A DNA stretch of 64,000 nt, taken from positions 62,001 through 126,000 of the forward strand of contig CAIVJW010000132.1 in the NCBI GenBank assembly GCA_903906315.1, read 5' to 3'. The DNA comes from an uncultured delta proteobacterium (GTDB lineage: Bacteria; Myxococcota_A; Polyangia; Polyangiales; Polyangiaceae). A program made the translations under genes and the position numbers. This document shows, piece after piece, positions 1 through 64,000 of the stretch. The notes below the pieces were generated by a model. It was not told where the DNA came from and ran no database searches. It saw nothing but the letters and a program-made list of their open reading frames with translations. Positions within the stretch are counted from its first letter, which is position 1. Each line of letters starts with the position of its first letter.

Positions 1-551
1 CCGCCGTCGCGCAGCGCTCGCCAGTACGCGTACACGGTCAGCGTGAAGAGCGTCGTGATGGGGACGTCGAAGCACGCCAGGTGCGCGTGGAAGAAGAAGC
101 GCGGCAGGAACGCGAGCAGGCCCGCGGCGGCGAGCCCCGCGATGCGGCCCTCGGCGCGCGCCCCGAAGAGGTAGACGAGCCCGACGCCCGCGCCGGCGAG
201 GACCATCGCGGCGAAGCGGTAGCTCGTCCCCTCCATCGCGAAGAGGTGGTGCTTGCCCTGCAGGATCAGGTTCGACAGCGCGAAGAGCGACTTCACGAGC
301 GCCGGGTGCTCGTGGTTCGTCGCCCATGCGGCGTCGACCGCGCGCTGGGCGAGCGCGGCCTTGGGCGCGTGCCAGAGCGCGTCGAACCAGCGGCCGTAGC
401 TCTGCGCGGCCTGGAAGTAGAAGCCCTCGTCGCGCGCGTAGCCGAGGTCGCCCACCGTGCGCAGCAGCAGCACGACGTAGAGCGCGCCGAGCCCGAACGC
501 GACCGCGAGATCGAGCGCGCGTCCCCTCCCCGCCGGCGAGCGTGCGATCAT
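1..551 (-). CDS. GT39/PMT-family membrane glycosyltransferase, partial (C-terminus off the left edge)
   Basis: The first ~183 residues of an integral membrane protein are present. A membrane segment lies at about residues 14-32. It is followed by an acidic pair, D41-E42, in the first periplasmic loop (ARDEGFYF), and by NHEHPAL at 79-85. This is the DE...HPP-type layout of GT39/ArnT-like transferases, which use lipid-linked sugars on the outer face of the inner membrane. More hydrophobic segments follow from about residue 110. The ATG overlaps the stop of the preceding gene by four bases (ATGA), so it is the third gene of a minus-strand operon. The family is inferred from motifs only, and the rest of the protein is missing. 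Confidence 0.7.
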   Translation of the reverse strand, partial: MIARSPAGRGRALDLAVAFGLGALYVVLLLRTVGDLGYARDEGFYFQAAQSYGRWFDALWHAPKAALAQRAVDAAWATNHEHPALVKSLFALSNLILQGKHHLFAMEGTSYRFAAMVLAGAGVGLVYLFGARAEGRIAGLAAAGLLAFLPRFFFHAHLACFDVPITTLFTLTVYAYWRALRDG

Positions 552-1477
552 CGCGTGTCGGCCTCGAAGCAGAAGTGGCGGTGGGTGTTGTTCGACGCGG
601 ACACGGCGAGCTCGACCTCGGCGTGATCGGCGCCCGCGTGCGCGCCGAGCGGCAGCTCGAAGGGTGACCAGCCGTCGCCGTCGGCGTGGACGTAGCTGCC
701 CACAGTGTCGCCGTTGACCCGCACGGTGAGCGTGATCGGCGCGCCGCGCTGCTCGCGCTCGGTGATCCAGTACATGCCGCCGTGGCCGCGGATCACCCGG
801 CCGAGCGGCACGTCGTGGAAGCGCGTGACGATCTCGCCGCGCGCGAACGGGTGCGACCAGAGGCAGCGGCGTGGTCGGAACTGCTCGTCGGCGATCACCG
901 TGACGCCGACGTTGAAGAACTCGCCGCCGGGGCACTCGAAGCGTTGCGGGGGGAACGTCGGGTGGCCGCCGAGGCCGCCGGAGCTGACGGGCGCACGCGG
1001 GTTCCACGCGCAGGGGACGGCGGGATCGGTGCCGCGCACGTCTGCGATCGGCGGGCGCGCGTGGTCGACGAAGTCGTAGACGACCTTCGCGGGCGTGGGG
1101 TTCGCGAGCCGCCGCAGCGCGAACTTGCCGCGCGTCGTCCGTGACTCCTCGCGGAAGCCGGCGAGCTCGGGCGCGCGCTCGCCGAGGATCGAGACCTCGA
1201 TCGCGGTCGCGTAGCGCGTCACGTCGGGGCGCGCGACGTCGCGCACGGGCATGAGGTCGTCGCCGAGCGCGCGGCGGGCGAGCGGCTCGGCCCACGCGGG
1301 CGCGATCACGACGAGCTCGCCGTCTTTGCGCAGCTCGGCGACCGGCGCCCGCAGCTCGAGCCACGCGTCGAAGGTGGGCGCGCGGCGCGACGTGTAGAGC
1401 TGCGCCCCGAGCTCCACGATCCCGGCGAGCGGGAGGACCACGAAGGCGCCGCGACGCAGGGCGGGGCCGATCGTCAC
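548..1477 (-). CDS. Membrane-anchored exoprotein of unknown function
   Basis: 309 residues from a GTG start. One N-terminal hydrophobic segment (about residues 10-26) is followed by a globular part predicted to lie outside the membrane. The globular part has a few Cys residues, including a CPGG segment, and a C-terminal section that looks like beta strands and ends FCFEADTR. I recognise no catalytic motif. Its start overlaps the stop of the upstream YfhO-like gene by four bases, and its own stop overlaps the start of the GT39 gene. All three are therefore probably translated together and work on one surface glycan or lipid modification. The function is unknown. Confidence 0.72.
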   Translation of the reverse strand: MTIGPALRRGAFVVLPLAGIVELGAQLYTSRRAPTFDAWLELRAPVAELRKDGELVVIAPAWAEPLARRALGDDLMPVRDVARPDVTRYATAIEVSILGERAPELAGFREESRTTRGKFALRRLANPTPAKVVYDFVDHARPPIADVRGTDPAVPCAWNPRAPVSSGGLGGHPTFPPQRFECPGGEFFNVGVTVIADEQFRPRRCLWSHPFARGEIVTRFHDVPLGRVIRGHGGMYWITEREQRGAPITLTVRVNGDTVGSYVHADGDGWSPFELPLGAHAGADHAEVELAVSASNNTHRHFCFEADTR

Positions 1478-3399
1478 GCCGCGGCCTCCTCGTCGCCGCC
1501 CTCGGCCGGATCGGGCGCGGGCTGCTTCGCCCACGGCGGGCTCCACGGTGCGAGGCCGCGATCGCGACGCCGCTCGCGGTCCCACGCGATCGCGATCAGG
1601 GCCGCGGTGATCGCGGCGATCGCGAGGCCGGCGCCGACGAGCGGCGGCCGGTACTGCAGCACGACGCGCGAGCGGCCCGCGGGCACCCGCGCGGCGAGCG
1701 TCGGCTCGCCCGCGATCACGACCGCGCTCGTGCTCGCGCCGCCCGCGGGCGTCACCGTGGCCCGCCAGCCCTCGTCGCGGTTCTCGTTGTAGCGGACGAT
1801 GGCGCCTTCGGTCGGCGTGCTCACCTCGATCTCGACGCGGTTCGGGCTCCAGCCCGCCACGCTCGCCGTGCCGCCGTCGACGCGCGCGTCGCCGCCGAAG
1901 GCGGGATCGGTGATCGCTTTCGCGCCCTTCTCGAAGGGGGGCGCCGAGTAGCAGTTCAAGACGCCCACGTTGCCGAGCATCGAGAGGTACTCGAGGCCGC
2001 CGACCCACGCTGCGCTGCCGTTCTTGTAGCTCCACGGCGGGTCGTGCTCGACGCGGAACGCGGGGCGCGGCTTCACCTCCGGCGGGATCATGATCATGGC
2101 CGAAGCGATCGGCTTCTGCGCCACCAGCGCGACGTCGATGCCGATCGCGAGCACGGCCGCCGCCGCGAGCGCGTCGATCCAGGGTCGCGTGAGGGAGCGC
2201 TTGGCGACGAGCCGCCCGAGCCCCGCCGCGGCGACGACCGCGAGCAGCAGCATCGCGCCGTAGTGGAAGCGCGACGGCACGTGCTGCGAGCGGAAGATCG
2301 GCAGCTTGTGCAGGAGCGTCCACGGCGCCTGCGCGTGGAAGGCGCCGAAGCCGAGCACGAGGAACGCGCCGCCCGCGAGCTTGAGCGCACGCTCGCGCCG
2401 CCCCTCGACGAAGACGAGGCCGCCGACGATCGCGACGACGCCCGCGACGCCGACGTACATGCCCCACTCGTGCCAGCCGTACGCGGGGACGCGCGCGGGC
2501 CGCGCGAAGAAGCCCTGATCGCGCGAGGTGAGCGCGGTCAGGAACGCGCCGAGGTCGAACACCTCGGTCGATTCGATGAGGCGCGGGGCCTTCTTGAAGG
2601 CGACGAGCAGCGGCAGGAGCTTCGGCGCTGCGAGGCCGACGCCGGCCGCGCCGACGGTCGCGAGCGCGACGAGCGGGCGCGCCGATCGCAGCACGACCGC
2701 GAGGCCGACCGCGTAGAGGCCGAGCGCGAGCACCGTGTGCGGCAAAGGGTAGATTCCGCCCGCGTACACGAGCATCGCGAGGCTCCCGGCGGCCGCGGCG
2801 ATCGGGCCCGCGCGCCACGGCGGCGTGCGCGCCTGCTCGTAGAAGGCCAGGCACCACGGCATGTACGCGTACGCGAGGTGCCAGGTGTGGCCGGCCGCGA
2901 TCTGCAGGCCGAAGCGGCCGTTCACGGCCCACAGCGCGGCGGCGAGCGCGCGCGCAGCGAAGCTCTCGGTGAAGCGCCCCGCGAGCACGTACGCGCCGAT
3001 CGATCCGACCAGCGCCATGCCGACGACCTCGACGCGCAGGGCGGCGCCCATCGGCAGGGCGAGGTAGAACGGCAGCCACGGCGAGACGAGGATCGTGTCC
3101 GCTTCGACGTAGCCCCACGCCGGGAAGCCGCCGCACGCGTACGGGTTCCACCCGGGGAGCTCGTGGTAGTGCCGCAGCGACAGCACCGTGAGGTAGCGGT
3201 GCGCCGTCTGCACGTCCCAGTCGTGGAACCCGAGCGTGCGCGCGTCGCGGAGCCACGGGGCGAGCGCGACCAGCACGACGCCGATCACGGTGGCCCACGC
3301 GAGCAGCTCCGCGGCGCGCCCGGCCGCCGTCCGGCCGCCCACGAGCGCCCACCACTGCTCGGATTTCGCCGGTTCCGTCACGCTTTGGGGCGCGACCAT
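1474..3399 (-). CDS. YfhO-like multi-pass membrane protein (GT-C fold)
   Basis: 641 residues from the ATG at 3399. There are roughly ten to twelve membrane segments. A loop near the N-terminus contains HDWDVQTAHRY and WNPYACGGFPAW, similar to the first external loop of YfhO/GT-C proteins. After the last cluster of helices there is a soluble beta domain (about residues 470-610) with NENRDEGWRATV and VPAGRSRVVLQY, a pattern typical of YfhO C-termini. One more helix and an acidic tail close the protein. YfhO-type proteins are thought to transfer sugars from lipid carriers to envelope polymers. It is first in the minus-strand operon. An in-frame GTG seven codons downstream (V7) is an alternative start. 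Confidence 0.72.
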   Translation of the reverse strand: MVAPQSVTEPAKSEQWWALVGGRTAAGRAAELLAWATVIGVVLVALAPWLRDARTLGFHDWDVQTAHRYLTVLSLRHYHELPGWNPYACGGFPAWGYVEADTILVSPWLPFYLALPMGAALRVEVVGMALVGSIGAYVLAGRFTESFAARALAAALWAVNGRFGLQIAAGHTWHLAYAYMPWCLAFYEQARTPPWRAGPIAAAAGSLAMLVYAGGIYPLPHTVLALGLYAVGLAVVLRSARPLVALATVGAAGVGLAAPKLLPLLVAFKKAPRLIESTEVFDLGAFLTALTSRDQGFFARPARVPAYGWHEWGMYVGVAGVVAIVGGLVFVEGRRERALKLAGGAFLVLGFGAFHAQAPWTLLHKLPIFRSQHVPSRFHYGAMLLLAVVAAAGLGRLVAKRSLTRPWIDALAAAAVLAIGIDVALVAQKPIASAMIMIPPEVKPRPAFRVEHDPPWSYKNGSAAWVGGLEYLSMLGNVGVLNCYSAPPFEKGAKAITDPAFGGDARVDGGTASVAGWSPNRVEIEVSTPTEGAIVRYNENRDEGWRATVTPAGGASTSAVVIAGEPTLAARVPAGRSRVVLQYRPPLVGAGLAIAAITAALIAIAWDRERRRDRGLAPWSPPWAKQPAPDPAEGGDEEAAA

Positions 3400-3490
3400 A
3401 GCACCGCTCCCGCCCGCCGCGCCGCATCGAACGCGCGCCGCGGCAGGGCCTGTTTCGGCGGCGGATTGCGCGAGGGCCGCTCCCTCCGCT

Positions 3491-4114
3491 ATGGACCCGC
3501 TTGCGATGCTCAAGAGCGCCCTCTTCGGCTACCACCACCGCGCGATCCACGTCCCCCGCGTCGGCCGCGTCGCGGGCGCCCTCGGCCGCGCCATCGGGAG
3601 CGCCGCCTCCGTGCTCGATGTCGGCTGCGGCGACGGTACGGTCGCTCGCGACGTCGCGGCGCGCGTCGGCGCGGGGCGCGTCGCGGGGGTCGACGTGAAG
3701 GTGCGTGTCGGCGCGGCGATCGAGGTCACGGCCTATGACGGCCTGCGCCTGCCCTTCGAGGACGACGCCTTCGAGGCGGTGCTGATCGCGGACGTGCTGC
3801 ACCACTGCGTCGAGCCGCTCGCCGTGCTGCGCGAGGCCCTGCGCGTGGCCTCGCGCGTGGTCGCGGTGAAGGACCACTTCCGCTTCGGTCCGGTCTCCAA
3901 TGGCATCCTCTACGCGATGGATCGCGTCGGGAACGCGGCGCCCGGCGTCGACGTGCCGGGCACTTATTTCTCGCCCTCGGAGTGGACGGCGATCGTCCAC
4001 GACGCCGGCGGGCACGTCGCGCGCCTCGAGTGGCCGCTGCAAATCCACGACTACCCCTGGCGCCTCGTCACGGGCGACCAGCTCCAGTTCGCCGCGGCCG
4101 TCGAGCCGCGCTGA
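3491..4114 (+). CDS. Class I SAM-dependent methyltransferase
   Basis: 207 residues. The SAM-binding glycine loop is VLDVGCGDG (about 41-49). A motif IADVLHHCVEPLAVLREALRV-like region follows near residues 98-118, matching post-I motifs of Methyltransf_11 proteins. The enzyme probably methylates a small molecule or sugar/lipid intermediate. It opens the plus-strand cassette, nine bases ahead of the epimerase gene. The start is uncertain: the ATG at 3491 lies inside a TATGGA box, and the ATG at 3506 (MLKSALFGYHH) would fit a leaderless transcript from that box. The substrate cannot be told from sequence. Confidence 0.8.
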   Translation: MDPLAMLKSALFGYHHRAIHVPRVGRVAGALGRAIGSAASVLDVGCGDGTVARDVAARVGAGRVAGVDVKVRVGAAIEVTAYDGLRLPFEDDAFEAVLIADVLHHCVEPLAVLREALRVASRVVAVKDHFRFGPVSNGILYAMDRVGNAAPGVDVPGTYFSPSEWTAIVHDAGGHVARLEWPLQIHDYPWRLVTGDQLQFAAAVEPR

Positions 4115-4123
4115 GGACCTTCG

Positions 4124-5077
4124 ATGACCCTGCGATCCTTCGTCGTCGGCGGCGCCGGCTTCATCGGCAGCCACATGGTCGACCGCCTCGTGCTGCGCGG
4201 CCCCGTCACGATCTACGACAACCTCTCGGTCGGGAAGCCGGCGTTCGTCGCCGATCACCTCGCCAGCGGCCGCGCCACGCTCGTGCAGGGGGACGCGCTC
4301 GACCTCGATCGGCTCTGCGAGGCGATGGCCGGTCACGACCTCGTCGTGCACCTCGCGGCCAACCCCGAGGCGCGCTGGGGCCTCGAGCGCACGCGCCTCG
4401 ACCTCGAGCAGGGCACGATCGCGACCTACGACGTGCTCGAGGCGATGCGCCGCACGGGGGTGCCGCGCCTGATTTTCTCCTCCTCCGGCACGATGTACGG
4501 CGAGACCTCGAAGACCTGCGCAGAGGAGGACCTCGGCGCGCTGCCGATCTCGCTCTACGGCGCGAGCAAGATGGCGGGTGAGGCGCTGATCTCGGCCTTC
4601 GTCGAGTGCTTCGGCCTGCAGGCGTTCATCTTCCGGTTCGGCAACGTCGTCGGTCCGCGCGGCACCCACGGCGCCGCGCTCGACTTCCTGCGCAAGCTCC
4701 GCGACAGCAAGGTCGAGCTCGAGGTCCTCGGCGACGGCAAGCAGGCCAAACCGTACCTCTTCGTGACCGACTGCGTCGACGGCATGCTCTTCGGCCTCGA
4801 CCACGCCGACGCGCGCCTCAACATCCACAACCTCGCGCCGTCCGACACGACGAGCGTCGCGCGCATCGCCGAGCTCTGCGTCGCGGCCTCGCCCTACCAG
4901 GACGCGGCCATCCGCTACACGGGGGGCGACCGCGGCTGGCCCGGCGACGTGCCGCGCTCGTACATGAACCCCGAGAAGCTCGCGACGCTCGGCTTCCGCG
5001 TGAAGCACTCGAGCGACGAGGCCGTCGGCATGGCCGTCGCGGCGCTCGCGAAGGAAGTCTTCCCCGAGGCGCGGTAG
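4124..5077 (+). CDS. NAD-dependent nucleotide-sugar epimerase/dehydratase (extended SDR)
   Basis: 317 residues. The Rossmann loop GGAGFIGS is at 9-16. The catalytic YxxxK is Y145-GASK149, with the SSSGTMYG segment before it supplying the active-site Ser/Thr. The length and the PRGTHG and DGKQAKPYLFVTDC segments are typical of GalE/RmlB-like extended SDRs acting on UDP-, dTDP- or GDP-sugars. It follows the methyltransferase closely and lies just upstream of the nucleotidyltransferase. It may therefore convert the sugar made by the cassette, for example a heptose or hexose epimerisation. The exact reaction is not decided by sequence. Confidence 0.85.
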   Translation: MTLRSFVVGGAGFIGSHMVDRLVLRGPVTIYDNLSVGKPAFVADHLASGRATLVQGDALDLDRLCEAMAGHDLVVHLAANPEARWGLERTRLDLEQGTIATYDVLEAMRRTGVPRLIFSSSGTMYGETSKTCAEEDLGALPISLYGASKMAGEALISAFVECFGLQAFIFRFGNVVGPRGTHGAALDFLRKLRDSKVELEVLGDGKQAKPYLFVTDCVDGMLFGLDHADARLNIHNLAPSDTTSVARIAELCVAASPYQDAAIRYTGGDRGWPGDVPRSYMNPEKLATLGFRVKHSSDEAVGMAVAALAKEVFPEAR

Positions 5078-5172
5078 CGCGAGGCGGGCCGCCGGGTCGA
5101 CGCCGGATCGGGCCGCGCCCTCTTTCGAGGCCGATCCGCGCCCGGCTGCCTCGCGATACCATCTCGTCCGTC

Positions 5173-5919
5173 GTGCCCAGCCCCCCTCCCCTCCAGGCCG
5201 TCCTCCTCGCCGGGGGCCTCGGCACGCGCATGCGCCCGCGCACCGAGCGCATCCCGAAATTCCTCCTGCCCGTGGCCGGTCGCCCGTTCGGCGCGTGGCT
5301 GCTCGATCGGCTCGCCGCGCACGGCTACGCGGAGGCCCTCGTCTGCATCGGCCACCTCGGCGGCATGATCCGCGACGAGTTCGGCGACGGCGCCGCGTAC
5401 GGACTGCGCGTCGGCTACGTCGACGAGGGCGACCGGCTGCGCGGCACGGCCGGCGCGCTCCGTCTCGCGCTTCCGCTGCTCGCCCCGACGTTCCTCGTGA
5501 CCTACGGCGACTCGTGGCTGCCCTTCGACTACTCGGGGCCGCTCCGCGACCTCGACGCGCACCCCGAGGCCGCCGGCACCATGGCCGTCTACTCGAACGC
5601 CGACGCCTTCGACGCCTCGAATTCCGAGGTGCGCGGCGACCTCGTCGTCCGCTACCACAAGCGCCGGGCCGGCGATCCCCGCGACCCCGCGCTCGACCAC
5701 ATCGACTACGGCGCGACCGCCCTCCGCCGCGAGGTCGTCGAGGCGCTGCCGGAGGGCGTCGTCCTCGGCCTCGACACCCTCCAGGCCGAGCTGGCCGCGG
5801 CCGGCCGCCTCCGCGCGATCGTCGCGACCGAGCGGTTCTTCGAGGTCGGATCCGAGGCGGGCCTCGCCGACCTCGAGGCCCGGCTCACCGACGGCCGTGG
5901 TAGACCGGGAGCCTCATGA
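5173..5919 (+). CDS. Sugar-1-phosphate nucleotidyltransferase, HddC/RfbA-like
   Basis: 248 residues from a GTG. The signature LAGGLGTRMRPRTERIPK spans 12-29 and provides the NTP-binding loop and catalytic Lys29. The metal-binding YGDSW is at 111-115. The C-terminal half matches the single-domain nucleotidyltransferases that join an NTP to a sugar-1-phosphate. The stop overlaps the ATG of the heptose kinase (ATGA), so the two are translationally coupled. With HddA, GmhA and GmhB next to it, the best inference is HddC, making GDP- or another NDP-D-glycero-D-manno-heptose. The base specificity is not known. The GTG was chosen because it leaves a short N-terminus before the conserved loop. Confidence 0.82.
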   Translation: MPSPPPLQAVLLAGGLGTRMRPRTERIPKFLLPVAGRPFGAWLLDRLAAHGYAEALVCIGHLGGMIRDEFGDGAAYGLRVGYVDEGDRLRGTAGALRLALPLLAPTFLVTYGDSWLPFDYSGPLRDLDAHPEAAGTMAVYSNADAFDASNSEVRGDLVVRYHKRRAGDPRDPALDHIDYGATALRREVVEALPEGVVLGLDTLQAELAAAGRLRAIVATERFFEVGSEAGLADLEARLTDGRGRPGAS

Positions 5920-6911
5920 TCGTCTCGCGCGCGCCCGTTCGCTTCTCCCTCGGCGGGGGCGGCACCGACCTGCCCGCCTACGCGGACCGCTACGGCGGCT
6001 ACGTCGTCACCGCGGCCATCGACAAGTACATCTACGTCACCGCAAACAAGCGCTTTTATCGCGACATCCGCCTCGCGTACTCGAAGACCGAGATCGTCCC
6101 CACGGTCGACGCCATCGAGCACCCGATCTTCCGCGAGGCGCTGCGGCTGACGGGCATCCACGAGGCGATCGAGCTGACCAGCGTCGCCGACCTGCCCGCG
6201 AACTCGGGGCTCGGGTCGTCGAGCTCGTTCACGGTCGCGCTGCTCAACGCGCTGCACGCCTACAAGCGCGAGTTCGTCTCTTCACGCCAGCTCGCCGAGG
6301 AGGCGTGCGCGATCGAGATGGACCGCCTCGGCGAGCCCATCGGCAAGCAGGACCAGTACATCGCCGCCTTCGGCAACCTCACGGCGCTCACGATCGGCAC
6401 CGACGGCGCCGTCGAGGTCGAGCCGGTGCCGGTGCGCATGGAGGTGCTCGACGAGCTCGAGTCGAACCTGGTCATCGTCTACTCGGGCATCGAACGCCCG
6501 GCGCGCGTGGTGCTCGGCGAGCAGGGCCGGCGCCTGCGCGAGCTCGAGCCGGACGTGGTCGAGCGCATGCACCGCATCAAGGAGATCGGTCGCGAGGTGT
6601 ACCGCCTGCTCGTCGACGGCGACATCGACCGCTACGGCGAGCTCTTGCACGACCACTGGACGCGCAAGCGCAAGCTCGCGTCGAGCATGACCGACGCGGT
6701 CATCGACGATCACTACGAGGCGGCGCGCAAGGCCGGCGCGGTCGGCGGGAAGCTGATGGGCGCGGGCGGCGGCGGGTTTTTCATGTTCTACGCGAGGCCG
6801 GCGGACAAGCGGCGGCTCATCGAGGCGATGGCGAAGCGTGGGCTGCGGGCGCTCAAGTTCCGGTTCGACCTCGACGGAGCGCGGATCGTCGCGAATTTGC
6901 ATCGCAGCTAG
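5916..6911 (+). CDS. hddA: D-glycero-D-manno-heptose 7-phosphate 1-kinase (GHMP family)
   Basis: 331 residues, the usual HddA length. The N-terminal RAPVRFSLGGGGTDLP (5-20) is the HddA variant of GHMP motif 1. The ATP-binding motif is ANSGLGSSSSF (near 95-105), and motif 3 is GKLMGAGGGGFF (near 277-288). HddA phosphorylates O1 of D-glycero-D-manno-heptose 7-phosphate to give the 1,7-bisphosphate, the substrate of GmhB encoded two genes on. It overlaps the nucleotidyltransferase gene. A related GHMP sugar kinase such as a fucokinase-like enzyme is possible, but the neighbours favour HddA. Confidence 0.87.
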   Translation: MIVSRAPVRFSLGGGGTDLPAYADRYGGYVVTAAIDKYIYVTANKRFYRDIRLAYSKTEIVPTVDAIEHPIFREALRLTGIHEAIELTSVADLPANSGLGSSSSFTVALLNALHAYKREFVSSRQLAEEACAIEMDRLGEPIGKQDQYIAAFGNLTALTIGTDGAVEVEPVPVRMEVLDELESNLVIVYSGIERPARVVLGEQGRRLRELEPDVVERMHRIKEIGREVYRLLVDGDIDRYGELLHDHWTRKRKLASSMTDAVIDDHYEAARKAGAVGGKLMGAGGGGFFMFYARPADKRRLIEAMAKRGLRALKFRFDLDGARIVANLHRS

Positions 6912-7181
6912 GTGACCGGGGGCGGCGCCGGCGTGGCGCGCGTCGGCGGCGGCGTCGTTCGCTGGCGGCGTCGACGCGCCGGGGACGATCCCTTCGCCCG
7001 ACCGCCGCGCCCACCGACGCCGGCCAGGCCTCCGGCGGGCCCGCCCGTGTCTCCACGGCCAGTCTCGAGACCCGCGCCCGAAGCGCCTCGGTGGCGAGGC
7101 CCCGCCCGCCCGCCTCCACCACCGGTCGCCCGCTATCCGCGGGCACGCAGGATCCCTCGACACGGCGCCGCCCGCAGTTGC

Positions 7182-7187
7182 TATAGA
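7182..7187 (+). promoter_or_regulatory. Putative -10 box for a leaderless gmhA transcript
   Basis: TATAGA is preceded by TGC and followed after exactly six bases by the ATG of the phosphoheptose isomerase. No Shine-Dalgarno lies between them. A start site at the usual distance would fall on or next to the A of the ATG. Confidence 0.45.
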
Positions 7188-7193
7188 CCGACC

Positions 7194-7814
7194 ATGCCGA
7201 CCAGCACTCACGAGTTCGTCGACCGCTACCTCCGCGAGTCCGCCGAGATCGCCCTCGCCACGAGCCGCGAGGACCTGACCCGCGTCATCGACGTGATCTT
7301 CGAGGCCTACCGCGGCGGCCGCACCCTCTTCACCTGCGGCAACGGCGGGTCGGCCGCCAACGCGAGCCACCTCGCCTGCGACCTCGCGAAGTTCACCTGG
7401 GTCGACGGCAAGCCGCGCTTCAAGGCCGTGTCGCTGTGCGACAACGCCGCGCTCCTCAGCGCGCTCACCAACGACGTCGGCTTCAACCGCATCTTCCTCG
7501 AGCAGCTCGACGGGCGCCTCGAGGCGGGCGACGTGCTCGTGTGCCTCAGCGTGCACGGCGGGTCGGGCGCGGACCAGGCCGGGCCGTGGTCGCAGAACCT
7601 CGTCTCGGCAGCCGATTTCGCCCAGAAGCGGGGCGGAAAGGTCGTCGCGCTAGTCGGCTATGACGGCGGAGCGCTGCGTCAGATGGCGGACGCGAGCGTC
7701 GTCGTGCCGCTCTCCCGGGCGGGCCACACCTCGACCCCTCACGTCGAGGGCTTCCACGAGGTCTACCATCACCTGATCTGCGAGCGACTGCTCGAGCTCT
7801 GCAGGGAGGCCTGA
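7194..7814 (+). CDS. gmhA: Phosphoheptose isomerase (SIS domain)
   Basis: 206 residues forming one SIS domain. The phosphosugar-binding loop CGNGGSAANASH begins at C48. The second Ser/Thr loop is CLSVHGGSG, and the C-terminal part has the metal-ligand region HVEGFHEVYHH. GmhA converts sedoheptulose 7-phosphate to D-glycero-D-manno-heptose 7-phosphate in the cytoplasm, the first committed step of heptose activation. The order hddA, gmhA, gmhB places three consecutive pathway enzymes together. About 280 bases separate it from hddA; that gap holds no convincing gene, only Pro/Arg-rich spurious frames and the promoter box next to the start. Confidence 0.87.
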   Translation: MPTSTHEFVDRYLRESAEIALATSREDLTRVIDVIFEAYRGGRTLFTCGNGGSAANASHLACDLAKFTWVDGKPRFKAVSLCDNAALLSALTNDVGFNRIFLEQLDGRLEAGDVLVCLSVHGGSGADQAGPWSQNLVSAADFAQKRGGKVVALVGYDGGALRQMADASVVVPLSRAGHTSTPHVEGFHEVYHHLICERLLELCREA

Positions 7815-7817
7815 CCC

Positions 7818-8423
7818 ATGCGCAAAGGGGTGATCCTCGACCGCGACGGCACGATCGTGGACGTCGTGCGGGACGCCGAGACCGGCACCATCTCGGCCGC
7901 GTTCCACCCGTCGCACCTGCGCCTCCTGCCCGGCGTCATCGGCGGGTTGCGCGCCCTCGCGGGCGCCGGCTACGCGCTCGGCATCGCGACCAACCAGCCC
8001 GGCGCGGCGAAGGGCCAGCTCCCGCGCGAGGCGATCGAACGCACGAACGCCGCGCTGGTCGAGCTGCTGGCCGCCGAGGGGATCGCGATCGCCTCGGTGG
8101 CGACCTGCCTGCACCACCCGGAGGGCGGCGCCGGCGGTGACCGGACGCTGGTCGGCCCGTGCGACTGCCGGAAGCCCCGGCCCGGGCTCCTCTTCGAGCT
8201 CGTCGCGGAGCTCGGCCTCGACCCGGCGCGGTCGTGGATGGTCGGCGACACGGCGTCGGATCTCGACGCCGCGCACGCGGCCGGTTTGCGCGGTGGGCTC
8301 GTGTTCGACGACCGCCGCTGCGAGCTCTGCCCGCTGCGCGAGGGCCCCCGCGGCCTCGGCCCCGGCGACGTGTCGGGCCGCAACCTCGAGGCCGTCGCCG
8401 TAGCGATCCTCGCCGCCGGGTAG
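7818..8423 (+). CDS. gmhB: D-glycero-D-manno-heptose 1,7-bisphosphate 7-phosphatase (HAD-IIIA)
   Basis: 201 residues. The HAD nucleophile motif is DRDGT (8-12) with D8 and D10. Motif II is the Thr in ATNQPG, and motif III is the Lys in CRKP plus GDTASD. The structural zinc site typical of GmhB is intact, with C97-L-H99 and C115-D-C117. The enzyme removes the 7-phosphate, leaving heptose 1-phosphate for nucleotidyl transfer. The gene begins three bases after the gmhA stop, so the two are almost certainly cotranscribed. Length and motifs match the family; histidinol phosphatase is a less likely relative. Confidence 0.87.
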   Translation: MRKGVILDRDGTIVDVVRDAETGTISAAFHPSHLRLLPGVIGGLRALAGAGYALGIATNQPGAAKGQLPREAIERTNAALVELLAAEGIAIASVATCLHHPEGGAGGDRTLVGPCDCRKPRPGLLFELVAELGLDPARSWMVGDTASDLDAAHAAGLRGGLVFDDRRCELCPLREGPRGLGPGDVSGRNLEAVAVAILAAG

Positions 8424-8500
8424 CCGCCGACCGACCGGTCCGCCCCGTGCGCGCCCCACGAGGTGCGCGCCCCACTTGCGGTCGGCCCCGAGCGTCGCGC

Positions 8501-8506
8501 TATGCT
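8501..8506 (+). promoter_or_regulatory. Putative -10 box upstream of the transaldolase gene
   Basis: TATGCT lies 12 bases before the ATG, in the context GCGCTATGCTC. The same octamer context precedes the M48 gene on the other strand at 46085-46090. A TTGCGG about 19 bases upstream could be a weak -35. No Shine-Dalgarno is visible. Confidence 0.35.
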
Positions 8507-8518
8507 CCGCCTCCAGCC

Positions 8519-9169
8519 ATGTTCTTCCTCGACAGCTCCGACCCCAAGGACATCCTCGACCTCTTCGCCTGGGGCGTGCTCTCCGGCGTCACGACGAACC
8601 CGCTCATCATCGCCCGCGAGGCCGGCGCCGTGGACCTCGGCGAGCGCATCCGCGACGTCGTGCGCGTGTCGGCCGGCCACGTCTCGGTCGAGCTGACGGC
8701 CGAGACCGAGGCCGTGATGATCGAGGAGGCGCTCGGCTACCACGCATGGGCGCCCGACCGCATCTGCATCAAGGTGCCGTTCAACGAGGTGGGCCTGCGG
8801 GTGAACCACGCCCTCGTCCAGCGCGGGATCCCGACCAACGTGACCTGCCTGATGAGCTTCAACCAGGCGTACCTGGCGGCGCTCTCCGGCGCGACCTACG
8901 TGTCCATCTTCAGCGGGCGCGTCCGGGACATGGGCTACGACGTGCGGCCGGTCATCGCCGAGACGCGCGCGCAGCTCGATCGGGAGGGCCTGCGCGCGCG
9001 CATCATCGTCGGATCGATCCGCCACTTCATGGACGTGAACGAGGCGCTGTCGGCGGGCGCCCACGTCGTGACGGTGCCGCCCGGCATCCTCCGCAAGATG
9101 CTCCACAACCCGAAGACCGACGAGACCATCCTCGAGTTCAACACGGCCTGGGCAAACCGCGGCAAGTAG
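8519..9169 (+). CDS. Transaldolase / fructose-6-phosphate aldolase-like protein (small class)
   Basis: 216 residues, the size of the short transaldolase/FSA subfamily. Motifs in order are FLDSSDPKDI at the N-terminus, GVTTNPL (residues about 22-28), the Schiff-base lysine in ICIKVPF at K85, and SIFSGRVRDMG and VGSIRH near the C-terminus. It catalyses aldol transfer or cleavage between C3 units and sugar phosphates. It sits among heptose genes, directly after gmhB. Transaldolase chemistry interconverts sedoheptulose 7-phosphate with fructose 6-phosphate, so it may feed or drain the GmhA substrate. Whether it acts as a true transaldolase or as an FSA-type aldolase cannot be read from sequence. 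Confidence 0.83.
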   Translation: MFFLDSSDPKDILDLFAWGVLSGVTTNPLIIAREAGAVDLGERIRDVVRVSAGHVSVELTAETEAVMIEEALGYHAWAPDRICIKVPFNEVGLRVNHALVQRGIPTNVTCLMSFNQAYLAALSGATYVSIFSGRVRDMGYDVRPVIAETRAQLDREGLRARIIVGSIRHFMDVNEALSAGAHVVTVPPGILRKMLHNPKTDETILEFNTAWANRGK

Positions 9170-9206
9170 CGGCCGCCGGTTTCGCCCGGCTCGCGCGGAC
9201 CCGTGC

Positions 9207-9212
9207 TAGAAC
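9207..9212 (+). promoter_or_regulatory. Putative extended -10 box for a leaderless transcript
   Basis: TAGAAC is preceded by TGC (TGCTAGAAC) and followed after six bases by the GTG of the methyltransferase-glycosyltransferase fusion. The spacing matches the boxes at 7182, 53066 and 54054. Confidence 0.45.
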
Positions 9213-9218
9213 CCGCCC

Positions 9219-10736
9219 GTGGCGAGCACGAACGGGGCCGTGAGCGGGCGACAGGTCGAGGCGCAGGCGCACGTCGGGGAGGCGGCCGCGCCGCTCAAGT
9301 ACGTCGTCGAGGAGGAGAACCGCGCGCTCGTCGGGGCGATCGGTCGGCCGCGGCGCGTGCTCGACGTCGGCTGCGGCGTCGGGCTGAACGGCGCCGCCGC
9401 GAAGCGCAAGGGCGCCCGCGTGACGGGCATCGAGATCGCGAGCCAGACCGCCGACCGCGCGCGGCAGGTGCTCGACGAGGTGCTCCCCATCGACATCACG
9501 AGCGATGCGTCGGTCGAGCAGGGCCTCGCCGGGCGCACGTTCGACCTGATGCTCTTCGGCGACGTCCTCGAGCACGTCGTCGACCCGGCCGCCGTGCTGC
9601 GGCGCCTGCTCGCGTACCTCGAGCCGGAGGGTCACGCGATCGTGTCGCTGCCCAACGTCGCCGCGTGGACGGTGCGGCTCGGGATGATCGGCGGCAAGTT
9701 CGAGTACGAGCAGAGCGGGATCCTCGACAGCACCCACCTGCGGTTCTTCACGCGCGACACGGCGCAGGGGCTCTGCGAAGCGGTCGGCCTCGAGGTGCTG
9801 CGCGTCGAGCTGAACCCGATGCTCGTCCGCGCGGCGAAGAAGCTCATCCTGAGCACGTACATCGACACGCGCTCGGGCGAGCCGCTCGACCCGACGCTGC
9901 TGCGCACGACGCTCTCGTACAAGGCCTACCAGGCGATCCTCCGCCCCCTCGAGGACCTCGTCGCCGAGCGCGCGCCCGGCCTGCTCGCCTTCCAGAACGT
10001 GATCGTCGCCCGCAAGCCGCCCGTGGCGCGCAAGCTCTCGCTCACCGTCGGCATGCTGACGATGGACGAGGAGGAGAGCGTCGCCGCGATGATCGGCGAG
10101 ATCCGCCGCGTCGCCCCCGACGCGCAGATCCTCTGCGTCGACAGCTCGATGAAGGACAACACGCCGCAAATCGCCGAGAAGCTCGGCGCGCGCGTGCTGC
10201 GGCAGGTGCCCCCGCGCGGCCACGGGCCGGCGATGGAGCTGCTGATGTACGAGGCGGCCGCCCAGAGCGATCTGCTGATCTACCTCGACTGCGACTTCAC
10301 CTACCCGGTCGACATGATCCCGGTGATCCGCACGATGGCCGAGGACGAGCGCGTCGACGTCGTGAACTGCGCGCGCACGCGCCGCAAGCCGACGGCGATG
10401 CCGGTGCCGAACTTCCTCGCGAACCGCGGCTTCGCGGCGCTCGCTCACGCGATGCACGGCATCCCGACCTGCGACGTGCACAGCGGCATGCGTGCGTACC
10501 GCAGCTCGGTCATCCGCGCGTTCGAGTTCGACGGCGAGGGCGACGCGCTGCCGATCGACACGCTCCTCTTCCCCGCGAAGAGCGGCTACCGCGTGGTCGA
10601 GCTGCCCATCGCGTACAATGAGCGCGTCGGCGCGTCGAAGCTGCGCAAGCTCGCCGGTACGGTGTGGACGTTCATCCGGCTGGCGCGCGCGCTGCCGGTC
10701 GGTCGCCGGCTCGGCGACCACTACGACGTGCGCTGA
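9219..10736 (+). CDS. Methyltransferase fused to a GT2 glycosyltransferase
   Basis: 505 residues with two domains. The N-terminal ~250 residues are a class I methyltransferase, with VLDVGCGVG at 47-55 and LFGDVLEHVVDP as the post-I motif. From about 269 on is a dolichol-phosphate-mannose-synthase-like GT2 domain. It has TVGMLTMDEEES at its first strand, CVDSSMKDNT near 305, the metal-binding YLDCDF with D357-x-D359, and AYNERVGASKL near the end. The fusion implies coupled sugar transfer and methylation of one product, perhaps a lipid-linked sugar. No membrane segment is evident. It closes the plus-strand glycan cassette. The GTG start is supported by the -10-like box just upstream. Confidence 0.82.
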   Translation: MASTNGAVSGRQVEAQAHVGEAAAPLKYVVEEENRALVGAIGRPRRVLDVGCGVGLNGAAAKRKGARVTGIEIASQTADRARQVLDEVLPIDITSDASVEQGLAGRTFDLMLFGDVLEHVVDPAAVLRRLLAYLEPEGHAIVSLPNVAAWTVRLGMIGGKFEYEQSGILDSTHLRFFTRDTAQGLCEAVGLEVLRVELNPMLVRAAKKLILSTYIDTRSGEPLDPTLLRTTLSYKAYQAILRPLEDLVAERAPGLLAFQNVIVARKPPVARKLSLTVGMLTMDEEESVAAMIGEIRRVAPDAQILCVDSSMKDNTPQIAEKLGARVLRQVPPRGHGPAMELLMYEAAAQSDLLIYLDCDFTYPVDMIPVIRTMAEDERVDVVNCARTRRKPTAMPVPNFLANRGFAALAHAMHGIPTCDVHSGMRAYRSSVIRAFEFDGEGDALPIDTLLFPAKSGYRVVELPIAYNERVGASKLRKLAGTVWTFIRLARALPVGRRLGDHYDVR

Positions 10737-10749
10737 AGCGAGCCGCGCG

Positions 10750-13179
10750 TCAGTCGCCGGGCGCGGGCGTCGCCGCGCGCCTCTGATCGGGCTCGGAGGA
10801 GCCGCCGGCGAGCGGCGCGATGGCTCCGAACGCCGCCGCCGCCAGGGCGGCGAGGCCGAGGAAGCCGACGTGCACGACGAGCAGCGACCCGAGGCCGATC
10901 GCGACGGTCTGGCCGAGCAGGTGGAGCCCGAACGCGGCCGCTGCGCCGCCGGGCCGGGCGCGGGCCGCCTGCCCCAGTAGAAGCGGCAACATCGCGCCAA
11001 TCGGGAGCGAGGCCACGGCGATTACGATCAGCGCGGCGAGGACCCGCGCGGGCATTGGCGCGCCGGAGAGCGCGCGCGCGAGCGGCCCGAGCGACAGCCC
11101 GCCGGCGAGGAGGAGCACCGATCCGGCGACGGCCAGGTGCGACGCGAGCCTGGCGTGGGCGGGTGGCCCGGCGTCCTCGTCGACGAGGAGCGCGCCGACC
11201 GCGAGCCCGGCGGAGACCGCAGGCACCACGAAGAGCAGCGCGAACACCGGGTGGCCGAGCGCTGCCGTGAGCCAGCGCCCGAGGAGCGCCTCCAGGCCGG
11301 CGGCGCCGACGCCGAGCAACCCCGCCGCGACGAGCGCCCCAGCGCCCGCGGGTCGATGGTTCGGGGCGCCGCCGCGCGGCCGCGCGAACCGCGCCGCGAC
11401 GAGGAAGGCCAGGAGGCCGGCGACGCCGACGACGAAGGGCAGTCGCTCGCCGGGGTGCGATGCGATCGCCCCGAGGGTCGGTGCGGCGGCCGCGGCGAAC
11501 GGTCGGTCGTCGGTCGCCACGTCGGACGGACCGAGCGGACGGAGCGGAGCCGGCGGCGCGGTGGCTGCGGGCGGCGCCGGACGTCCGATCGTGGAGGGGG
11601 CCGCGGCGGACGCGGCGGCCGGGAGTCGCTCGCCGGCGAGGCGCCGCGCGAGGTCGCTCCGGGGCTGGTCCGGGGCGAACAGCTCGAGGAGCTTTGCCTT
11701 CTGGCAGTGGGCACGCAGCGCGCGCACCTCGGTCGGCGAGAGCGGGGTCTTGCGCGCGAGCACGGCCGAGGCTTCCTTGCCGCCGCACGCGAACAGGTGC
11801 GCGACCGGCTCGCTCGCGCCCCCGGCTCGGAGCGCGCCGAGGATCGATACGGCGAGGCGCTCCGGGTCCGCGCCGGTGCGCACCACGATCGCGCCGCCTG
11901 GCGCGAGCCGCGCGAGGTCGTCGGCGATCGCCTCGCGCGTCGAGAGGCTCGCGTCCGCGATCGCGATCGCGCCCCCGGCGCGAGGCCACACGATCAACGG
12001 CACCTCGGTCGACTGGGCCGCCGAGACGACCAGCAGGTGCAGGTCGCCGGCCGCCCCTCGCACCTCGGCTCGCCCGTCGCCGATCCGCGTCCGCACGCGC
12101 GCGTCGCCGTAGACGGGCGCCCCGAACGCCTTCAGCGCGCCTTCCGTCAGCTCCTCCGACAGCGCGACCCCTCCGACGACGCAGGCGAGCTCTTCTTGCC
12201 CCGCCTTGAGCGCCGCGCGCGCCGTCCGCCCGCCGCCGACGGGGTCGACGACGAGCGTCGGCCCCCTCTCCGGCGCGAACGCGAACGCGAGGTCCTCCGG
12301 CTCCGCGGGCGGGTTGCCGCGCCCGTCGACCGCCACGCTGCGCCGGACCCCGTCGACGCGGAGGGAAGAGACGCCGCCCTGCGGTCGGTCCGCCGTGAGC
12401 AGCCCGAGCTCGCTCCAGCGGTGGACCTCGATCTTGTCGGGAATCCCGACGCGGGCGGCCTTGAGCTTGAGCCACGGCGCGCCCACGTCGCCGGCGAGCA
12501 GGACCAGGCTGCCGACCACGGCGGTCGCCGCGAGCGAGAGGTCGGTCGCGGACGGGAGGTGGTCCGGGTCGTGCGGAGGCGCGGGCTCGGACGCAGCGCG
12601 CGCACGGGAGGCGGCGGTCAGCGCGGCAGACGCGACGCCGAAGACCACGGCGGCGAGCAGCACGGCTCGCGGAGCCCCCGCGCGGACGGCGAGGACCCCC
12701 ACGACGGTGCCACCGGCAGCCCCGCCCGCGAGCGCGAACGCGGCAGGCCCGAGCCACCCGCCCACGGCCCGCAGCGCGCCGCCCGTGGCCGCGCCGCCGA
12801 ACGCGAACGGAAGCGCGGCGCAGACGGCGAGGAGCAGCGCTTCGCCCCGGGACCGCCCGGCCAGCGCGGCGACCTCCGCGACCGGCGCGGCGACCTTCGA
12901 GTCGCTCACGTGGAGCGTGACCATGATGGCTGCCACCGACAGAGCCGCCGCCACCTCGGCCAGAACGGCGACCGCCGGGCGCGCGCGGTCCGAGGCGAGC
13001 GCGGCCGCCGCCAACGCCCCGAGCGCACCGGCCGCGAGCGCGATCGGTGCGACCGCGAAAGCGGCCTCCGGCCCGAGCACGACCGCGGCGACCCGCGTGA
13101 GCCCGAGCTCGAGGACCACCACCGCCGCGGCGAGGGCTGCCAGCCCGGCGAACAGGCTTCGGCGTTCCGTCGCGCTCAT
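10750..13179 (-). CDS. Spermidine-synthase-like multi-pass membrane protein
   Basis: 809 residues. Two hydrophobic blocks (about residues 1-230 and 580-790, each with six or so helices) flank a soluble region. The soluble region holds a Rossmann-like segment VVDPVGGGRTARAALKAG followed by GDARVRTRIGDGRAEV. The layout matches membrane proteins fused to a spermidine-synthase fold. The usual acidic SAM ligand after the second strand is not evident (CVVGGVALSEE there), so the methylthioadenosine chemistry may be lost. An Ala/Pro-rich linker lies at about 500-560. The ATG at 13179 was preferred over an upstream in-frame start because a GATACCGT box lies just before it. Its end lies 13 bases from the convergent GT2 fusion gene. 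Confidence 0.68.
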   Translation of the reverse strand: MSATERRSLFAGLAALAAAVVVLELGLTRVAAVVLGPEAAFAVAPIALAAGALGALAAAALASDRARPAVAVLAEVAAALSVAAIMVTLHVSDSKVAAPVAEVAALAGRSRGEALLLAVCAALPFAFGGAATGGALRAVGGWLGPAAFALAGGAAGGTVVGVLAVRAGAPRAVLLAAVVFGVASAALTAASRARAASEPAPPHDPDHLPSATDLSLAATAVVGSLVLLAGDVGAPWLKLKAARVGIPDKIEVHRWSELGLLTADRPQGGVSSLRVDGVRRSVAVDGRGNPPAEPEDLAFAFAPERGPTLVVDPVGGGRTARAALKAGQEELACVVGGVALSEELTEGALKAFGAPVYGDARVRTRIGDGRAEVRGAAGDLHLLVVSAAQSTEVPLIVWPRAGGAIAIADASLSTREAIADDLARLAPGGAIVVRTGADPERLAVSILGALRAGGASEPVAHLFACGGKEASAVLARKTPLSPTEVRALRAHCQKAKLLELFAPDQPRSDLARRLAGERLPAAASAAAPSTIGRPAPPAATAPPAPLRPLGPSDVATDDRPFAAAAAPTLGAIASHPGERLPFVVGVAGLLAFLVAARFARPRGGAPNHRPAGAGALVAAGLLGVGAAGLEALLGRWLTAALGHPVFALLFVVPAVSAGLAVGALLVDEDAGPPAHARLASHLAVAGSVLLLAGGLSLGPLARALSGAPMPARVLAALIVIAVASLPIGAMLPLLLGQAARARPGGAAAAFGLHLLGQTVAIGLGSLLVVHVGFLGLAALAAAAFGAIAPLAGGSSEPDQRRAATPAPGD

Positions 13180-13665
13180 CCGGCCGACGGTATCGCCTCC
13201 CCGCAGACGCGAAGTCAACCGCGCTCGCGCGATGCCCGGGACGAGGTCTCTAAAGATGGCAATAAATGCTAGGTTATACGTGTATTTGTGGCGAATACTT
13301 CATGCGGAACAAGCGATCGCTGGGTAGCGGTCGTGCGCAGCTCCCGGCCGCCTTTGATCCGTGCCTGAAGATCACCTGAAAACGAATGGTTGGGCTTCAT
13401 AGCTCATCCTGTGTCGAGCTCGCTGGACGGCGAGGGTAGGGCGGCGACCGCTCGTCGTCCCTCCCCCTCGGGTTCCACGGCCCGCCCCTCGCCCGGGGGG
13501 CCGGTCGGCCACCGCTCCGCGGGCGCGGTGCCCGGCCAGCGCTCGGTGCGCCTTCGGGTTGGCTCGGCGGCGCGAACGCCCGCCCGTCGCGGTCGCGCCT
13601 CGCCGTCGGCCGCCCGCTCGCAGCGGACTTGGCCCGCGACGCTCAGCTCTGGCAAGCGCAGCGCG
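13180..13665. other. Intergenic region with an AT-rich island
   Basis: 486 bases lie between divergent genes. Positions 13251-13300 are about two-thirds A+T, far from the surrounding composition, and 13377-13412 is also only moderately GC. No ORF with convincing codon use, no repeat ends and no tRNA are seen. On the minus strand TTGACT (13213-13218) lies 18 bases from GATACC, a plausible promoter for the membrane protein. The AT-rich island may hold the promoter of the transpeptidase-like gene. Confidence 0.5.
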
Positions 13666-15237
13666 ATGCCTACCGTCCGCTCGGCCCGCGCGACCTCGGC
13701 CGCGGGGCTCCTGGTGCTCCTCGTGGCCGGCGCCGTCGGCTGCAAGAAGGGCGAAGCCTCGCCTGCGCTCTCGAAGGACCGTTCGGCCGACGACGGCCCG
13801 CTGAAGGTGCCCGTTCCGCCGGAGAACGGCCCGAAGCTCGCCGTCCTCCGCGCCGGCGTGACCGTCCTCGCGCGCCCGTCGCGAGGCGCGAAGCGGGTCG
13901 GCGAGCTCGCCCTCGGGGCCCACGTCGCCCGCTCCGTCGAGCCCTACGGGAAGGCCGACTGCGACGCGGGCTGGTACGCGGTGCGCCCGGCCGGCTTCGT
14001 CTGCGTGTCCTCGGGCGTCGCGCTCGACGCGGCGACCGCTCGGGACGTGCCCCGCCCGCTCGACCTCGCGCACGCCCTGCCCTACCGCTACGGTCGCGCC
14101 CGCGCCGACGGCGTGCCGCTCTACGCGCGCCCTCCGTCGTTCGACGAGCAGCGGAGCGCCGAGGCCGATCTCACGCGGCACCTCGCGCGCGGCGAGGAGC
14201 GCGACCCGCTCGGGGCGGCCGCGACGGACGTGCCCCTCGACGCACGCGGCGTCGCCAGCGGGCCACCCGTCCTGCTCCCGGCGAGCGACGGGGTGGGCGC
14301 CGACGGTCGCCGGACGGCGTCCTCGTACTTCACCTTCCCCGGCGGCCCCACGCCTGCGGCCCCGCGCGGGCCCGCGGCGCCCGACGAGAAGCTCACGCTG
14401 GGCACGTTGCGCAGGGGGGGCGGCGTCGCCCTCGTCGACAGCGTCGTCGTCGAGAGCGGCCCCGCCGCGCGGCGCTTCGGCGTGACGCCCGACGGCCGCT
14501 TCGTCCCGGTCGACCGCCTGCGGCCCGCGCTCGGTGCGACGTGGCACGGCCTCGACGTCGACAAGATCGGCCTCCCCGTGGCCTTCGTGCACAAGCTCGG
14601 CGTGCACACCTTCGCGCTCGGCGGCGGCAAGGCGCACAAGAACGACGACGAGGTCGAGCGTCGGGCCGCGGTGCCGCTGTCCGGCAAGTTCCGGACGGTC
14701 GAGGGCGTACGCTTCGAGCAGACGCGCGACGGCGCGTGGCTGCGCGCGCAGGACCTCGTGGTCGTCATCAAGCGGACCAAGTTTCCCGAGGTCGCGCGCG
14801 CCTCGCAGAAGTGGATCGACGTCAGCGTCGCGAACCAGACGCTGACCGCCTACGAGGGCAAGAAGCCCGTCTACGTGACGCTCGTCTCGACTGGCCGCGA
14901 CCAGCTCTCCGACAAGCCGGAGGCCGCCGTGACCGCTCGCGGCACCTTCCGCGTCCGCGCCAAGCACGTGGCGCGCACCCCCGACGCGCGCGAGGTGCAC
15001 GGCTCCTTCGAGATCCCGGACGCGCCCTGGGCCCTCGAGCTTGAGTCCGGCAACGCGATCACGGGCGCCTACTGGACCGACGGGGTCGGCGAAGCGGCCG
15101 GCTTCCACGACGTCGTCCTGACGCCCATCGACGCGCACCGGCTCTTCACCTGGTCCGACCCGCAGCTCCCCGTCGGCTGGTCCAGCGTGGAAGATGACGG
15201 CGCGGGGGACGGCACGGTGGTCGTCGTTCGTCCCTGA
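13666..15237 (+). CDS. L,D-transpeptidase-like (YkuD) lipoprotein, catalytic residues missing
   Basis: 523 residues from the ATG at 13666. A lipoprotein signal ends in LLVAGAVGC, so the mature protein is probably lipid-anchored. An SH3-like part (about residues 60-125) precedes a long middle region, and the C-terminal ~140 residues align with YkuD domains. In active relatives the core reads YWHD...SHGCVNL...PxDAxxLFxW. Here the same framework reads YWTD (469-472), GFHDVVL (479-485) and PIDAHRLFTW. Thus the His, the SHG and the nucleophilic Cys are replaced, with D482 at the Cys position. The fold is probably kept for peptidoglycan binding or scaffolding rather than cross-linking. The alignment is from memory of the family, not computed. 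Confidence 0.78.
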   Translation: MPTVRSARATSAAGLLVLLVAGAVGCKKGEASPALSKDRSADDGPLKVPVPPENGPKLAVLRAGVTVLARPSRGAKRVGELALGAHVARSVEPYGKADCDAGWYAVRPAGFVCVSSGVALDAATARDVPRPLDLAHALPYRYGRARADGVPLYARPPSFDEQRSAEADLTRHLARGEERDPLGAAATDVPLDARGVASGPPVLLPASDGVGADGRRTASSYFTFPGGPTPAAPRGPAAPDEKLTLGTLRRGGGVALVDSVVVESGPAARRFGVTPDGRFVPVDRLRPALGATWHGLDVDKIGLPVAFVHKLGVHTFALGGGKAHKNDDEVERRAAVPLSGKFRTVEGVRFEQTRDGAWLRAQDLVVVIKRTKFPEVARASQKWIDVSVANQTLTAYEGKKPVYVTLVSTGRDQLSDKPEAAVTARGTFRVRAKHVARTPDAREVHGSFEIPDAPWALELESGNAITGAYWTDGVGEAAGFHDVVLTPIDAHRLFTWSDPQLPVGWSSVEDDGAGDGTVVVVRP

Positions 15238-15473
15238 CCATCGGCACCGAGCGCGCGTCGATGCGTCGCCTTGCGGGCAGCGCGTGCGGCCCGCCGAAGG
15301 CGAGGGCGCGCTCACGAGGTCGACGGCGAGGCGACTCGCTGCCTTTCCGTGGGCGCGACAGCACCGTCGGCCGCCGCGCCCGCCCGCGCCCGGCGGAAGC
15401 CACGGTGACAGGGAGCTTGCGCACCCGCTCCGGTCGACCCTCGAGGCGCCCCCCGAGCGCCTGAACCGGATGC

Positions 15474-15550
15474 TGGTGCCGAAGGAGGGACTCGAACCCC
15501 CGACCCGGCGCGTATGAAACGCCTGCTCTAGCCAGCTGAGCTACTTCGGC
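15474..15550 (-). tRNA. tRNA-Met (anticodon CAT, elongator type)
   Basis: A complete cloverleaf reads on the minus strand. The acceptor stem is GCCGAAG/CTTCGGC, the D arm GCTC/GAGC, the anticodon stem GGCGT/GCGCC with loop TTCATAC (anticodon CAT), and the T arm GGGGG/CCCTC with TTCGAGT. The terminal CCA is encoded. A paired first base (G1-C72) and the lack of three consecutive GC pairs next to the anticodon argue against the initiator. tRNA-Ile2 is less likely because positions 4-5 are G-A rather than C-C. Confidence 0.88.
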
Positions 15551-15695
15551 TTGATGCGGCGGGAGCGCCGTGGCGCGCCCGCAAGCGAAAGAGGGCGCAG
15601 AATATGGGCGCCCTCGGCAAGACTGTCAATCGCGTTCCGCACGGGACGCGTGCTTCCTCTCGCGGCCCGAGGCGCCGAACCGGCCTCGACCGCGC

Positions 15696-17054
15696 CTACG
15701 GGTCCGAGCCGGGGGGCGGTCGCCCGGCGCCCTTTGGCCGCACCGCCGGGTTGCGGGCCTCGAACGCGATGGCGAGCCGGAAGGTCGGGCCGAGCTCCCC
15801 CGGCAGCGGCCCGAACGGCGCAGCGATCTGCGCGGCGCGCTGGCAGTTGGCGTCGAACTCGGGGATGCCGCTCGGACGCGAGACGGCCGCGCTCGCGAGC
15901 GTCCCGTCGGCGAGGATCGAAAGCAGGACGACGACCGTGCCCTGCCGTCCCTCCGCGATGGCCCACTTCGGGAATGCGTCGGCCCACAGCGGGTGGATCT
16001 TCGCCCGCACGGCGCGCTCGTAGCCGATGCGCCGCGGGTCGTTCCGCGCGTCGTCGAGGCCGCTGCCCCGCCCCGTGCCGAGCGCGTGCGACGCCGACCC
16101 GGGCCCGGCCTCGCCCCCCGAGGCCGGCGCGCCCGGGCCGCGCTGCCCGCCGACGCCCTTCCCCGACGCGCCCCCGGCGGTGCTCGCGTGCAGGATCGAC
16201 TGCATCCGCGTCGCGACCTCCTGCTCGCTGTCGAGCGTGTCGGCGGGCTTGCCCTGCTTCGACGACGGTACCGAAGGCGTGCCTTCCTCGGTCTGCGGCC
16301 GCGCGTGCGGAACGGCGGCGCTGACTCGGTGGTCACGTCCCGCGCGCCCATCGCGCACGCCGATCCCATCGGTCGCTCGCTCCATGCCGAGCGTGTCGCT
16401 CCCGGGCGTGCGGGGGCTCTCGCCGACCCCGGGCGGCAGCTCGGCGGCCCCGAGCGCCCCACCCCGCGCCGTCGGTTCTCCGCTCGACCCTCCACCGGCC
16501 GACGGGTCGGTCGCGGCCGCCGGCCTGCGCTCTGGCCGCGTGCCCGTGAAGCCCTGCGCGAGGAACGTCAGCTCCATCGGCTCGCGGCTCGCGCGCCAGT
16601 TCTCCCGGGCCGCCCGTGCGCGTGCGGTCCGGATGCGCTGGATCTGGCTGCGGTCCAGCCGCGACAGCGCGGCGTCCCCGAGCAGGATCCCATCGTCCTG
16701 ATCGGCGAGGTTCAGCGCCGGCTCCGTCGACGTGTCCGTCCCGCCGCGGCCCGGTCTCCCGGTGTCCGGCCGCGGCGTCGCCTCGCCTCCCCCACGCGCC
16801 GGCGCGACGGGCTCCGTGCTGGCCGCCGGCTTCGCCTCGGGGGAGCTCGCGGTCGCCATGGACGGCAGCTCGACCTCGACGGTGTCGTCGCCGAGCGTCG
16901 CCACCGCGGCAGCGCCCGAGGGCGTGGCGGCTCCCCGGCGCGTAGCCACGTGGTGCGCGACGACGAGGCCGCCCGCCGTGATGGCGGCGTGCGCGACGAC
17001 GGACAGGATCCACGCCGACACCAGTCGTCGACCTTCGCGTGTCGCTCGGGCCAT
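15696..17054 (-). CDS. TonB-family / AgmX-like C-terminal domain protein
   Basis: 452 residues. A single N-terminal membrane helix (about residues 12-34) is followed by ~300 residues of Pro/Ala/Gly-rich, low-complexity periplasmic sequence. A C-terminal TonB-like domain (about 345-440) contains RAKIHPLWADAFP, GTVVVLLSILADGT and PEFDANCQRAA. This is the layout of energy-transducing or adventurous-motility TonB-type proteins that span the periplasm. The start has an upstream GAGGACGAGGA purine tract and CATACT about 15 bases further up. It lies 136 bases downstream of the PrkA gene on the same strand. No ExbB/ExbD genes are in view, so its partner is unknown. Confidence 0.75.
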   Translation of the reverse strand: MARATREGRRLVSAWILSVVAHAAITAGGLVVAHHVATRRGAATPSGAAAVATLGDDTVEVELPSMATASSPEAKPAASTEPVAPARGGGEATPRPDTGRPGRGGTDTSTEPALNLADQDDGILLGDAALSRLDRSQIQRIRTARARAARENWRASREPMELTFLAQGFTGTRPERRPAAATDPSAGGGSSGEPTARGGALGAAELPPGVGESPRTPGSDTLGMERATDGIGVRDGRAGRDHRVSAAVPHARPQTEEGTPSVPSSKQGKPADTLDSEQEVATRMQSILHASTAGGASGKGVGGQRGPGAPASGGEAGPGSASHALGTGRGSGLDDARNDPRRIGYERAVRAKIHPLWADAFPKWAIAEGRQGTVVVLLSILADGTLASAAVSRPSGIPEFDANCQRAAQIAAPFGPLPGELGPTFRLAIAFEARNPAVRPKGAGRPPPGSDP

Positions 17055-17190
17055 TCCTCGTCCTCGAGAGAGTATGGGCTTCGCGCGCGGCGTGGGCGAG
17101 CGCCTTCACCTTCGAGCGGCCGAAGTCCGCGAGCGCACGTCGGGCAGCTCACCCGCGCCCCGTCGGACGGGGCGACCCGGTGTGCGAAGG

Positions 17191-19530
17191 TCAGGTCACC
17201 AGCTCGGCGAAGCGCGCGCGCAGGATGGCGCTCGCCGCGTCGAGCGCGCACGCGTCGCAGTACCCCATCGTCTGCAACCGCTCGAGCGCCGTGAGCGCGT
17301 TGCGCTTCTGCTCCTCGTGCAGCGTCGGCCGGCCGGCGTCGTCGATCGTGCCCTCCTGCCGGTCGCGCAGGAGGCTCACGAGGTCGCGCACCCCGAGCGC
17401 GACGGCCCGGCGTCGCTCGGCGAACACGGCCTCGCGCATCCGCTTCATCTGCTGCGGGAACACCACCGTGTTGACGATCTTCTCGCCGGGGTGGTCGATC
17501 GCCCACGCGGCGATCGTCGAGAAGAGCCCGCGGCGGTGGTCGTCGTGATTGGCGCGCACGCCGAGCAACGCCTCGACCTCGCGCATCAGGCGCTCGTCGG
17601 CGGGCTCGTGCTCACCGGTCACGGCGTTGCGGATCCGCTCCGCCTTCACCCACGTTCCCACGTGCGACACGTAGCGGTCGAAGAGCTCGGCGTACCGCGT
17701 CTCGTCCACCAGCCCGCTCGCCGTGCGCAGCTCCTCTTCGATGGTGTCGAGGAGCCTCGTGCGCACGACCTCGCGAAAGTGCGAGTGATCGTGGTAGCCG
17801 CCCGCGAGGGGTTTCTCCTGGAGCCAGTCGTACTCGGACGCGCGCAGGCAGAGCTCGTCGAGCTTGTCGAGCACGGCGAAGGGCGAGAGGCACGCGTGAT
17901 CGTGGCTCTGCGCCGCGTCGAGCAGGACCGTGCGCACCTCGCGCGGGGACACGCCGAGCCGTCCCTCGAAGTCCGCCGAAGAGTCGCTCTCGTGGTAGAG
18001 GAGCGCGATCCCGGCGCGCAGGACCTTCTGGGCGTCGGGATCGAGGCGATCGGGCGCGGCACCGGTCGCGAACAGGTCCAGCTTCTCGGCCGCGGTCAAC
18101 GAAGCCACGATGCGCGCGAGCGCGTCCGGGTAGCGCTTGGCCTCCGGCTGCCGCATCCGGGTCAGGATCGCGAACTGTGCCGCGACGCGGGTCGCGTGCG
18201 GGGCGACATGGCGCGTGACGAACGGGACGATCTGGCCGTCGTAGATGCGCTGCTCGTCGACCGCGCTCCGCAGGTACGGCGCGCGCACGAGCTCGAATCG
18301 CCCGCGGAAGCTCGGGAACTCGGGGTGCTCGCGGAACGCGGCGAGGTGCACCTCGTTGGCGCTGCCGATCATCACGACGTTGGTCTGCACGGTCTGCTGC
18401 TGGAGCGCGACCTCCCCCGTCTCGAGCGTGAGCTGCAGGTAGCGGAACGCTTCGAGCGGGCGCTTGAGCAGGTCGCTGAACTCGATGACGCCCCCCGCGG
18501 CCTCGACGAGCTCGCCGAACGCCTCGAAGAGCGTCGTGGCCTGGAGTGAGGTGGGCAGCGAGGCCAGCGAGCGGTCGGCGGTGATCTGTCGCTCGCGCGC
18601 GTCGACCGTGACCTCGGGGCCGAGCGTGACGGCGCCCTGGCGGTAGCGGCGCGAGACGAACCACCGCTCGACCTGCACGTGGCGGAGCGTTTCGGCGAGC
18701 GACCCGCCGTACGAGGCGAGGAGCGCCTCGAAGACCTGCTGGCTCTTGTGCGAGAGCTTGCCGTTCATCAGCCACTCGGGCGGCGGCTCGCGCGCGTCGC
18801 ACGTCGCCCAGAGGCGCTCGACGAGCACACGCCGCTCCGGGACGGGCAAGAGGAACAGCGGGTGGTCGCGAAGCTCCATCACGAGGCGAGCGTCGATCTG
18901 GTCCTCCGAGAGGTGCGCGAAGCTCGCCCCGCCCGAGCTCGCTTTCGTCACCGCGCCGAACCCGATCGCGCCGCGGACCGTCTTGCGACTGGGAAAGACC
19001 CAGTGAAAGCGGTAGAGCGCGCCCTCGTCGAGCGTCGAGTAGTGCTCGAGCGCGCGAAGGATGCATGCGGCGACGGTGCTCTTCGCGGACCCGTTCGGCC
19101 CGTGCATGAGCACGAGCCGGTTCGCGCGCCCTTCGCGCACGAAGTTCGACAGCGCGCGGTACACCTCGCCCTGCAGCTCCTCCTGGCCGACGAGCGCGAC
19201 GTCGCGCCCGTGGTAGCCGAGCCCAGGGGTCGAGGCCTCCTCCCACGGCAGGTCGAAGAGGCGGAACCGCGTGAGCTGCCCCCACGGTCGCGGCACCGTC
19301 TCCGTGCCGAAATGGTCGAACATGTCGCGCGCGTAGCGCGGAGCGTCCCGCCCATATCGGACCGGGTTCTGCGCGAACAGCTCGACGTACTGCTGGAAGG
19401 AAAGGACGCGGCGCCCCTCGCGGAAGCGCAGCTCCATCCCACCGGCGATGGTGTCGAGCTCCGAGAGCGCGAGGCGGACGCGACCCTCCGGGTCGCCAGC
19501 GGTCTTCGGCGCGTTTTCTCGGCTAGTCAC
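17191..19530 (-). CDS. prkA: PrkA-family serine protein kinase / AAA protein
   Basis: 779 residues, longer than the ~640 of the E. coli relative YeaG. The N-terminal half is the PrkA AAA-type domain: YVELFAQNP and YARDMFDHFG near the start, then the Walker A HGPNGSAKS at 143-151. Other blocks such as GSANEVHLAAF and FVTRHVAPHA are family-typical. The C-terminal part is helical and rich in charged residues. PrkA proteins respond to starvation or stress and phosphorylate serine residues in the cytoplasm. The GTG start lies seven bases after a TAGGCT box, suggesting a leaderless mRNA. The usual SpoVR and YeaH partners are not seen nearby. Confidence 0.85.
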   Translation of the reverse strand: MTSRENAPKTAGDPEGRVRLALSELDTIAGGMELRFREGRRVLSFQQYVELFAQNPVRYGRDAPRYARDMFDHFGTETVPRPWGQLTRFRLFDLPWEEASTPGLGYHGRDVALVGQEELQGEVYRALSNFVREGRANRLVLMHGPNGSAKSTVAACILRALEHYSTLDEGALYRFHWVFPSRKTVRGAIGFGAVTKASSGGASFAHLSEDQIDARLVMELRDHPLFLLPVPERRVLVERLWATCDAREPPPEWLMNGKLSHKSQQVFEALLASYGGSLAETLRHVQVERWFVSRRYRQGAVTLGPEVTVDARERQITADRSLASLPTSLQATTLFEAFGELVEAAGGVIEFSDLLKRPLEAFRYLQLTLETGEVALQQQTVQTNVVMIGSANEVHLAAFREHPEFPSFRGRFELVRAPYLRSAVDEQRIYDGQIVPFVTRHVAPHATRVAAQFAILTRMRQPEAKRYPDALARIVASLTAAEKLDLFATGAAPDRLDPDAQKVLRAGIALLYHESDSSADFEGRLGVSPREVRTVLLDAAQSHDHACLSPFAVLDKLDELCLRASEYDWLQEKPLAGGYHDHSHFREVVRTRLLDTIEEELRTASGLVDETRYAELFDRYVSHVGTWVKAERIRNAVTGEHEPADERLMREVEALLGVRANHDDHRRGLFSTIAAWAIDHPGEKIVNTVVFPQQMKRMREAVFAERRRAVALGVRDLVSLLRDRQEGTIDDAGRPTLHEEQKRNALTALERLQTMGYCDACALDAASAILRARFAELVT

Positions 19531-19537
19531 CCGCGGG

Positions 19538-19543
19538 AGCCTA
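19538..19543 (-). promoter_or_regulatory. Putative -10 box for a leaderless prkA transcript
   Basis: Read on the minus strand, GCTAGGCT contains TAGGCT, followed after seven bases by the GTG of prkA. There is no Shine-Dalgarno in the gap. Confidence 0.4.
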
Positions 19544-19552
19544 GCCCCGCGA

Positions 19553-20071
19553 TCACTTCACGTCGACATCCAGCTCGAGCGGGACCTTGTCCATCATGCA
19601 GTTGGCTTCGCTGCACACGCTGAGGTGGAACGTGCCGCCGACCTTCAGCTTGCCAGCCTTCGCCGCGGTGAAGGGCACCTTGAAGGAGCCGGACTTCTCC
19701 TCGAACGTCCCGTCTGCGCGCTGGAGGATCGGCTTCGGATACGTCACGTCCGGCGGCGGGGGATCGGTCGTCTTGAACTTGTACGGATACTGCGCGTTCG
19801 TGTGGTAGCCGCCCTTTGCGACCAGCGTGACCTCGAACTTCGCCTCGGCGCCGGCCTTGTAGTCGCCCATCGGCTTGACCTCGACGACGTAGTTGTCGGT
19901 CTCGGCCTTCGCCGCCGCGACGCCCGGTGTCGGGGCCGCCACCGTCGTGCCGCGAGGCGGAGCGGCCTCGCTCTTGCCGCAGCCGAGGGCGACCGCGAGG
20001 GCGAGACCGGCGGCGGCGGTGAGGCCCAGGACGCCGGACCAGGGAAGCGTGCGGGAGAACGTGCTCGTCAT
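19553..20071 (-). CDS. DsbD-alpha-like lipoprotein with a CxxxxC pair
   Basis: 172 residues from the ATG at 20071. The signal peptide ends in a lipobox-like AVALGC. After a short linker comes a beta-rich domain with GGYHTNAQYPYKF and, at the C-terminus, HLSVCSEANCMMDKVPLEL. The spacing of the two Cys and the VPLELDV strand resemble the N-terminal domain of DsbD, which passes electrons to periplasmic partners. The family is an inference from short similarity. A TAGAAA box eight bases before the ATG suggests its own leaderless promoter. It lies 22 bases upstream of prkA's start on the same strand and could also be read from the kinase side. Confidence 0.62.
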   Translation of the reverse strand: MTSTFSRTLPWSGVLGLTAAAGLALAVALGCGKSEAAPPRGTTVAAPTPGVAAAKAETDNYVVEVKPMGDYKAGAEAKFEVTLVAKGGYHTNAQYPYKFKTTDPPPPDVTYPKPILQRADGTFEEKSGSFKVPFTAAKAGKLKVGGTFHLSVCSEANCMMDKVPLELDVDVK

Positions 20072-20079
20072 GGCGGGCC

Positions 20080-20085
20080 TTTCTA
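20080..20085 (-). promoter_or_regulatory. Putative -10 box for the DsbD-alpha-like gene
   Basis: TAGAAA on the minus strand is followed after eight bases by the ATG, with no purine-rich ribosome-binding site between. Confidence 0.38.
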
Positions 20086-20176
20086 CCATGGGGATCTTCG
20101 GCGCGCACGGGCGGCCGATGGTCGGTTCGACGGCGCCGCAGCGCCGACCATGCAGCCGCGAAGGGCGGCGCGGAGC

Positions 20177-21460
20177 TCAGCCGCGTGTGGCCACGACGGC
20201 GATGACCATGCCGATGATCACTGCGACGAGCGCGACCACGGGCACGAGCCAGCGCGGGGGGCCGCTCGGCACGCCCATCACGAGGTCCTCGGAGAAAGGC
20301 GCTCCGCTCGGGCTGGGTGCGGCGGCGACAGCCGCGCCCGGCGACGCGGCCGCGAACGCCGCGTCCATCGCGCCGAGGTTTTGAGCGGGGCCGATGCTCG
20401 CCGATCGCGCCTCGATCGCGCCGGGCAGGCCGTTGCGAATGCGATTCTCGATCTCGCCCAGCGGCACCTTGGCCCACTCGCGGTGATCGCCCGTGAGGCC
20501 GTACGCCGCGCCGAGCCGGTCCGCGAGCGCACCGACCGTCGGCAGGCGGATCTCGGGGTTCTTCGCGAGGGCCTCCTCCATCACCGGATCGAGTGTGGCC
20601 GGCACGCGCAGCGCAGCGCCGGCTTCGCTCGGCGGCGTGGGCTCCTTCGTCAGGATCGCGAGGAGGATCGCCGGTCCCGTCGTCCCGCGGAACGGCACCG
20701 TGCCCGTCAGCGATTCGTACGCGATGGCGGCCACCGACCACACGTCGGCGCGATGATCGAGCGCCTCGAGGCCCTGCGCCTGCTCGGGCGCCATGTAGAA
20801 CGGCGACCCGATCGTCGTCCCCATCACGGTGAGCTTCTTCGCGCCTTGCGAGTTGTCTCGCACGCTGCCGAAGTCGAGGATCTTGACGCGATCTCCCTCG
20901 CGGGAGCCGACGAGGAAGATGTTGTCCGGCTTCAGGTCGCGGTGGACGATGTGACGCCGGTGCGGCGGCTCGAGGCCGAGCGCGATCTGCGAGATCATGC
21001 GGACCACGCGGGCGGGCGGGATGGTCTTCTCCCGCTTGAGGAGCGTGCGGAGCTCCTCGCCCTCGAGGTACTCCATCACGAGCGCGTAGCTCTGGTCCTC
21101 GGTCCGCTCGAACGCGTAGACCTCGACGATGTGCTCGTGGCCCAGGCTCGACGAGAGCTCGAACTCACGCTTGAAGCGCTCGACCGCGATCCCGTCGGTC
21201 GCCACCTCGGGGTGCAGGATCTTGAGCGCGACCGTGCGCTGCTGCGCGAGATCGAACGCCTGGTAGACGCGGCCCATCCCGCCGTCGGCGACGACGCGGA
21301 ACACGCGGTAGCGCCCGTTGCAGAGCGTGGCGCCGACCCGCGGGTCGGCCGGGTTGCTCGGAGGCGTGACCTCGGCCGCGGGGTCGAGGCGCGTGCCGTC
21401 GACGGGACAAAAGCCTCCCTCGTCGGCGTACAGGCGGTAGCAGGCGCCGCAGGCTTTCAC
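20177..21460 (-). CDS. Ser/Thr protein kinase with N-terminal zinc-ribbon-like motif and C-terminal anchor
   Basis: 427 residues. The first 20 residues carry CGACYRLYADEGGFC, a zinc-ribbon-like Cys set. A Hanks-type kinase domain occupies about 48-315: glycine loop ADGGMGRVY, VALKIL (catalytic Lys), HRDLKPDN (near 167-174), LDFGS and MAPEQ. All catalytic residues are present, so it should be active. A single membrane helix (LVPVVALVAVIIGMVIAVV) is at the extreme C-terminus, which would leave the kinase in the cytoplasm with almost no external sensor. The GTG lies 12 bases after the stop of the zinc-ribbon coiled-coil gene, suggesting an operon. Confidence 0.88.
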   Translation of the reverse strand: MKACGACYRLYADEGGFCPVDGTRLDPAAEVTPPSNPADPRVGATLCNGRYRVFRVVADGGMGRVYQAFDLAQQRTVALKILHPEVATDGIAVERFKREFELSSSLGHEHIVEVYAFERTEDQSYALVMEYLEGEELRTLLKREKTIPPARVVRMISQIALGLEPPHRRHIVHRDLKPDNIFLVGSREGDRVKILDFGSVRDNSQGAKKLTVMGTTIGSPFYMAPEQAQGLEALDHRADVWSVAAIAYESLTGTVPFRGTTGPAILLAILTKEPTPPSEAGAALRVPATLDPVMEEALAKNPEIRLPTVGALADRLGAAYGLTGDHREWAKVPLGEIENRIRNGLPGAIEARSASIGPAQNLGAMDAAFAAASPGAAVAAAPSPSGAPFSEDLVMGVPSGPPRWLVPVVALVAVIIGMVIAVVATRG

Positions 21461-21472
21461 GGACCCTCGAGG

Positions 21473-22225
21473 TCAGGCTCGCGAGGAGTCCGCGGAGCCG
21501 CCGTCGGTCGAAGCCTCCGGCGGCACGTAGTAGAGGATGCGGCGGCAGTTCGGGCACTGCTCGAACTCGTCCTGGCGGCGCATCTTCTGGAACATCATCG
21601 GGGGCACCGCGATGTGACAGCCGAGGCAGGTGCCGTCGGTGGTCTTCGCGATCGCCATCGGCCGGCGCGTCGAGACCGACTGGTAGCGGCGGTAGATCAC
21701 GACGGGCAGCTTCGCGACCACCTTCTCGCGGGCCTCCGCCTTGATCGCCCGGTCCGCCTCGAGCGACGTGACGGCCTTGGTCGTCCCGTCCGAGGTGCCG
21801 TCGATCTCCGCTTGCAGCTTGCCGCGCTTCACCTCGGTGTCCTCGGTGCTCGCGCGCGCTTGATCGATCGCCATCGAGATGCGCTCGATCTCGACCTCCC
21901 GGTCGCGCGACAGCTTGCGGAGCTCCTCGACCTCGCGCTGCGCCGCGTTCGACTCGCGCTCGTTGCGCGAGCGCTGGAGCTTCTCGCGCGAGCGCTCGAT
22001 CTGCGACGCCATCGGCCGCAGCTCGGTCATCAGCTCGTTGCGGGTCTTCTCCATCGCAGCGATGGTCTCGCGGTCGCCCTTCATGCGGTCTTCGAGCGCC
22101 TTGACGTCGGTCCGGAGCGTCTCGAGGCCGCCACGGTGCTTGGTCAGCTCGGCGTCGATGCGGCGGATGTCGGCGTCGATGGCCGCAAGCGCTTCGAGGG
22201 GTGCGATCTGGTCGCGAATGCTCAC
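21473..22225 (-). CDS. Coiled-coil protein with C4 zinc ribbon (DUF164/CT398-like)
   Basis: 250 residues. Residues ~1-170 form a long heptad-rich antiparallel coiled coil (IDADIRRIDAELTKHRGG at the start). The C-terminal part carries two Cys pairs, TCLGCH and QCPNCRR, separated by about 20 residues with MMFQKMRR between. This is the layout of the DUF164/zf-RING_7 family, of which chlamydial CT398 is the structurally known member. Members bind partners through the coiled coil; the molecular role is not settled. It is the first gene of a two-gene unit with the kinase. Confidence 0.8.
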   Translation of the reverse strand: MSIRDQIAPLEALAAIDADIRRIDAELTKHRGGLETLRTDVKALEDRMKGDRETIAAMEKTRNELMTELRPMASQIERSREKLQRSRNERESNAAQREVEELRKLSRDREVEIERISMAIDQARASTEDTEVKRGKLQAEIDGTSDGTTKAVTSLEADRAIKAEAREKVVAKLPVVIYRRYQSVSTRRPMAIAKTTDGTCLGCHIAVPPMMFQKMRRQDEFEQCPNCRRILYYVPPEASTDGGSADSSRA

Positions 22226-22428
22226 GTGCTCTTGTGCTCCTACGGGTGGACGGGGCAGCCCTCGGACGAGGCAGGCTGGCTCGGTTGGGGGGGCGTGCCC
22301 CGCCCCGGCGGTCGCTCGGGCAGGCCGCGCGAGGGTTCGGAGGTGATGGCGCGACGGCTCGGGCTGCGCGGCCCGGCGGGCTGGGCGCGGACGCCGTGAA
22401 GGCTGGTCGACGAGTGCGGTGATGCGGG

Positions 22429-22502
22429 TAGGCCCACCTGGGTTCGAACCAGGAACAGCCCGGTTATGAGCCGGGGGCTCTGACCGATTGAGCTATAGGC
22501 CC
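22429..22502 (-). tRNA. tRNA with CAT anticodon, probably tRNA-Ile(CAT) (tRNA-Ile2 type)
   Basis: On the minus strand the acceptor is GGGCCTA/TGGGCCT (with a G-U first pair), the D arm GCTC/GAGC, the anticodon stem CCCGG/CCGGG around loop CTCATAA, and the T arm CCTGG/CCAGG with TTCGAAC. The CCA end is not fully encoded (ACCC follows). The C4-G69 and C5-G68 pairs match the identity elements described for the lysidine-modifying enzyme TilS, which would make this the isoleucine tRNA that reads AUA. An elongator Met tRNA remains possible. Confidence 0.8.
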
Positions 22503-22719
22503 GGGAGGACGCGCGGGACACCGACTCGCGCCGGCGGGCGCCGAGGCCGTGACCGTTCGGCCTTCGCGGACGCGCCGCGCGCGTGCCGCGGAGGCAGGGA
22601 GCAGCGAGCCCGGACGGGACGGCAACGACCACCAAGGGGTAACGTAGTCCAAGCGGGCTCCCGTTGGAAGGGGACGCGATCGGGACTCCCTCCGGCGCCC
22701 GTTTGCCGCACCTGGTCGC

Positions 22720-23802
22720 TCAGGGCCCGCGCGGGCCTGGGCACGGGGGGGTGCGGTCGGCGCCCCCGAAGAACTCGGCGCGGATGAGCGACCAAGCGAG
22801 CTCATTTTCCGGTGGTCCGCACTTGAACGGGGCCGCGGCCGCATGCCCTGCCCTGCCCTTCGACAGCCCGAGGGCGGCGAGCTGCTCGCGATGATAGCGA
22901 ACGGCCAGCTCCGCCGCGTACTCCTCGACCGGGTTGCCCGGCTGGAACGCGTAGTAGGTCCCCCCGCGGACCTGCGTGTCGCCCGGCGCGTAGGGCGCGA
23001 GGCAGGGCGTGCGAGCGCCGCATCGGGCGACGATGGCGTCGCGGAGCGAGGTGAGCGCCCGCGCCGACCAGCCGCCGTGCGCTTCGTCGTTCAGGTGGAA
23101 GACCTCGTGGAACAGCGTCTCGCGCACGGCGTCCGCGGACCCGTTGAGCGAGCCGGCGACGTTGTAGGCCACCGTCCAGCCCGTCGCGTAGGCCGACGGC
23201 GTCGTCCGGCCGACCGACCGAAAGACGCGCACCGAGAGGTCGCGCCAGCGGTAGCGCGGCAGCGACGGGGCGACGGCGGCGAGGGCTGCGAAGAAGCGAT
23301 CGTGGTCCTGGAGCGCGGCCGCGATGAAGCCGAGGTGGCGCGAGGCCGGGCCCGACGGCAGCTCGGGCACGAGGCGGATCGTGCCCCGCCAGCCGCCGTC
23401 GAAGAGCTGGGGGCGCTCGACCCCGACGACGGATCCCGTGGCGTCGAATAGATCGACGGCGACGTCGCGGCCGCGGGGGTCGGCCCCGAAGCGCAGCCCG
23501 ATCAGGCAGCGCACGTGCGCCCGGTCGTCCCCGCTGGCGCGGCACGCGTTGCGAGCGGGGTCGGTGGGGGCGTCGGGGAAGATCACGTCCTCGGCCTCGG
23601 CGCCCGTGATCGCGGTCGTCGGCGCGCCGCCCGCGTCGGGACCGGAGCTCGACTCCGCGGACGGCGGCGCGGCCACGGATCCGGCCGTCGAGCGAGCGCT
23701 CGCGTCGGGCGAAGGGGCTGCGATTTGCTGCGGTCCGATCGGCGCGGGTTGCGGCGCTGGCGAGCACGCGGCGAACGCCAGCGGCAGCAGGACGGTTCGC
23801 AT
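22720..23802 (-). CDS. HEXXH-motif lipoprotein, putative zinc metallopeptidase
   Basis: 360 residues from the ATG at 23802. The signal peptide is short with lipobox LAFAAC. An Ala/Pro/Ser-rich linker (about residues 15-70) leads to a globular domain. A zinc-site motif HEVFHLNDEAH lies in the second half, preceded by a long helix, and six or more Cys follow (CGARTPC, FKCGPP) that could form disulfides outside the cytoplasm. The third zinc ligand may be the Glu in NPVEEYAAEL. I cannot place it in a named peptidase family. It is separated from the upstream SUMF1-like gene by 67 bases and may be expressed with it. Confidence 0.65.
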   Translation of the reverse strand: MRTVLLPLAFAACSPAPQPAPIGPQQIAAPSPDASARSTAGSVAAPPSAESSSGPDAGGAPTTAITGAEAEDVIFPDAPTDPARNACRASGDDRAHVRCLIGLRFGADPRGRDVAVDLFDATGSVVGVERPQLFDGGWRGTIRLVPELPSGPASRHLGFIAAALQDHDRFFAALAAVAPSLPRYRWRDLSVRVFRSVGRTTPSAYATGWTVAYNVAGSLNGSADAVRETLFHEVFHLNDEAHGGWSARALTSLRDAIVARCGARTPCLAPYAPGDTQVRGGTYYAFQPGNPVEEYAAELAVRYHREQLAALGLSKGRAGHAAAAPFKCGPPENELAWSLIRAEFFGGADRTPPCPGPRGP

Positions 23803-23869
23803 CACGTCGAGGTGGACTCCGCCACGCGCCGAGGGCTCCGCGTTGCAGCGTATCACCGAGCGGGCGGCG

Positions 23870-24886
23870 TCAGCGCGGGGGTAGCTCGAGCGGTCGCACG
23901 CGTCGCGACGGGAGCGCGCCGGCGACCCCGAAGTCGCTCTTTGGCGGCGCGCCGGCCGCGCTTCGACCGGAAGGTGGCGCCGCCTCGGAGCAGCAGCGCA
24001 TTCCGACCTGGTAGAAGCTGAACCACTGGTTGTGCGACGAGGTCATGGGCCGGCAGCGGGCCCGGATCGGACCCCAGTACCCGCCCTTCAAGCCGGATTG
24101 ATAGGGCTTCTCGTGGATCTTCCCGCGCGCGTTGAACGCCCACTCGTCGACGTTGCCGGTCATGTCGTGCACGCCGAACGGGCTCACGCACCGGTGCAGC
24201 TCACCCGATCGCACGCGCTGGTCGAGGCGGTCGACCTCCCCCGAGATCGCCCACGGCCGCGAGAACAGCACGAGCTCCGGTTCGGGGTGCGGCTTGTCGA
24301 TGTTGCAGATCGTCGCGTCGCGCTTCGTGCCGTACGGGTACGGCCACATCTGCGGGCCCTCGCACGCGAACTCCCACTCCTCGGTCGTGCAGAGGCGCTT
24401 GCCCTCCACGGAGCACGCGTGCTTCGCCTGGTCGTAGTCGACCATCACGACGGGGTAGACGCCCTCGAGGTTCGGGTACTCGTAGCGGTCCACGCAGTAG
24501 CGCTTGTGCGAGAGGCGGCCCTCGCAGATGACCTCGGGCGCGTACTCGGCGCAGACGTCCCGATCCTCGTAGAGAAAGCGCGTGCAGCGGTGACCGACGA
24601 ACGGGCAGTAGACGCCGTCCACCAGCACCATGCCCGGCGCGCACGCGGTGGCGCCTTCGGGGTTCTCGTGCGCCCACGGCGGTGGCGGTGGTGGCGGCGG
24701 CTTCGGGGTCGAGGCGGTCGCGGTTGCGGTCGGAGGCGGGGGGGCGGGCGCGGCGGTCTCGACCTCGGGCGGCGCGGCGGTCTCGACCTCGGGCGCGAGG
24801 GCGGCTCGAAGCCGCGGTCGCAGGAGTGCGGCGCTCACGAGGGCGGTCGCGCCGAGGACCAGCGGGAAGACGAAGCGGAAGCGCAC
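23870..24886 (-). CDS. SUMF1/FGE-like Cys-rich exported protein, no catalytic Cys pair
   Basis: 338 residues from a GTG at 24886. One N-terminal membrane helix is followed by a Pro/Ala/Thr linker with a run of eight prolines, then a SUMF1-like domain from about residue 70. Family marks are LCTTEEWEFACEGP, TGNVDEWAF and GGYWGPIRARC...VGMRCC. In formylglycine-generating enzyme the GGS motif is followed by two active-site Cys five residues apart. Here only the second position is Cys, so oxidase activity is unlikely. There are more than a dozen Cys in all. The next gene upstream is a close paralogue, suggesting a duplication. A ligand-binding or carbohydrate-binding role is a guess. Confidence 0.75.
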   Translation of the reverse strand: MRFRFVFPLVLGATALVSAALLRPRLRAALAPEVETAAPPEVETAAPAPPPPTATATASTPKPPPPPPPPWAHENPEGATACAPGMVLVDGVYCPFVGHRCTRFLYEDRDVCAEYAPEVICEGRLSHKRYCVDRYEYPNLEGVYPVVMVDYDQAKHACSVEGKRLCTTEEWEFACEGPQMWPYPYGTKRDATICNIDKPHPEPELVLFSRPWAISGEVDRLDQRVRSGELHRCVSPFGVHDMTGNVDEWAFNARGKIHEKPYQSGLKGGYWGPIRARCRPMTSSHNQWFSFYQVGMRCCSEAAPPSGRSAAGAPPKSDFGVAGALPSRRVRPLELPPR

Positions 24887-25029
24887 CGGGGGACCCTCGC
24901 GCCACCTTGTAACACCAGCCGTCCGGCTGGGGACCCCGGCGTGCGAAGCGCAGGCTTCGACGGCGCGCGCCGGATGGAATCCCGCGTCGTTCCGCCGCGC
25001 GCAGCCGACCCACCGGCGGCTCTTCCGTC

Positions 25030-26025
25030 CTACAGCCGAGGTGGTCGCTGGTCCGGATCGACGACCGGTCGCGGGGGCGGCACCGCCACGCCGTCGACCG
25101 TGTCGCCGCAGCAGCGAAACCCAACCTGGTAGAACTTGAACGTCGGCCCGTGGGACGTGGTCGTGAGGCGGCACGTGTCACGCACCGGGCCCCAGTAGCC
25201 GCCGTTGAGCGTCGACGGGTGGTTCGTGTGGGCGTCGTCCGCCTGGTCGTCGGTCCACTCGTCGACGTTGCCGGCAAGGTCGTACGCCCCGTATGCGCTG
25301 ACGCAGTCCGGGTGCGATCCGATGCGATCGGCCTGCCAGAGCCGCGCGAGCTCGCCCTCGCGCGTGTCGTCGTCGACCATCGCGGCCGCATCGAAGGGGA
25401 TCGACGCGCGATCGAGGTTGCACGGGCTCGGCTGGCGGACGAAGCCCCACGGGTACGGCAGGCGCTTCGGCCCCTCGCAGGCGAGCATCCACTCGCTGCG
25501 GCGGCACAGGCGCTTGCCGACGCCCGCGCACGCGGCCTTCGCCTCGTACCAGTCGACCCAGACGCGCGGGTTCTCGCCGACGCGGTTAGGCCACTCGTGC
25601 TGGTCGACGCAGAAGCGCCGGAGGTCGGTCGGCTCGGGGCACGGGACGCCGCGGGCGTACTCGGCGCAGCGGTAGCCCTCGCCCGGGGGGCGACGCGCGC
25701 AGTAGAGCGGAAGATGCGGGCAGAACGCGCCCTCGACGAGCGTCATGTCCGGCGGGCACGCGGCCTTCACCTCGGGCGTGCGAAAGCGCTCGGAACGAGG
25801 CGATCGGGCGGCGGAGGCCGAGGCCGAGGTCGTCGTCGTCGCCTCGCTCTTCGCGCTCGCGGCCTGCGCGGTGGCGCCCGGCGATGACGCGACGCCCGCG
25901 TCGTCGCGCGCGGGGACGACCACCGCGCGCGCGTCGCTCCTGCCGCAGCTCGCCTCGAACGGCGCGCCGACGACGGCGCCCGCGAGGAGCGCGGCGCGGA
26001 CGAAGCTGCGGGGGCTGTCGTTCAC
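25030..26025 (-). CDS. SUMF1/FGE-like Cys-rich lipoprotein, paralogue of its neighbour
   Basis: 331 residues from the GTG at 26025, chosen because it gives a clean lipoprotein signal ending APFEASC. An upstream ATG at 26091 would add a non-signal extension. The SUMF1-like domain starts near residue 85: PPDMTLVEGAFCPH, LCRRSEWMLACEGP, AGNVDEWTDD, then GGYWGPVRDTC and VGFRCCGD. It shares the single Cys after GGYWGP with the downstream gene and so also lacks the paired catalytic Cys. The two genes lie 143 bases apart. Their order and spacing suggest a tandem duplication that has since diverged (the first anchored by a helix, this one by lipid). Confidence 0.74.
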   Translation of the reverse strand: MNDSPRSFVRAALLAGAVVGAPFEASCGRSDARAVVVPARDDAGVASSPGATAQAASAKSEATTTTSASASAARSPRSERFRTPEVKAACPPDMTLVEGAFCPHLPLYCARRPPGEGYRCAEYARGVPCPEPTDLRRFCVDQHEWPNRVGENPRVWVDWYEAKAACAGVGKRLCRRSEWMLACEGPKRLPYPWGFVRQPSPCNLDRASIPFDAAAMVDDDTREGELARLWQADRIGSHPDCVSAYGAYDLAGNVDEWTDDQADDAHTNHPSTLNGGYWGPVRDTCRLTTTSHGPTFKFYQVGFRCCGDTVDGVAVPPPRPVVDPDQRPPRL

Positions 26026-26064
26026 GACGGACGAGGGGGGCAGCGGCCCGACCGTACGGAAGAA

Positions 26065-26091
26065 GTGGAACACGGGGCAACAATGTTCCAC
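26065..26091. promoter_or_regulatory. Perfect inverted repeat in a divergent promoter region
   Basis: GTGGAACA and TGTTCCAC form perfect 8-base arms around an 11-base spacer. The element lies in the 114 bases between the divergent SUMF1-like and trans-sulfuration genes, outside both chosen coding regions. It could be an operator for a dimeric repressor or a small hairpin. I recognise no known regulator for it. Confidence 0.5.
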
Positions 26092-26139
26092 GATCCGCGC
26101 CGGAGACGCCGCGTCGCCGGCGGCGCGCGGTGAGCGATC

Positions 26140-27372
26140 ATGTCCAGAGCCTCACGCCCCGACGATCTGCGCTTCGCTCAGGAGGTGCTCGGCCTGTCGA
26201 CGCGCGCCGTGCACGCCGGCGAGCCGCGCACGGCCACCGGGCCGCTGGACCCTCCGCTCGTGCTCTCCTCGGCGTTCGCGTTCGCGGACGCCGAGACGGC
26301 CGCGGGCGCGTTCCGCGGCGAGAATGACGCCTACGTCTACGGCCGCTGGGGGACGCCGACGGTCGAGGCGCTCGAATCGAAGATCGCGGCGCTGGAGGGC
26401 GGCGAGGCCGCGGTGGCGACCGCGAGCGGCATGGCGGCGATCTCCGGCACGCTGCTGACGCTCTGCGGGGCGGGCGACCACGTCGTGGCGCCGCGGTCCA
26501 TCTACGGGGAGAGCGCCCGCCTCCTGCGCGAGCGCCTGCCCAAGCTCGGCATCGCCGCGACCTTCGTCGACGGCACCTCGATCGCGGCCTACGCCGAGGC
26601 GATCCGCCCGACGACGCGCGTCCTCTACGCGGAGACGCCGGCGAACCCCGTCCTCGCCGTGACGGACCTCGCCGCCCTCGCTCGCCTCGCGCGCGAGCGA
26701 GGCCTCACCTCGATCGCGGACAACACCTTCGCGACGCCGGCGTGCCAGCGCCCCCTCGGGCTCGGCATCGACGTGGTCGTTCACTCGATGACCAAGGCGC
26801 TTTGCGGCCACGGCGACGCCATCGGCGGCATGATCGTGAGCTCGGCCGAGCTTCGTGAGCGCTTCGCGGACACCGTCGTGAAAGGGCTCGGCGCGGTCCT
26901 CGCGCCTCTCAACGCCTTCCTGATCGGGCGTGGCGTGCGCACGCTCGGCCTGCGGATGGAGCGGGCGAGCGCGTCCGCGCTGGCGATCGCGCGCTGGCTC
27001 GCGGTCCGCGACGGCGTCGCGCGCGTGCACTACCCGGGCCTCGCCGAGCACCCGGGGCACGCGGTCGCCGTGCGTCAGATGCACGCCTTCGGCGCGCTGC
27101 TCTCGTTCGAGCTCGTCGGCGGCGTCGAGGCGGGCCGGCGCGTGCTCGACCGCGTGAGGCTGGTCTCGCACGCCGTGAGCCTCGGCGACGTGCGATCGCT
27201 CATCACCCACCCCGCCTCGACGACTGCGTCGACCATGTCACCGGAGGACCGCCTCGCGGCCGGCATCGGCGATGGCCTGCTGCGCCTGTCGGTCGGCATC
27301 GAGGACGCCGGCGACCTGATCGCGGACCTCGAGCAAGCCCTCGGTCGAGGCGCGCCCACGTTGCAGAGTTGA
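26140..27372 (+). CDS. Trans-sulfuration PLP enzyme (O-succinyl/acetylhomoserine sulfhydrylase or gamma-synthase/lyase)
   Basis: 410 residues of a Cys/Met metabolism PLP-dependent enzyme. STRAVHAGEP opens the fold, YGRWGTPTVEALE binds cofactor and substrate, SGMAAISG lies in the phosphate-binding region, ADNTFATPACQRPL carries the PLP-binding Asp, and the Schiff-base lysine is K219 in HSMTKALCGH. The C-terminal region has SLGDVRSLITHPAST, a substrate-carboxylate motif. The enzyme handles a homoserine ester, cystathionine or methionine; MetZ is the most likely identity, but the reaction cannot be fixed from sequence. It is transcribed toward uvrA, 57 bases away from the chosen uvrA start. Confidence 0.82.
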   Translation: MSRASRPDDLRFAQEVLGLSTRAVHAGEPRTATGPLDPPLVLSSAFAFADAETAAGAFRGENDAYVYGRWGTPTVEALESKIAALEGGEAAVATASGMAAISGTLLTLCGAGDHVVAPRSIYGESARLLRERLPKLGIAATFVDGTSIAAYAEAIRPTTRVLYAETPANPVLAVTDLAALARLARERGLTSIADNTFATPACQRPLGLGIDVVVHSMTKALCGHGDAIGGMIVSSAELRERFADTVVKGLGAVLAPLNAFLIGRGVRTLGLRMERASASALAIARWLAVRDGVARVHYPGLAEHPGHAVAVRQMHAFGALLSFELVGGVEAGRRVLDRVRLVSHAVSLGDVRSLITHPASTTASTMSPEDRLAAGIGDGLLRLSVGIEDAGDLIADLEQALGRGAPTLQS

Positions 27373-27429
27373 AGGCTCGTGACGAAGGGCAGCCGCGAGG
27401 CCGCCCGCGTGCTAGCTGTGCCCGTTCCC

Positions 27430-30333
<2,904 letters not shown>

Positions 30334-30364
30334 CTGAGGCTGAAAGGCTGCCTCGCCGGTCGAG

Positions 30365-30392
30365 CCGCTGCGGTTCCGTGACGGCGCAGCGG
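30365..30392. terminator. Hairpin after uvrA
   Basis: CCGCTGCG and CGCAGCGG pair over a 12-base loop, about 30 bases after the uvrA stop and ahead of the convergent dksA gene. A second longer-spaced pair, AGGTGAGCG/CGCTCACCT, lies at 30420-30469. No T-run follows, so this is a stem-only, possibly bidirectional terminator. Confidence 0.4.
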
Positions 30393-30488
30393 TCGCCTGC
30401 CGCCTCATCGCGACCGGTCAGGTGAGCGGGTCAGGCACCCGTGGGATCGGGCGCCGACCGCGCTCACCTCGTGACGGCCCGACCTGGG

Positions 30489-30851
30489 TCAGCCGTAGTC
30501 CTTCTCGACGCGCTCCTGGTCCTCTTTGCACCGGATGCACAGCGTCGTCTCGGGGCGCGCCTCGAGGCGCTTGACCGAGATCTCCTCCTCGCATTCCTCG
30601 CACTTGCCGAACGATCCGTCCTCGATCTTCACGAGGGCCTTCTCGATCTTGTCGAGGAAGGACTTCTCCCGGCCGCGCAGGCGGAACGTGAAGGACTGGA
30701 GGTACTCGCTCGACGCGAGATCCATCTCGTCGGGGAGGTCGTTGGCGTCGAGCGCCATGTCCTCGTTCAGCGTCTGCTGGGCCTTCTTGACGATTTCGTC
30801 GCGCTTGGCCTCGAGCAGGGCCTTGAACTTCTTGAGCTGGGCCTTGTTCAT
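30489..30851 (-). CDS. dksA: DksA/TraR-family RNA polymerase-binding protein
   Basis: 120 residues. A long coiled coil spans about residues 1-75, and the tip carries DEMDLAS, the DxxDxA pattern that DksA inserts into the RNA polymerase secondary channel. A C4 zinc finger follows: CEEC and CIRC about 18 residues apart. The protein works with ppGpp in the stringent response, which in myxobacteria links starvation to development. It is shorter than E. coli DksA (151) but within the range of deltaproteobacterial members. The ATG is preceded by the purine tract GAAGGCGGA. Confidence 0.87.
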   Translation of the reverse strand: MNKAQLKKFKALLEAKRDEIVKKAQQTLNEDMALDANDLPDEMDLASSEYLQSFTFRLRGREKSFLDKIEKALVKIEDGSFGKCEECEEEISVKRLEARPETTLCIRCKEDQERVEKDYG

Positions 30852-31127
30852 GTTCCGCCTTCTCGCTCCCAGCCGCCCGGCCGTACGGGCCCGGGAAGCG
30901 GCCTCGCGTGCTCCTCTGCAAGCCTCGGGGCACGTCGCCCCTGCGCCTCCGAGGGACGTCGGGCCAAGCCGAAGCGAGGCCTTCTCCCCCTCGAAAGGCG
31001 AAGCAGCGTAGGCACCGACGTCCTGCCCGTCAACCACTCGCCCGGGCCTCCGCAGGCGTGCGCCGCGGGCGCGGACGCGCGCTTCGACGGGCACCGGGAG
31101 AACCCGGATTGACCTACGAGCGACGAC

Positions 31128-32060
31128 GTGGAAGATCGTTCTCCCAGATTGCTCGGTTTCGATCCAATAGCGCCAACCACGGCACCTCGGGATGCTGCGA
31201 CGGTCGTCGTGCTCCGCGACGGGTCGAGGGGCCTCGAGGCCTTTCTGGTCGTGCGCCACGCGCGATCGGGCTTCCTCGGGGGCGCGGCCGTCTTCCCCGG
31301 CGGCAAGGTCGAGCCCTCGGACGCGGAGGCGGCGTGGGACGCCCTCGCCTCGGCGCCGTCCGATCGCGCCGCTCACCTCGCGGACGACTCGGGGCCGTCT
31401 GCCCGCGCGATCGCGGTCGCCGCATGCCGCGAGATGTTCGAAGAGGGCGCGATCCTGCCCGTCGAGGGCCGGCTGTCCGACGACGGCGTGCGCGCGCTCG
31501 CGGCCGAGGTCGGCCCGGACCGCAGCCTTGCCGAGGGGCTGGCCCGACGCGGCCTCCGCCTCGCCCTCGACGCGCTGGTTCCGTGGGCGCGCTGGGTCAC
31601 CCCGACCGCCGAGGCTCGCCGGTTCGACGCGCGGTTCTTCGTGCTGCCGCTGCCCGAGGGGCAGGTCGGGCGGCACGACGATCACGAGACGACCTCGAGC
31701 TTCTGGGGCCGCCCGATCGACGTGATCGATCGCGCGGCGCGCGGCGAGCTACTCCTCGCCCCACCGACGCTGCACACGCTGGAGCTGCTCGCGAGCGCGC
31801 CGGACGTGGCGGCCGCGGTCGCGCTCGCCGGCGAGCAGTCGCTCCTGCCGATCTGTCCGCTCTTCGTGTCCGGCGCCGGGGACGAGCCGCCTTTCCTGGC
31901 GCTCCCTGGAGACGTCGCGCACGCGGTCCCCGCGCGCCGGGCCGCCGGGCCGACGCGCTATCAAATCGAAGGGGCCGCGTTCGTCGGCCGCGTCGTCGAG
32001 GCAACCGAAGCGGCGCGCGCGTGCGTGCCCGCCAAGTCGGGGGGCATCCCCGAGGAGTGA
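31128..32060 (+). CDS. Nudix hydrolase, NUDT19-like
   Basis: 310 residues from a GTG. The Nudix box is split by a long insertion: FPGGKVEPSD (near residues 56-65) is followed only about 35 residues later by ACREMFEEGAIL with the REx2EE metal ligands. This split box is characteristic of the NUDT19/RP2p CoA-diphosphatase branch. The second half has WARWVTPTAEARRFDARFF, another feature of that group. It probably cleaves a nucleoside diphosphate linked to another moiety, for example CoA. The next gene starts four bases after its stop, so the two are cotranscribed. Confidence 0.82.
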   Translation: MEDRSPRLLGFDPIAPTTAPRDAATVVVLRDGSRGLEAFLVVRHARSGFLGGAAVFPGGKVEPSDAEAAWDALASAPSDRAAHLADDSGPSARAIAVAACREMFEEGAILPVEGRLSDDGVRALAAEVGPDRSLAEGLARRGLRLALDALVPWARWVTPTAEARRFDARFFVLPLPEGQVGRHDDHETTSSFWGRPIDVIDRAARGELLLAPPTLHTLELLASAPDVAAAVALAGEQSLLPICPLFVSGAGDEPPFLALPGDVAHAVPARRAAGPTRYQIEGAAFVGRVVEATEAARACVPAKSGGIPEE

Positions 32061-32064
32061 ACGA

Positions 32065-32649
32065 ATGGAAGCGAAGGACATCCAGCAACCGCAGCCCGAG
32101 CTCTTCACCGCGAGCGACGTGGCGAGATTCTGTCAGGTCGACCTGAAGACCATCCACAACTGGGCCGACAAGGGCGAGATCCGCCACTTCCGGACGCCGG
32201 GGCGGCACCTGCGCTTCCGCCGGCTGGACGTGCTCGATTTCCTGCGCAAGTACGGCTACCCGATCCCCGAGGTCCTGCGTCAGGGCAAGCCGAAGGTCGT
32301 CGCGGTCGACGAGGACCCGACCGTCCTCGCGGGCCTGCGCAAGACGCTCTCGAAGCGCTTCGATCTCACGACCTTTCAGGACCCGTTCGACGCGCTCGTC
32401 GCCGTGGGCAGCCTGCAACCCGACGCGCTCGTGCTCGACGTGCGGCTCGCCGGGCTCGACGGCGTGAAGTGCCTCGAGCGGCTCCGCGCCATCGACGCGA
32501 CCGCGCACATCCGCTGCATCGTGTACTCCACCCAGGAGGACATGAAGAAGGTCGCGACCGAGGCCGGGGCCTACGACTTCATCCGCAAGGGCGAGGTCGC
32601 CGAGCTCCGCGACTCGCTCGAGCGGCTGATGGGCCTCGAGCGCGGCTGA
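32065..32649 (+). CDS. Excisionase-type HTH fused to a response-regulator receiver domain
   Basis: 194 residues. The N-terminal ~60 residues form a MerR/excisionase-type helix-turn-helix (FTASDVARFCQVDLKTIHNW then GRHLRFRRLDVLDFL). From about residue 75 a CheY-like receiver follows: acidic pocket VVAVDEDPTV, phospho-acceptor D125 in LVLDVRLAGLDG, T/S in IVYSTQE and conserved Lys in FIRKGE. Most response regulators put the receiver first, so this order is reversed. No histidine kinase gene is adjacent. The gene follows the Nudix gene by four bases. It probably binds DNA as a phosphorylation-controlled regulator. Confidence 0.83.
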   Translation: MEAKDIQQPQPELFTASDVARFCQVDLKTIHNWADKGEIRHFRTPGRHLRFRRLDVLDFLRKYGYPIPEVLRQGKPKVVAVDEDPTVLAGLRKTLSKRFDLTTFQDPFDALVAVGSLQPDALVLDVRLAGLDGVKCLERLRAIDATAHIRCIVYSTQEDMKKVATEAGAYDFIRKGEVAELRDSLERLMGLERG

Positions 32650-32655
32650 CCCGCC

Positions 32656-32687
32656 GGGCTCGCGCGCAGACGCAGGCGCGCGAGCCC
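32656..32687. terminator. Convergent-gene hairpin
   Basis: GGGCTCGCGCGC and GCGCGCGAGCCC form perfect 12-base arms around an 8-base loop. The element fills the 40-base gap between the convergent HTH-receiver and amidase genes and could terminate both. There is no T-run. Confidence 0.5.
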
Positions 32688-32689
32688 AG

Positions 32690-34600
32690 CTACTTGCCGT
32701 CGCGGTAGGCTCGGATCGCGTTTGCGATCGAGTCCGCTAGTTTCTGCCGGAAATCGGCGGTCGACAGCCGTGCTTCGTCCTCGGGGTTCGAGATGAAGGA
32801 CGTCTCGAACAGCACCGCGGGCATGTCCGCGCCGACGAGCACGTAGAAGCCCGCGGTGCGGATTCCCTGGTCCTTGGTGTCGGGGTAGCGAGGCGTCAGC
32901 GACGCGAGCGCGGAGCGGTGCAGTAGCTCGGCGACGTGCCGTGACTTGGCCGCCATGTCGGCGCCGCCGAGGTTCGTGAACAGGCTGGCCATCTGGTCGT
33001 CGAGCGCGCGCGCGTCGATCGCCGCGGGGCGGCCCCGGGGCGCGTTCTCGCGCGCGGCGACCCGGGCCTCGACGCCCTCCGGGTCGCGGCTGCGGTCGAA
33101 GACGAAGGTCTGAACGCCACGGGCCTGGCCGTTCTCGGACGCGTTGCAGTGGACCGACACGAAGAGGTCCGCGTGGAACGCATTGGCGCGCGCGGTGCGC
33201 AGCTCGAGCGGCACGTAGGTGTCGGTGTCGCGCGTGAGCAGCGTCTCCATGTGCAGCTCGTGCGATAGCAGCGGCGCGACGCGGTGCGCGATGTCGAGCG
33301 TGATGTCCTTCTCGCGCAGCCCGGTCGGGCCGACCGCGCCGTCGTCGACGCCGCCGTGGCCCGCGTCGATCGCGACGCGGCCGAGCGTGCGGTGGCCGGC
33401 CTTGTCGGGGCCCTCGTCGCGCACCGGTGGCCGCGTGCTGACGTCGATCACGACGCGGAACGGGTCGGGCAGGTAGAAGACCCGACGGTACAGCGCGGCC
33501 GCGAGGTCGAGCACGACGCGCGTGCCATCCTCGCGCGCTCCGATGCGCACCCGGCGGACCGCGCCGCCGACCTCGAACTCGTGCGCCACGCCCTTCGCGC
33601 TCGCGCGCGCCAGGTCCACGAAGACCCGAGCGTCCTTGCCCTTGGCCTGGTCGGCGCCGAGCGTGCCGACCTGGAACGTGGTGGGCGCGCTCAAGTTGAT
33701 CACCACGCGAGCGCCCTTTTCCGAGCCGAAGCGCTCGACCGAGAGCACCTTCACGGGGCCCTTGCCGACGGCGTCCTCCCTCGGCGAGACGACGACGTTC
33801 CTGGTCGCGTCGGCGAGCGCGGCGCTCGCGGCTGGCGGCGCGTCCTGCTCTGGGCTCGCGCTGGCCGGGGGCGTGGGCGCGGGGCCAGCGACCGCCGCGG
33901 CTCGCGTGCCGCTCTCCGCCGCCGCGGCGCCGTCGCGCTCGAGCGCGCGCATCGCCACGATGGTCGGCCGGTAGGCGCCCGCGCGCGAAAGCGCGTCCGC
34001 GATCGTCGCGAGGCAGCGCGATCCGGCGTGACCGGAGCTCGCGCCGAGCGCCGCGGAGTGCCTGCGCTCCGCGAGGAACAGCTCACGAAAGCTCGCAGCC
34101 GGGTCGCCAGCGAGCTCGCCCGCCAGCAGCGCGCGACGTCGGTCGGCCTCGCACGCCTCCTCCGATCCGAGGCGGCTCCGCGCCTCCGCGCCGTAGAGCT
34201 CGATCGCCTCGCGCGCGTCGCCGTCGGCGTGGTCGATCCGAAAGAGACGCGCGCGCAGGTCGGCGGCGAGGCGAGTCAGCGTGGCCCCCTCGGCGCCGCG
34301 TCCGGACTGCGCGGCAGCGACGGCCAGGGCGTCCGTGAGAGACACCACCTCGGCGCGCGGTGGCAGCGCGGTCGTCGGATCGAGCAGCGACCGGGCCGCC
34401 TCGGCGTTCGCGGTCCCGATCGTGGCCGGGGTCGGAGCCGGCGTCGTGCGCTCCGTGCCGCATCCGATCGCCGCCGCGAGGAGCACGGCGCAGATCCGCC
34501 CAGGTCGCAAGCGGCGACCTCGCAGCTGGCCCGCGATGGCTCGCCGCTCGCCCCTCGCGCATCGATGTTCCGCGCCCCGCACGCTTCCCTGTACGCCCAC
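32690..34600 (-). CDS. N-acetylmuramoyl-L-alanine amidase (AMIN + Amidase_3), lipoprotein
   Basis: 636 residues from a GTG; the exact start is uncertain because the signal region begins only at about residue 36 (VLLAAAIGC as a lipobox). A helical, possibly TPR-like part (60-210) and a low-complexity linker precede an AMIN domain (about 265-360) that targets septal peptidoglycan. The catalytic Amidase_3 domain is at about 400-630: zinc ligands in IDAGHGG, the Glu of REKDITLD and the His of SVHCNAS, plus catalytic FETSFISN. The enzyme cuts the glycan-peptide bond of murein, probably during cell division. All active-site residues are present. Confidence 0.87.
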   Translation of the reverse strand: MGVQGSVRGAEHRCARGERRAIAGQLRGRRLRPGRICAVLLAAAIGCGTERTTPAPTPATIGTANAEAARSLLDPTTALPPRAEVVSLTDALAVAAAQSGRGAEGATLTRLAADLRARLFRIDHADGDAREAIELYGAEARSRLGSEEACEADRRRALLAGELAGDPAASFRELFLAERRHSAALGASSGHAGSRCLATIADALSRAGAYRPTIVAMRALERDGAAAAESGTRAAAVAGPAPTPPASASPEQDAPPAASAALADATRNVVVSPREDAVGKGPVKVLSVERFGSEKGARVVINLSAPTTFQVGTLGADQAKGKDARVFVDLARASAKGVAHEFEVGGAVRRVRIGAREDGTRVVLDLAAALYRRVFYLPDPFRVVIDVSTRPPVRDEGPDKAGHRTLGRVAIDAGHGGVDDGAVGPTGLREKDITLDIAHRVAPLLSHELHMETLLTRDTDTYVPLELRTARANAFHADLFVSVHCNASENGQARGVQTFVFDRSRDPEGVEARVAARENAPRGRPAAIDARALDDQMASLFTNLGGADMAAKSRHVAELLHRSALASLTPRYPDTKDQGIRTAGFYVLVGADMPAVLFETSFISNPEDEARLSTADFRQKLADSIANAIRAYRDGK

Positions 34601-34790
34601 CCTGCCTCACGAGTGAACTTTGGCGAGGACGTGCTGGCTGAGAGGGTCGCGACGTTCAATCGAGATCGATGCGCGCGCCGCGGACGTCGCGTTGCGACCG
34701 CGGGACTCCGGGTGGTAAGGTTTGCCGCGCGAGGCCTCTCCCGTGCGCTGCGAGCTCGCTGCGTGCGAGGGGCCCCAACCCACGGAACCC

Positions 34791-36443
34791 ATGCCCGCCA
34801 ACCCGCCGCGCCCCGTTGATGGAGCAGACCGCGCACTCTCCGCCGAGGAGGCAGATCGCCTTGCCTCGCTGATCAGGCCCTCGTGGGAGCTTGAGGAAGA
34901 CCTCCCGCCGGCTCCTGCCGCCAGCGCGAAAGCCGCGCAGACGGAGACCGCGCTGGCCAAGGCGCCGGTAGCGAAGGACGAGAAGGACGAGAAGCGGCTC
35001 GACAAGGCGGCGGCTCCGCAGGCTGCGTCGAAGACGGTGGTCCTCGGTGGCAAGAGCGACGCAGCGGAGGTCAAGGACGACAAGGGCGCCAAGGCGCCCG
35101 TCGCCAGCACGCTGATCAAGGGCGGCAAATCCGAGGCCTCCACGAAGGAGGACCGGGCTGCGCCGCCGCGTCCGGCCACGGCTGGGAAGCCCGACGAGGC
35201 GAAGCCCTCGAAGGACGCGAAGCCTGGGGAGACGCTCAAGCCGTCGGCGCCCGTCGCTGCGAAGGCCGCCGACGAGAGGGCGGTCGCGGCCAAGGACACG
35301 AAGCTGGCGGAGACGGCCAAGGCGGCCGCATCGAGCGAGGCGAAGCCCGCCGACGCCAAGGCGCCCGCAGCGAAGGACGCGAAGGCCGCCGAGATCACGA
35401 AGGCTTCGGAAGCGAAGGCGACGGGCGAGGCGGCGAAGGACGTCAAGCCCGCGGCTTCCGCGGAGGCGAACGCCGCGAAGCCGGCGGTCGAGGCGAAGGT
35501 CGAAGCGGCGACGTCGAGCGGCTCGGCGGCGCGCCCCGCCCCGGCGGCCGACACGATCCTCGAGGGGCTCCCCACGATCGCCGTGGCCGGGCTCCCCGAC
35601 GTCGCACCGCCTGCCGAAGAACCGCCTCCTTCGTCGAAGCTCGAGTCGAACGTGGCCGTGCCCGTCCCCGCGGCGAAGGTCGAGGCTGCTGCGGAGGACG
35701 AGCCGGAGGTCGTGGAGGACGAGGAGCCGAGCCCCGCGGCCAAGGCGCCCGAGCGGCGACCTGCGCCGCCCGCCGCCCCAGGCAAGACGCGCCTCGGCCT
35801 CGGCGACGCGCCGGCTGCGGGGCCCAGCTCGCGCCGCAAGCTCCTGTCGGAGCCTCCCCCGCCAGCGCGTTCGCAGCGTCCCGCTGCGCCTTCGCCGAGT
35901 CGCTCGCCGCAGTCGCAGCGCCGGGGGCCGGCGTCGAGCGACCGCGCGGCCCGCGCCGCCGTGCCCACCTCCGACCACGAGCCCCTCCAGATTCCCGGGA
36001 CCGCATCCTCCGGGCTCGGGATGAAGATCGGCGTCGCGGTGGCGGTCGTGCTGGCGGTCGGGGTGGTGTTGAAGCTGGTCGGCGGCTCGGGCGAAACCAA
36101 GTCTGCGCCGACGGTGCAGACGGCCGCCGCGCCGATGACGACCACGCCGGCGAAGGCCACCGCCGAGCCGCAGCCCGCGCCGACGCCGACCGCCACGCTC
36201 CAGCCTGCGGCCACCGCGATGACGACGACCGCATCGCCGCTGACGACGACCGCGCCGCCAGCGGCAGTTCCGGCTCCGACCGCAGCGCCGGCGCCGGCTC
36301 CGTCACCGAGGCCCGCGCCCGTCGCCGCGGCGCCTCCGCCGAAGGCCGTTGCCGCGCCGAAGCCGGCCGCTGCGGCTCCCGCTGCGCCGAAGCCTGCGGG
36401 GGGCGCCAAGAAGCCCGGTATCATTCGCGAGACGCCGTTCTGA
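34791..36443 (+). CDS. Lys/Ala-rich, membrane-anchored low-complexity protein
   Basis: 550 residues from the ATG at 34791. A short acidic segment (about 10-40, SAEEADRLASLIRPSWELEE) is followed by a ~200-residue stretch of Ala, Lys and acidic residues with irregular repeats such as AKDAKAAE and AKPADAKAPA. That composition resembles histone H1-like tails and coiled, unstructured linkers. A Pro-rich part follows, then one membrane helix (near 405-425, MKIGVAVAVVLAVGVVLKLV), and a Pro/Ala/Thr-rich tail of about 125 residues. Topology would put the Lys-rich side in the cytoplasm. I recognise no family; DNA or cell-wall binding is possible but unproven. Confidence 0.65.
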   Translation: MPANPPRPVDGADRALSAEEADRLASLIRPSWELEEDLPPAPAASAKAAQTETALAKAPVAKDEKDEKRLDKAAAPQAASKTVVLGGKSDAAEVKDDKGAKAPVASTLIKGGKSEASTKEDRAAPPRPATAGKPDEAKPSKDAKPGETLKPSAPVAAKAADERAVAAKDTKLAETAKAAASSEAKPADAKAPAAKDAKAAEITKASEAKATGEAAKDVKPAASAEANAAKPAVEAKVEAATSSGSAARPAPAADTILEGLPTIAVAGLPDVAPPAEEPPPSSKLESNVAVPVPAAKVEAAAEDEPEVVEDEEPSPAAKAPERRPAPPAAPGKTRLGLGDAPAAGPSSRRKLLSEPPPPARSQRPAAPSPSRSPQSQRRGPASSDRAARAAVPTSDHEPLQIPGTASSGLGMKIGVAVAVVLAVGVVLKLVGGSGETKSAPTVQTAAAPMTTTPAKATAEPQPAPTPTATLQPAATAMTTTASPLTTTAPPAAVPAPTAAPAPAPSPRPAPVAAAPPPKAVAAPKPAAAAPAAPKPAGGAKKPGIIRETPF

Positions 36444-36546
36444 CGCGCGGCGGGCGATCCACCGACGGCGTCGCGAGAAACTGCTTGGCCGCCTTGGTTC
36501 AGTGCTACTCAGCTCGACGAGACGAGCTTCACGACACGAGGAACGG

Positions 36547-37812
36547 ATGAGACTGACCGCTTGTGGCGCTGCATGGATCGTGATGTTCGCGGCCCCCACT
36601 CTGCTCGGCGAGGCCGGGCTGGGGGCCCTGCCGCTGGCCGAACGGTCGGCGCATGCGCAGGCCGCCGACGCGGTGACGGAGGTAGCGCGGCAGCGCTACC
36701 AGGAGGGGGTCAAGGCCTTCGACGCGGGGCGCTTCGAGGACGCGCGCGCCGCGTTCCTCCAGGCGTACGCGCTCAAGCGGCACCCGGCGGTCCTCCTGAA
36801 CCTCGGCCTCTCCGAGGTGAAGTCGGGGCACGCCGAGGACGGCGGAAACCACCTTCAGGCGTTCCTTCGTGACCCGAGCGCGTCGCCGGATCAGCGGGCG
36901 TCCGCCGAGAAGGCCATCTCGGACGCGAAGAAGAAGGCCGGCATCGTCATCGTGATCGTCGACGCCAACGGCGCGGACGTGAGCGTCGACGGCACCGCCG
37001 TCGGCCGGTCGCCGCTGCTCGATCCGGTCTTCGTCAAGCCCGGCAAGCACACCCTCCTCGCCACCTACCAGGGACGCTCCGCCACCGCAGCGGTCGACGC
37101 GAGGACCGGCATGGCCGCCGCGGCCAACCTCCAGCTCGGCGTGCCCGGCGCGCCAGCCGCCGTTCCTGTTCCGGCTCCGACGCCCGCGCCGATGCCCGCG
37201 CCGAGCGGCGCGAGCCCACAGCCCCAGCCCACTCCGCAGCCGGCGTACGTGCCGCCCGGGCCCCTGGCCCCGCCGCCCCCATCCGCGGGGCCGCCCATCA
37301 TGAGCACCGGTCCCGAGCAGGTGTCCACCGGCGAGCGCGAGCCATTCTTCCGCTGGTACGCTCGAAAGCCGCTCGCCTGGGTCGGCACGGGCCTCGCCGG
37401 CGTGGGGCTGATCGTCGGCATCATCGGTTCCGCATCGGCCGGTAAGGCGAGCTCCGCAGCTGATCAGCACACTGCGGAGATCAAGAACTACGCGAAGACC
37501 GATTCGGTCACGAATTTCGGGCAGAAGCCGCCCTGCGGTAGCACGAACGCCGCGACCGGCGACCTCCCGGGCTACGAGAAGGCTTGTTCGGCGCTCCGCA
37601 AGGACATGAGCGACTACAGCACCGACGTCGCGATCTCGGCCGTCGGCTGGGTCGGCTTCGGCGTCGGGGTCGTCGGTACGGTGACGTACGCGCTCGTCGA
37701 CTGGCTTCCGAAGAAGAACCGGACGGCCGACCTCGGGCCGAAGGTCACCGGCGTGACGCCGATACTCACGCTCTCGGGCGAGCGCGGGATCGGCGTCGTC
37801 GGTACGTTCTAG
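36547..37812 (+). CDS. Exported TPR/PEGA-domain protein
   Basis: 421 residues. A signal peptide ends near SAHAQA (about residue 39). A TPR-like helical region (about 45-125) has YQEGVKAFDAGRFEDARAAF and LLNLGLSEVKSGH. A PEGA domain follows (about 135-190) with VSVDGTAVGRSPL and VKPGKHTLLATY. A Pro-rich linker leads to two hydrophobic segments near 275-295 and 360-385, with a Cys-containing loop between. This combination is frequent in myxobacteria, usually near Ser/Thr kinases. It is probably an envelope scaffold or sensor. The ATG follows a GAGGAACGG ribosome-binding site, and TGCTACTC about 35 bases upstream may be the promoter. Confidence 0.75.
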   Translation: MRLTACGAAWIVMFAAPTLLGEAGLGALPLAERSAHAQAADAVTEVARQRYQEGVKAFDAGRFEDARAAFLQAYALKRHPAVLLNLGLSEVKSGHAEDGGNHLQAFLRDPSASPDQRASAEKAISDAKKKAGIVIVIVDANGADVSVDGTAVGRSPLLDPVFVKPGKHTLLATYQGRSATAAVDARTGMAAAANLQLGVPGAPAAVPVPAPTPAPMPAPSGASPQPQPTPQPAYVPPGPLAPPPPSAGPPIMSTGPEQVSTGEREPFFRWYARKPLAWVGTGLAGVGLIVGIIGSASAGKASSAADQHTAEIKNYAKTDSVTNFGQKPPCGSTNAATGDLPGYEKACSALRKDMSDYSTDVAISAVGWVGFGVGVVGTVTYALVDWLPKKNRTADLGPKVTGVTPILTLSGERGIGVVGTF

Positions 37813-37854
37813 GCCGACCGAGAGGGCCCTCTCCCCTCGCGCTCTCGGAGCAAG

Positions 37855-37881
37855 CGCGCGGTCCCGCGCCGGGACCGCGCG
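37855..37881. terminator. Convergent-gene hairpin
   Basis: CGCGCGGTCCC and GGGACCGCGCG are perfect 11-base arms with a 5-base loop, in the gap between convergent genes. A separate 12-base palindrome, AGAGGGCCCTCT, lies at 37821-37832. Both could act as a stem-only terminator for either direction. Confidence 0.5.
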
Positions 37882-37987
37882 TCGGTGGTCCTGGCGAGCG
37901 GCCCGAGCGGGGTGTCGGTGCGGGTCGCGCGTCCCCTCGCGCGCGTGCCCGCCGATCGCCTGGACGAACGAGGTGCGAGGCGACCGA

Positions 37988-39388
<1,401 letters not shown>

Positions 39389-39437
39389 CGCGGTGGATCC
39401 TCCTCTTGGTGTCGCCTGGATCATCGACGCGAGCCGG

Positions 39438-39491
39438 GTGTCGGTTGCGTCGTTCGACGCCTTTCCCCTTTGCGATCGCAGAGTGTCGGTT
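39438..39491. promoter_or_regulatory. Direct repeat in a divergent intergenic region
   Basis: GTGTCGGTT occurs at 39438-39446 and again at 39483-39491, starting 45 bases apart, in the 117 bases between the divergent sigma-54 activator and the outer-membrane protein genes. The second copy touches a TACAGA box that is eight bases before the GTG start. It may be a regulator binding-site pair. Significance is unknown. Confidence 0.35.
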
Positions 39492-39505
39492 TACAGATTT
39501 GGACC

Positions 39506-40324
39506 GTGACGCAGACGACCGCAGGGAGGCTCCTCCGGAGCGCAGTGGGCCTCGCCCTGTCGGCAGCGGTGTCGGCGCTCGCCGTCCCACCCGCCTCCGC
39601 CGAGGAGGCGGTGCCCGGAGGCGCCCCCGCCCCTGCTGACGACGAAGCGCTCGCCGACCAGGGCGCCAAGCGGCCCGCGGCGAAGGATACCCGCGCCGGC
39701 CACTGGCTCCTCTCGGCTCGCACCGACGTGCTCTTCCCTGCGGGCAGCCTCGTCTCGGGCGTCGGATCGGGGAGCGTCCTCGGCGCCGGGCCGAGCTTCG
39801 GCGGTACTGTGGGCTATGGCGTGTCGCGTTCGGCGGCCGCCGAGCTCTCCGCGAGCTACGGCCTCTTCACCGAGACCACGGGGTGCACGGGCTGCTCGGG
39901 GCGCTCCTTCGACGTGGGGCTCGGCTTCTCCTATCGCCTCGCGCAGGGCATCGCGGTCGACCCGTGGGCCAGCTTCGGGATGGGCTACCGCATGGCCAGC
40001 CTGTCGCTGTCGCCGAGCGCAGCGGCTCGCCTGCCCGCCGCGTCGGACAAGGCCTACCACGGCCTCGACGTCGCGAGGCTTGCCCTGGGAGCCGACTTCT
40101 ATCCCGTGCCGTCGTTTGGCGTCGGGCCCTATTTCGGCGCGGATTTCGGCACGTTCTTGGGGCGCCCCACGCCGGAAGGCGGGGCGATCGGCGGTGCGGT
40201 CGTCGACCCGGGGGGGGCCACGTACGCGTTCTTCCACATCGGCCTCCGCATCACCCTCGACCCCATGCGTGGGCCGCTCACGGGCGGCTCTGGCGGCGCG
40301 AAGACGGCGCGCCTCGCGCGGTGA
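39506..40324 (+). CDS. Outer-membrane beta-barrel-like protein
   Basis: 272 residues from a GTG. A clear signal peptide (about 1-33) ends at VPPASA. The mature protein alternates hydrophobic and polar residues in strand-like runs rich in Gly and aromatic residues (AAELSASYGLF, SFDVGLGFSYRLA, VDPWASFGMGYRM, FFHIGLRITL). That is typical of eight- or ten-strand OmpA/OmpW-like barrels. One Cys pair (CTGC) lies in a loop. It runs into the PP2C gene with a four-base gap. No closer family can be named. Confidence 0.72.
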   Translation: MTQTTAGRLLRSAVGLALSAAVSALAVPPASAEEAVPGGAPAPADDEALADQGAKRPAAKDTRAGHWLLSARTDVLFPAGSLVSGVGSGSVLGAGPSFGGTVGYGVSRSAAAELSASYGLFTETTGCTGCSGRSFDVGLGFSYRLAQGIAVDPWASFGMGYRMASLSLSPSAAARLPAASDKAYHGLDVARLALGADFYPVPSFGVGPYFGADFGTFLGRPTPEGGAIGGAVVDPGGATYAFFHIGLRITLDPMRGPLTGGSGGAKTARLAR

Positions 40325-40328
40325 GCCC

Positions 40329-41903
40329 ATGACCTCCGAGCGCGAATCGAGCGATGGCACGAACGTCCCGGCCCCTACGCCGGCCGCCCCAGGCGTCGCT
40401 CGTCCGCCCGAAGCCCCGCGGCCCAGGCCGAGTCGGCCCGGCGCCGTGCCGCCTCCGGTGCCCTCGCGCCCACGGCCGCCGCCCGCTCCGGGTGTCGTCG
40501 CGTCGCAGGAGGGGGCGCTGCCTGCCGCGTCGACCGCGGAGACCGGACCGTGGCGGCCCACCGTTCGGTCGGGCGGCGTCACCGACGTCGGCAAGCTCCG
40601 CAAGCACAACGAAGACCACCTGCTCGTTCGCCCGGATGTCGGCCTGTTCGTCGTCGCGGACGGCATGGGCGGCCACAACGCGGGTGACGTCGCGAGTCGG
40701 CTGGCCACGACCTCGATCAACAACTTCTTCGACGCGACCCGAACGGGTCCCGTTCCCGGCGATCCGACCAGCCAGGACGAGGGCTTGAGCTCGGACGCGC
40801 GCCGCGTGACGGCCGCCGTGCGCAAGGCGAACTCCGACGTGCACGAGATCTCGAGCACGCATAGGCAGCACCGCGGCATGGGATCGACCGTCGTCGCGCT
40901 GTACGTGCCGCGCGCGAGCGGCTTCGTACACGTAGCGCACGTCGGCGACAGCCGCTGCTACCGGTTCCGCGCGGGGGTGCTCGAGCAGCTGACGCGCGAC
41001 CACTCGCTCATCAACGATGCCCTCGAGCTGAAGCCGGACCTGACGCCCGCCGAGCTGGCGCGGCTCCCGAAGAACATCATCACGCGCGCGCTCGGCATGA
41101 AGGACGCCGTGGCCGTCGACGTCCGAAGCGAGCCGCTGCGGCCAGGCGACACGTTCCTGCTCTGCTCGGACGGCCTCACCGGGCCCGTGAAGGACGCGCA
41201 GATTCGCGACGTCCTGGCGGCTGGCGGTGACGTCCACGCGATGTGCGTGAAGCTCGTGGGTCTGGCCAATGACGGCGGCGGTAACGACAACATCAGCGCC
41301 GTCGTCATCCGTGCCGACGCCGAGGACGTCGAGGTCGAGCTGGTCGAGGTCGACGCGCTGTTGAGCAGCGCCCCACCCCCGGATCCGAAGGTCGCCACGG
41401 CGCCGGTTCGTCCCCCACCCCGCCCGCCCGCCCGGCCCGCTGCCGGGTCCGCTACGGAGCCCGTGACCGAGGTCGTCCGCGCGGCGCGCCCCGAGGTATT
41501 TGCTGGCGAAGGGCCGACGCGCCCCGAGCGTCCGCCCTCCCGTGTCGCGGCCCTCCCGCGGCCCGCGGAGCCCTCGCCGATGCCGCCGCCCTCGGTGCGG
41601 AAGCTCGAGACGCCCGCCGCGCTCCCGCCCGTCGCGCGCGCCGCGCTGCCTGCGGCGTTGTCGGTCGACTTCGACGACGAGCTGGACGTCGACCCGACGG
41701 GGCTGGCGATCCCCACGCGGGAGGCGCCGTCGCCGGCCGCCCTCGCGCCCCGTCCGCCCCCCGTCGAGCTTGCGCCGCCCGAGTCGTCGGCCTCCGCGAC
41801 GGACCGCCTCGCGCGCTACAGGGTCGCGCGCTGTCGCGAGTGCGATGCGGAGCTCCTCGTCGGCAACTCATTTTGCGTCGAGTGCGGCACGCGCATCGGA
41901 TAG
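40329..41903 (+). CDS. PP2C-type Ser/Thr protein phosphatase with C-terminal zinc ribbon
   Basis: 524 residues. A Pro-rich N-terminus (to about 80) precedes a complete PP2C domain (about 80-335) carrying the metal ligands: RKHNEDHLL, VVADGMGGH, GSTVV, HVGDSRCYR, CSDGLTG and NDNIS. A long Pro-rich linker follows. The protein ends with a zinc ribbon CRECDAELLVGNSFCVECG, close to the CxxC...CxxC style of the zinc-ribbon kinase encoded at 20177. It probably reverses Ser/Thr phosphorylation set by the kinases in this window. It is four bases downstream of the barrel gene and 23 bases upstream of the subtilase, so the three look like one operon. Confidence 0.88.
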   Translation: MTSERESSDGTNVPAPTPAAPGVARPPEAPRPRPSRPGAVPPPVPSRPRPPPAPGVVASQEGALPAASTAETGPWRPTVRSGGVTDVGKLRKHNEDHLLVRPDVGLFVVADGMGGHNAGDVASRLATTSINNFFDATRTGPVPGDPTSQDEGLSSDARRVTAAVRKANSDVHEISSTHRQHRGMGSTVVALYVPRASGFVHVAHVGDSRCYRFRAGVLEQLTRDHSLINDALELKPDLTPAELARLPKNIITRALGMKDAVAVDVRSEPLRPGDTFLLCSDGLTGPVKDAQIRDVLAAGGDVHAMCVKLVGLANDGGGNDNISAVVIRADAEDVEVELVEVDALLSSAPPPDPKVATAPVRPPPRPPARPAAGSATEPVTEVVRAARPEVFAGEGPTRPERPPSRVAALPRPAEPSPMPPPSVRKLETPAALPPVARAALPAALSVDFDDELDVDPTGLAIPTREAPSPAALAPRPPPVELAPPESSASATDRLARYRVARCRECDAELLVGNSFCVECGTRIG

Positions 41904-41926
41904 CGCTCGCCGACACGAAAGGACCG

Positions 41927-43075
41927 ATGCCGCGTCAACGATCGACGCCGCCCCCGCGGGGGCGACGAATTCTGCCCATCGCCGAGCGCCTCGGCGCCGA
42001 CGACCGCTTCGCCGGTCGGGGCGTGACCATGGCGTTCCTCGACGCGGGGTTCTTCGCGCACCCCGACCTCGTCACGCCGCGCGATCGCATCGTCGCCTAC
42101 CACGACATCTTCCTCCGGCGCACCTCGAGGCGCGCGCTCGAGCAGCCCAACGTGTCGGCGTGGCACGGGATGATGACCTCCGTCGTCGCCGCGGGGAACG
42201 GCGCGCTCTCGGGCGGTCGGTACCGCGGCCTCGCCCACGAGGCGGACCTCGTGCTCGTGAAGGTAGGCTCCGCGACCCGCATCGCACACGACGACATCCG
42301 CCGCGGGATCGAGTGGGTGATCGACCAGCGCGAGCGCTACCGCATCCGCATCCTCAACATCTCGTGCGGCGGCGACTGGGAGGCTTCGTACCTCGAAGAC
42401 CCGCTCTCGCGCGCTGCGGAGGACGCCACGCGGGCGGGCATCGTCGTCATCGCCGCGGTCGGCAATGCCGGCAACGAGCCCCGGCCGCGCGTGCTGCCTC
42501 CCGCGAGCGCGCCGAGCGTCGTGACCGTCGGCGGCTTCGACGACGACGGCGTGGGCTCCGGCACGGGGCACTACCACTCCTCGTATGGCCCGACCTTCGA
42601 CGGCCTCCAGAAGCCGGACGTCATCGCGCCCGCCATCTGGGTCGCGGCGCCGATCCTCCCCGGCACGCCGACCTCGGACCAGGCTCGGCTCGTGTCGCTG
42701 CTCGACGGCCTCGAGGACCACGACCTCGCGCGCTGCCTCGCGGAGCACGCCGGCGTCGACCCGGACCTCGACGCGCTCGTGACCCGCGAAGCGTACCTCA
42801 TCCGCCAGGCGCTCGCCGCCAAGCGCCACGACCAGAAGGTCATCTCGGGCCACTACAAGCACGTCGACGGGACGTCGTTCTCGGCGCCGATCGTCGGCTC
42901 GGTGGTCGCGCAGATGATCGAGGCCAACCCCCGGCTCTCGCCCCAGGCCATTCGGCGGATCCTCGTCGAGACGGCCGAGCGGCTGCCCGGCATCGCGCCG
43001 CAGCGTCAGGGCTTCGGCGTCGTGCGCCCCCGCGCGGCCGTCGCCGCCGCCGTGGCGTACCAGCCTCCGACCTGA
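41927..43075 (+). CDS. Subtilisin-like serine protease (S8), no signal peptide
   Basis: 382 residues with the full catalytic triad: Asp in MAFLDAGFFAHPDL, His in WHGMMTSVVAAG, Ser in DGTSFSAPIV, and the oxyanion Asn in AAVGNAGNE. Between the Asn block and the Ser is an insertion of roughly 70 residues (with LLDGLEDHDLARCLAEH) that is not in subtilisin. The N-terminus PRQRSTPPPRGRR has no signal peptide or propeptide, so a cytoplasmic enzyme is suggested. It follows the PP2C gene. A role in regulated proteolysis is a guess. Confidence 0.85.
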   Translation: MPRQRSTPPPRGRRILPIAERLGADDRFAGRGVTMAFLDAGFFAHPDLVTPRDRIVAYHDIFLRRTSRRALEQPNVSAWHGMMTSVVAAGNGALSGGRYRGLAHEADLVLVKVGSATRIAHDDIRRGIEWVIDQRERYRIRILNISCGGDWEASYLEDPLSRAAEDATRAGIVVIAAVGNAGNEPRPRVLPPASAPSVVTVGGFDDDGVGSGTGHYHSSYGPTFDGLQKPDVIAPAIWVAAPILPGTPTSDQARLVSLLDGLEDHDLARCLAEHAGVDPDLDALVTREAYLIRQALAAKRHDQKVISGHYKHVDGTSFSAPIVGSVVAQMIEANPRLSPQAIRRILVETAERLPGIAPQRQGFGVVRPRAAVAAAVAYQPPT

Positions 43076-43084
43076 CGCGCGCCC

Positions 43085-44881
43085 CTATCCGGGCGTCGCC
43101 GCGACGGTGAGGCGGTTGCGCCCCCCGCTCTTCGAGGCGTAGAGCGCCCGATCCGCGGCCTCGAACAGCGCCTTGCGAGCGTCGGCGTGCGCTGGGAACG
43201 CGGCGAGGCCGATCGAGACGGTCACGCTGAGCGCCTGGCCCTCGTAGTCGACCGTCGACGCTGCGATGCGCGCGCGGAACGCGTCGACCTCGACGGCGGC
43301 GGTGGCGGCGTCGGTGTTCGGCAGGATCATGCAGAGCTCCTCGCCGCCGTAGCGGAAGGCCGAGTCGGCCGTGCCCACGCGGGCGGCCTCGCCGAAGAGC
43401 TTCCCGACGCGCGCGAGCACCGCGTCGCCGGCCTTGTGGCCGTACGTGTCGTTGAACCGCTTGAAGTGGTCGATGTCGATGACCGCGAGGGCCAGCGGCG
43501 CGCCGCTCTGCCGCGCGTGATCGATCTCGGTCTCCAGCGTCGACTCGAAGTGGCGCGCGTTGTAGAGGCCCGTCAGGCGGTCGGTGATCGAGGCCGTGTA
43601 CAGGCGGGCCTTGTTGAGGTTCACGGCGGCCTGGTCGGCGAGCGACAGGAGCAGCTGCTCGTCGTCCTCGCCGAAGCGCCCGAGCGGGTCGAGCTCGACC
43701 TTGCCGTCGACGTCCTTCACCTTGTTCGTGATGGTCATCACGCCCATGACCTCACCGCCGTGCAGGAGCGGCGCCGCGAGGATGCAGTAGACGACGTTGC
43801 GCCCCACCTGCTCGATGCGCGCTCGGTCGTTGATGCGGACCGGCCGCTTCAGCTTCGCGGCGCGTCCCGCGACGCCCTCGCCGAGCGCGAAGGCCTTCGT
43901 CGCGAGGCGCCCGTCGTTGATCGCCTCGAGCGTCGCCTTCGGGATGTTGCCCCAGACGACCTTGATCTCGAGGGTCTGCGTCTCGGGGTTGTAGAGCATG
44001 AGGTTGGCCTTCTGGGCGCGCAGCGCCTGAACGGCCGAGGTCAGCGTCTCCTTCGTCAGCGCCTTGAAGTCGTTGACGTTCGCGAGCTGCTGGTTGACGT
44101 CGTAGAGCGTGCGCAGGTTCGCCAGGATGCGGGCGTTCTTCTCGTACTTGACGGTCGAGTCGATGTTCGTCGCTGCGACCGCGGCGATCTCCTGCAGGAA
44201 CGCGTATTCGCTCTCGGGGATCTGCGTGCCGTCCTCGCATTCGCCGAGGGTCAACAGGCCGAGCACGTCGTTGCCGCGGACGAGCGGCACCCAGACGTCG
44301 GACCGCAGGGCCGCGAGGCTCCACCGACGGAACGCGGTCTTGAAGCGAGGCAGCCGCTGCATGTCGCGGACGCTGAAGACGTGGCCCTGGTGGATGAGCT
44401 GCCACAAGAGGCCCTGGTCGCGGGGGATCTTGAACATCAAGGTCTCCTCCCGCCCGCCGTCGCGCTCCACGAAGTCCTCGAGCCCGTGGTAGGCGCGCAC
44501 GCGGTAGAAGACGTCGTCCGGGTCGAGGTCGTCCAGCAGCAGCACCGCAGAGCAGGTCGCCCCGTACCGCTCGCGGCACACGGCCATGAAGGCGTGCAGC
44601 AGCGACTCGACCGCCAGGATCTCGGAGAAGCCCTTGCCGGACTGCAGGAGGGCTCGCATCTCGAAGACGGCGGTGTCGAGCTCGATGGCCTTGTCGCGCC
44701 AGTGAGCGAGCTGCGTGCGGAGGGCGGCGACCGTGTCGGACTCGGCGTTGCCGTGCGGCGGCAGCCGGCTCATGCGCGCGGGCCGCCAGCTCGTGCGCCC
44801 GGTGTCCGGGTTCTCGAGCAGCCGGTCGGTCAGGGGCGCTTCGAGGGTGCCGTCGTCCTGCTCGTCGTGCACGTCGTTCAC
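43085..44881 (-). CDS. GAF-domain diguanylate cyclase
   Basis: 598 residues from a GTG. A coiled segment (about 48-85) and two GAF-like domains (about 90-250 and 265-420) precede a GGDEF domain (about 430-595). The signature is RYGGEEL, the active variant, with DIDHFKRFNDTYGHKAGD upstream supplying metal and GTP contacts. No inhibitory RxxD was checked with certainty. The protein should make cyclic-di-GMP in response to ligands or partners of the GAF domains. No membrane segments are seen. It ends nine bases from the convergent subtilase gene. Confidence 0.88.
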   Translation of the reverse strand: MNDVHDEQDDGTLEAPLTDRLLENPDTGRTSWRPARMSRLPPHGNAESDTVAALRTQLAHWRDKAIELDTAVFEMRALLQSGKGFSEILAVESLLHAFMAVCRERYGATCSAVLLLDDLDPDDVFYRVRAYHGLEDFVERDGGREETLMFKIPRDQGLLWQLIHQGHVFSVRDMQRLPRFKTAFRRWSLAALRSDVWVPLVRGNDVLGLLTLGECEDGTQIPESEYAFLQEIAAVAATNIDSTVKYEKNARILANLRTLYDVNQQLANVNDFKALTKETLTSAVQALRAQKANLMLYNPETQTLEIKVVWGNIPKATLEAINDGRLATKAFALGEGVAGRAAKLKRPVRINDRARIEQVGRNVVYCILAAPLLHGGEVMGVMTITNKVKDVDGKVELDPLGRFGEDDEQLLLSLADQAAVNLNKARLYTASITDRLTGLYNARHFESTLETEIDHARQSGAPLALAVIDIDHFKRFNDTYGHKAGDAVLARVGKLFGEAARVGTADSAFRYGGEELCMILPNTDAATAAVEVDAFRARIAASTVDYEGQALSVTVSIGLAAFPAHADARKALFEAADRALYASKSGGRNRLTVAATPG

Positions 44882-44918
44882 TATCGGTGACTCCGGAGGA
44901 ACCTCAAGAGACGTGACC

Positions 44919-46076
44919 TCAACCGCCGAAGAGGCCGGGGATCGATGGGAACGGGAGTGGCGTGCCGCCGGACGCGCGCCAGCCGTTTGCCGTCTGCTGG
45001 ACGATGGGAATGCGCATGAGCGGATGCGGGTGCGTCAAGAGGAAGCCGAGCGCCACGGTCTGGACGGAGAGCTTGTCGAGCGTGGCGAAGAAGCCGAGCG
45101 TCAGCATCGCCCCCTCCTCGTTCCACTTCGCGCCCTGCCGCCGCGCCCCGGCCGCAAGGAGGTTGTTCGTCCCGGCGACGTCGGCGGCGATCTCGTTCGG
45201 CTGATTGAACGCCGGCAAGGCCCGCGAGAGCACGCGCCCGAAATCGGCCGGCGAGACGCCGCGGCTGCCGGCCTGGCCGTTGGCGCAGCCGGTGTGGCCG
45301 AGGTGGTGATGGCCGAGCTCGTGGCCGAGGACGAAGGCGATCTGCTCGGCGAGCAGCTGATGCTGGCGCGCCACCTTGCGCGCATCGCCGTGCTGGCCTG
45401 GGTCGATCATCCCCGGAGGGGGCTTCGGGAGAGGCGATTTGGGGCGGAGTCCCTGCGCGATGAGGTTCCCGTACTGGTCCACCTTTCGCGTGCCGAAGAG
45501 CTCGTCGGTGGCCTTGAATTGCGCCGTGAAGGCCTCGACCTCGAGCAGGCCGTCGGTGATGGCCATCAGCGGCGCCCCGGCGTCGTCGCATGCCGCAAAG
45601 GCGTTCACCTCGCCGACGGTCGGGTCCGCGACGAGCGGGATGCCCTGCACCTTGGCCTGCGACGCGGGGGGCAGCGCCGCGACGAGCTCTGCGAGCACCG
45701 AGCTGGCTTCCTGGCGGAGCCAGCCGACGTCGACGTTGTTGATGGGGTCGTTGCCGACGGGAGGCCCCGGGGGGACGGGCGCCGGCGGCTGTCCCTGCGG
45801 GAACGAGCCGGGAGGCGGCGCCTGCCCCGGCTGCTGCGGATAGCCGGGTTGCTGCGGGTAGCCCTGCTGCGTATAGCCGGGTTGCTGCGGGTAGCCTTGC
45901 TGCGGATAGCCGGGTTGCTGCGGGTAGCCCTGCTGCGGATAGCCGTAGCCGTAGCCGGGTTGGGTGGGCGGCGTCGCGGTCGTCGGGCGACACGCCGGGA
46001 GCATGAGCACCGCGGCGGCGAGGAGCGAGGCGGAGGCGGCGGAGAGCTTCGACGAGGTCGGCGCGGGCGTCGGCAT
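44919..46076 (-). CDS. M48-family peptidase lipoprotein with YPQQPG repeats
   Basis: 385 residues from the ATG at 46076. A signal peptide ends in the lipobox VLMLPAC. Residues ~43-85 are a tandem repeat of YPQQPG and YPQQG units, a flexible tether. The peptidase domain follows: zinc motif HELGHHHLGH and the downstream NEIAADVAG supplying the third ligand, as in M48 (HEXXH...ExxxD). It probably cleaves or quality-controls envelope proteins from the periplasmic side (Htpx/LoiP-like). The start is preceded by GCTATGCT, a -10-like box eight bases upstream. It lies 37 bases upstream of the cyclase gene. Confidence 0.83.
   Translation of the reverse strand: MPTPAPTSSKLSAASASLLAAAVLMLPACRPTTATPPTQPGYGYGYPQQGYPQQPGYPQQGYPQQPGYTQQGYPQQPGYPQQPGQAPPPGSFPQGQPPAPVPPGPPVGNDPINNVDVGWLRQEASSVLAELVAALPPASQAKVQGIPLVADPTVGEVNAFAACDDAGAPLMAITDGLLEVEAFTAQFKATDELFGTRKVDQYGNLIAQGLRPKSPLPKPPPGMIDPGQHGDARKVARQHQLLAEQIAFVLGHELGHHHLGHTGCANGQAGSRGVSPADFGRVLSRALPAFNQPNEIAADVAGTNNLLAAGARRQGAKWNEEGAMLTLGFFATLDKLSVQTVALGFLLTHPHPLMRIPIVQQTANGWRASGGTPLPFPSIPGLFGG
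45841..45939. repeat. Three tandem 33-bp repeats within the M48 gene
   Basis: Units begin at 45841, 45874 and 45907 and differ by only a few bases, mostly synonymous. Being 33 bases long they keep the reading frame and encode 11-residue Tyr/Pro/Gln repeats. The near identity suggests recent unit duplication. They are coding and are not a CRISPR. Confidence 0.85.
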
Positions 46077-46084
46077 GTCCTGCG

Positions 46085-46090
46085 AGCATA
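46085..46090 (-). promoter_or_regulatory. Putative -10 box for a leaderless M48 transcript
   Basis: On the minus strand GCGCTATGCT contains TATGCT, followed after eight bases by the ATG. The same sequence context precedes the transaldolase gene at 8498-8506. Confidence 0.42.
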
Positions 46091-46203
46091 GCGCAGGATC
46101 GCGCGAGTGGCGGAGCGGCCGGGCGTAAGCCGTGGCAGGGCGGCGCCGTTGCCCTGACGTGAGCCGCTTGCGAACCGGTGCGCGTCCAGGTCTCGAGGCC
46201 CGA

Positions 46204-46779
46204 ATGAAGCGAGTGATGCCCTCCCACCGGCCCCTGTTGGCCTTCGTTTCCGCCGGCGCGGTCGCGGCGCTGGCGGCCTGCGGGGCCGCGCCCATGCAGG
46301 GGCCGTCCGGCGCAAAAGGCGCAGAGAGCGCGCCGGCGTTCGCGGCGTCGGTGACGGTCGACGAGGTCGTTGCCGAGCTCGCTCGCGCGGAGGCCGCCGT
46401 CGACGTGGCGCTCGGCGGCGGTCTGCGGTTCGCCGAGGCGCCCGGTCGCGCGGGAGCGCGGCGCGACGAGAAGGAGGACAAGGCGCTGGCCCAGGGTACA
46501 GCGAAGCCGGCGCCCGCGTCCCCCGCGCAGCCGTCCGCTCAGGCGGCGCCGAGGGCCGAACGCGGGCCCGCCGACGACCGCGCCGGCGCGGCGGCCGAGC
46601 TCGCGACGCAGAGCCCGTGCGCGACCGCGTGCCGCGCCCTCGCCTCGATGGAGCGCGCGGTCGAGCACCTGTGTGGGCTCGCCGGGGCCGGCGACGCCCG
46701 CTGCGAGAGCGCCCGAACCCGCGCCCGCACCGCCGCCGAGCGGGTACGCTCCGGCTGCCCGACCTGCCCCACCGAGTGA
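46204..46779 (+). CDS. Small Ala-rich lipoprotein of unknown function
   Basis: 191 residues from the ATG at 46204. The signal peptide ends AAALAAC-like (VAALAAC), a good lipobox. The mature protein is Ala-rich with a charged central linker and ends in a helical segment with five Cys (SPCATACRALASM, EHLCGLAG, CESARTR, GCPTCP), which could form disulfide-linked helices. There is no recognisable family. It is divergent from the M48 gene, with about 130 bases between the two starts. The following kinase gene starts 86 bases later with its own -10-like box. Confidence 0.6.
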   Translation: MKRVMPSHRPLLAFVSAGAVAALAACGAAPMQGPSGAKGAESAPAFAASVTVDEVVAELARAEAAVDVALGGGLRFAEAPGRAGARRDEKEDKALAQGTAKPAPASPAQPSAQAAPRAERGPADDRAGAAAELATQSPCATACRALASMERAVEHLCGLAGAGDARCESARTRARTAAERVRSGCPTCPTE

Positions 46780-46850
46780 TCCGGGTCCCGTCCTTTCCGC
46801 TTCCGCTCGCCCTCGCCGCCGGGTGTTTTCCCGCGCCGGCCGGGCGGTGC

Positions 46851-46856
46851 TAAACG
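46851..46856 (+). promoter_or_regulatory. Putative -10 box for the second Ser/Thr kinase gene
   Basis: TGCTAAACG gives TAAACG, nine bases before the GTG. No Shine-Dalgarno lies in the gap. The match to TATAAT is weaker than at the other boxes. Confidence 0.35.
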
Positions 46857-46865
46857 CACCGCGCC

Positions 46866-48134
46866 GTGTCCGAATCGATGGCGCCACCCCCGTCGCGCAC
46901 CGCTGGTTCGGGGCGCGGTGTGCGTGACGACGCGCTGCCCTCGGCGATCGGCCGCTACGAGGTCCGGCGGCGGCTCGGCGAGGGCGCGATGGGGCGCGTG
47001 CTGCTCGCGCACGACCCGATCCTCGATCGCGACGTCGCGGTGAAGCACCTGCGCGACGACCTCCGGATCCCCCGCGACGTGCGCGATGGGCTCGTCGTGC
47101 GGATGCGTCACGAGGCGCGCGCCGCCGCTCGCGTCGCGCACCCGAACCTGGTCACGCTCCACGACATGGGTGAGGACCCCGAGGTGGGGCTCTTCCTCGT
47201 GTTCGAGTACGTGCCGGGGCCGACCTTGAAACAGCGACTCGACGACGGGCCCCTCCCGGCGGACGAAATCGCGGTCATGGCGCGCGAGCTCGGTGAGGCC
47301 CTCTCGTGCGCGCACGAGGCAGGCGTCCTGCACCGAGACATCAAGCCGGACAACATCATCCTCTCCCGGTGGGGCGCGAAAATCGCCGATTTTGGCATCG
47401 CGCGCGTGCCCGACTCCACGCTGACGCACGTCGGCGGCGTCCTCGGCACCCCGGCGTACAGCGCGCCGGAGACCTTTCGCACGAGCACGTTCTCCGCGCA
47501 GAGCGACCAATTCTCGCTCGCCGCGTCGATCTACGAGGCGCTCTCGGGGCAGCGCGCGTTCCCGGGCGACGACTCGGTCTCCGTGACCTCTCGCATCGCG
47601 AACGACCCGCCTGCGCTCGTCGCGTCGAGCCTGGGGCTGTCGCACGTCGTGGACGACGTGCTCGGGCGCGCGATGGCGAAGGACCCGGCCGCGCGCTTCC
47701 CGAGCTGCGAGGCGTTCGGGGGCGCGCTCGCGGCGTCGCTCGGGGGGCGCGAGGCGCTCGGGGACTTGGCGCGATCGGCCGGATCTTTCGGCTCCGCCGG
47801 AGCGACCGCCGCGACCGAGCGGAGGACGGGGCAGATCTTGCTGGGTGCGGCCGTCATCGCCGTCACGGCCGCGCTCATCGCGCGGACGGCGACGCGGTCG
47901 GTGGAGGCGCCGACCGAGGCCGCGGCTCCGGTGGCGACCGTCGGGTTCTCCGCGCTGCCGCCGCCGTCGGCGTCCGCTCACCGCCGACCCCCGGCGCCCC
48001 GGCAGCGGGCGCCGCGCGCGCCGGCGAGCACCGAGCCGATCGGCGCCGCTTCTGCCCGCGTCGATCCGGCCGACGCGGGCGCCCCCGCTGCCTCGGCCTC
48101 GGCGTCCTCCACCGCCACGGGCGGCGCGCCGTAG
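46866..48134 (+). CDS. Membrane Ser/Thr protein kinase (Hanks type)
   Basis: 422 residues from a GTG. The kinase domain spans about 30-290: glycine loop LGEGAMGRV, VAVKHL with the catalytic Lys, HRDIKPDN, ADFGI and TPAYSAPE. All active-site residues are present. One membrane helix (about 320-342, QILLGAAVIAVTAALIA) leads to a short Pro/Ala/Ser-rich external tail of about 80 residues with no sensor domain visible. It could act with the PP2C phosphatase and the FHA activator encoded nearby. It is followed by the MopE-like gene on the same strand. Confidence 0.88.
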   Translation: MSESMAPPPSRTAGSGRGVRDDALPSAIGRYEVRRRLGEGAMGRVLLAHDPILDRDVAVKHLRDDLRIPRDVRDGLVVRMRHEARAAARVAHPNLVTLHDMGEDPEVGLFLVFEYVPGPTLKQRLDDGPLPADEIAVMARELGEALSCAHEAGVLHRDIKPDNIILSRWGAKIADFGIARVPDSTLTHVGGVLGTPAYSAPETFRTSTFSAQSDQFSLAASIYEALSGQRAFPGDDSVSVTSRIANDPPALVASSLGLSHVVDDVLGRAMAKDPAARFPSCEAFGGALAASLGGREALGDLARSAGSFGSAGATAATERRTGQILLGAAVIAVTAALIARTATRSVEAPTEAAAPVATVGFSALPPPSASAHRRPPAPRQRAPRAPASTEPIGAASARVDPADAGAPAASASASSTATGGAP

Positions 48135-48205
48135 CGCGCGCGGTTCGCCCGCCCCGAGTCGCTCCGGGGGCTCCGCAGATCGCGCGGGTCCACCGCCTTC
48201 GATGC

Positions 48206-48211
48206 TAGGAT
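48206..48211 (+). promoter_or_regulatory. Putative extended -10 box upstream of the MopE-like gene
   Basis: ATGCTAGGAT contains TAGGAT with TGC in front, and the ATG follows after nine bases. The gap is GC-rich and has no ribosome-binding site. Confidence 0.4.
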
Positions 48212-48220
48212 GCCGCGCGA

Positions 48221-49516
48221 ATGGTCGGCACCGCACGAACGACGCTCGTTTCGCTCCTCGTCCTCGGCCCGCTGGCGGTCGTCGCGGTCCCTCGCGCGGC
48301 CTTCGCGTCCGGCGACCTCGTCATCGACACGAAGGGCTTCGCGCTCGACGGGGACCAGAGCTTCCGCACGATCACCGTGAAAAAGGGGGGCGTCCTCGGC
48401 GTCATCCCGGTCAGCAAGGGCAAGGGCTGGCTGCACCTTCGCGCCAATCGGATCGTCATCGAGGCCGGCGGCGTCATCACCGCCGACGCGGCTGGCTACG
48501 CGGGCAAGGAGGGCAAGGACGGCGACGGCCCCGGCGCGGGCAAGACGCCTGCCGGGGTCCCGCAGGACGCCAAGCCGGGCGGTGGCGGGGCGCACTCTGC
48601 GGACGGCGGCGCAGGCGTCGCCGTCGCTCCCACGTGCGCCATCGTCGGTGGCGCGGGCGGCCTGAAATACGGGCTCCCGAGCGATCCCAACCCGGCCAAC
48701 TGGCTCGGCAGCGCCGGCGGCGGGGCGCTCGCGGTCAGCGGTGGCACGCGAGGCGGCAATGGCGGTGGCGCGGTCCTCATCGAGGCGGCGTCGGTGACGC
48801 TCGAGGGCACCGTGCTGGCCGACGGCGAGGACGGGCTTCCCGCGTCGTCGGGCGGTGGCGCCGGTGGGTTGGTGGCGATTCACGCCTTCGACCTCGTCGT
48901 CGGCGCTGCGGCCAAGGTTTCGGCCACCGGCGGGAGAGGCGGCGGCGAGGTGACCGCGAAGGTCTTCGGCGGCGGCGGCGGGGGCGGCTACGTCACCCTC
49001 GAGGCGCCGCCCCCGAAGGTCCCGCTCGCCCCCGACGTCGCGGGTGGCTCCGCAGGTCTCGGCTGCTCCGATCCCGCGCAGGGAGCGGGGGGCATCGGCC
49101 TCGTGACCCTCCTCGGTGCCACGGCCACGTGCTTCGATCTCGACGGCGACGGCCACCCCGCCGTCGAGTGCGGCGGGGACGACTGCGACGATGTCGACGG
49201 CGCGATCCACCCTGGCCAGAAGGAGATCTGCGACGGTGTGGACAACGATTGCAGCGGCAAGGTCGACGACGGAACGCCGGTGTCACTCTGCGGCGTGAGC
49301 CTCGTGTGCACCGCGGGCGAGTGCGTGGCGCCTCCCGATGCAGGCACGGACGCGGCGCCTCCGCCCCCGTCCGGCGACGACAGCTCCCCGCCCGATCACC
49401 TCCAGTTCACGGGCGGCTGCGCGCTCCGGGGTGGCGGCGCGACCGGGCCCGGCGCGGCGCTGCTCGCGCTGCTCGGCGCGCTCGCCCTGCGCCGCCGCGT
49501 GCGCCGCCGCGGCTAG
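48221..49516 (+). CDS. Exported Gly-rich protein with MopE-like metal-binding motif and MYXO-CTERM-like tail
   Basis: 431 residues. The signal peptide ends near AAFASG. A long Gly-rich middle (about 95-300) has short strand-forming repeats such as GGTRGGNGGGAV and resembles a beta-solenoid. Next comes DLDGDGHPAVECGGDDCDD and EICDGVDNDCSGKVDDG (near 308-350), the Asp/Cys-rich repeat of the MopE copper- or calcium-binding family. The C-terminus has GGCALRG, a hydrophobic stretch LLALLGALAL and RRRVRRRG, matching the Cys-TM-Arg tripartite sorting tail of myxobacteria. The protein is thus probably surface-exposed. Its role is not known. Confidence 0.78.
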   Translation: MVGTARTTLVSLLVLGPLAVVAVPRAAFASGDLVIDTKGFALDGDQSFRTITVKKGGVLGVIPVSKGKGWLHLRANRIVIEAGGVITADAAGYAGKEGKDGDGPGAGKTPAGVPQDAKPGGGGAHSADGGAGVAVAPTCAIVGGAGGLKYGLPSDPNPANWLGSAGGGALAVSGGTRGGNGGGAVLIEAASVTLEGTVLADGEDGLPASSGGGAGGLVAIHAFDLVVGAAAKVSATGGRGGGEVTAKVFGGGGGGGYVTLEAPPPKVPLAPDVAGGSAGLGCSDPAQGAGGIGLVTLLGATATCFDLDGDGHPAVECGGDDCDDVDGAIHPGQKEICDGVDNDCSGKVDDGTPVSLCGVSLVCTAGECVAPPDAGTDAAPPPPSGDDSSPPDHLQFTGGCALRGGGATGPGAALLALLGALALRRRVRRRG

Positions 49517-49725
49517 ATCGCGCGCTCGCGCCGCACCTCCCGCGTCCTCTGAGCGCGCGCGGGTCGAGCACCGGCGGCGGGTCGCATCGCACGAACGGGC
49601 TCAGCCCTGGTGCGACGGCCCGTCCCGCAACGTCGTCTTTCCTTGACTCCGGGGGGATCGCGGGGCAGTCCCGCTACCCTGGGCCGATCGCACTCCGTGC
49701 GCGGCTCGCGCGCGGGACCCAACGG

Positions 49726-50703
49726 ATGACCACACGACCGCCGAGCGACGAGCTCCACCTTGAGCTCTACCGGAAGATGCAGCTCGTCCGCCGCTTCGAG
49801 GAGGAAGCGGCCCGCGCGTACGCGCAGGGGAAGATCGGCGGCTTCTTGCACCTCTACATCGGGCAGGAGGCGATCGCGGTCGGCGTCTCCGCTGCGCTTC
49901 GCGCCGACGACTACGCGATCACCACGTACCGCGACCACGGCCTCGCGCTCGCGCGCGGCACCTCGTTGCGCGCGGCGATGGCCGAGCTCCACGGCAAGGT
50001 CACGGGCTGCTCCAAGGGCCTCGGCGGGTCGATGCACTTCTTCGACGTCGAGCACGGCATGCTCGGCGGCTACGGCATCGTCGGCGGGCACATCCCGATC
50101 GCCGCAGGCACCGCCTTCGCGTCGAAGTACCGCGGTGAGGACCGCGTCACCGTCTGCTTCATGGGCGAGGGAGCGGTCAGCATCGGCGATTTCCACGAGG
50201 GCCTTTCCCTCGCCGCGCTGTGGAAGCTGCCGATCGTCTTCATTTGCGAGAACAACGAGTACTCCATGGGGACACCCCTCTCGCGCGAGCTCAGCGTCGA
50301 GGACGTCTCGACCAAGGCCCTCGCGTACGGAATGGCGCGCGACCGCTTCCACTGCGAGCACGTGCTCGAGGTGCGCGAGCGCGTGGCTGAGGCCATCGAG
50401 CGCGCCCGCCTCCACTCCGAGCCGACCCTGGTGGAGATCCGCACCTATCGCTTCCGCGGCCACTCGATGAGCGATCCCGGCAAGTACCGGACGGCCGAGG
50501 AGGTCGAGGAGCGCAAGCAGCGCGATCCGCTGCCGCGATCGCGCGGCGAGCTGGAGGCACGGGGCTTCGGCGCTGCGCTTGCGGCCCTGGACGAGGCGGT
50601 CGAGGCCGAGGTCGCCGACGCGGTGCGCTTCGCCGAGGAGAGCCCCGAGCCGGGCCCCGAGCTGCTCGAGGCGACCACCTACTCGGGGCCTTTCGCGCGA
50701 TGA
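49726..50703 (+). CDS. pdhA: Pyruvate dehydrogenase E1 component, alpha subunit
   Basis: 325 residues. The thiamine diphosphate motif is GEGAVSIGDFHEG...ENN (about 145-180), with the usual second Asp of GDG replaced by Glu in the first position. LHLYIGQEA near the N-terminus and GGSMHFFD are typical of E1 alpha. RFRGHSMSDPGKYR (about 243-256) carries the phosphorylation-loop sequence. With E1 beta it decarboxylates pyruvate and passes the acetyl group to lipoyl-E2. The beta and E2 genes follow at 29- and 49-base spacing, forming one operon. No E3 gene is in the window. Confidence 0.92.
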   Translation: MTTRPPSDELHLELYRKMQLVRRFEEEAARAYAQGKIGGFLHLYIGQEAIAVGVSAALRADDYAITTYRDHGLALARGTSLRAAMAELHGKVTGCSKGLGGSMHFFDVEHGMLGGYGIVGGHIPIAAGTAFASKYRGEDRVTVCFMGEGAVSIGDFHEGLSLAALWKLPIVFICENNEYSMGTPLSRELSVEDVSTKALAYGMARDRFHCEHVLEVRERVAEAIERARLHSEPTLVEIRTYRFRGHSMSDPGKYRTAEEVEERKQRDPLPRSRGELEARGFGAALAALDEAVEAEVADAVRFAEESPEPGPELLEATTYSGPFAR

Positions 50704-50731
50704 GCGCCACACGTCGAGGGAGGCGCCCATC

Positions 50732-51715
50732 ATGAGCCAGCTCAGGTTCCGCGAGGCCGTCCGCGCCGCGATGATCGAGGAGATGGAGCGCGACGAGCGC
50801 GTCTACCTGATCGGCGAAGAGGTCGGCCACTATCAGGGCGCGTACAAGGTGTCCGAGGGCATGCTCGAGCGCTTCGGCGAACGCCGGGTCATCGACACGC
50901 CGATCACGGAGAGCGGCTTCACCGGCATCTCCATCGGCGCGGCGATCGTCGGGCTACGCCCCATCGTCGAGTACATGACGTGGAACTTCTCGGCCGTCGC
51001 CTTCGACCAGATCCTGAACAACGCCGCCAAGCTCCGCCAGATGTCGGGCGGCCAGCTCAGGGTGCCGATCGTCTTCCGCGCGCCGAATGGGTCGGCGCGG
51101 CAGGTCGGATCGCAGCACTCCCACGCGATGGAGCACTTCTACGCCCACATCCCCGGGCTCAAGGTGCTCGCCCCGGCGACGCCAGCGGACGCGAAGGGGC
51201 TCTTGAAGGCGGCGATTCGCGACGACGACCCGGTGCTCTTCATGGAGAGCGAGACGCTCTACGGGGTGAAGGGCGAGGTGCCCGACGACCCCGACTTCCT
51301 CGTGCCGATGGGCCAGGCAGCGATCGCGCGCGAGGGGCGCGACGTGACAATCGTGGCCTGGAGCCGCATGGTCCACGTCGCGCTCGAGGCCGCTGCGGTG
51401 CTCGCGCGCGAGGGCGTCGAGGCCGAGGTCATCGACCTCCGATCACTCCGCCCCCTCGACGAGACCACGATCGTCGCGAGCGTCCGCAAGACGCACCGCG
51501 CGGTCATCGCGTACGAGGGCTGGCCCTATGGCGGCGTAGGCGCCGAGATCGTCGACCGCATCCAGCGCCTCGCGTTCGACGACCTGGACGCGCCAGTGCT
51601 GCGTACTTCGTTCCTCGACGTGCCCATGCCGTACAACGCGCGCCTCGAGCAGCTCGTCGTTCCGCAGGCGTCCCGCATCGTCGAGCAGGTGCGCAAGGTG
51701 CTCTACCGCGCGTAG
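50732..51715 (+). CDS. pdhB: Pyruvate dehydrogenase E1 component, beta subunit
   Basis: 327 residues. The N-terminal LREAVRAAM-like block and YLIGEEVGHYQGAYKVSEGM are typical of transketolase-pyrimidine-domain E1 beta proteins. DTPITESGFTGISIGAA contains the Glu that activates the thiamine ring. SEGM...GERRVIDTP and the C-terminal transketolase domain (from about 195, EVIDLRSLRPLD) follow. It pairs with the alpha subunit encoded directly upstream. A GGGAGG site precedes the ATG. Branched-chain 2-oxoacid or acetoin dehydrogenase are related, but three tightly linked genes of this length most often serve pyruvate. Confidence 0.92.
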   Translation: MSQLRFREAVRAAMIEEMERDERVYLIGEEVGHYQGAYKVSEGMLERFGERRVIDTPITESGFTGISIGAAIVGLRPIVEYMTWNFSAVAFDQILNNAAKLRQMSGGQLRVPIVFRAPNGSARQVGSQHSHAMEHFYAHIPGLKVLAPATPADAKGLLKAAIRDDDPVLFMESETLYGVKGEVPDDPDFLVPMGQAAIAREGRDVTIVAWSRMVHVALEAAAVLAREGVEAEVIDLRSLRPLDETTIVASVRKTHRAVIAYEGWPYGGVGAEIVDRIQRLAFDDLDAPVLRTSFLDVPMPYNARLEQLVVPQASRIVEQVRKVLYRA

Positions 51716-51763
51716 CCGCCGCGCACGCGGTCCCACTCCCCCCTTCCGTCCGCGCGAGGCTCC

Positions 51764-53029
51764 ATGGCGAAGGTTCTCGAGATGCCCAAGCTGTCCCCCA
51801 CCATGGAGGAGGGACAGATCAGCCTCTGGCACATGAAGGAAGGCGATCCCGTCGGGGTCGACGATCTGCTCGCCGAGGTCGAGACCGACAAGGCGACGAT
51901 GGAGTACCGGTCGTTCGACAGGGGCACGCTCCTGCGGATCCTGGCGCCGGGGGGCTCCGTCGTGCGGCTCGGCCAGCCCGTCGCGGTGCTCGGCGCGCCG
52001 GGCGAGGACATCGCCGCGCTGCTCGCCTCGCTCCTGGGTTCCTCCCCCGTCGCGGCGGACGCCCTGCCCCTCGCTGCGGCGCACCCACCTTCGGTCGCCG
52101 ACGTTGTCGCGGCCCCCCCCGCCGGGCCCGCGGGCGACGAGCCGCCGACCGGCCGCGCCAAGGCCTCGCCGTACGTCCGCAAGCTCGCCCGCGAGCGCGG
52201 CCTCGACCTCGGGCTCGTGTCCGGCTCCGGCCCCGGAGGGCGCATCGTCGCGCGGGATGTGGAGGGCCTCCCCGAGGCCGTGCCCGCCCCTGCTCCGCGC
52301 CCCGAAAGCGGGGTGCTCGCCGCCCCGATCGCGCGCCCGCTCAGCATGATGCGCAAGGCGATCGCGCGTCGCCTCACCGAGTCGAAGCAGACCGTCCCGC
52401 ACTTCTACCTGACCATCGACGTCGACGCCGATCCGATCTGGTCGCTTCGCGAGCAGATCAACGCGGACCTCGCGGCCGCCGCGCACGCCGACGCGCCCGT
52501 GATCAAGGTCAGCCTGAACGATCTGCTCGTGAAGGCCTCCGCGATCGCCCTGGCGCGCGTTCCCGAGTGCAACGCCGAGTTCACCCCGGAGGCGATCCTC
52601 ATCCACCGGCGCGTCGACATCTCCGTCGCCGTCGCCGTGAGCGAGGGCCTCCTCACGCCGGTCGTCCGCGACGCCGATCGCAAGAGCGTGATGGCCATCG
52701 CCGCCGAGATTCGCGAGCTCTCCTCCCGCGCCAAGGCCAGGAAGCTCGCGCCATCCGAGATGGCGAACGGCACGTTCTCCATCTCCAACCTGGGCATGTA
52801 CGGCATCGACGAGTTCGCCGCCGTCATCAACCCGCCCGAGGGGGCCATCCTCGCCGTCGGCCAGGTGCGTCGCGAGCCCGTCCTCCGCGGCGACGCCATC
52901 GTCCCGGGCCGCCGTCTCAAGCTGACGCTTTCGTGCGATCACCGCGTCGTCGACGGCGCGGTGGGCGCGGAGTTCCTCCGGGCGCTGCGCGCGCTGGTCG
53001 AGCACCCGACCCGGATCCTGCTGGCGTAG
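51764..53029 (+). CDS. pdhC: Dihydrolipoamide acetyltransferase (E2)
   Basis: 421 residues. One lipoyl domain (about 1-80) has the modified lysine in EVETDKATMEYRS. An Ala/Pro linker follows, then an E3/E1-binding domain (about 125-165, ASPYVRKLARERGLDLG). The catalytic acyltransferase domain (about 185-420) has the active-site SCDHRVVDGAVG near its end. Such a single-lipoyl E2 forms the core of the pyruvate dehydrogenase complex. It completes the operon with pdhA and pdhB. Confidence 0.93.
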   Translation: MAKVLEMPKLSPTMEEGQISLWHMKEGDPVGVDDLLAEVETDKATMEYRSFDRGTLLRILAPGGSVVRLGQPVAVLGAPGEDIAALLASLLGSSPVAADALPLAAAHPPSVADVVAAPPAGPAGDEPPTGRAKASPYVRKLARERGLDLGLVSGSGPGGRIVARDVEGLPEAVPAPAPRPESGVLAAPIARPLSMMRKAIARRLTESKQTVPHFYLTIDVDADPIWSLREQINADLAAAAHADAPVIKVSLNDLLVKASAIALARVPECNAEFTPEAILIHRRVDISVAVAVSEGLLTPVVRDADRKSVMAIAAEIRELSSRAKARKLAPSEMANGTFSISNLGMYGIDEFAAVINPPEGAILAVGQVRREPVLRGDAIVPGRRLKLTLSCDHRVVDGAVGAEFLRALRALVEHPTRILLA

Positions 53030-53065
53030 CTCGCGAGCGCCCACCCCGATCGCGGTCCGCGGTGC

Positions 53066-53071
53066 TAGTCC
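53066..53071 (+). promoter_or_regulatory. Putative extended -10 box for a leaderless transcript
   Basis: TGCTAGTCC gives TAGTCC, and exactly six bases separate it from the GTG of the SUMF1-like gene. No ribosome-binding site is visible. Confidence 0.42.
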
Positions 53072-53077
53072 TGCCAG

Positions 53078-54010
53078 GTGCGGTTTCGCGGCCTCCTGGC
53101 GACCCTCGTCGGCTTCGCCATCCCCCTCGCCTCGCTCGCCGCAGACGCCGGCGGGCCGCGCCATGGCCACCAGCCCAAGGCGCACGCCTCGCTGCCCGTC
53201 GCGCGATCGAGCGAGGCTCAGCCCGCCGTCGCCTTGGCCGCCCCCGCGCCGGACCGCATCCTCCTGCGAGGCGGGACGTTCGCGATGGGCGCCACCGAAG
53301 CGGACGTCGCGGACGCGCTCGCGCTCTGCCGGCGCGAGCCCGCGGCTGACGACTACTGCGCCGAGGAGCTCTTCTCGAGCGAGCTACCCGCCCACGACGT
53401 CGAGCTCTCGGACGTCTGGGTCGACACCCACGAGGTGACCGTCGACCGCTACCGTCGCTGCGTCGCCGCCGGCCGCTGCGCCGAGCCTCCCCTGGCCGAA
53501 GGGGCCGCGCGCTTCGACCGCCCGAGCCTGCCGGTCACGCTCGTGTCCTGGTCCGACGCGACGGCGTTCTGCGCGTTCGACGGCGGGCGCCTCCCGACCG
53601 AGGCCGAGTGGGAGCGCGCCGCGCGCGGGCTCGTCGGCCGCACCTACCCGTGGGGCCGCGTCTACAACCCCTTTCTCGCCAATCACGGCAAGCTCGATTG
53701 GGACGAGCTCGACGACGGCGACGGCTTCCTCGAGCTCGCGCCCGTCGGCTCGTACCCCGACGGCCGCACGCCGGACGGCCTCGCGGACCTCGCCGGCAAC
53801 GTCGAGGAGTGGGTCGCCGACTGGTACGCCCCCGAATATCCGCCTGCCAGCGCGCGAAACCCGCGCGGACCGGACTCCGGCGACGAGCGCACGCTGCGCG
53901 GCGGCAGCTACTTCCACGCGCGCCCCTGGATGCGGGCGACCGCGCGGCTCCACGACCTCGCGGGCTCGCGCCGCGCGTGGCGAGGCTTCCGCTGCGCGCG
54001 CGACCCGTGA
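53078..54010 (+). CDS. SUMF1/FGE-like exported protein, catalytic Cys absent
   Basis: 310 residues from a GTG. The signal peptide ends near SLAADA. The SUMF1-like domain starts at about residue 60: ILLRGGTFAMG, THEVTVDRYRRC, GGRLPTEAEWERAARG, YPWG, LADLAGNVEEWV and GGSYFHARPW...RGFRCA. These are the core marks of the FGE/EgtB/PvdO fold. In true formylglycine-generating enzymes two Cys lie just after GGS; here those positions are His and Met. It therefore probably serves as a ligand-binding or accessory protein. It is less Cys-rich than the two paralogues at 24-26 kb. It follows the PDH operon and lies 55 bases ahead of the phosphoesterase gene. Confidence 0.82.
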   Translation: MRFRGLLATLVGFAIPLASLAADAGGPRHGHQPKAHASLPVARSSEAQPAVALAAPAPDRILLRGGTFAMGATEADVADALALCRREPAADDYCAEELFSSELPAHDVELSDVWVDTHEVTVDRYRRCVAAGRCAEPPLAEGAARFDRPSLPVTLVSWSDATAFCAFDGGRLPTEAEWERAARGLVGRTYPWGRVYNPFLANHGKLDWDELDDGDGFLELAPVGSYPDGRTPDGLADLAGNVEEWVADWYAPEYPPASARNPRGPDSGDERTLRGGSYFHARPWMRATARLHDLAGSRRAWRGFRCARDP

Positions 54011-54053
54011 CGCGCGGTCCGTCGCTCGCTGGCCCCTCCGCCGCGAGCGCGCA

Positions 54054-54059
54054 TACTGT
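54054..54059 (+). promoter_or_regulatory. Putative -10 box for a leaderless phosphoesterase transcript
   Basis: GCATACTGT contains TACTGT, and exactly six bases separate it from the GTG. The alternative CATACT, one step upstream, is also possible. Confidence 0.4.
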
Positions 54060-54065
54060 GGCCCC

Positions 54066-54980
54066 GTGAGGATCGCGCACCTGTCCGACTTGCACTTGCT
54101 CTCGCTCGAGGGCGCGGTTCCCTTCCGCCTCTTCAACAAGCGGATCACCGGCTACGTGAACCTCCGCTTGAAGCGGGGATCGCAGCACAAGCCCTTCGCG
54201 GTCGAGGCCGTCGCCCGCGCCATCCGCCGCCTCGACGTCGACCACGTCGTCATCACCGGCGACGTGACGAACCTGGCGCTCGAGGTCGAGTTCGACCTGG
54301 TTCGGCGGCTGCTCCTCGAGGACCTCGGCCTCCCGCCCGACGCGGTCAGCATGGTCCCCGGCAATCACGACGTGTACACGCGCGGAGCGCACCGCTCGCG
54401 GCGCTTCTTCCGCTACTTCGAGGGCTGCCTCCGGTCCGACCTCCCCGACCTCGCCGACGCGGACGCCGGTGGCGCATTCCCGTTCGTGCGGCTCCGCGGC
54501 CCTGTCGCCATCATCGGCCTGTCCACCGCCCTGCCCCGACCGCCCCTCATGGCGTCGGGCTCGCTCGGCGCCGGCCAGCTCCGCGCCCTCGCGCGCGTGC
54601 TCGCGCACCCCGAGGTCCGCTGTCGGACGCCGGTCCTGCTCCAGCACCACCCGTGGCATAACCCCCCGAGCCGCACGAAGACCCTGTTCGAGGGCCTCTG
54701 GGACGCCGCCGAAGAGGGGCACGCGCTGCGCGAGGTCGAGCGCGGCCTGTTGCTGCACGGCCACCTCCACCGGCGCATCCACCGGGAGGTTCGCACCGAG
54801 CGGGGCTACCTCGACGCCGTGGGTGCAACCAGCGCGTCGCTCATCCACCCGGCCGCCGACCGCATGGCGGGGTTCAACGTGTACCAGTTCGACCAGAGCG
54901 GGGCGGTGGTCCGCCTCGCCTCACACCGTCTCGACGCGGCCTCGGGCGCGTTCGAGGACGCGGAGCTGCCGCGAGCCTGA
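54066..54980 (+). CDS. Calcineurin-like metallophosphoesterase
   Basis: 304 residues from a GTG. All metal-binding blocks of the family are present: LSDLH at residues 6-10, ITGDVTN (near 62-68), PGNHDVY (near 100), QHHPWH and GHLHRR near the C-terminus. Such enzymes use two metal ions to hydrolyse phosphomono- or diesters, including cyclic nucleotides (Icc/CpdA-like). The substrate is not known. No signal peptide is seen, so it is probably cytoplasmic. Confidence 0.88.
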   Translation: MRIAHLSDLHLLSLEGAVPFRLFNKRITGYVNLRLKRGSQHKPFAVEAVARAIRRLDVDHVVITGDVTNLALEVEFDLVRRLLLEDLGLPPDAVSMVPGNHDVYTRGAHRSRRFFRYFEGCLRSDLPDLADADAGGAFPFVRLRGPVAIIGLSTALPRPPLMASGSLGAGQLRALARVLAHPEVRCRTPVLLQHHPWHNPPSRTKTLFEGLWDAAEEGHALREVERGLLLHGHLHRRIHREVRTERGYLDAVGATSASLIHPAADRMAGFNVYQFDQSGAVVRLASHRLDAASGAFEDAELPRA

Positions 54981-55016
54981 CGCGGCTTCGGTCCCCGATT
55001 CGGGGAACACGGCCGC

Positions 55017-55042
55017 GGCGCCGAGCGTGCTGCGTCGGCGCC
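55017..55042. terminator. Hairpin between convergent phosphoesterase and cold-shock genes
   Basis: GGCGCCGA and TCGGCGCC form 8-base arms around a 10-base loop. A smaller TCCCC/GGGGA stem lies at 54992-55006. No T-run follows, so bidirectional stem-only termination is an inference. Confidence 0.42.
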
Positions 55043-55098
55043 GGGCCGGCTCCGGTCGGGCCGCTCGCCTGGAAAGCTGCGGTCCGAGCGAGCAGAGA

Positions 55099-55320
55099 TC
55101 AAGCCGTCGCGGCCGCGCCCTCGAGGCGGATCACGTTGATGGCCTGAAGGCCCTTCGGCCCCTCTTTGATCTCGAACTCGACGACCTCGTCCTCGAAGAG
55201 GCGCCGACGGCCGTCACCGCTGATCTGGGAGTAGTGGACGAACACGTCAGGACCGCTGTCCTGCTTGATGAAGCCCCAACCCTTCTCGTCGTTGAACCAC
55301 TTGACCTTGCCGACTGCCAT
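55099..55320 (-). CDS. Cold-shock domain protein
   Basis: 73 residues of a single cold-shock OB fold. RNP1 is KGWGFI and RNP2 is VFVHYS. The protein binds single-stranded nucleic acids and helps unfold mRNA, or acts as an antiterminator. A GTGGAGGAAAC ribosome-binding site precedes the ATG at 55320, one of the few strong Shine-Dalgarno sites in the window. The long upstream region (about 450 bases) could carry a regulated leader, as cold-shock genes often do. Confidence 0.92.
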   Translation of the reverse strand: MAVGKVKWFNDEKGWGFIKQDSGPDVFVHYSQISGDGRRRLFEDEVVEFEIKEGPKGLQAINVIRLEGAAATA

Positions 55321-55774
55321 GTTTCCTCCACTTCTCACGCTCGTTGAAACCCGTGGCGCACGCGCGATCCGCCGGTTCCTGCGCTCGTGGGGGCGAGCGA
55401 GTCGTCGGCCGACGGAGAACCCTGAATGCGCGGATGAGGCGCCGCCCCACCCCGAGCAACGCCCCGCGACATCCGTGATCCGTGCTTCGATGATGCAAAG
55501 ACGACTTCGAGGCGGCCTCGCGCATGGCGAAAAGCAGCCTGCTCGTGGATGCGCCCGGTCCGAGCGGCGCCAAGGTAGACGTGCGGCGGAGCGCAGGTCA
55601 AGCCGCCTCGACTGGCCTCGATCGGCGTCCCCGACGCGACCACCAGGGGGGCTGACCGCATCGCTAGACTCCGCCGTGATCGCGTACGCGGCGTTGCATC
55701 TCTGCCGCGAAGTGCGTAGTCGCCTACGCGCTCACCAGGGGCAAGCGGACCGCAAAGTGCCCGTATTTTGACGC
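55321..55774. other. Intergenic region upstream of the cold-shock gene
   Basis: About 450 bases lie between the divergent cold-shock and small hypothetical genes. Reading frames exist on both strands but have no convincing codon use or start context. It probably contains the cold-shock promoter and a long 5' leader on the minus strand, although no clear box was found. A TATTTT box at 55764-55769 lies five bases ahead of the next plus-strand ATG. Confidence 0.45.
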
Positions 55775-56110
55775 ATGGGGTTTCGGCACGGTGATCGCAT
55801 GCACCGGTTCGCAATGGCGTTCCCCTTTGATCCCCCCGGATACCTGGGCCTTTCCGCCGCTCCTGCCCCCGCCCTCGACCCGAGCCAGCTCGGCGACCAA
55901 GGGGACGGTCGGCCGGCCTCCGAGCCGCCGCGCTCCAACAACTTCGCGCGAGCCTCGCGCGACCCGCGCGCGCTCAAGATCCTCGCGAAGACGATCCACC
56001 GCGAGCTGAGCCAGAACGGCCTCGTCGTCGAGGACGTCATGGCGATCGCCGGCGAGCTGCTGGGCCTGGTCACGGCCGAGGTTCGCGAGCGCCGCCGCGT
56101 AGGCGGCTGA
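55775..56110 (+). CDS. Small conserved-looking hypothetical protein
   Basis: 111 residues from the ATG at 55775; ATGs at 55799 and 55814 are alternatives, and the first fits the TATTTT box five bases upstream. The N-terminal half is Pro/Ala-rich (MAFPFDPPGYLGLSAAP). The C-terminal ~50 residues look like a compact amphipathic helical domain: DPRALKILAKTIHRELSQNG then VEDVMAIAGELLGLVTAEVRERRR. Codon use in the second half is normal for this genome. I recognise no family. Confidence 0.52.
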   Translation: MGFRHGDRMHRFAMAFPFDPPGYLGLSAAPAPALDPSQLGDQGDGRPASEPPRSNNFARASRDPRALKILAKTIHRELSQNGLVVEDVMAIAGELLGLVTAEVRERRRVGG

Positions 56111-56436
56111 TCTCGCCCCTCGCGCCTCCCTGGCTCTCGTCCGATCTCACGCGCCGCCGTGCGCCGGCTGGCCGATCGATTCCCCGCCCTCCGTCCCCCC
56201 CCCGCCCTCCGAAGCTTGGAAGCGCAGCTCGCACAGGGCTGCGTCGCCGCCCGCCGTGTGCGTCGTCCCGTGCGCGGAGCGTGCCCGACGTTGACATGTT
56301 CGCGTGGGCTTGGTCGTATTCGCCCGAGGGCAGCCTCTAGCGCCCCTGTCCCCGTCGGAGAGACGCCCTGCGTCGTGAATCACGTCACGCGCAGCGCACC
56401 TCCCGAGGCTGGGCCGGAGCGACGAGGCCACAGGTG
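56111..56436. other. Intergenic region with a consensus -35
   Basis: About 325 bases. At 56291-56296 is a perfect TTGACA. At 17-18 bases the best -10 is TCGTAT or CGTATT around 56314-56320, which is weak. A start there would give a leader of about 110 bases before the FHA/CpaF-like gene. Nothing else is recognised in this stretch. Confidence 0.4.
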
Positions 56437-58575
56437 ATGTTCTCGGTCATCATCAGCGAGAAGGGCGGCGCCGAGCGCCGTGAGGCGTTCGACCGGACCG
56501 AGATCAACGTCGGCCGTGTGCAGGGCAACGACCTGATGTTGCCGAAGGGCAACGTTTCAAAGCGCCACGCGCGCCTGCTCTTCCGTGACGGCCGGTTCAT
56601 CGTCACCGACCTGAAGAGCACCAACGGCACCTACGTCAACGGCCGCAAGATCGTGCAGGCCACGATCGTTCGCGAGGGCGACAAGATCTACATCGGCGAC
56701 TTCATCCTGCGCATCGAGACAGGCGCCGCCGTGCAGAGCTCGGGCGCTTCCGCCGTCGTCGACGCGCAGCTCGAGGTGCCGTCCGAGCCCACGTCGGGCG
56801 AGACCTCCGCGCCCCTCCGCCTCGTCGCGGTCGCACCGCCCCGCCCGGCCTCGGCCGAGGACCCGGTCGGTTTCCCCCTGCGCGACGGTGGCGAGGCGGC
56901 GTCGTTCGTCGTGCCTGCCCCGCCGCGGATCCCTATCGTCCCTCCGCGCGCCGATCCGCGCCCGGTGCCGGCGCCGGGGCCGCCGTCTTCGCCCGCCGAC
57001 CGGCGACCGCCGCTCCCGACGAGCCCGGAGGGGCGTCCGTCCGTGCCGATCCTCTCGGTGACGGCCAAGAGCGCGGGCATCGGCGGATCGCTTCCCCCCG
57101 TCGTCCCGATGCCGCCCGGGCGCACCTTGCCTGCCGGCACCGGCTCCGTGCCGATGCCGACGATGGCCTCGGTCGGGTCCAGCTCCTCGTTGGCGCCGTC
57201 GTCCGCGACGCTGGCGCCGCCCACGCCGCCCGTGGCGACCCCGACGGCGATGCCTCCGCGCAAGGCGGCGGTCGCGGAGCCGACCCAGCGGACGCGCGAG
57301 CCCGCCCTGGCGGCTGCGCATCGCGCGGCCCTCGCGACCCTCGTCCAGTATGTCGGGGACGAGTTCGACGTGGCGGCGCTGGAGACGGGCGAGCCCGTCG
57401 ACGAGGCCACCTCGCAGCGCGTGGCGCGCGTGGTCGGCGAACGCCTCGCCGCGATGCGCGTCGCCGGTGAGGTCCCGGCAGACGTCGACGGCGAAGCGCT
57501 CGCCGTCGAGGCGGCGCGTGAGCTGTGCGACCTTGGCCCGCTCGGCCCGCTCCTCGCCGACGAGGACGTGAGCGAGGTTCAGGTCATTCGCCACGACTTC
57601 GTCGTCGCCATGCGCGCTCGTCGACACGTGGTGGGCGAGGTCGCGTTCACCAGCGAGGCGGCCCTCGTCCGCGCGCTCCGCCGGCTCTGCTGGAGCGCAG
57701 GGGCGCCGCTCGGTCAGGCGGAGCGCTACGTCGAGCGTCGCATGCGGGACGGCGGTCGCCTCTTCGCCGTGATGCCCGCGGCGCCCGACCAGGGGCACGC
57801 CCTCGTGCTCCGCAAGCCTCAACGCGCGGATCTCACGCTCGAGGACCTCGTGCGCAGCGGGACGATTTCCCGAGGGATGGCTGGCCTGCTCGCCCAGTGC
57901 GTGATCGCCCGCGCCAACATCCTCGTCACGGGCTCGGTCGGCGCCGGGACGACGTCGCTGCTCGGCGCGCTTGCCGGCGCCGGGGGCACCGACGACCGCG
58001 TGCTGGTGCTTCAGGAGGCCGATGAGATCATCTTCTCGCAGCCGCACACCGTCTCGCTCCTGCTCGGCGGCGTGCCGGTCGAGGACGCGCTCGCCGTGCG
58101 CGCCGCCACGCGCCTCCACCCCGACCGCCTCGTGATCGGCGCGTTCGCGGGGCACGTCGCGGCGGAGGTCGTCGATGCGATCGGCGACGGCGTGGACGGT
58201 GTGCTCGCCGCGGCTCGATCGCCGAACCTACGCCAGGCCGTCGCCCGACTGCCGGCAGACCTCGCGGCGACGCGCCCGGGCGTCACGCCGGAGGTCGCGC
58301 GCGAGTGGCTCGCGTCCGCCTTCGACCTGGCGATCGAGATTGCGCGGCTTCGCGATGGACGACATCGGGTCCTGCGCATCGCGGAGCTCGCGGTCGAGGG
58401 CAACGCGATCGCCCTGCGCGATGTGTTCACGTTCGCCGTCGAGCGCACGGCCGCGGGGGGCGCGCTCGAGGGCACGTTCCAGCCCACCGGCCACGTCCCG
58501 AGGGTCGTGGAGGACCTCGCCGCGCGCGGCGTCGCCGTCGACTCGGCGGTCTTCAAGCGGCACGTCCTTCGCTGA
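56437..58575 (+). CDS. FHA domain fused to a CpaF/TadA-like secretion ATPase with a degenerate active site
   Basis: 712 residues from the ATG at 56437 (a GTG codon lies immediately before). An FHA domain (about 1-95) has INVGRVQGNDL, SKRHARL and DLKSTNGTYVNG. A long Pro-rich linker (about 105-285) follows. The C-terminal ~400 residues match CpaF/TadA-type GspE-like ATPases, including DLGPLGPLLADEDVSEVQV. The Walker A loop is GSVGAGTTS (499-507), so the essential Lys is Thr505. The usual GExRG motif is GAFAG (568-572), with Glu and Arg both Ala. The His box reads AARSPN. ATP hydrolysis is therefore unlikely. No Tad/Flp pilus genes are in the window. It may be a regulatory or scaffold pseudoenzyme controlled by phosphothreonine. 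Confidence 0.85.
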   Translation: MFSVIISEKGGAERREAFDRTEINVGRVQGNDLMLPKGNVSKRHARLLFRDGRFIVTDLKSTNGTYVNGRKIVQATIVREGDKIYIGDFILRIETGAAVQSSGASAVVDAQLEVPSEPTSGETSAPLRLVAVAPPRPASAEDPVGFPLRDGGEAASFVVPAPPRIPIVPPRADPRPVPAPGPPSSPADRRPPLPTSPEGRPSVPILSVTAKSAGIGGSLPPVVPMPPGRTLPAGTGSVPMPTMASVGSSSSLAPSSATLAPPTPPVATPTAMPPRKAAVAEPTQRTREPALAAAHRAALATLVQYVGDEFDVAALETGEPVDEATSQRVARVVGERLAAMRVAGEVPADVDGEALAVEAARELCDLGPLGPLLADEDVSEVQVIRHDFVVAMRARRHVVGEVAFTSEAALVRALRRLCWSAGAPLGQAERYVERRMRDGGRLFAVMPAAPDQGHALVLRKPQRADLTLEDLVRSGTISRGMAGLLAQCVIARANILVTGSVGAGTTSLLGALAGAGGTDDRVLVLQEADEIIFSQPHTVSLLLGGVPVEDALAVRAATRLHPDRLVIGAFAGHVAAEVVDAIGDGVDGVLAAARSPNLRQAVARLPADLAATRPGVTPEVAREWLASAFDLAIEIARLRDGRHRVLRIAELAVEGNAIALRDVFTFAVERTAAGGALEGTFQPTGHVPRVVEDLAARGVAVDSAVFKRHVLR

Positions 58576-58614
58576 CCCGGATCGCTCGCGGGCGCCGCCC
58601 CGCCCCGCCCCGTG

Positions 58615-58631
58615 CGCCCGTGGGACGGGCG
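58615..58631. terminator. Short hairpin after the FHA/CpaF-like gene
   Basis: CGCCCGT and ACGGGCG are perfect 7-base arms with a GGG loop, 40 bases after the stop. It could end the upstream transcript before the deformylase promoter. Confidence 0.45.
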
Positions 58632-58649
58632 TCGAGGACGGCGAAACGC

Positions 58650-58655
58650 TACGAT
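58650..58655 (+). promoter_or_regulatory. Putative -10 box upstream of def
   Basis: CGCTACGATGGG contains TACGAT. A start site near 58662 would give a leader of about 70 bases before the deformylase ATG, which has an AGAGG ribosome-binding site. Confidence 0.35.
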
Positions 58656-58730
58656 GGGCTCGAAATCCCCCGGCCGCATAACGATGTTCGATCCGACGAG
58701 CGCACCCGCCCAGCGACCCGAAAAGAGGCC

Positions 58731-59240
58731 ATGTCGATCCTAACGATTCTCCACTATCCCGACCCTCGCCTGCGCCAGAAGGGCGAGCCCGTCGTCGCGT
58801 TCACTCCGGCGATCCAGCGTCTGATCGACGACATGGCCGAGACGATGTACGCGGCGCCGGGGGTCGGCCTCGCCGCGCCCCAGGTCGGCGCGCCCCACCG
58901 CATCTTCCTGGTCGACGTCGCCGCCGAGGACGAGCCGTCGAACCTGATCGCGTTCATCAACCCCGTCTTGACGCTGGGCGACGGCGAGGTGGTCGGGCCG
59001 GAGGGCTGCCTCTCGTTTCCGGGCGTGAACGAGGACCTCAAGCGGGCCGAGCACGTCCGCGTGCGCGCGGTCGACCGCGCCGGCAAGGCGTTCGAGATCG
59101 CCGCCGACGGGCTGCTCGCCGTCGCCATTCAGCACGAGAACGATCACCTCGACGGCGTGCTGATGATCGACCGCGTCGGCGTCCTCAAGAGGCGCATCAT
59201 CCAGCGCAAGATGCACAAGCGAGCCCTCGAGCTGGCCTGA
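58731..59240 (+). CDS. def: Peptide deformylase
   Basis: 169 residues with all three motifs: GVGLAAPQVG (motif 1), EGCLSFPG (motif 2, metal-binding Cys) and QHENDHLDG (motif 3, HEXXH). It removes the formyl group from the initiator methionine of new proteins. The ATG has an AGAGG site six bases upstream. It is convergent with ribD. The short C-terminal tail (RKMHKRALELA) is normal for type I enzymes. Confidence 0.95.
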   Translation: MSILTILHYPDPRLRQKGEPVVAFTPAIQRLIDDMAETMYAAPGVGLAAPQVGAPHRIFLVDVAAEDEPSNLIAFINPVLTLGDGEVVGPEGCLSFPGVNEDLKRAEHVRVRAVDRAGKAFEIAADGLLAVAIQHENDHLDGVLMIDRVGVLKRRIIQRKMHKRALELA

Positions 59241-59289
59241 TCGCCGCCGTGCCGCGGCCGCCCGCAGTGAGGCGGCCCGTGGCTGCGCG

Positions 59290-60429
59290 TCAGCTCTTCG
59301 ACGGGAACGAGAGCGCACCCGACACGTATGCGTCGCGGCCGCAGAGCTCCCAGCGTGGCTCGAGGATGCGCGGCGCTTCGCCGGGGGTGTCCGGACCGGC
59401 CCAGTCGACCGCGCCAGGGCGGCCGCGCGGACCGAGGAGGATCGGCGCGATGAACGCATGCAGCTCGTCGGCGAGGCGCGTCGCGAGGAAGCTCCCGGCC
59501 AGCTCGGCGCCGCCCTCGACGAGGATCGACACGACGCCCTGGCTGGCGAGGATGCGGAGCGCGGCGGGCACGTCGACGCGCCCCTCGGCCGAGTTCGGGA
59601 CGCGCACGACGACGCAACCGGCGTCGACGAGGGCCTGCTCGGCTGGCTCGGGTGCGTCGGTGCCCGTGAGAACCCACGTGGGGCATTCCCGGGCCGTCTG
59701 CACGAGGCGCCCGTGCAGCGGCAGGCGCAGGCGCGAGTCGAAGACGACGCGGTACGGCGGGTGCCGATCGGGCGCGAGCAGCGCGGGGTCGCGAACGGTC
59801 AGGCGCGGGTCGTCGGCGAGCGCGGTGCCGATACCGACGGCGACCGCGTCGTGGTGGGCGCGGAGCTCCTGCACCTTCGCGCGAGCCTCGGGGCCCGTGA
59901 CCCACTTCGAAGCCCCGCTGCGCGTCGCGATGCGCCCGTCGAGCGAGAGGGCGAGCTTCAGCGAAACGTGCGGCAGCCCCGACGTGATGAACTTGGACCA
60001 AGGCGTTATCAGCGTGCGGGCGTCCGCGCCGGCGACGCCGACCTGGACCGTGACCCCCTCCTCGCCGAGCCGCTTCGCGCCACCGCCGTCCACGTGCGGA
60101 TTCGGGTCGAGGCAGCCGATGACGACGCGGGCGATCCCGGCCCGGACGATCGTGTCCACGCACGGCGGGGTGCGGCCTTCGTGGTTGCACGGCTCGAGCG
60201 TGACGTAGAGCGTACCTCCGCGCGCGGCCTCTCCCGCCGCTGCGAGGGCGAGTACCTCCGCGTGCTCGGAGCCGGCGCGCTGGTGGTGGGCCGTGGCGAC
60301 GACCGCGCCGTCCTTGCCCACGACGACCGCGCCGACGGGCGGGTTCGGCGAAGGGAGCGCCTTTCGCGCCTCCTCGAGAGCGAGGCGCATCGCGGTGAGA
60401 TCGGCGTCGATTTCGGGGCTCTGGCTCAT
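59290..60429 (-). CDS. ribD: Bifunctional riboflavin biosynthesis deaminase/reductase
   Basis: 379 residues. The N-terminal deaminase (about 1-145) has PNPPVGAVVV, HAEVLAL (zinc His and catalytic Glu) and LEPCNHEGRTPPC with the two zinc Cys. The C-terminal reductase (about 150-375) has KLALSLDGRIAT, ASKWVTG and VEGGAELAGSF. It catalyses deamination and reduction of the early pyrimidine intermediate. It follows nrdR by 38 bases on the same strand, the usual nrdR-ribD neighbourhood. Confidence 0.93.
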   Translation of the reverse strand: MSQSPEIDADLTAMRLALEEARKALPSPNPPVGAVVVGKDGAVVATAHHQRAGSEHAEVLALAAAGEAARGGTLYVTLEPCNHEGRTPPCVDTIVRAGIARVVIGCLDPNPHVDGGGAKRLGEEGVTVQVGVAGADARTLITPWSKFITSGLPHVSLKLALSLDGRIATRSGASKWVTGPEARAKVQELRAHHDAVAVGIGTALADDPRLTVRDPALLAPDRHPPYRVVFDSRLRLPLHGRLVQTARECPTWVLTGTDAPEPAEQALVDAGCVVVRVPNSAEGRVDVPAALRILASQGVVSILVEGGAELAGSFLATRLADELHAFIAPILLGPRGRPGAVDWAGPDTPGEAPRILEPRWELCGRDAYVSGALSFPSKS

Positions 60430-60467
60430 GCGGGGTGCGGCTAGGGAACGTCGAACGGCGAGTCTTA

Positions 60468-60929
60468 CTAGGGGCCCTTGGCCTTCACAAGCTTGCCCAG
60501 CTCGGCGAGGAACTCGTCGAGGTCACGAAATGAACGGTAAACGCTGGCGAACCGCACGTACGCGACCTCGTCGAGCTCGCGCAGTCGCCGCATCACCCGC
60601 TCGCCGAGCTCGGCCGATGTGACCTCGCGCCCCTCGGCGTCCTGGAGCATGCGCTCGATGCCGTCGGCCGTCGACTCGACCTGATCGGTCGAGACCGGCC
60701 GCTTGTTGCATGCGATCCGCAGGCCGCGCAGGAGCTTTTGCCGGTCGTACGGCTCGCGTCGACCGTCCTTCTTCACGACCGTAGGCAGCACGTCCTCGAC
60801 GCGCTCGTACGTCGTGAAGCGCTTGCTGCAGCCCTCGCACTCGCGCCTTCTCCGGATGACGTCGCCGACGCCGCCAGATCGCGAGTCGATCACCTTGTCC
60901 TCGAGATGACCACAGAACGGGCACCTCAT
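60468..60929 (-). CDS. nrdR: Transcriptional repressor NrdR
   Basis: 153 residues. A zinc ribbon is at the N-terminus (CPFC at 3-6 and CEGC near 31-34). An ATP-cone domain follows (about 48-140) with [19 protein letters not shown]-type sequence. NrdR senses ATP/dATP and represses ribonucleotide reductase genes, none of which are in this window. It sits between fabF and ribD, a conserved arrangement. The gap to fabF is 28 bases. Confidence 0.95.
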
Positions 60930-60957
60930 CGGGACCTCGTCGTCGCGGCCGCGCGCA

Positions 60958-62202
60958 TCAGCCTTGGAACCGCGAGAGCACGAGCGAGACGTTCGTGCCC
61001 CCGAAGCCGAAGGAGTTGGTCATCACGTGGTCGAGGCTCCGTTCGCGCGCCGTGTGCGGCACGAAGTCGAGCTTGCACTCGGGGTCGAGGTCCTCGAGGT
61101 TGGCCGTAGGCGGGACGCGGCCATCGCGGATCGCGAGCGCGCACAGCGCGGCCTCGACCGCGCCCGCGCCCCCGAGCAAGTGCCCCATCACCGACTTGGT
61201 CGAGCTCACCCAGAGCCTCTTCGACGCCGCGTGGTCGCCGAACGTCCCCAGGATGGCGCGCGACTCCTCGATGTCGCCTTGCGGCGTCGAGGTCCCGTGC
61301 GCGTTGATGTAGCCGACCTGCTCGGGGCGGACCTGCGCGTCGGCGAGCGCCATCTTCATGGCCCGCTGCGCCCCCTCGCCGTCCGGCGAGGGCTTCGTGA
61401 TGTGGTAGGCGTCGCACGAGGCGCCGTAGCCGGTGACCTCGGCGTAGATCTTCGCCCCGCGCTTTTTGGCGTGCGTCAGCGACTCGAGCAGCAGCGTGCC
61501 GGCGCCCTCCGAGCACACGAAGCCGTCGCGACCCTTGTCCCAGGGCCGGCTCGCGCGCGTCGGGTCGTCATTGCGCCGTGACAGCGCGAACATCGCGCCG
61601 AACCCGGCGACGCCGAGGCCGAACACCGCCGCTTCCGCGCCGCCGGTGAGCATGATCTGGGTGCGACCGCGCCGGACCCACTCGAACGCCTCGCCGAGCG
61701 AGTGCGCGCTCGACGAGCACGCGCTCGTGTTGCAGTAGCTCACGCCGCGCAGCCCGAGCGCCATGGCGACCTGACCGGCGCCCATGTTCGCGATGACCGA
61801 CGGGATCAGGTACGGGCTGATCTTCGACGGACCCTTTTCGGCGAGGGTGACCGAGTACTGATAGAAGTACTCGAGCCCGCCGACGCCGACGCCGATCAAC
61901 GTCCCGCACGTCTCGCGGTCCTCGTCCGTCAGCTCGATCGCGGCGTCCTTCAGGCACATCGTGGACGCTGCGATGGAGAGGTGGGCGAAGCGGCCCATCT
62001 CCTTGAGCTTCTTCCTCGGGATCCACGTCTCCGGCGTGAAGCCCTTCACCTCACCGGCGAAGCGCGTCGTGTACTGGCTCGCGTCGAAGAGCGTGATCGG
62101 GCCGATGCCCGACTCGGCGGCGAGCACCGCCCGCCAGGTCTCTTCGGTCCCGATGCCGTTCGGCGTGCAGAGGCCGATGCCCGTGATGACGACCCGTTCC
62201 AT
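60958..62202 (-). CDS. fabF: 3-oxoacyl-ACP synthase II
   Basis: 414 residues from the ATG at 62202, which gives the standard start [14 protein letters not shown]. The active-site Cys is in [15 protein letters not shown]. The two catalytic His residues are in [11 protein letters not shown] and [12 protein letters not shown]. FabF extends acyl-ACP with malonyl-ACP and controls unsaturated chain length at low temperature. It is downstream of acpP by 165 bases on the same strand. A GGAGATCGAGGC purine tract precedes the start. Confidence 0.95.
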
Positions 62203-62367
62203 GCCTCGATCTCCCGATGGCCCTGGTGGAATTCCTGACGATGTTCGTGCGGGACCACGCCCGGCGCGGCTCATCGTGGGGAGCCGTGGGCGTCGACGGG
62301 GCGCCGCAGAGGCTCCCGCGACGTGGGGAGCCTCGCCCGGGCTTCGGTGCGTCAGGCGCGGTCGCGC

Positions 62368-62616
62368 CTACTTCTTCGCGTGCGCCTCGATGTACTCGAC
62401 CGCGTCCTGAACGGACCGGATCTTCTCGGTGTCCTCGTCCGGGATGTCGATCTCGAACGCCTCCTCGAAAGCGAGGACGAGCTCCACCAGGCCGAGCGAA
62501 TCCGCACCGAGGTCGTCGATGAACGTCGCCTCGGGCTTGATGTCCTTCTCGTCGACGTCCAGTTGCTCCTTGATGATCCGCTTCACTTCGGCCGTGATGT
62601 CGCGACCTTCCGCCAT
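62368..62616 (-). CDS. acpP: Acyl carrier protein
   Basis: 82 residues, acidic. The phosphopantetheine serine is in the DSL motif [28 protein letters not shown] is the standard pre-helix region. It carries acyl chains for the FabD/FabG/FabF enzymes encoded around it. The ATG is preceded by GGGAGGAAATACC, a strong ribosome-binding site, as fits a highly expressed protein. Confidence 0.96.
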
Positions 62617-62690
62617 GGTATTTCCTCCCGGACTGATAACGAGGGCGCTTCCTAGCCGATCGCCCGCAGGGTTGCGATAGGCAAAATCGT

Positions 62691-63440
62691 TCACACGTAC
62701 ATCCCGCCGTTGACCCGCAGCGTCTGACCCGTGACGTACGCGGCCTCGTCCGAGCACAGGTAGGCGATCGCGGCAGCGACCTCCTCGGGGCGCCCCGTCC
62801 GGCCGGCGGGGATCGTCTTGAGCATGCCGTCCTTCACCTCGGCGGAGATGCTCGTGGTCATGTCGGTGTCGATGAAGCCCGGCGCGACGGCGTTCACCGT
62901 GATGCTGCGGGAGGCGTATTCGCGCGCGATGGTCTTGGTCAGGCCGAGCAGCGCTGCCTTCGAGGCCGAGTAGGCCGCTTGCCCGGCGTTGCCCATCTCG
63001 CCCACGATGCTCGAGAGGAAGATCACGCGCCCGGTGCGCGCCCGCATCATCACGCGGACCGCGGCCTTCGCGCTCGCGAGCGCGCCGCGCACGTTCACGT
63101 CGAAGATGCGGTCGAAGTCCTCGTCCTTGACCCGGAGTAACAGGCCGTCGACCGCGACGCCCGCGTTGGCGACCAGGATGTCGAGGCGGCCCAGGCGCTT
63201 CGCGATGGCCGCGATCGCGTCCTCCGTGGCCTTCGATTCTGCGACGTCGAACTGGGCGATTTCGGCCTTCCCGCCGCGCTCCACGATGGCGCGCACGACG
63301 TCGCGCGCGGCATCTTCGCCCCTCACGTAGTTCACGACGACGGTGGCGCCCTGGGCTGCGAGCACCTCGCACGTCGCCCGGCCGATGCCGAGCGACCCTC
63401 CGGTGACGATCGCGACCTTGCCTGTCAGATCGAACATCAT
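62691..63440 (-). CDS. fabG: 3-oxoacyl-ACP reductase
   Basis: 249 residues of a classical short-chain dehydrogenase. NADPH loop [10 protein letters not shown] is at about 14-23, NAGVAVDG near 87-94, catalytic Ser in [11 protein letters not shown] and YSASK for Tyr/Lys. [14 protein letters not shown] and the C-terminal [14 protein letters not shown] are typical of FabG. It reduces 3-oxoacyl-ACP in each elongation cycle. Its start overlaps the fabD stop (ATGA), and acpP begins 74 bases further downstream. Confidence 0.95.
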
Positions 63441-64000
63441 GACGCCTCCGAGAGGAACGCGCCGACGCGCTCCACGCCCTCGGCGTCGGCGACGGCGAGG
63501 ACCTTGATCGATTTCGCGATCCGCTTCACGAGCCCCGCGAGCACCTTGCCGGGGCCGATCTCGAGCGCGTGCGTGACGCCCTGCGCGGCCATGTGCTCGA
63601 CGGAAGCGACCCATTGCACGGGCCCGTCGATCTGCCGCACCAGCAACTCGCGCACGCGCGCGGGGTCCGCGTTCGGCGCGCCATCCACGTTGGCCAAGAC
63701 CGGGAATGCGAAGGACGCGACGTGCACCTCCGCCAGCAGCGGCGCGAGCCGGTCGGCCGCGGGGCGCATGAGCGCGCAGTGGAACGGCGCGCTCACCTTG
63801 AGCGGAATGGCCTTGCCGCCGCGCGCACTGGCGGCGGCGGTCGCGCGCTCGACCGCCGCGACGTTGCCCGCGATGACGATCTGCCCGGGCGCGTTGTAGT
63901 TCGCGACGCTCAGGACCTCGCCTTCGGCAGCCTCGACGCAGATGCCGTCGAGCGCGCGCGCGTCGAGGCCCATCATCGCTGCCATCGCGCCGAGCCCGGG
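63437..64000 (-). CDS. fabD: Malonyl-CoA-ACP transacylase, C-terminal part
   Basis: About 187 C-terminal residues; the N-terminus with the GHSLGE nucleophile lies beyond the right edge. What is present matches Fab[10 protein letters not shown]-type entry, [12 protein letters not shown], the catalytic His in [18 protein letters not shown] and [15 protein letters not shown]. It loads malonyl units onto ACP. The stop overlaps the fabG start by four bases, which shows translational coupling within the fab operon. Confidence 0.93.

Follow-up and report, generated by a model that had tools for sequence, protein, structure and literature searches.

The gene at positions 13,666–15,237 (+) of the window, i.e., of the whole 64,000-nucleotide stretch of Polyangiaceae DNA that was analyzed, raises the question of what becomes of an L,D-transpeptidase fold when its catalytic cysteine is gone. 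The product (523 aa, P0001) was matched to Pfam YkuD at 29.4 bits (cut-off 23.4), with the match confined to residues 382–482 and extending to profile position 104 of 146, and no NCBIfam match was obtained. In the sequence-only reading, the protein had been described as a lipoprotein with the YkuD frame preserved and the catalytic residues lost, possibly a murein-binding pseudoenzyme regulating an active paralogue. The motifs quoted there are present in register (YWTD at 469–472, GFHDVVL at 479–485, PIDAHRLFTW at 487–496, and LPVGW at 501–505), and the gene is uninterrupted as stated, containing no frameshift or stop.

The signal peptide and lipobox (13,666–13,743, +), likewise reported as intact, were read from the sequence as AVGC followed by KK, which predicts lipidation at Cys26 with Lys at +2. 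With a crude pattern, a clear lipobox was seen in 16 of 26 orthologous proteins of the same kind (type A, see below). Lys at +2 is reported to mark 8 of 12 inner-membrane lipoproteins in Myxococcus xanthus (PMC3222651). No membrane is assigned from the +2 residue here, since Lys occupies that position in 9/26 type-A proteins (crude pattern) and is not conserved.

The AlphaFold model of the whole protein had a pLDDT of 89.8, and a separate model of the SH3-like middle region (residues 44–378) reached 92.3. The first SH3-like domain (residues ~55–124; 13,828–14,037, +) was delimited from the model, VIA-align (Z ~7–8), and invariant columns, its Cys99 and Cys113 being invariant in A3. The second (residues ~299–369; 14,560–14,772, +) was aligned to the SH3-like domains of SlpA/SlpX and LytB at Z ~8. 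The similarity of these parts to bacterial and cell-wall-binding SH3-like domains (Z ~7–8) is moderate, as Z values below 8 may reflect a common arrangement according to the tool's own warning. Pfam SH3_3 matched 7 of the 63 members, and the window protein was not among the matches. The YkuD fold itself (residues 379–523; 14,800–15,234, +; pLDDT mostly >90) was superimposed on the nearest solved L,D-transpeptidases at VIA-align Z 15–17 and rmsd 1.6–2.9 Å. Only a single YkuD stretch was found in the protein with Pfam, and no tandem active YkuD domain is fused to it.

The catalytic core of this fold is dismantled (residues 466–485; 15,061–15,120, +). In a 2025 review, the YkuD motif is given as HG(S/T)...(S/T)XGC, with a triad of Cys, His, and a small residue (PMC12729407). 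For comparison, 34 Cys-bearing SH3-YkuD homologues were used, nine from the window's genome and 25 from relatives; such homologues (e.g., L008, L020–L042) align over all or most of the window protein at ~32–42% identity. Unlike the window protein, all 34 keep His466, His471, Ser479, Cys482, and Asn484, and His480 and Gly481 are found in 32/34 and 33/34, respectively. At columns 466, 471, 479, 480, 481, 482, and 484, the window protein has T, T, G, F, H, D, and V, so that the nucleophile Cys is replaced by Asp482 and the general-base His by Thr466. The earlier claim that four catalytic or near-catalytic residues had been lost was thus right about the loss and too low in its count, as seven conserved columns are changed, the general-base His included. 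A relocated thiol was rejected: the protein has three Cys residues only (26, 99, and 113), and none lies in the YkuD domain. Stray Cys residues were seen in 2/27 type-A and 3/30 type-B rows (for type B, see below), never in column 482.

Type A was defined by a search with a seven-sequence profile, in which matches of at least 539 bits are followed by a gap down to 476 bits; the next three loci below the gap (L097–L099, 476 bits) are Cys-bearing. Type A was found in 27 of the 108 genomes of the family, the window's own included, and Cys is absent from every one of these proteins. The 18 named type-A loci (L043–L060) come from Sorangium, Polyangium, Minicystis, Byssovorax, and other myxobacterial MAGs, and the same in-frame catalytic loss is seen in the named Sorangium, Polyangium, and Minicystis records. 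An active enzyme altered by a sequencing error or by a local mutation is refuted by these orthologues, since Cys and most catalytic columns were lost in frame in 27/27 type-A genomes; nothing was found in favor of this reading, and its probability is considered negligible. In one genome of genus g20 (G124, one contig), no type-A match above the 539-bit gap was obtained, and the five other g20 genomes listed have one, which suggests that the gene was recently lost in G124.

A second, shorter Cys-less type (type B, ~450 residues, with a motif like FGIEHGPGNIQLSP) was first found at seven loci together with type A. With a profile of the type-B loci, it was detected in 30 of the 108 family genomes, and Cys is absent from all 29 proteins in which the motif is covered; the remaining row (L126) stops short of the motif, and 29 of the 30 type-B rows were therefore scored. 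Taken together, types A and B occur in 57 of the 108 genomes and in 28 genera. Within the thresholds applied, the two types never occur together in a genome or a genus, and neither type was found in 51/108 genomes, which indicates that the gene is dispensable at the scale of the family. The profile searches scored 14–16 first-look candidates per genome, and the absences hold at those settings. With the type-B profile, nothing was found outside the family at E ≤ 1e-90 among 183 genomes of the order. A search with the window protein covered 22 genomes from the rest of the order, and the three loci read from its stronger matches (L037, L038, and L040) are all Cys-bearing.

Descent was addressed with a quick tree of 91 rows (27 type A, 30 type B, and the 34 Cys-bearing ones); two proteins of the window's genome that represent other YkuD types (L002 and L011) were left out of the trees. 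Types A and B form one side of a branch with SH-aLRT 100, and on the other side 34/34 keep the Cys. That the two types are joined merely by their shared damaged columns was rejected: the branch stayed at 100/99 with residue 440 onward (the catalytic half) left out, and the grouping is therefore no product of the damaged columns. That run came with a warning about two long rows that meet, both of them Cys-bearing (L003 and L006). The tree is unrooted, and Cys as the ancestral state rests on Cys being the rule in YkuD proteins. Of 30 genomes, 25 entered an rpoB tree (G065, G073, G027, and G002 gave no match, and G035 was too short). In it, the genera bearing type A and those bearing type B separate once, at 94/93; its two outgroup genomes did not group together. 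The simplest reading of these trees would be one orthologous lineage in which Cys was lost before the A/B split, with the gene disappearing afterwards from other family members. Two separate losses of Cys within the A + B clade would be a less simple account.

Selection was estimated by the Nei-Gojobori method in 33 close pairs (15 Polyangium, 10 Sorangium, and 8 others). dN/dS was 0.03–0.34 for the YkuD domain in 33/33 pairs and 0.05–0.36 for the N-terminal half; the values are rough owing to the codon bias at high G+C, and none is near 1. No stops were found inside the matches in any of the 27 type-A or 30 type-B sequences. The data support retention of the gene under purifying selection. 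A relaxed, decaying duplicate heading to a pseudogene would account for the lost catalytic residues and for the 51 family genomes in which neither type was found, but with dN/dS below 0.35 in all YkuD-domain pairs, no stops inside the matches, and presence in 28 genera, this is regarded as very improbable. The proposal of a pseudoenzyme was strengthened by the same results, as no orthologue that was read keeps the Cys (27/27 type A, 29/29 type B); the loss of activity is predicted from the residues.

The two types differ in how far the core has changed. In both, changes are found at 12 columns whose residues the Cys-bearing rows conserve (413, 438, 439, 450, 451, 453, 458, 463, 479, 480, 482, and 484). 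The catalytic His at 466 is kept in 19/29 type-B proteins and His471 in 28/29; in type A, column 466 reads T20 A3 V3 H1, so that 1/27 keeps the catalytic His, and His471 is kept in 2/27. An apparent order of loss emerges from these columns: Cys482, Ser479, His480, and Asn484 are altered in both types, and on top of these most type-A proteins have also lost the catalytic His. In type A, 10/13 conserved core columns are altered as against 10/45 in the rest of the YkuD domain (Fisher p = 0.0005), and in type B 5/13 as against 16/45 (p = 1), with no concentration in the core; the core limits for this test (466–484) were the authors' choice.

Besides losses, type A has a gain, His481, which is invariant (27/27), and a near-invariant Glu476 (26/27). 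Conservation of Asp482, which the sequence-only reading had suggested checking in orthologues, did not hold: column 482 is divided among D9, A9, and N9 in type A, a functional Asp482 was rejected on this variation, and the invariant new residue is His481. Tyr458, present in 32/34 Cys-bearing homologues, is replaced by Glu or Asp in type A (25/27) and by Glu in type B (25/29). These residues are what a neo-functionalised enzyme could draw on, with another nucleophile or a His/acid pair (His481, Glu476, Glu458) set on the YkuD scaffold, and for a YafK-type YkuD protein, Ser-dependent turnover of beta-lactams has been reported, the Cys being dispensable (PMC13400389). Such an enzyme is nevertheless considered quite improbable. 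Type B has G27 at column 481 and I21/V7 at column 476 and does not share His481 and Glu476, hence no common new catalytic set exists in the core across the lineage; no conserved new Ser or Thr was seen in the core either, as residue 466 varies among Thr, Ala, Val, and His.

The other YkuD genes are relevant as possible partners. In the window's genome, 12 Pfam YkuD matches were found, and the 11 others all keep the Cys, two SH3-YkuD copies in the His-less forms SAGC and SAEC. All 13 family genomes in the YkuD survey have YkuD matches (not every one was read). Cys loss was sought among the weak matches of relatives and was not found, 20/20 keeping it (SAGC 5, SGGC 5, SAEC 1, SHGC 7, MTGC 1, THGC 1); these 20 were chosen by the authors and include all 18 at ≤54.8 bits that belong neither to the window's genome nor to types A and B. 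The reach of this control is limited: in the same survey, Pfam listed the type-A or type-B gene in three of the seven carrier genomes (G000, G003, and G006) and missed it in four (G002, G005, G007, and G009), and further decayed copies may likewise have escaped it. As a separate observation, the His of SHGC is replaced by Ala or Gly with the Cys kept (SAGC, SGGC, SAEC) in L009 and L012 of the window's genome, which pair at 100 in the tree, and in L156–L163, L171, L172, and L175 of relatives.

Downstream of the gene, a tRNA-Met (15,474–15,550, −; ARAGORN) lies between it and a convergent neighbor with a TonB C-terminal domain (15,696–17,054, −; Pfam TonB_C, 39.9 bits), followed by a PrkA-type serine kinase gene (17,191–19,530, −; Pfam PrkA, 165.8 bits). 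The TonB-C gene was found in 13/18 and the kinase gene in 12/18 named type-A loci; some of the loci where they are absent are cut by contig ends, and in Minicystis (L043) neither was found within 10 kb. As these neighbors are on the opposite strand, the Cys-less YkuD gene probably has a transcript of its own. In the seven named type-B loci, the TonB-C and PrkA neighbors were not seen; relatives of the MTHFR gene of L067 were found in 5/7 and of its Mur ligase gene in 6/7 (L067 counted; not always adjacent). A gene context common to A and B, considered as proof of orthology, was not found. Elsewhere in the window, a second tRNA-Met gene (both have the anticodon CAT) lies ~7 kb from the first on the same strand (22,427–22,502, −), and a single open frame with methyltransferase and family-2 glycosyltransferase domains was seen at 9,219–10,736 (+). 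Upstream of the YkuD gene, an 822-aa frame (10,750–13,218, −) has long hydrophobic stretches by eye; it gave no Pfam match at E 0.001 and no match of at least 120 bits in the 28 named loci.

For the cell wall, regulators that are pseudoenzymes are already known among LytM-fold proteins. A dedicated regulator of this sort, pairing with one active YkuD paralogue and switching it on or off as inactive LytM proteins do, would have its candidate partners among the 11 Cys-bearing YkuD proteins of the window's genome, and regulation of an active paralogue, as proposed earlier, is possible. Precedents come from another fold: Helicobacter pylori Csd2, with incomplete metal ligands, forms a heterodimer with Csd1 (PMC5053510), and degenerate LytM factors regulate amidases (PMC8416486). 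Against it, no linkage to a paralogue was seen, the type-A neighbors (tRNA-Met, TonB-C, and PrkA kinase genes) being convergent and pointing to no partner, and the genes near type B are instead those for MTHFR and a Mur ligase. A dedicated regulator is regarded as a possible, if rather unlikely, explanation.

What is left of the groove bears on binding. Met439, Tyr458, and Tyr463, conserved in Cys-bearing homologues, are altered in both types, so the groove is not wholly kept. Trp470 is kept in 25/27 type-A and 23/29 type-B proteins. Its counterpart in the alignment with LdtMt1 is the Trp of HSAPW, which we take to correspond to Trp340 of LdtMt2. According to the review, Trp340 of LdtMt2 is among the residues positioning the substrate (PMC12729407). 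Murein binding, suggested by the modeled pair of SH3-like domains and by the retained Trp470, is plausible.

The best explanation, held with moderate confidence, is that the protein is a secreted wall-binding YkuD pseudoenzyme lipoprotein descended from the SH3-YkuD L,D-transpeptidases of Polyangiaceae, with a putative role as tether or scaffold. The data support a single loss of Cys from an ancestor of that kind, before the A/B split, and vertical inheritance under purifying selection; the YkuD fold is preserved, as is part of the substrate groove. Cys-based L,D-transpeptidation would be impossible for a Cys-less protein. The lipid would hold it to a membrane, and the SH3-like domains and the unreactive YkuD groove would bind peptidoglycan non-covalently. 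In this way, it could serve as a scaffold or tether for the wall, and it may position active YkuD paralogues, shield them, or compete with them. That a YkuD protein can have a role apart from catalysis has a precedent in LdtJ of Acinetobacter baumannii, for which growth and shape are reported to be preserved by the C390S mutant as well as by the YkuD deletion (PMC12548408). A more far-reaching version, which is speculative and unlikely, would see in types A and B a dedicated non-covalent peptidoglycan receptor anchoring or sensing the wall in much of Polyangiaceae, with His481 and Glu476 of type A as a new groove ligand or as thiol-free chemistry. A stand-alone lineage in 57 of 108 genomes would allow the role of the transpeptidase fold to be tested apart from catalysis, and it is a warning that a Pfam YkuD match above the cut-off is not always an enzyme.

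In the open-licence literature, no stand-alone Cys-less YkuD lineage was found. The fold is common to the window protein and LdtMt1, LdtMt2, Bacillus subtilis YkuD, and Enterococcus faecium Ldtfm (Z 15–17 for the nearest rows), whereas the window lineage has neither the catalytic Cys nor (S/T)XGC, and the His is gone in 26/27 type-A proteins. The DpaA/YafK amidases are described as YkuD-fold proteins that have also departed from transpeptidation, but Cys dependence is reported for them (PMC13400389), and the YkuD domain of the window protein has no Cys. EnvC and NlpD (degenerate LytM), as well as H. pylori Csd2, offer a parallel in that the fold of a wall enzyme is kept, the active site is lost, and the role is non-catalytic; they differ in having an unrelated fold and known partners. 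The closest published case, and the one report of a Cys-less YkuD domain that the literature searches turned up, is the second YkuD domain of Pseudomonas aeruginosa LdtPae1 (LdtPae11, motif QLGKIR), which is likewise Cys-less and for which its authors also suggest peptidoglycan binding (PMC10434034). In LdtPae1, the Cys-less copy is fused in tandem behind an active domain, an architecture found by its authors in no other LDT (PMC10434034), while the gene described here encodes a stand-alone lipoprotein of a separate lineage, most of whose type-A members have lost the catalytic His as well.

Follow-up and report, generated by a model that had tools for sequence, protein, structure and literature searches.

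Organisation of the FHA-CpaF fusion locus

The DNA analysed here is a 64,000 nucleotide stretch (hereafter the window) of a contig from an uncultured member of the Polyangiaceae. Its forward strand carries a gene that starts at a GTG (56434) or an ATG (56437), stops at 58575 and encodes a product of 712–713 aa, as determined by ORF analysis. Pfam identified an FHA domain (8e-18) and a T2SSE domain (48.5 bits; cut-off 24.9) in this protein. The N-terminal FHA domain (56437..56724) is followed by a Pro/Ala-rich, probably disordered linker of approximately 190 residues (56725..57300), which leads into CpaF/TadA-like N-terminal and RecA-like domains (57283..58572) that are catalytically degenerate. 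The same domain order is found in class III CpaF proteins (FHA-IDR-3HB-NTD-CAD), which the available excerpts of the source treat as CpaF orthologues with no mention of a pseudo-enzyme branch (PMC12019362).

A peptide deformylase gene (58731..59240, forward strand) lies immediately downstream as a syntenic neighbour kept in Polyangiaceae, where the position of the fusion gene beside def, ribD, nrdR and fab genes is conserved; the deformylase is not thought to be part of the function of the fusion protein. Neither a secretin nor any other Kil gene was found beside the window gene, and no KilD-like tandem-FHA gene adjoins it. Myxobacteria are rich in Ser/Thr kinases, and one Ser/Thr protein kinase gene is located approximately 8 kb upstream of the fusion gene (46866-48134). 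In Labilithrix-type relatives a kinase-FHA fusion gene is found approximately 8 kb upstream of the corresponding gene (e.g. L052:609-2417). We also noted genes for 2-oxoacid dehydrogenase E1 and E2 upstream in the window (49746-53029) and a weak similarity of the window FHA domain to OdhI, the actinobacterial FHA inhibitor of oxoglutarate dehydrogenase, a combination that is probably a coincidence. A protein with a formylglycine-generating-enzyme (SUMF1-like) domain is encoded at 53078-54010 and adjoins a metallophosphoesterase gene.

A predicted CpaF fold that has lost most of its catalytic residues

The initial annotation of this locus described an FHA-CpaF fusion that keeps the CpaF/TadA framework around a dead ATPase site. 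The framework was borne out by the open reading frame, the Pfam matches and the predicted fold: an AlphaFold2 model built with 35 homologues reached a pLDDT of 90.4 for the CpaF/TadA-like part, and its best match among solved structures was CpaF (Foldseek E 3.7e-31; VIA Z 33.9 to 8rjf_A over 409 residues). On this model, the window protein keeps an intact CpaF fold around a disabled catalytic centre. Alignment to Caulobacter CpaF (PDB 8rkd; E 6.5e-37) also agreed with each of the three motif readings on which the annotation was based. Walker A reads GSVGAGTTS in place of GGTGSGKTT (57931..57957; K287 corresponds to T506), the Walker B/GExRG motif reads GAFAG in place of GEVRG with both E357 and R359 replaced by Ala (58138..58152), and the His box reads AARSPN in place of TLHANS, with H382 replaced by R595 (58210..58227). 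Expressed in Caulobacter numbering, the substitutions are K287T, E357A, R359A, H382R and D208G, such that four of the five catalytic residues considered here (K287, E312, E357, R359 and H382; roles from PMC11300603 and PMC12019362) are lost. The alignments contained no alternative P-loop or GExRG motif elsewhere in the protein.

Two details go beyond the initial annotation. The Asp-box residue E312 and three arginine fingers (R217, R223 and R347) are retained in the window protein, thus some residual nucleotide contact is possible. In addition, the Central (pore) Loop is shortened (58054..58086) by deletion of residues E331-G334 (E-G-x-G), the EGSG motif of CpaF with which this loop contacts the pilus platform TadB/TadC (PMC11300603). 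The window protein scored 135 bits against TIGR03819 and intact relatives scored 333-345 bits, all below the cut-off of 373. As the single mutation K287A abolishes the ATPase activity of CpaF (PMC12019362), ATP hydrolysis is very likely to be absent from the window protein. The pseudo-ATPase reading is strongly supported by the absence of four of five catalytic residues, the sharing of this loss by relatives, the intact predicted fold and the purifying selection described below.

Catalytic erosion and constraint across Myxococcota

We collected 80 relatives from GTDB contigs and later fetched approximately 100 loci around the window-type FHA, with genome searches carried out separately using the CpaF part and the FHA domain. 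Among the 235 Myxococcota genomes sampled, the window-type FHA was present in 134; 17 of these genomes belong to the window's own family. At least one of the five catalytic residues was missing from 119 of 124 distinct FHA-CpaF fusions, a proportion that is not a census of the phylum because the loci were chosen by similarity to the window. All five residues were kept in only 5 of the 124, none or one was kept in 90, and the Walker lysine was present in 24. Position 331 of the Central Loop was a gap in 110 of the 119 non-intact members and Glu in all five intact ones. Sequencing error was rejected as the source of these losses since comparable losses are found again in more than 100 distinct relatives. 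We conclude that the FHA-pseudo-CpaF fusion is a conserved family across much of the myxobacterial phylum and not a one-off.

The initial annotation had suggested checking whether the same substitutions are conserved in orthologues. Loss of the catalytic residues does recur, but the P-loop sequences differ among relatives (GSVGAGTTS, GPMGSGHGS, GTRDAGTSW, GSSASASVG and many more) and do not represent one inherited substitution. Two half-way groups were identified: L053, L057, L066, L076 and L058 keep K, E/D and R and have lost the His, and L214-L217 and L220 keep K, E, R and H and have lost E312. Judging from the order of branches in the tree, where long-branch effects are possible, the erosion of catalysis looks repeated and parallel. 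Some members may not be dead, given the four residues kept by L214-L217 and L220.

We also considered short FHA-only ORFs as candidate stand-alone FHA proteins and rejected them, since those that we re-fetched end at contig ends within the repetitive linker and are assembly breaks. MAG contigs (L257, L258, L262 and others) often break off in the Pro-rich linker, and the truncated FHA-only ORFs at their ends would be mistaken for genes of stand-alone FHA proteins.

The FHA residues G26, R27, S41, H44, N63 and G64 (ATG numbering) are invariant or nearly so in the family, and the phospho-binding residues (GR, S, H, NG) are present in the window protein and invariant in 127 of 127 distinct members. 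This invariance of all binding residues supports the FHA domain as a putative working phosphothreonine reader. Estimates of dN/dS were 0-0.22 (mostly <0.1) for the FHA domain, 0.10-0.35 for the pseudo-ATPase part and 0.17-0.93 for the linker, the fastest-evolving part of the gene; these values indicate purifying selection on the pseudo-ATPase part. In pairwise comparisons, which are not independent of each other, the CpaF part was more conserved than the FHA domain in 10 of 10 intact pairs, and the FHA domain was more conserved than the CpaF part in 434 of 434 Polyangiaceae-type pseudo pairs (mean 84% versus 45%).

Relationship to Kil and Tad loci

A secretin gene was found in the fetched flank of all five fully catalytic members versus one of the 119 others (Fisher p 3e-8, relatedness ignored). 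Two loci, L049 and L082, each combine a secretin, an FHA-CpaF and a tandem-FHA gene in a cluster that resembles the secretin/KilF/KilD set of the Kil predation apparatus of M. xanthus, in which KilF (MXAN_3107) is an FHA-CpaF ATPase (PMC8460266). In a tree of FHA domains, those of the window protein and of almost all pseudo members grouped with the FHA domains of the Kil-like loci L049, L082 and L208. Outside that group fell L250 and L092, the intact FHA-CpaF from the Tad locus of this genome. Because the intact fusions all have a nearby secretin and the window FHA groups with Kil-like FHA domains, KilF, the Kil/Tad motor, is the most likely ancestor of the family; the comparison used the Kil-like loci L049, L082 and L208 in place of the KilF sequence itself, and long branches make this descent less than certain. 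The window protein resembles KilF in the fusion of FHA to CpaF, and a tandem-FHA gene follows the gene in most non-Polyangiaceae relatives as kilD follows kilF. In contrast to KilF, it lacks the ATPase site and the platform loop and is encoded outside a secretin/Tad cluster.

The genome from which the window derives contains one Tad locus on contig C406, with CpaB-like, secretin, intact FHA-CpaF, TadB and TadC genes; another CpaF is encoded on C450. Both a pseudo copy and an intact CpaF are likewise present in Minicystis and several Labilithrix-type genomes. In 12 other genomes, a CpaF profile search returned only the pseudo copy, followed by matches at the level of PilB/PilT/GspE, with no intact CpaF detected. 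These genomes are Sorangium So ce26, So ceGT47, So0157-2 (complete) and So0008-312, three Polyangium, one Byssovorax MAG, G005, G006, G015 and G016, and they include three complete Sorangium chromosomes. Scoring covered the 81 best candidates in the four Sorangium and in Polyangium G014/G020 and every candidate in the rest, thus it is unlikely but possible that a CpaF was missed in the former. An independent survey reported Tad genes as absent from Sorangium and Polyangium (PMC10196010). We also observed a tandem PilT fusion (G000:C277:7028-8986; L006/L009) with two complete PilT-like ATPase domains in one frame, approximately 730 aa from the likely start, and an intact P-loop in each domain.

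A tandem-FHA membrane protein as candidate partner

Most non-Polyangiaceae loci carry a two-FHA gene directly downstream of the fusion gene, and several of the tandem-FHA proteins that we aligned have an apparent membrane segment and then TPR-like repeats after the FHA domains. In Polyangiaceae the tandem-FHA gene lies apart from the fusion gene: one clear best match (141-187 bits) covering both FHA domains was obtained in 11 of the 13 genomes searched, and weaker matches were found in G005 and G067. In the window's genome this gene is located at C216:50659-51648. It lies near pilC/pilS in several Polyangiaceae, this genome included (G000:C216; L285:9672-11147), and genes for beta-lactamase-fold and GDSL lipase proteins are found alongside in several Polyangiaceae. 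We infer from this genomic association that the tandem-FHA membrane protein, identified in Polyangiaceae by the best full-length match, is probably the partner of the pseudo-CpaF.

Discussion

Work on known secretion and pilus ATPases treats them as motors. We consider the window protein to be a motor turned non-catalytic phospho-signalling scaffold of KilF descent, probably acting with the tandem-FHA membrane protein, and assign this reading a probability of approximately 0.6. It is probably a signalling part now, because the dead motor is conserved even in species without such a pilus. The pseudo-CpaF would no longer move pilins; instead, its CpaF-like part would serve as a structural scaffold, perhaps still ring-forming, that presents FHA domains on flexible linkers. 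Through these domains it may recognise phosphothreonine on a partner protein, most probably the tandem-FHA membrane protein with its single apparent span or a kinase that phosphorylates it, and the outcome would be a phosphorylation-switched signalling or assembly platform in place of a motor.

The window protein shares with Caulobacter CpaF/TadA (PDB 8rkd, 8rjf, 9e24) the whole fold, the arginine fingers and the Asp-box Glu, but it lacks the Walker Lys, the Walker B Glu/Arg, the His-box His and the Central Loop motif, and has an added FHA domain. It has in common with FHA adaptors (FhaB/FipA, OdhI, GltG, TagH) the FHA fold with intact phospho-binding residues; these adaptors have no CpaF part, and the window protein scores far under the cut-offs of those families.

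Several other explanations were weighed. A dead ring might act on the type IVa pilus or on type II secretion by docking to PilC/GspF or mixing with PilB/PilT, and both systems are present in this genome, with the tandem-FHA gene near pilC and pilS in several Polyangiaceae. We regard this as unlikely: the loop by which CpaF contacts its platform is missing, identity to PilB/PilT is only approximately 15%, and unrelated genes also occur in the pilC neighbourhood. Slightly less probable is a monomeric phosphopeptide adaptor in which only the FHA domain matters and the CpaF-like part serves as no more than a folded spacer. The identity of the FHA domain is indeed far above that of the rest of the protein, but a domain of approximately 410 residues that is found in nearly every member, is predicted to be well folded and is under purifying selection argues against a spacer.

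The initial annotation proposed a pseudo-ATPase that may cap or regulate an active CpaF hexamer made from another locus, with the FHA domain as a putative link to Thr phosphorylation by kinases of this genome, for which the Ser/Thr kinase gene upstream in the window is the one candidate noted. In this model a dead subunit would cap or join the hexamer and regulate Tad pili. Such a hexamer could be supplied by the intact FHA-CpaF encoded with secretin, TadB and TadC on C406 of this genome, and Minicystis and several Labilithrix-type genomes could combine the two proteins in the same way. As a general role this is contradicted by the 12 genomes with a pseudo copy and no detected intact CpaF, and Tad is reported absent in Sorangium and Polyangium (PMC10196010); with the platform-docking Central Loop also deleted, the cap is unsupported as a family role and we consider it improbable. 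Even less probable is that the protein remains an ATPase or nucleotide sensor through a non-canonical site. Retention of E312 and R217/R223/R347, and of the Walker lysine in some relatives, would fit such a site, but replacement of K287 alone is sufficient to abolish the ATPase activity of CpaF (PMC12019362) and the P-loops of relatives differ wildly, even losing residues. Finally, the loss of catalytic motifs might indicate a decaying pseudogene, which is refuted by the uninterrupted reading frame, the syntenic orthologues found across many genera, dN/dS values well below 1 and a nearly invariant FHA domain.

Our search of the open-licence literature found no description of an inactive CpaF or pseudo-secretion ATPase, which does not prove that none exists. 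We tentatively suggest, at somewhat less than even odds, that Myxococcota contain an undescribed phylum-wide module in which an ATPase-dead motor ring forms a phosphothreonine-reading scaffold with a tandem-FHA membrane protein and has outlived its pilus. If true, a conserved branch that combines repeated catalytic loss with a frozen phospho-reader would show clearly how a motor can be converted into a scaffold for signalling. Matches annotated as 'FHA-CpaF' or 'T2SS/T4SS ATPase' in Myxococcota are often no evidence for a Tad/Kil system, and annotators and surveys of predation genes should treat such matches in this phylum with caution.
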